From Candidatus Latescibacterota bacterium (GTDB lineage Bacteria; JAAXHH01; JACQVL01), in NCBI GenBank assembly GCA_016209865.1, contig JACQVL010000119.1, positions 1-8,531 of the forward strand: 8,531 nt of DNA, in the 5' to 3' direction. The notes beneath the pieces are model-generated. The model saw nothing but the letters and a program-made list of their open reading frames with translations. It made no database searches and had not been told where the DNA came from. A program made the position numbers and the translations under genes. Below are positions 1 through 8,531 of this stretch, one piece after another. How positions within the stretch are numbered: the first letter of the stretch is position 1; each line of letters begins with the position of its first letter.

Positions 1-851
1 GCGCAGGAGAACGACTGGTCTCCCTCAGCCACCGGGGCGACCTCCGGCGGATCGCTCGTCGGCGGGGTGATGGGTAGGCGTTGATCGAACCCGAATCGGT
101 GCACCCCCTCCCCGACCTCCTGCCAGGGCGACGGCTCCGGCATCCCGGTCGCCGGGTCCCGGTGGGGACGGACGGTCACATCCCGCACGGGCAGGGCGGC
201 CGGGCGGCCGAACGGGTCGGTCGTCCACAGCCAGACGAGGTTGCAGTCCCGGTGGACGAAACAGGAGACGGTCTGCTCCACCCCATCCACGACCAGCCGG
301 ATGCGGAGCAGGCCGGTGCTGATGTCGAGGCGCTGGGTGTCGACGCTGACGCGGCGCGGGTCGACGTGGAGGAACACCTGCCCGCACGGCCACGGCCGCG
401 GCCAGGGCTTGCTGTACCCGGCACGCATCCGATCCACGTACGCCCGGTATTCCGGGTCGTGCTCCACCCCGTTGATCCAGTCGATCTCATCCGGCCGCTC
501 CCGACTGAGCTGCTCGCTGATCCCGTCGGTCACGACATGTTTTTCCTGGAACGGACGATCATCCTCAGCCGATTCCTTCTTCTCCTGCCCCTCCCGTTTC
601 ACCCGTTCGCTGATCCGTCTGACCATCGCCACGAATTCACTGAACGGCTTGAGGTCTTTGATGAACTCCTCACTGTGACGGATGTCCCAGGTATCCGTCT
701 TGCCGAGATGCAGGACGATCGCATCTGGCCTCACCGTGACGCAGACGCCCAGGTCGCCGTTCCCTAACAGCATCCCCTCGAAGAAGTCCGGGTTGGGGCC
801 GTCCCAGGTCAGGCTGTGCCGCCGGGCGAAGCAAGGGACATCCTCAGGCAT
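1..851 (-). CDS. GH95-like / DUF5703-type protein, N-terminal part (runs off left edge)
   Basis: An open frame reads without a stop from an ATG at 851 to the window edge, giving 283 complete codons; the C-terminal part is outside. The start is backed by an AGGAG at 858-862, six bases upstream. Residues 12-60 hold the telling features: a Trp-Asp-x-Pro-Asn stretch, then MLLGNGDLG (27-35), then LHLGKTDTWD (47-56). This order (good-quality 'GNGDLG' followed by a Gly-Lys-Thr-Asp-x-Trp segment) is typical of the N-terminal beta-sandwich of DUF5703 and GH95/GH65-like carbohydrate-active proteins. Residues about 160-210 form further beta-rich sequence (QVFLHVDP, LDISTGLLRIRLVVDG, VSCFVHRDCNLVWLW) consistent with the same sandwich. 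The catalytic (alpha/alpha)6 barrel would lie beyond the window. No signal peptide is visible, so a cytoplasmic location is likely. Function as a glycoside hydrolase is inferred from the family; substrate unknown. A separate transcription unit from the DUF1854 gene is likely because 162 bases with repeats lie between them. Confidence 0.75.
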   Translation of the reverse strand, partial: MPEDVPCFARRHSLTWDGPNPDFFEGMLLGNGDLGVCVTVRPDAIVLHLGKTDTWDIRHSEEFIKDLKPFSEFVAMVRRISERVKREGQEKKESAEDDRPFQEKHVVTDGISEQLSRERPDEIDWINGVEHDPEYRAYVDRMRAGYSKPWPRPWPCGQVFLHVDPRRVSVDTQRLDISTGLLRIRLVVDGVEQTVSCFVHRDCNLVWLWTTDPFGRPAALPVRDVTVRPHRDPATGMPEPSPWQEVGEGVHRFGFDQRLPITPPTSDPPEVAPVAEGDQSFSC

Positions 852-857
852 CTTGAA

Positions 858-862
858 CTCCT
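858..862 (-). promoter_or_regulatory. Shine-Dalgarno for the GH95-like gene
   Basis: AGGAG on the minus strand, six bases before the ATG at 851. It fixes the start of the edge-truncated gene, which lies just outside the inverted heptamer repeat arrays. Confidence 0.7.
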
Positions 863-873
863 ATCTTACAATA

Positions 874-895
874 GTGACGAGTGACGAGTGACGAG
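874..895. repeat. Heptamer tandem repeat, array A (GTGACGA x3)
   Basis: Three perfect head-to-tail copies of the heptamer GTGACGA plus one base, in the 162-base gap between the GH95-like gene and the DUF1854 gene. It is the inverse of array B at 987-1008, matching it at 21 of 22 positions. The two arrays could therefore form a 22-bp stem around a 91-base loop. No gene is visible between them. The repeat lies only 12 bases upstream of the Shine-Dalgarno of the downstream gene, so it is probably part of that gene's transcribed leader. Confidence 0.8.
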
Positions 896-986
896 CAAGA
901 ACAAAATCATGGGATAATCTCACGCTGGATGACAGCAGGATGGTTCCGCCTGAAGAGACGACCCCACCTACGTGTTCCCGCTTTTA

Positions 987-1008
987 CTCGTCACTTGTCA
1001 CTCGTCAC
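987..1008. repeat. Heptamer tandem repeat, array B (inverse of array A)
   Basis: On the plus strand this reads as three CTCGTCA-type units, one of them with a G-to-T... variation (TTGTCAC in place of TCGTCAC). It is the reverse complement of array A with a single mismatch. It begins five bases past the end of the DUF1854 coding region. A copy in the same orientation (array C) lies just upstream of that gene, so the DUF1854 gene sits between two direct copies. Confidence 0.75.
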
Positions 1009-1013
1009 CGCTC

Positions 1014-1517
1014 TTACACCACCGCACGAATCAGCCGCCGGCTCCGCCGGTCGAGGTGATGCACATCCCGGATTTCGTACCGGTTGCCGTGGTCGTCCGT
1101 GATCACGATGCGGCCGGGCGCGATCTCGGCGATGTGGTCGCGGATGCCTTTGAACGCGATCGTCGTCGCTCCCCGGTCTGTCTCAACGTCGAGATACGAA
1201 CGATCCGACTTGCTCCACATCCGGTTGATCCGCACGATCCGGGGGGTAAAATAGCGCCAGCGGAGCTCGTCATCCACGACCTGCTGCGACTGGGCATCCA
1301 GCGCCGTGACATCGATGATCATCCCGATGTAGGCGTCATCCGCGTCGAAGAAGGCCACGTACTTGCGCTCATCTGACAGCGGGAACGCCAGCCGGACCCG
1401 GACATCCTCATACGTCTGGCCGTCCACCGTGAGGACCGGGGGAACGTCCGGGACGCGCGTGAGCCGGACCCGTGCGGGATCGAGGAAAGATGATGGGAGG
1501 GGATCATCAAGTTGCAT
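1014..1517 (-). CDS. DUF1854 family protein (ABC-transporter-associated)
   Basis: A 167-residue soluble protein with no signal peptide or membrane segment. Residues 42-90 contain FPLSDERKYVAFFDADD, then YIGMIIDV, then a Leu-Asp-x-x-Ser-x-x-x-Val run and ELRWRYFTPRI. Residues 100-155 contain LDVETDRG, then a GRIVITDDHGNRYEI segment, and the protein ends LDRRSRRLIRAVV. This is the characteristic layout of DUF1854. Members are commonly encoded next to an exporter-type ABC protein, in loci that databases label cyanophycin-metabolism associated. That arrangement is seen here: the ABC gene ends 48 bases upstream on the same strand, so the two are probably co-transcribed. The molecular function is unknown. 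I chose the ATG at 1517 over an in-frame GTG at 1550 because the GTG lies inside a heptamer repeat and precedes a non-conserved stretch. The Shine-Dalgarno (AGAAG) is weak. The cyanophycin link comes from family knowledge; no cyanophycin gene is in the window. Confidence 0.85.
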   Translation of the reverse strand: MQLDDPLPSSFLDPARVRLTRVPDVPPVLTVDGQTYEDVRVRLAFPLSDERKYVAFFDADDAYIGMIIDVTALDAQSQQVVDDELRWRYFTPRIVRINRMWSKSDRSYLDVETDRGATTIAFKGIRDHIAEIAPGRIVITDDHGNRYEIRDVHHLDRRSRRLIRAVV

Positions 1518-1542
1518 TGAAGTTCTTCTGTCTCTGTCTTTA

Positions 1543-1557
1543 CTCGTCACTCGCCAC
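1543..1557. repeat. Heptamer repeat, array C (two units)
   Basis: CTCGTCACTCGCCAC on the plus strand: two units of the same heptamer as array B, in the same orientation, one unit with a T-to-C change. It fills much of the 48-base gap between the ABC transporter stop and the DUF1854 start. Together with the adjoining bases it shares TTTACTCGTCACT with array B, making an imperfect direct repeat around the DUF1854 gene. Confidence 0.65.
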
Positions 1558-1565
1558 TGTCTCTT

Positions 1566-3758
1566 CTATCCTTCCACCGCCACCACACTTGACACGTCCC
1601 GGTGGAGCTGGACGAGCCGGTAATAGACCCCGCGCCGCTCTAAGAGCTCTTCGTGCGTCCCCAGTTCGACCGGTCGGCCGCGTTCGAGGACGATCAGCCG
1701 GTCGGCGTCCCGCAGGGTGGACAGCCGGTGGGCGATGGCGAACGTCGTGCGTCCCTCCATCAACCGGCCGAGCGCTTCTTGAATCTTTTTCTCCGTCTCC
1801 AAGTCGAGGGATGACGTCGGCTCGTCGAGAATCAGGATGCGCGGGTTGTGCAGGATCGCGCGGGCGATCACGATCCGCTGCCGCTCCCCTCCGGAGAGCC
1901 GTCCGCCGCGTTCTCCGACCAGGGTATCGTAGCCGTCCGTGAGCTTGACGATGAATTCGTGGGCGTTGGCCACGATCGCCGCTTCGATCAACTCCTCCCG
2001 CGTCGCGTCCGGCTTGCCGAAGGCGATGTTCTCCGCCACCGTCCCGGCGAACAGGAACGGGTCCTGCTCCACATACCCGATCTGGCTCCGAAGATCGACG
2101 AGCCGCATCCGCCGGATGTCGACCCCGTCGATCAGAATCTGGCCGTCCGTCACGTCGTAGAACCGGCAGAGCAGCTTGATGAGCGTCGATTTTCCCGCGC
2201 CGCTGTGGCCGACGAGGCCGATCGTTTCTCCCGGCTCGACGGCCAGGGTCAGGGTCTGCAGCACCGGCCGATGGGCCTCGTACCCGAACGTCACGTCCCG
2301 GAATTCGACCCGGCCGGTGAGATGGGGCATGGGGACGGCGCCCGGCGGGTCGTAGACTTCCGGCGTGCTATCGATCACCTCGAACGTCCGGCTGATGGCG
2401 GTCATCATCTCCGGCACCCAGTCCGCCATGCTGGTCAGGTACTGCACCGGCCCGTAGAACATGCCTAAGTAGCCGAAGAACGCCATCAGCGTCCCTAACG
2501 TCATCGTCCCGTCTTGCACCTGTTGGCCGCCGGACCACCAGATGAGCAGCCCGCCGGTGGCGACGATGAACGCTAAGATCGGACGGACGGTGCGCGACCG
2601 GGCGTGGATGTGACGCTCCGCCTCGTAGACCTTGTAGCTGTCCTCCTGGAGTTGTGCTGTCTGGCGGTCCTCCTGGGCGAAGATTTTGACCACCTTGATC
2701 CCGGAGAGGGCGTCCGTCACCCGCGCGTAGAACAGCGCCCACTTGTCCCACGACTTCCCGTAGTACCAGGCGAGGTGGCTCTCGATCTTGACAGAGGCGA
2801 TGACGATCAGGGGGATCGGGATGAGGACGAGCGCGGCTAAGCGCCAGTTCATGGCGAACAGCACGCCCCCCATCCCCAGGACGAGCAGGCTTTGCTGGAG
2901 GCACTGCGGGGCGAAGTCGATCCAGAAATGATGGATCGACCGGGCATCTCGTGAGACGCGTGCGACGACTCCGCCCGTCTGATGGGTGTCGAAATACCGT
3001 AATTGCAGTCGCTGGAGGACGCGGAGGAGGGCGGTCCGGGCGTCGTACGCGAAGAGGTCCCCTAAGGCGCTGGTCAGACGCCCGCTCACGATCGAGATCA
3101 CAGTGTTCCCTATCCGGGCTGCGGCTAAGGCGAGGACGAGCGGCATCAGGAGGCCGAACCGGGCGGGGATTTTCAGGACGTCATCGACGAGCACCTTCGT
3201 CAGGTAGGGCGGGAGCAGGTCGAGGAGCGATCCGGCGGAGGTGATCAAGAGGGCGACGACCAGTTTGTGCCAGTGGGGCACGCAGAACATCCAGAGCCGT
3301 CTGAGGGTGCGGAAATGGACGGTCCGGGCTGCGCGCTCGGTCTCCTGCGCCTGTTCTGTCCGGATGGAGGGCAGCCAGGCGTCCGGCCTGGCGTCCCGGC
3401 CGATGAGGCCTTGCAGGAGTTCGACCGCCCGCGAGAAATCCTTCGACCCGGCGTAGGTGAACCGGAGGAGCCGTCGAGGCCGGCCGGCGACGGTCGCCAT
3501 GAGGGCACTTGACCCGACCAGCGGGTCGATCGTGACGGTCGAGATGTCCGCCAGCGCCAAATCGTGGTGCGTCACCCACCGGCCGCCTGCCTGCGAGACG
3601 ACGAGCAACCGGCTCTCGGCCACGATCAGGTAGGTATCCCCTAACCGGCCGTCCGGGGCGAGGTCGGAGCGACACGCGAACCGGATCGCGCCGTCACGGA
3701 CAGGCAGGGCGGTGATCGCGTGCCGTAGTGTTTCCGGGAGGTCGCTGGCGAGAAGCAT
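1566..3758 (-). CDS. ABC exporter half-transporter with extra N-terminal domain (cyanophycin-locus type)
   Basis: A 730-residue fused permease-ATPase, longer than the usual 580-620 of such half-transporters. Residues 1 to about 150 form an additional soluble domain with beta-strand-like segments (DTYLIVAESRLLVVS at 41-55; RRLLRFTYAG at 95-104). It may resemble a PH-like fold; that is inference. The membrane domain spans about 160-460, with hydrophobic segments near 165-183, 203-225, 285-303, 305-323, 391-408 and 420-440. The nucleotide-binding domain has Walker A GHSGAGKST (517-525), a Q-loop Gln at 565, signature LSGGE (621-625), Walker B ILILDE (641-646), D-loop SLD (650-652) and the H-loop His 677. 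All ATPase motifs are intact, so it should be active, probably as a homodimer in the inner membrane. The substrate is unknown. The partner DUF1854 gene follows directly. The start at 3758 has no clear Shine-Dalgarno, so the true start could differ slightly. Confidence 0.93.
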   Translation of the reverse strand: MLLASDLPETLRHAITALPVRDGAIRFACRSDLAPDGRLGDTYLIVAESRLLVVSQAGGRWVTHHDLALADISTVTIDPLVGSSALMATVAGRPRRLLRFTYAGSKDFSRAVELLQGLIGRDARPDAWLPSIRTEQAQETERAARTVHFRTLRRLWMFCVPHWHKLVVALLITSAGSLLDLLPPYLTKVLVDDVLKIPARFGLLMPLVLALAAARIGNTVISIVSGRLTSALGDLFAYDARTALLRVLQRLQLRYFDTHQTGGVVARVSRDARSIHHFWIDFAPQCLQQSLLVLGMGGVLFAMNWRLAALVLIPIPLIVIASVKIESHLAWYYGKSWDKWALFYARVTDALSGIKVVKIFAQEDRQTAQLQEDSYKVYEAERHIHARSRTVRPILAFIVATGGLLIWWSGGQQVQDGTMTLGTLMAFFGYLGMFYGPVQYLTSMADWVPEMMTAISRTFEVIDSTPEVYDPPGAVPMPHLTGRVEFRDVTFGYEAHRPVLQTLTLAVEPGETIGLVGHSGAGKSTLIKLLCRFYDVTDGQILIDGVDIRRMRLVDLRSQIGYVEQDPFLFAGTVAENIAFGKPDATREELIEAAIVANAHEFIVKLTDGYDTLVGERGGRLSGGERQRIVIARAILHNPRILILDEPTSSLDLETEKKIQEALGRLMEGRTTFAIAHRLSTLRDADRLIVLERGRPVELGTHEELLERRGVYYRLVQLHRDVSSVVAVEG

Positions 3759-3777
3759 AGTGATAAGGAGAAAATGG

Positions 3778-3797
3778 ATTCCCGCTTGCGCGGGAAT
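3778..3797. repeat. Perfect palindromic intergenic element (ATTCCCGC / GCGGGAAT)
   Basis: ATTCCCGC, a four-base TTGC loop, then GCGGGAAT, flanked by GG and GAC. This is the core of a dispersed repeat very widespread in bacterial genomes (a GGATTCCCGC...GCGGGAATGAC type). It lies 19 bases upstream of the ABC transporter start. In RNA it would be an 8-bp hairpin close to the translation start, but no T-run follows, so it is not an ordinary intrinsic terminator. It may act as a processing or stability element, or simply be a mobile-derived repeat. Confidence 0.7.
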
Positions 3798-3813
3798 GAC
3801 AGAAGAGAGACGT

Positions 3814-3841
3814 TTCGTCCTTCGTCCTTATTCCTTCGTCC
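3814..3841. repeat. Heptamer tandem repeat, array D (TTCGTCC x4, one degenerate)
   Basis: Four head-to-tail 7-base units on the plus strand: TTCGTCC, TTCGTCC, TTATTCC, TTCGTCC. The unit differs from that of arrays A to C, but the period is the same and GACGA is common to both (GTGACGA against AGGACGA when read on matching strands). It lies in the 113-base gap between the BtuF-like gene and the ABC transporter, 16 bases from the palindromic element. Confidence 0.75.
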
Positions 3842-3844
3842 TTT

Positions 3845-3868
3845 CTAAAATAGCCGCCTGAACGACGG
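3845..3868 (-). terminator. Possible weak intrinsic terminator after the BtuF-like gene
   Basis: Read on the minus strand: CCGTC, loop GTTCA, GGCGG (five pairs including one G-T pair), then CTATTTTAG. It starts three bases after the stop codon of the BtuF-like gene. The stem is short and the T-run is only four, so termination would be partial at best. Confidence 0.35.
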
Positions 3869-3871
3869 TTG

Positions 3872-4858
3872 TCAACGTCTGTCTGCTCGACCGGATGGAG
3901 CGGATGTCTGCGGGAAGAGGTCCGGATAGAAACACCGGGCGAGGTCTTCGACCCCTGAGATCGCGCGCGGGCCGGGCCTCAGGAGGTGCTCGGCCGGGAC
4001 TGCGTACACCCGGCGTGCTCGTCCCGCCTTCGTCTCACGCCAGCCCGTCAGGTCGTTCGCCGCCTGTTGCGCGCGCTGGCTGACCCGGTCGGGGGATTCA
4101 TCCGGACTGTTGGTGGTGATGATCACATCCGGATTCTTGACGACGATCTGTTCGAGGCTGTAGACGCCCCACGTTTTTCGTCTCAGGTCGTCCGCCACGT
4201 TCCGGCCGCCGGCGCGTTCGATGATGTCCGTCGTGAACGTACCCGGACCGGGCGTCCAGTGGGCGGTCTCGTCGGGGTTTCCGATGAACACGGCCGGACG
4301 TTGGGTGGCGGGGACGCGGCGCACCTTCGCCGCGACCGCGTCGAGCCGCTGGCGGAGCGACCGGATGAGCGCATCCACGGCGGCCTCCTGGCCGGTCAGC
4401 GTCCCGATCGTCCGGATCGCGCTGAAGATATCCTCGACCGTCTGCGGGTCGAGGACGACGACCGGAAGGCCGACGGCTCGGAGGCCGGCGATCAGGTCGG
4501 CCGGATCATCCCGCGTGGCCAGCACGAGGTCGGGCCGGGCCGCGACGATCGTCTCGACGCTCATCGTCGTCAGCCCGCCCATCGACGGCTTGCGCCGGGC
4601 CTCAGGCGGATAGTCACAGCGTTCGGTCACCCCGACGACCGAGGAGCCCAATCCGAGGGCGAATAGGATCTCCGTGTTGCTCGGGATGAGGGAGACGATC
4701 CGGGCTGGAGGACGGGCAAGGGTGATCGTCTGGCCGGTCGCGTCCGTGACACTGACCGGCCAGGGAGATGGGTGAGCGAGAGCAGGGGAAATCAAGAGGA
4801 GCAGAAACAGGCCAGAAGAACATCTCATGAAACCGGGATGGGGCCTCTCGATGTTCAT
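3872..4858 (-). CDS. btuF: BtuF-like cobalamin/metal-chelate ABC substrate-binding protein
   Basis: A 328-residue periplasmic binding protein of the BtuF/FhuD (Peripla_BP_2) fold, which normally delivers cobalamin or an iron chelate to an inner-membrane BtuCD-type importer. A Sec signal peptide (hydrophobic run FLLLLISPALA, cleavage after Ala 28 likely) is followed by the hallmark RIVSLIPSNTEILFALGLG (53-71), VVGVTERCDYP (74-84) and a PGPGTF with a DIIERAGGRNV (211-221). NPDVII (242-247) completes the second lobe. The ATG at 4858 has a GAGG six bases upstream; the internal ATG at 4828 has no such site, so the longer form is preferred. The start lies 22 bases after the stop of the selenoprotein gene, implying one transcript. 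No permease, ATPase or outer-membrane BtuB gene is in the window, so the partner must be elsewhere. The C-terminal tail (from about 316) is Ser/Arg-rich and not conserved. Ligand identity is inferred from the family; cobalamin is the best guess. Confidence 0.88.
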   Translation of the reverse strand: MNIERPHPGFMRCSSGLFLLLLISPALAHPSPWPVSVTDATGQTITLARPPARIVSLIPSNTEILFALGLGSSVVGVTERCDYPPEARRKPSMGGLTTMSVETIVAARPDLVLATRDDPADLIAGLRAVGLPVVVLDPQTVEDIFSAIRTIGTLTGQEAAVDALIRSLRQRLDAVAAKVRRVPATQRPAVFIGNPDETAHWTPGPGTFTTDIIERAGGRNVADDLRRKTWGVYSLEQIVVKNPDVIITTNSPDESPDRVSQRAQQAANDLTGWRETKAGRARRVYAVPAEHLLRPGPRAISGVEDLARCFYPDLFPQTSAPSGRADRR

Positions 4859-4880
4859 ACCTGACCTCAGCGTGCCGTGG

Positions 4881-5477
4881 TCACTGTCCGGACCGGGATC
4901 GCTCCCCAGTCACGACGCGCAGGATCTCCTCCAGATGGCCGATCGGGGGACGGTCGGCCGCATCCTGAGCGATGTACTTAAACCGGAGGGTTCCAGTCTG
5001 ATCAATCAGGAATATGCTCGGAATGACCTCAACCCGCTTGTCCGTGGGCTTTTCGAGCTTGTAGGTCTTGACGACCGCGCGCAGGGAATCGACAGCGACC
5101 GGGAAGGGAATGGGTTTGCCAGCGGTGTTGAGAAAGTCCCGTGTCTGGGCCACGCCTTCCGGGCTGACGTAGATCACTTCGGTGTTGTACCGGGTGATGC
5201 GATCGTAGTCGGTCAGCAACTGAGCCAGTTGCTTCTGGCAGAGGGGTCACCAATACCCGATCCAGCCCCGGTAGAAGACGAGCAGGACGTTTTTCTTGCC
5301 CTTGAACTCTTCCAATCCAATCGTCTTCCCGTTCACATCCGGCAGCGTAAACGCCGGGGCGGGCTGGCCGATCTGCGGGGCTCTGACGGCTTGGGCCCTG
5401 GCGGGCGCCACGAACACAAGCCCGGCTGCGAGAACACTGGCCACGAGGACACTTGGACGAGCGAGACGGTATGGCAT
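4881..5477 (-). CDS. Peroxiredoxin/TlpA-like selenoprotein, UxxC motif (in-frame TGA read as selenocysteine)
   Basis: A continuous frame of 198 residues runs from an ATG at 5477 (GGAG at 5483-5486) to a TGA at 4881-4883, broken only by one TGA at 5247-5249 (residue 77). Residues 1-28 are a Sec signal peptide ending APARA. IGQPAPAFTLPDVNGKTI (36-53), then NVLLVFYRGWIGYW, then U77-P-L-C80 and QKQLAQL follow: the AhpC/TSA-thioredoxin layout in which the first cysteine of CxxC is replaced by the TGA. The C-terminal half keeps EVIYVSPEG, PFPVAVDS, VIPSIFLIDQTGTLRFKY with the cis-Pro region and an amphipathic final helix, so the family sequence is conserved on both sides of the TGA. A hairpin fitting a bacterial SECIS lies just after. 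Probable role: periplasmic thiol peroxidase or thiol:disulfide reductase. It is first in an operon with the BtuF-like gene, behind a strong promoter. Alternative: a nonsense mutation or base error in a Cys codon (TGC/TGT to TGA). sel genes are not in the window. Confidence 0.85.
5215..5249 (-). promoter_or_regulatory. Bacterial SECIS-like stem-loop with its Sec UGA
   Basis: The UGA is at 5249-5247. On the mRNA, AGCAACUG (5233-5226), loop GCU (5225-5223) and CAGUUGCU (5222-5215) form a perfect 8-bp stem inside the coding region. The loop begins 21 bases after the UGA and its first base is G. As I recall the bacterial consensus, the apical loop lies 16-37 bases after UGA, has a G among its first two bases, and sits on a stem of 4-16 bp or so. 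All are met. The three-base loop is at the short end. Function is the recruitment of SelB with Sec-tRNA; inferred, not shown. Confidence 0.7.
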
Positions 5478-5558
5478 AGGGGCTCCGCTGAAGAGGTGGG
5501 TGTTGTCCCGTTCATCCTCAACACGGGCTGGATGAAGGGATCGCCACTGACTTCAGAC

Positions 5559-5587
5559 ATAATAACACCCCGTGCTCCTCATGTCAA
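5559..5587 (-). promoter_or_regulatory. Sigma70-type promoter for the selenoprotein-btuF operon
   Basis: TTGACA (perfect -35) at 5587-5582, a 17-base spacer, and TATTAT (five of six to TATAAT) at 5564-5559. Expected start of transcription is near 5552, leaving a leader of about 75 bases to the ATG at 5477. It lies in the 146-base gap after the OB-fold gene, so the operon has its own strong promoter. The leader contains a 6-bp inverted repeat (GTGTTG...CAACAC) of unclear meaning. Confidence 0.75.
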
Positions 5588-5623
5588 GTCGCCTGTGTGT
5601 CCGGCCGCCAGGGATCTGAAAGG

Positions 5624-6037
5624 TTACTGGCTGTTCTGCTGGGCGTTCCCCTTGACCGGAGGAGTCGTGATCACTTTGTGAGAGGATTCGATCATGACCA
5701 AGCCATTGCCCACGACCTCGGGGAGTTTCACGATCGATCCCAGGTCAAACCCATCGCGGATCTTCCCCTTTACACCCACGTGGGCGCCCTTGCGGGGAAC
5801 CCCTTTCTCGGAGACGACCCACAATGTCCCCGTGCCATCATCAACCTGGTACACACCACGTCCCAAGATGGAGTAGTTTTGAACGACGTTCCCTTCCACG
5901 CCGACCTCGCGGTTGGTGTAGCGATGTGGATCGGCAAGCATCTGGTCGATGGTCGTTTTCTTGCAGGCGATGAAGAACAAGACCAGCGCGGCCAACAGGG
6001 CTACGATGACGACACGGAGTATGGCAATATATTTCAT
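5624..6037 (-). CDS. Small OB-fold-like lipoprotein of unknown function
   Basis: A 137-residue protein. Residues 1-24 are a long hydrophobic leader (AILRVVIVALLAALVLFFIA) ending at Cys 25; FIAC is an imperfect lipobox, so it is probably a lipoprotein, otherwise a single-pass anchored protein. From about 44 to 118 it has short beta-strands with glycine turns: REVGVEGNVVQNYSIL, GVYQVDDGTGTLWVVS, HVGVKGKIRDGF and VGNGLVMIES. This is the five-strand OB-fold pattern seen in tRNA_anti-like and periplasmic stress-type (BOF) proteins. The 'VDDGTGTLWV' strand is typical. A DNA/RNA role is unlikely for an exported protein; ligand unknown. ATG at 6037 is chosen over an adjacent GTG at 6040; AAGG lies four bases upstream and AGGT nine bases. 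It starts 49 bases after the DUF4382-like gene, so probable co-transcription. Low-complexity tail KGNAQQNSQ. Confidence 0.7.
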   Translation of the reverse strand: MKYIAILRVVIVALLAALVLFFIACKKTTIDQMLADPHRYTNREVGVEGNVVQNYSILGRGVYQVDDGTGTLWVVSEKGVPRKGAHVGVKGKIRDGFDLGSIVKLPEVVGNGLVMIESSHKVITTPPVKGNAQQNSQ

Positions 6038-6086
6038 CACGCCTTACCTGTCCCTTCCAGTTTATCAAGGCAACCGGGGAATATCC

Positions 6087-6725
6087 CTAAGACCGCGACT
6101 CGGTCCGTGCGGCCACGGTCGTGGCCTGTTGAATCGCCGTATCTTCCACCACCCCGGCCTGCACGCTCTGTTCCGTAATCCACTGTTCTGCGTTGAGTTC
6201 GAACACGATGGCAGTCCGGAAGCTGGTCTCGCTGCTGACTTGGAACGAGACCGCCTTATCGATCTCCACGCGCTGGTCAGTCCCTCCCACTTTGACGGTG
6301 GTGTCACTCGTCAGGGTCAGACTGCCGATTGTACTCCCGGCCTTAATAGTGGCGGTGGCGTTTTGCAAGACGAGCCGGACACGCGCGTAGGTGCCGACTC
6401 GTGCGTCTTGCTCCCCATGGACGTTCGTACTATCTGTCGTGTTTTGGAGCTTGATCGTGATCCCGTTCGGCGAACCCAAGTCAACCCATGTTGTCCCGTC
6501 TGCAGAAAGAGAGACGAAGGTATTCGCGGTGAGATCACCCGTAAAGGTAGCACTCGTCGCGCCGGCCCCCGAGACTTTCGGGTTGGCCTGCTGGGGATGA
6601 TCCTTGACGACCCCTTGTGCCCGGCCCTCCGAACTTGACCCGACGCCATTCTCACACCCGATCACAACGAACGCCATGACCGCCAGAGCTACAGCGAGCC
6701 ACTCCCTCCCTCGCATCGTTCGCAT
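6087..6725 (-). CDS. DUF4382-like secreted lipoprotein
   Basis: A 212-residue lipoprotein. Residues 1-23 form a signal (basic n-region MRTMRGR, hydrophobic core LAVALAVMAFVV) ending in VIGC with Cys 24. A Ser/Gly-rich linker (25-60) follows, then a beta-rich domain: TFVSLSADGTTWVDLGSPNGITIKL (69-93), VGTYARVRLVLQNATATI (110-127), SLTLTSDTTVKV (135-146), and VFELNAEQWI (174-183). The order 'W-v-d-L... then G-tYarvRLvL... then aspartate-rich/ELNAEQWI' is like DUF4382, a beta-sandwich envelope family of unknown function. The ATG at 6725 is chosen because GGAGG lies eight bases upstream; a longer frame up to 6767 lacks such support and would place the signal peptide too far in. The assignment is by pattern; I could not search. 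Its role is probably adhesion or envelope structure, which is inference. Confidence 0.65.
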   Translation of the reverse strand: MRTMRGREWLAVALAVMAFVVIGCENGVGSSSEGRAQGVVKDHPQQANPKVSGAGATSATFTGDLTANTFVSLSADGTTWVDLGSPNGITIKLQNTTDSTNVHGEQDARVGTYARVRLVLQNATATIKAGSTIGSLTLTSDTTVKVGGTDQRVEIDKAVSFQVSSETSFRTAIVFELNAEQWITEQSVQAGVVEDTAIQQATTVAARTESRS

Positions 6726-6736
6726 CGTTCTCCCCT

Positions 6737-6756
6737 CCCTGACCAGCGGCTCAGGG
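6737..6756 (-). other. Leader hairpin beside the DUF4382-like gene start
   Basis: On the minus strand, CCCTGA, an eight-base middle, and TCAGGG, with one bulged G and a further GG/CC pair inside. The 3' arm runs into the Shine-Dalgarno GGAGG and lies 11 bases before the ATG at 6725. Fifteen to twenty bases further upstream a second CCCTGA (6774-6779 on the plus strand reads TCAGGG) could pair with the same arm. Whether this regulates translation is unknown. Confidence 0.4.
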
Positions 6757-6823
6757 TGATCAGGCATCCCGTATCAGGGCAAGATCGAGAACCTTCCCCG
6801 ACCGACCCGGGCTGCGCATCCGT

Positions 6824-7009
6824 TTAGTCCTCCACACCATCCCGGTCATCATCCTCGAAGCCTTCGATGGAAGTCCTGATGTTGCTTTTCACCAGGTTTT
6901 CATTGGCGCCACCCTTGTTCGCCGACCTGGGGTCTATCAGGGCCCCATTCGCGTCGCGGAACCAGCTATTTCCTCCTCTGGTTCCCATGCCCGTTTTTCC
7001 CTTTCCCAT
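6824..7009 (-). CDS. Short coding stretch in an overlapping frame: small protein or out-of-frame tail
   Basis: From an ATG at 7009 this frame encodes 61 residues ending in FEDDDRDGVED. The last 47 codons are mostly G/C at the third base, purine-rich at the first and A/T-rich at the second, the signature of real coding in a high-GC genome. It overlaps the end of the upstream secreted protein by 44 bases in the +1 frame. Sequence around the junction is a run of GGGAAAGGGAAAAACGGG, prone to slips. Two readings are possible: an independent gene (AAGG nine bases before the ATG), or the natural C-terminal tail of the upstream protein put out of frame by a one-base change. An acidic, Asp-rich end would suit either a calcium-binding or a linker segment. 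I do not recognise the family. Confidence 0.4.
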   Translation of the reverse strand: MGKGKTGMGTRGGNSWFRDANGALIDPRSANKGGANENLVKSNIRTSIEGFEDDDRDGVED

Positions 7010-7571
7010 GCAGTTTGACCTTGCCTTTCCCAGCTTCCGCATGAATGGCCGAAAAACTTTTTCCTTGCCTTCGCATCTTCATCAGGGCATGAGACGAATA
7101 CCCGTGGTGTTCTGAGAGAATCCGGATGTTCACGAGATTGATCACGTCACCATCGCTGAGGATCAGGGTTTTCGCCCTCTTTGGTTTGAACTTGTAGTAG
7201 CCGTATGCCTTGCCATACGGCGGACCGCCCGGCACCAAAAAGATCTCAGGACTCACGCCAAAGTGGAAGGCAATATCCCACCATGTCTTCCCATGTCGCC
7301 TGAGGTCGATGATAGTGACAGGGGCAACGTGAGCCTGCTCAGCAAGAAAGAGGACGACCGGGATTTCATCATACGGGATGCTGTGACGATCTCGAAGAAT
7401 GACCACTTCTCTGTAAGGCACCCTGTAGTAGTTGCTGACCGCAAGATAGAAGTTTCGTAACCCTGTCTCTCCTATGGAGACACCGAAATCGACGTTGTGA
7501 GCCTCAGCACGTCCCATCGGGCTGCTGAAGACGAGCACAGCCGGTATCAGATACAACAAGACGTATCGCAT
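6966..7571 (-). CDS. Secreted protein of unknown function
   Basis: A 201-residue exported protein: signal peptide 1-24 (hydrophobic core YVLLYLIPAVLVFSS, ending AEA before His 25). The ATG at 7571 is well supported by GAGGGGG six bases upstream; an in-frame start further up (7607) has no such site. Residues 36-180 are helical and rich in aromatic and charged residues: FYLAVSNYYRVPYREVVILRD, IPVVLFLAEQAHVAPVTIIDLR, WWDIAFHFGVSPEIF, then a GGPPYGKAYGYYK turn, LSDGDVINLVNIRILSEHHGYS and MKMRRQGKSFSAIH. I recognise the pattern from uncharacterised secreted proteins in Desulfuromonadota and Nitrospirota, but know of no assigned function. The C-terminal KGKVKLHGKGKNGHGNQRRK is a basic low-complexity tail and may be an artefact of a frame change (see 6824..7009). 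Upstream gene ends 51 bases away, so co-transcription is plausible. Confidence 0.75.
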   Translation of the reverse strand: MRYVLLYLIPAVLVFSSPMGRAEAHNVDFGVSIGETGLRNFYLAVSNYYRVPYREVVILRDRHSIPYDEIPVVLFLAEQAHVAPVTIIDLRRHGKTWWDIAFHFGVSPEIFLVPGGPPYGKAYGYYKFKPKRAKTLILSDGDVINLVNIRILSEHHGYSSHALMKMRRQGKSFSAIHAEAGKGKVKLHGKGKNGHGNQRRK

Positions 7572-7622
7572 AATATTCCCCCTCATTTTAGTACTCACTG
7601 GGAACACAAGGATCCAGTCGCC

Positions 7623-8531
7623 CTACGGGCGGCGTGGTTTATCACGATCCGGGCGTGGCCCTGGTCTCTCCGCCGGTGGGCCTTTACGGCCTGTCTTCCG
7701 ATCATCTCCCGCACGAGGGACGGCTCGACGGGAGTCTCGCTCACGCTCGCGGGCCTGCATATCTCGCATGACGTCTGACGGGCTCCGCCCCTGCTTGATG
7801 GCGTTGATGAGTTCGTCGGCGGCTCGATCGGGGGGCACCTCCGAGACCAGCCGATCGATCGACGTCACCGCCTCCCGGAACTCATCGGCGGGCCACGCCC
7901 GTTCAAGACCGACATCAACGATACTGGCTGCCTGCCGCGCTGGCACCCGGCGCGAGACGAGATCGCCATAGACTTCAACGGCGGTCACGACCGCCTGCAA
8001 GGTGAGTTTCGCCCGGTTTGGGGAGCGGACAGCGCCGTTGATGATCTGCTCGATCACGCCGTCTGCTGTGCCGTGACTCATCGCGCCAGTCAGTCTCAAC
8101 ACCGCGTTTTCCCGCTCAACAGCGGGCGCGGCCCATTTCTGGGCGGTCAGCTTGTCGAAGGAGCGGGCAGCCACCCGGAGCCGCTGGCCGTGGGCGTTCA
8201 ACGCGGGGATCAGACGTGACGGTGGAATGCCCTTGGCGACCCCTTCGAGCGCCTTGTCAAACAGGAGTTTTGGCGGTACTCCTGTCGCCACCGAGCGTTC
8301 GAGTCCATTCAAGACTGCGACAATCTCGTCCGATCCTGTGCCAGATGCCACCATCCGATTCACGAGAGCCCGCGCATCCTCTCCGGAGATGCCGCGTTGC
8401 TTCACGCGCTCGACCGCAGCCGCGAGACGAGGATCGGATAGATCGCGTCTGGTGGGTGTTCCCTGCTGGTCATCTAGCGTGAAATCGATCGCCAGTCCTG
8501 GCTTCGCCATGATGGAGACCAGCAACAGTCC
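7623..8531 (-). CDS. Secreted alpha-helical protein of unknown function, N-terminus outside window
   Basis: An open frame of 302 codons that is already open at the right edge. The first residues (GLLLVSIMAKPGLA) look like the end of a Sec signal peptide, so the true start lies a few codons outside; the internal ATG at 8510 has no Shine-Dalgarno. Residues about 30-240 are predicted helical, with glycine/proline hinge repeats: VATGVPPKLLFDKALEGVAKGIPPSRLIPAL, then a SRRVPARQAASIVDVGLERAWPADEF, suggesting a repeated helical hairpin of about 30-40 residues. The last 45 residues (RERERDSRRAVPRAGDDRKTG and on) are strongly basic and Pro/Arg-rich and likely disordered. No enzyme motif is visible. 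A periplasmic location is inferred. The next gene begins 51 bases later on the same strand. What it does is not known to me. Confidence 0.7.
   Translation of the reverse strand, partial: GLLLVSIMAKPGLAIDFTLDDQQGTPTRRDLSDPRLAAAVERVKQRGISGEDARALVNRMVASGTGSDEIVAVLNGLERSVATGVPPKLLFDKALEGVAKGIPPSRLIPALNAHGQRLRVAARSFDKLTAQKWAAPAVERENAVLRLTGAMSHGTADGVIEQIINGAVRSPNRAKLTLQAVVTAVEVYGDLVSRRVPARQAASIVDVGLERAWPADEFREAVTSIDRLVSEVPPDRAADELINAIKQGRSPSDVMRDMQARERERDSRRAVPRAGDDRKTGRKGPPAERPGPRPDRDKPRRP

Follow-up and report, generated by a model that had tools for sequence, protein, structure and literature searches.

The window, the whole 8,531-nucleotide stretch of a Candidatus Latescibacterota genome that was analysed here, holds two adjacent half-frames of a redoxin on its minus strand. 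The question raised by this locus was whether they are a broken gene, two genes, or one selenoprotein gene in which an internal UGA is read as selenocysteine (Sec).

Reading frame and conservation across the TGA

A single 198-codon frame ran on the minus strand from 5477 to 4881; it was interrupted only by a TGA at 5247-5249 and terminated by a second TGA at 4881-4883. When the internal TGA was translated as Sec, the product was MPYRLARPSV...RGWIGYW-U-PLC-QKQLAQL...RSRSGQ, 198 residues with Sec as residue 77. Without recoding, the ORF listing split the gene into 5477-5247 (76 aa) and 5219-4881 (112 aa), the latter opening with TTG. The initial annotation had described two half-frames in one register split by one TGA at the first Cys of a CxxC motif, had expected standard annotation to give two truncated proteins or a pseudogene, and had regarded the downstream half as lacking a convincing start; the frame analysis agreed on the two pieces and the register, and the downstream half had no ATG. 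The joined protein matched Pfam AhpC-TSA (PF00578) over residues 36-166 with 86.9 bits (gathering score, 26). Because this match crosses the TGA, both sides of it lie in one domain, in keeping with the earlier view that both halves are family sequence. The open ORF from TTG 5219 to 4881 could point to two genes, one for an exported peptide of 76 residues and one for a downstream protein with its own start. However, that ORF has no ATG to start from, the split would cut through one conserved domain and its active site, and the halves fit one Pfam model end to end. The two-gene reading was rejected on the single PF00578 domain across the split and is considered extremely improbable.

The comparison sample consisted of the window genome and 15 other genomes of the phylum, all of the same order. 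An orthologue was present in 14 of the 15 relatives, and in all 14 the frame was preserved, with a single TGA at the identical codon, showing that the TGA-interrupted frame is retained far beyond chance. Identity of these orthologues to the window protein was 44-48%. The motif RGW[IV]GYW-U-P[LH]C occurred in all of them, and U77, P78 and C80 were invariant across the 15 sequences including the window's own. The fifteenth relative (G013) had no orthologue, but it carried a different Prx-like protein, with the motif WUPFC. None of the 16 phylum genomes yielded a Cys-form orthologue. Downstream of the TGA, dN/dS was 0.06-0.23 in pairs with unsaturated dS, which indicates purifying selection on this part of the gene. 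Relatives with a plain stop and decaying downstream sequence, a counter-sign named in the initial annotation, were not encountered; the TGA was kept and the sequence behind it was conserved.

These data bear on the possibility that an ordinary CxxC redoxin gained its TGA through a nonsense mutation or through a sequencing or assembly error. The window genome is only a 3.75-Mb draft in 356 contigs (83% complete), which would leave room for such an error. However, 14 other assemblies share the identical TGA, selection on the 3' half is purifying, and the phylum sample is without a Cys-form orthologue. A pseudogene or error was rejected on the shared TGA and the conserved coding sequence downstream, and its probability is judged to be negligible.

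Table 1. Positions of the redoxin gene, its sites and adjacent features in the window
Feature	Position	Strand	Basis
Predicted Sec redoxin gene of 198 codons, with its TGA stop at 4881-4883	4881..5477	-	Frame, PF00578, orthologues
In-frame TGA, residue 77, predicted to be read as Sec	5247..5249	-	TGA in 15/15 orthologues including the window's own
Cys80 codon (TGC), UxxC partner	5238..5240	-	Invariant in 39 homologues
Putative bSECIS hairpin AGCAACU-GGCUC-AGUUGCU	5215..5233	-	Conserved bases and folding, model of PMC13188914
Pro153 codon, thioredoxin-type (cis-)Pro position	5019..5021	-	Arg there in Bcp/PrxQ-type peroxiredoxins
N-terminus resembling a signal peptide, with Arg, a hydrophobic stretch and A-R-A ahead of Q29	5394..5477	-	By eye from sequence
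GGAG, possible ribosome-binding site ahead of ATG	5483..5486	-	Sequence
BtuF-like periplasmic binding protein, 22 nt downstream of redoxin	3872..4858	-	Adjacent gene

The redoxin sub-clade spanned three families of one bacterial order. No conserved gene neighbourhood was found around the redoxin in the relatives, and because the neighbourhood differs among them, no operon function could be derived. Elsewhere in the window, an ABC transporter lies beside a DUF1854 protein (1014-3758); the pair resembles the cyanophycin-metabolism-associated NF052233/NF052234, below both cut-offs. Short intergenic repeat copies resembling GTGACGAGTGACGAG were seen by eye in both orientations at 868-897, 985-1010 and 1540-1556, and so was GGATTCCCGCTTGCGCGGGAATGAC, an intergenic palindromic element like a dispersed repeat, at 3775-3805. 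The three proteins encoded within 6087-8525 had no Pfam or NCBIfam match over cut-off (6087-6767, with a weak DUF4382 match; 6966-7607; 7623-8525).

Candidate bSECIS hairpin, Sec machinery and the Sec synthase

A putative bSECIS hairpin was located by inspecting the conserved bases behind the TGA (Table 1). Its apical loop started 20 nt after the TGA with the bases GG, and the stem had 7-8 bp; the loop, GGCUC, is reduced to 3 nt if the outer G-C closes. The folding energy was -9.0 kcal/mol, or -10.1 with one extra base on each side. Published bSECIS constraints (PMC13188914, Fig. 2) are a loop of 3-9 nt, a stem of 4-16 bp, a G in the first two loop places, a distance of 16-37 nt from the UGA and an MFE <= -7.5 kcal/mol, and the window hairpin lay within all of them. 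Four diverged lineages shared GCAACU-NNNNN-AGUUGC, which starts at base 18 when the U of UGA is numbered 1. The 12 stem bases (5216-5221 and 5227-5232) were invariant in the four and the loop and flanks varied; synonymous codon identity elsewhere in the gene was about 35-52% between them. The four hairpins had stems of 7-8 bp, energies of -8.8 to -10.1 kcal/mol, the same 20 nt spacing and a G within the first two loop bases.

When 54 nt were folded unmasked, a different structure was preferred in the MFE fold, and no single structure was common to the lineages. When the first 12 nt were omitted, since the ribosome would cover these UGA-proximal bases, the probability of the conserved stem was near 1. 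Compensatory stem changes were absent from the four lineages; the stem never varied, so covariation could not be scored. Since the encoded Q-L-x-(Q/E)-L favours such pairing, sampling of synonymous codons gave a Watson-Crick stem by chance in about 5-10% per lineage. As evidence for recoding by itself, the hairpin would be good but not overwhelming, because the four lineages are related.

A search for sel genes, suggested in the initial annotation, returned selB, selC and selD, three genes of the bacterial Sec-decoding trait, all in the window genome. The selB gene (C14:6944-8833) scored 337 bits against a cut-off of 242, and a tRNA-Sec with anticodon TCA lay 82 nt behind it (G000:C14:8916-9013). 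The selD gene (C19:21578-22510) scored 390 bits against a cut-off of 125 and also had an internal in-frame TGA; this lies in G-A-G-U-A-C-K, at the UxxK place known for Sec. A hairpin, GCGCA-GGUGC-UGCGC, was noticed by eye behind this TGA (locus L060).

TGA also served as an ordinary stop, ending both the redoxin gene and its neighbour at 3872-4858, indicating that it is recoded in context only. Cys at the TGA place in homologues would suit random readthrough or a genome-wide recoding of TGA to another amino acid such as Trp or Cys. However, against this stand the two genes terminated by TGA, the tRNA-Sec with a TCA anticodon adjoining selB, the SECIS-like hairpin, and the in-frame TGA of selD, which lies at a known Sec site. 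Genome-wide reassignment was rejected on the two terminating TGAs, and insertion of an amino acid other than Sec is regarded as highly improbable.

The selenoprotein reading of the initial annotation was thus upheld by the TGA in 14 of 14 orthologues, purifying selection, the SECIS-like hairpin and the Sec machinery. The gene almost certainly encodes a selenoprotein, probably an exported one, of thioredoxin/peroxiredoxin fold, whose UGA would be read by way of bSECIS, SelB and Sec-tRNA-Sec. In the proposed mechanism, the hairpin 20 nt downstream would recruit SelB carrying Sec-tRNA-Sec(UCA), and the ribosome would then read the UGA as Sec.

In the window genome, the one selA homologue (C80:19922-21277) passed TIGR00474 (350.7 bits) and had the N-terminal tRNA-binding domain PF12390; it had GGDGLVGGP where the PLP-lysine motif SGDKLLGGP was expected. 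The relatives carried two types of SelA-like gene. Type 1 (13 read) kept the lysine, started close to N(G/A)TG and had no N-terminal domain. The 11 type-2 genes read, one of them from the window genome, had an N-terminal extension and were without the lysine. PF12390 scored over cut-off only in the window genome (G000), G001 and G013, and no SelA read in the order combined the tRNA-binding domain with the PLP lysine. Type 1 aligned to the solved bacterial SelA 8uzw from chain residue 77 on with 332 bits and only weakly to MJ0158, indicating that it is a main-lineage SelA shortened at the N-terminus. A type-1 gene was not found in the window genome, which may be due to the incompleteness of the assembly (83% complete). 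As an alternative synthase, archaeal/eukaryotic SepSecS was not found in the window genome and gave nothing beyond weak matches in two relatives.

Loss of the N-terminal domain has been described as a mark of SelA that is not used for Sec, in species without other sel genes (PMC4607533); in contrast, the present case has selB, selC and selD. With the SelA features divided over two genes, a divided selenocysteine synthase is possible, and no published example of a divided SelA was found in the literature. That a non-canonical Sec synthase serves the redoxin as a Sec-only sub-clade seems rather doubtful. The lysine-less SelA homologue of the 83%-complete assembly counts against Sec insertion, yet the SelA puzzle leaves the selenoprotein call unweakened. 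It poses a sharper question, namely which protein is the Sec synthase, given tRNA-Sec, SelB and SelD yet split SelA features.

Fold and active site

The AlphaFold model built from 39 homologues had a pLDDT of 88.5 and a thioredoxin fold, with U77 directly before a helix (78-95); when only the 15 orthologues were used, the model was poor, with a pLDDT of 53.6. The best PDB match to the model was the peroxiredoxin Bcp4 (3hjp; Z 23.3, rmsd 1.7 A over 154 residues). By sequence profile, the best solved relatives were ResA and a PrxQ-like protein, with the ResA/TlpA type best. In the alignment, U77 shared a column with the first ResA/TlpA Cys and with the Thr of TxxC in peroxiredoxins; Cys80 lined up with the peroxidatic Cys, and Pro153 took the place of the peroxiredoxin Arg. 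These positions indicate an active site of the thiol:disulfide oxidoreductase type, in which Sec would be the attacking residue.

The initial annotation had invoked the frequent replacement of the peroxidatic Cys by Sec in bacterial peroxiredoxin/thioredoxin families, and this part did not hold: Sec aligned with the N-terminal Cys of ResA and thioredoxin, and Cys80 with the peroxidatic Cys. A true peroxiredoxin with Sec replacing its peroxidatic Cys would be in line with PF00578 and with peroxiredoxin folds as the best structural matches, but fold does not fix activity. The catalytic set of true peroxiredoxins (PxxxTxxC plus the catalytic Arg) was missing, with U77 on the Thr, Ile rather than Pro at residue 73 and Pro153 for the Arg, whereas UxxC and the Pro were present. 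Moreover, TxxU Prx are distinguished from UxxC Prx-like proteins in PMC1088965. A true peroxiredoxin is therefore unlikely, and the term 'peroxiredoxin-like', judged from the alignment, fits the fold and superfamily but not the active site.

For the preferred thiol:disulfide oxidoreductase, Sec, the first residue of U77-P-L-C80, would act as the N-terminal nucleophile where helix alpha-1 begins, and Cys80 would resolve Sec77. The protein is probably exported. The initial annotation had proposed a 198-residue exported selenoprotein; the length was recovered as a frame, and export is suggested only by the signal-peptide-like N-terminus seen by eye. Its periplasmic role might be that of a Sec-dependent disulfide reductase or isomerase, or of a thiol-dependent hydroperoxide reductase. 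Sequence comparison supports coding through the TGA, the conservation of this codon, the Sec/Cys column, the SECIS-like hairpin, the Sec machinery genes and the predicted fold. We infer Sec insertion, export, catalytic role and substrate, and a periplasmic thiol:disulfide oxidoreductase or thiol peroxidase function appears most likely.

Relation to known selenoproteins

Aligning homologues at position 77, a check proposed in the initial annotation, gave either U or C. Homologues from other phyla had U (WUPFC, FUPFC, WUPYC) or C (ICPYC, WCPPC) in this column, and such an exchange among distant homologues is a classical sign of a Sec site. A contig search with the redoxin protein returned only a Burkholderiales CxxC redoxin locus. 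Several Prx-like or Trx-like frames with one TGA each were observed in genomes of other phyla (G054, on contigs C101, C27 and C162, locus L040; G063; G113; G379), which suggests that these are selenoprotein-rich species.

The window protein had the marks of its family, namely a PF00578 domain, Sec as the first residue of UxxC and Sec/Cys exchange among homologues. By these sequence features, it is classified as a UxxC Prx-like thiol:disulfide oxidoreductase. UxxC Prx-like selenoproteins have long been described (PMC1088965, PMC2398784, PMC9312934, PMC13188914), and the window protein is well supported as a new member, and a new lineage, of an already known kind. It adds a probably exported Sec redoxin sub-clade, of which the window member reaches no NCBIfam cut-off; since no model does so, automated annotation would probably break the gene into fragments or truncate it.

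Of the known systems, the Prx-like thiol:disulfide oxidoreductase selenoproteins (UxxC/UxxU; 'Prx-like 1' in GOS) share PF00578 with the window protein. Prx-like selenoproteins of this domain also have in common with it UxxC at the thioredoxin-type position, an in-frame UGA with a bSECIS, and Cys-containing homologues. Compared with the usual RGxWUPFC, the window clade has a longer loop, RGW(I/V)GYW-U-P(L/H)-C, together with a signal-peptide-like N-terminus and, in the phylum sample, the Sec form only. The longer loop was also found outside the phylum at locus L084 (RGWVGYW-U-PYC). The best NCBIfam model was that of the SelL-related redox protein (NF040769), matched by all 15 orthologues, but the window protein scored 59.5 bits against a cut-off of 120 and is not a member by NCBI's test. 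ResA/TlpA-type proteins (PRK03147; PDB 3c71, 1st9, 4nmu) share the N-terminal nucleophile position of CxxC and the Pro in the opposite loop, whereas the window protein has Sec for Cys and a longer active-site loop and scored 59.1 bits against the PRK03147 cut-off of 170. PrxU, the selenocysteine peroxiredoxin (NF040737), is likewise a selenoprotein of the AhpC/TSA superfamily; however, its Sec is at the peroxidatic place (TxxU), while that of the window protein is at the UxxC place, with 27 bits against a cut-off of 270.
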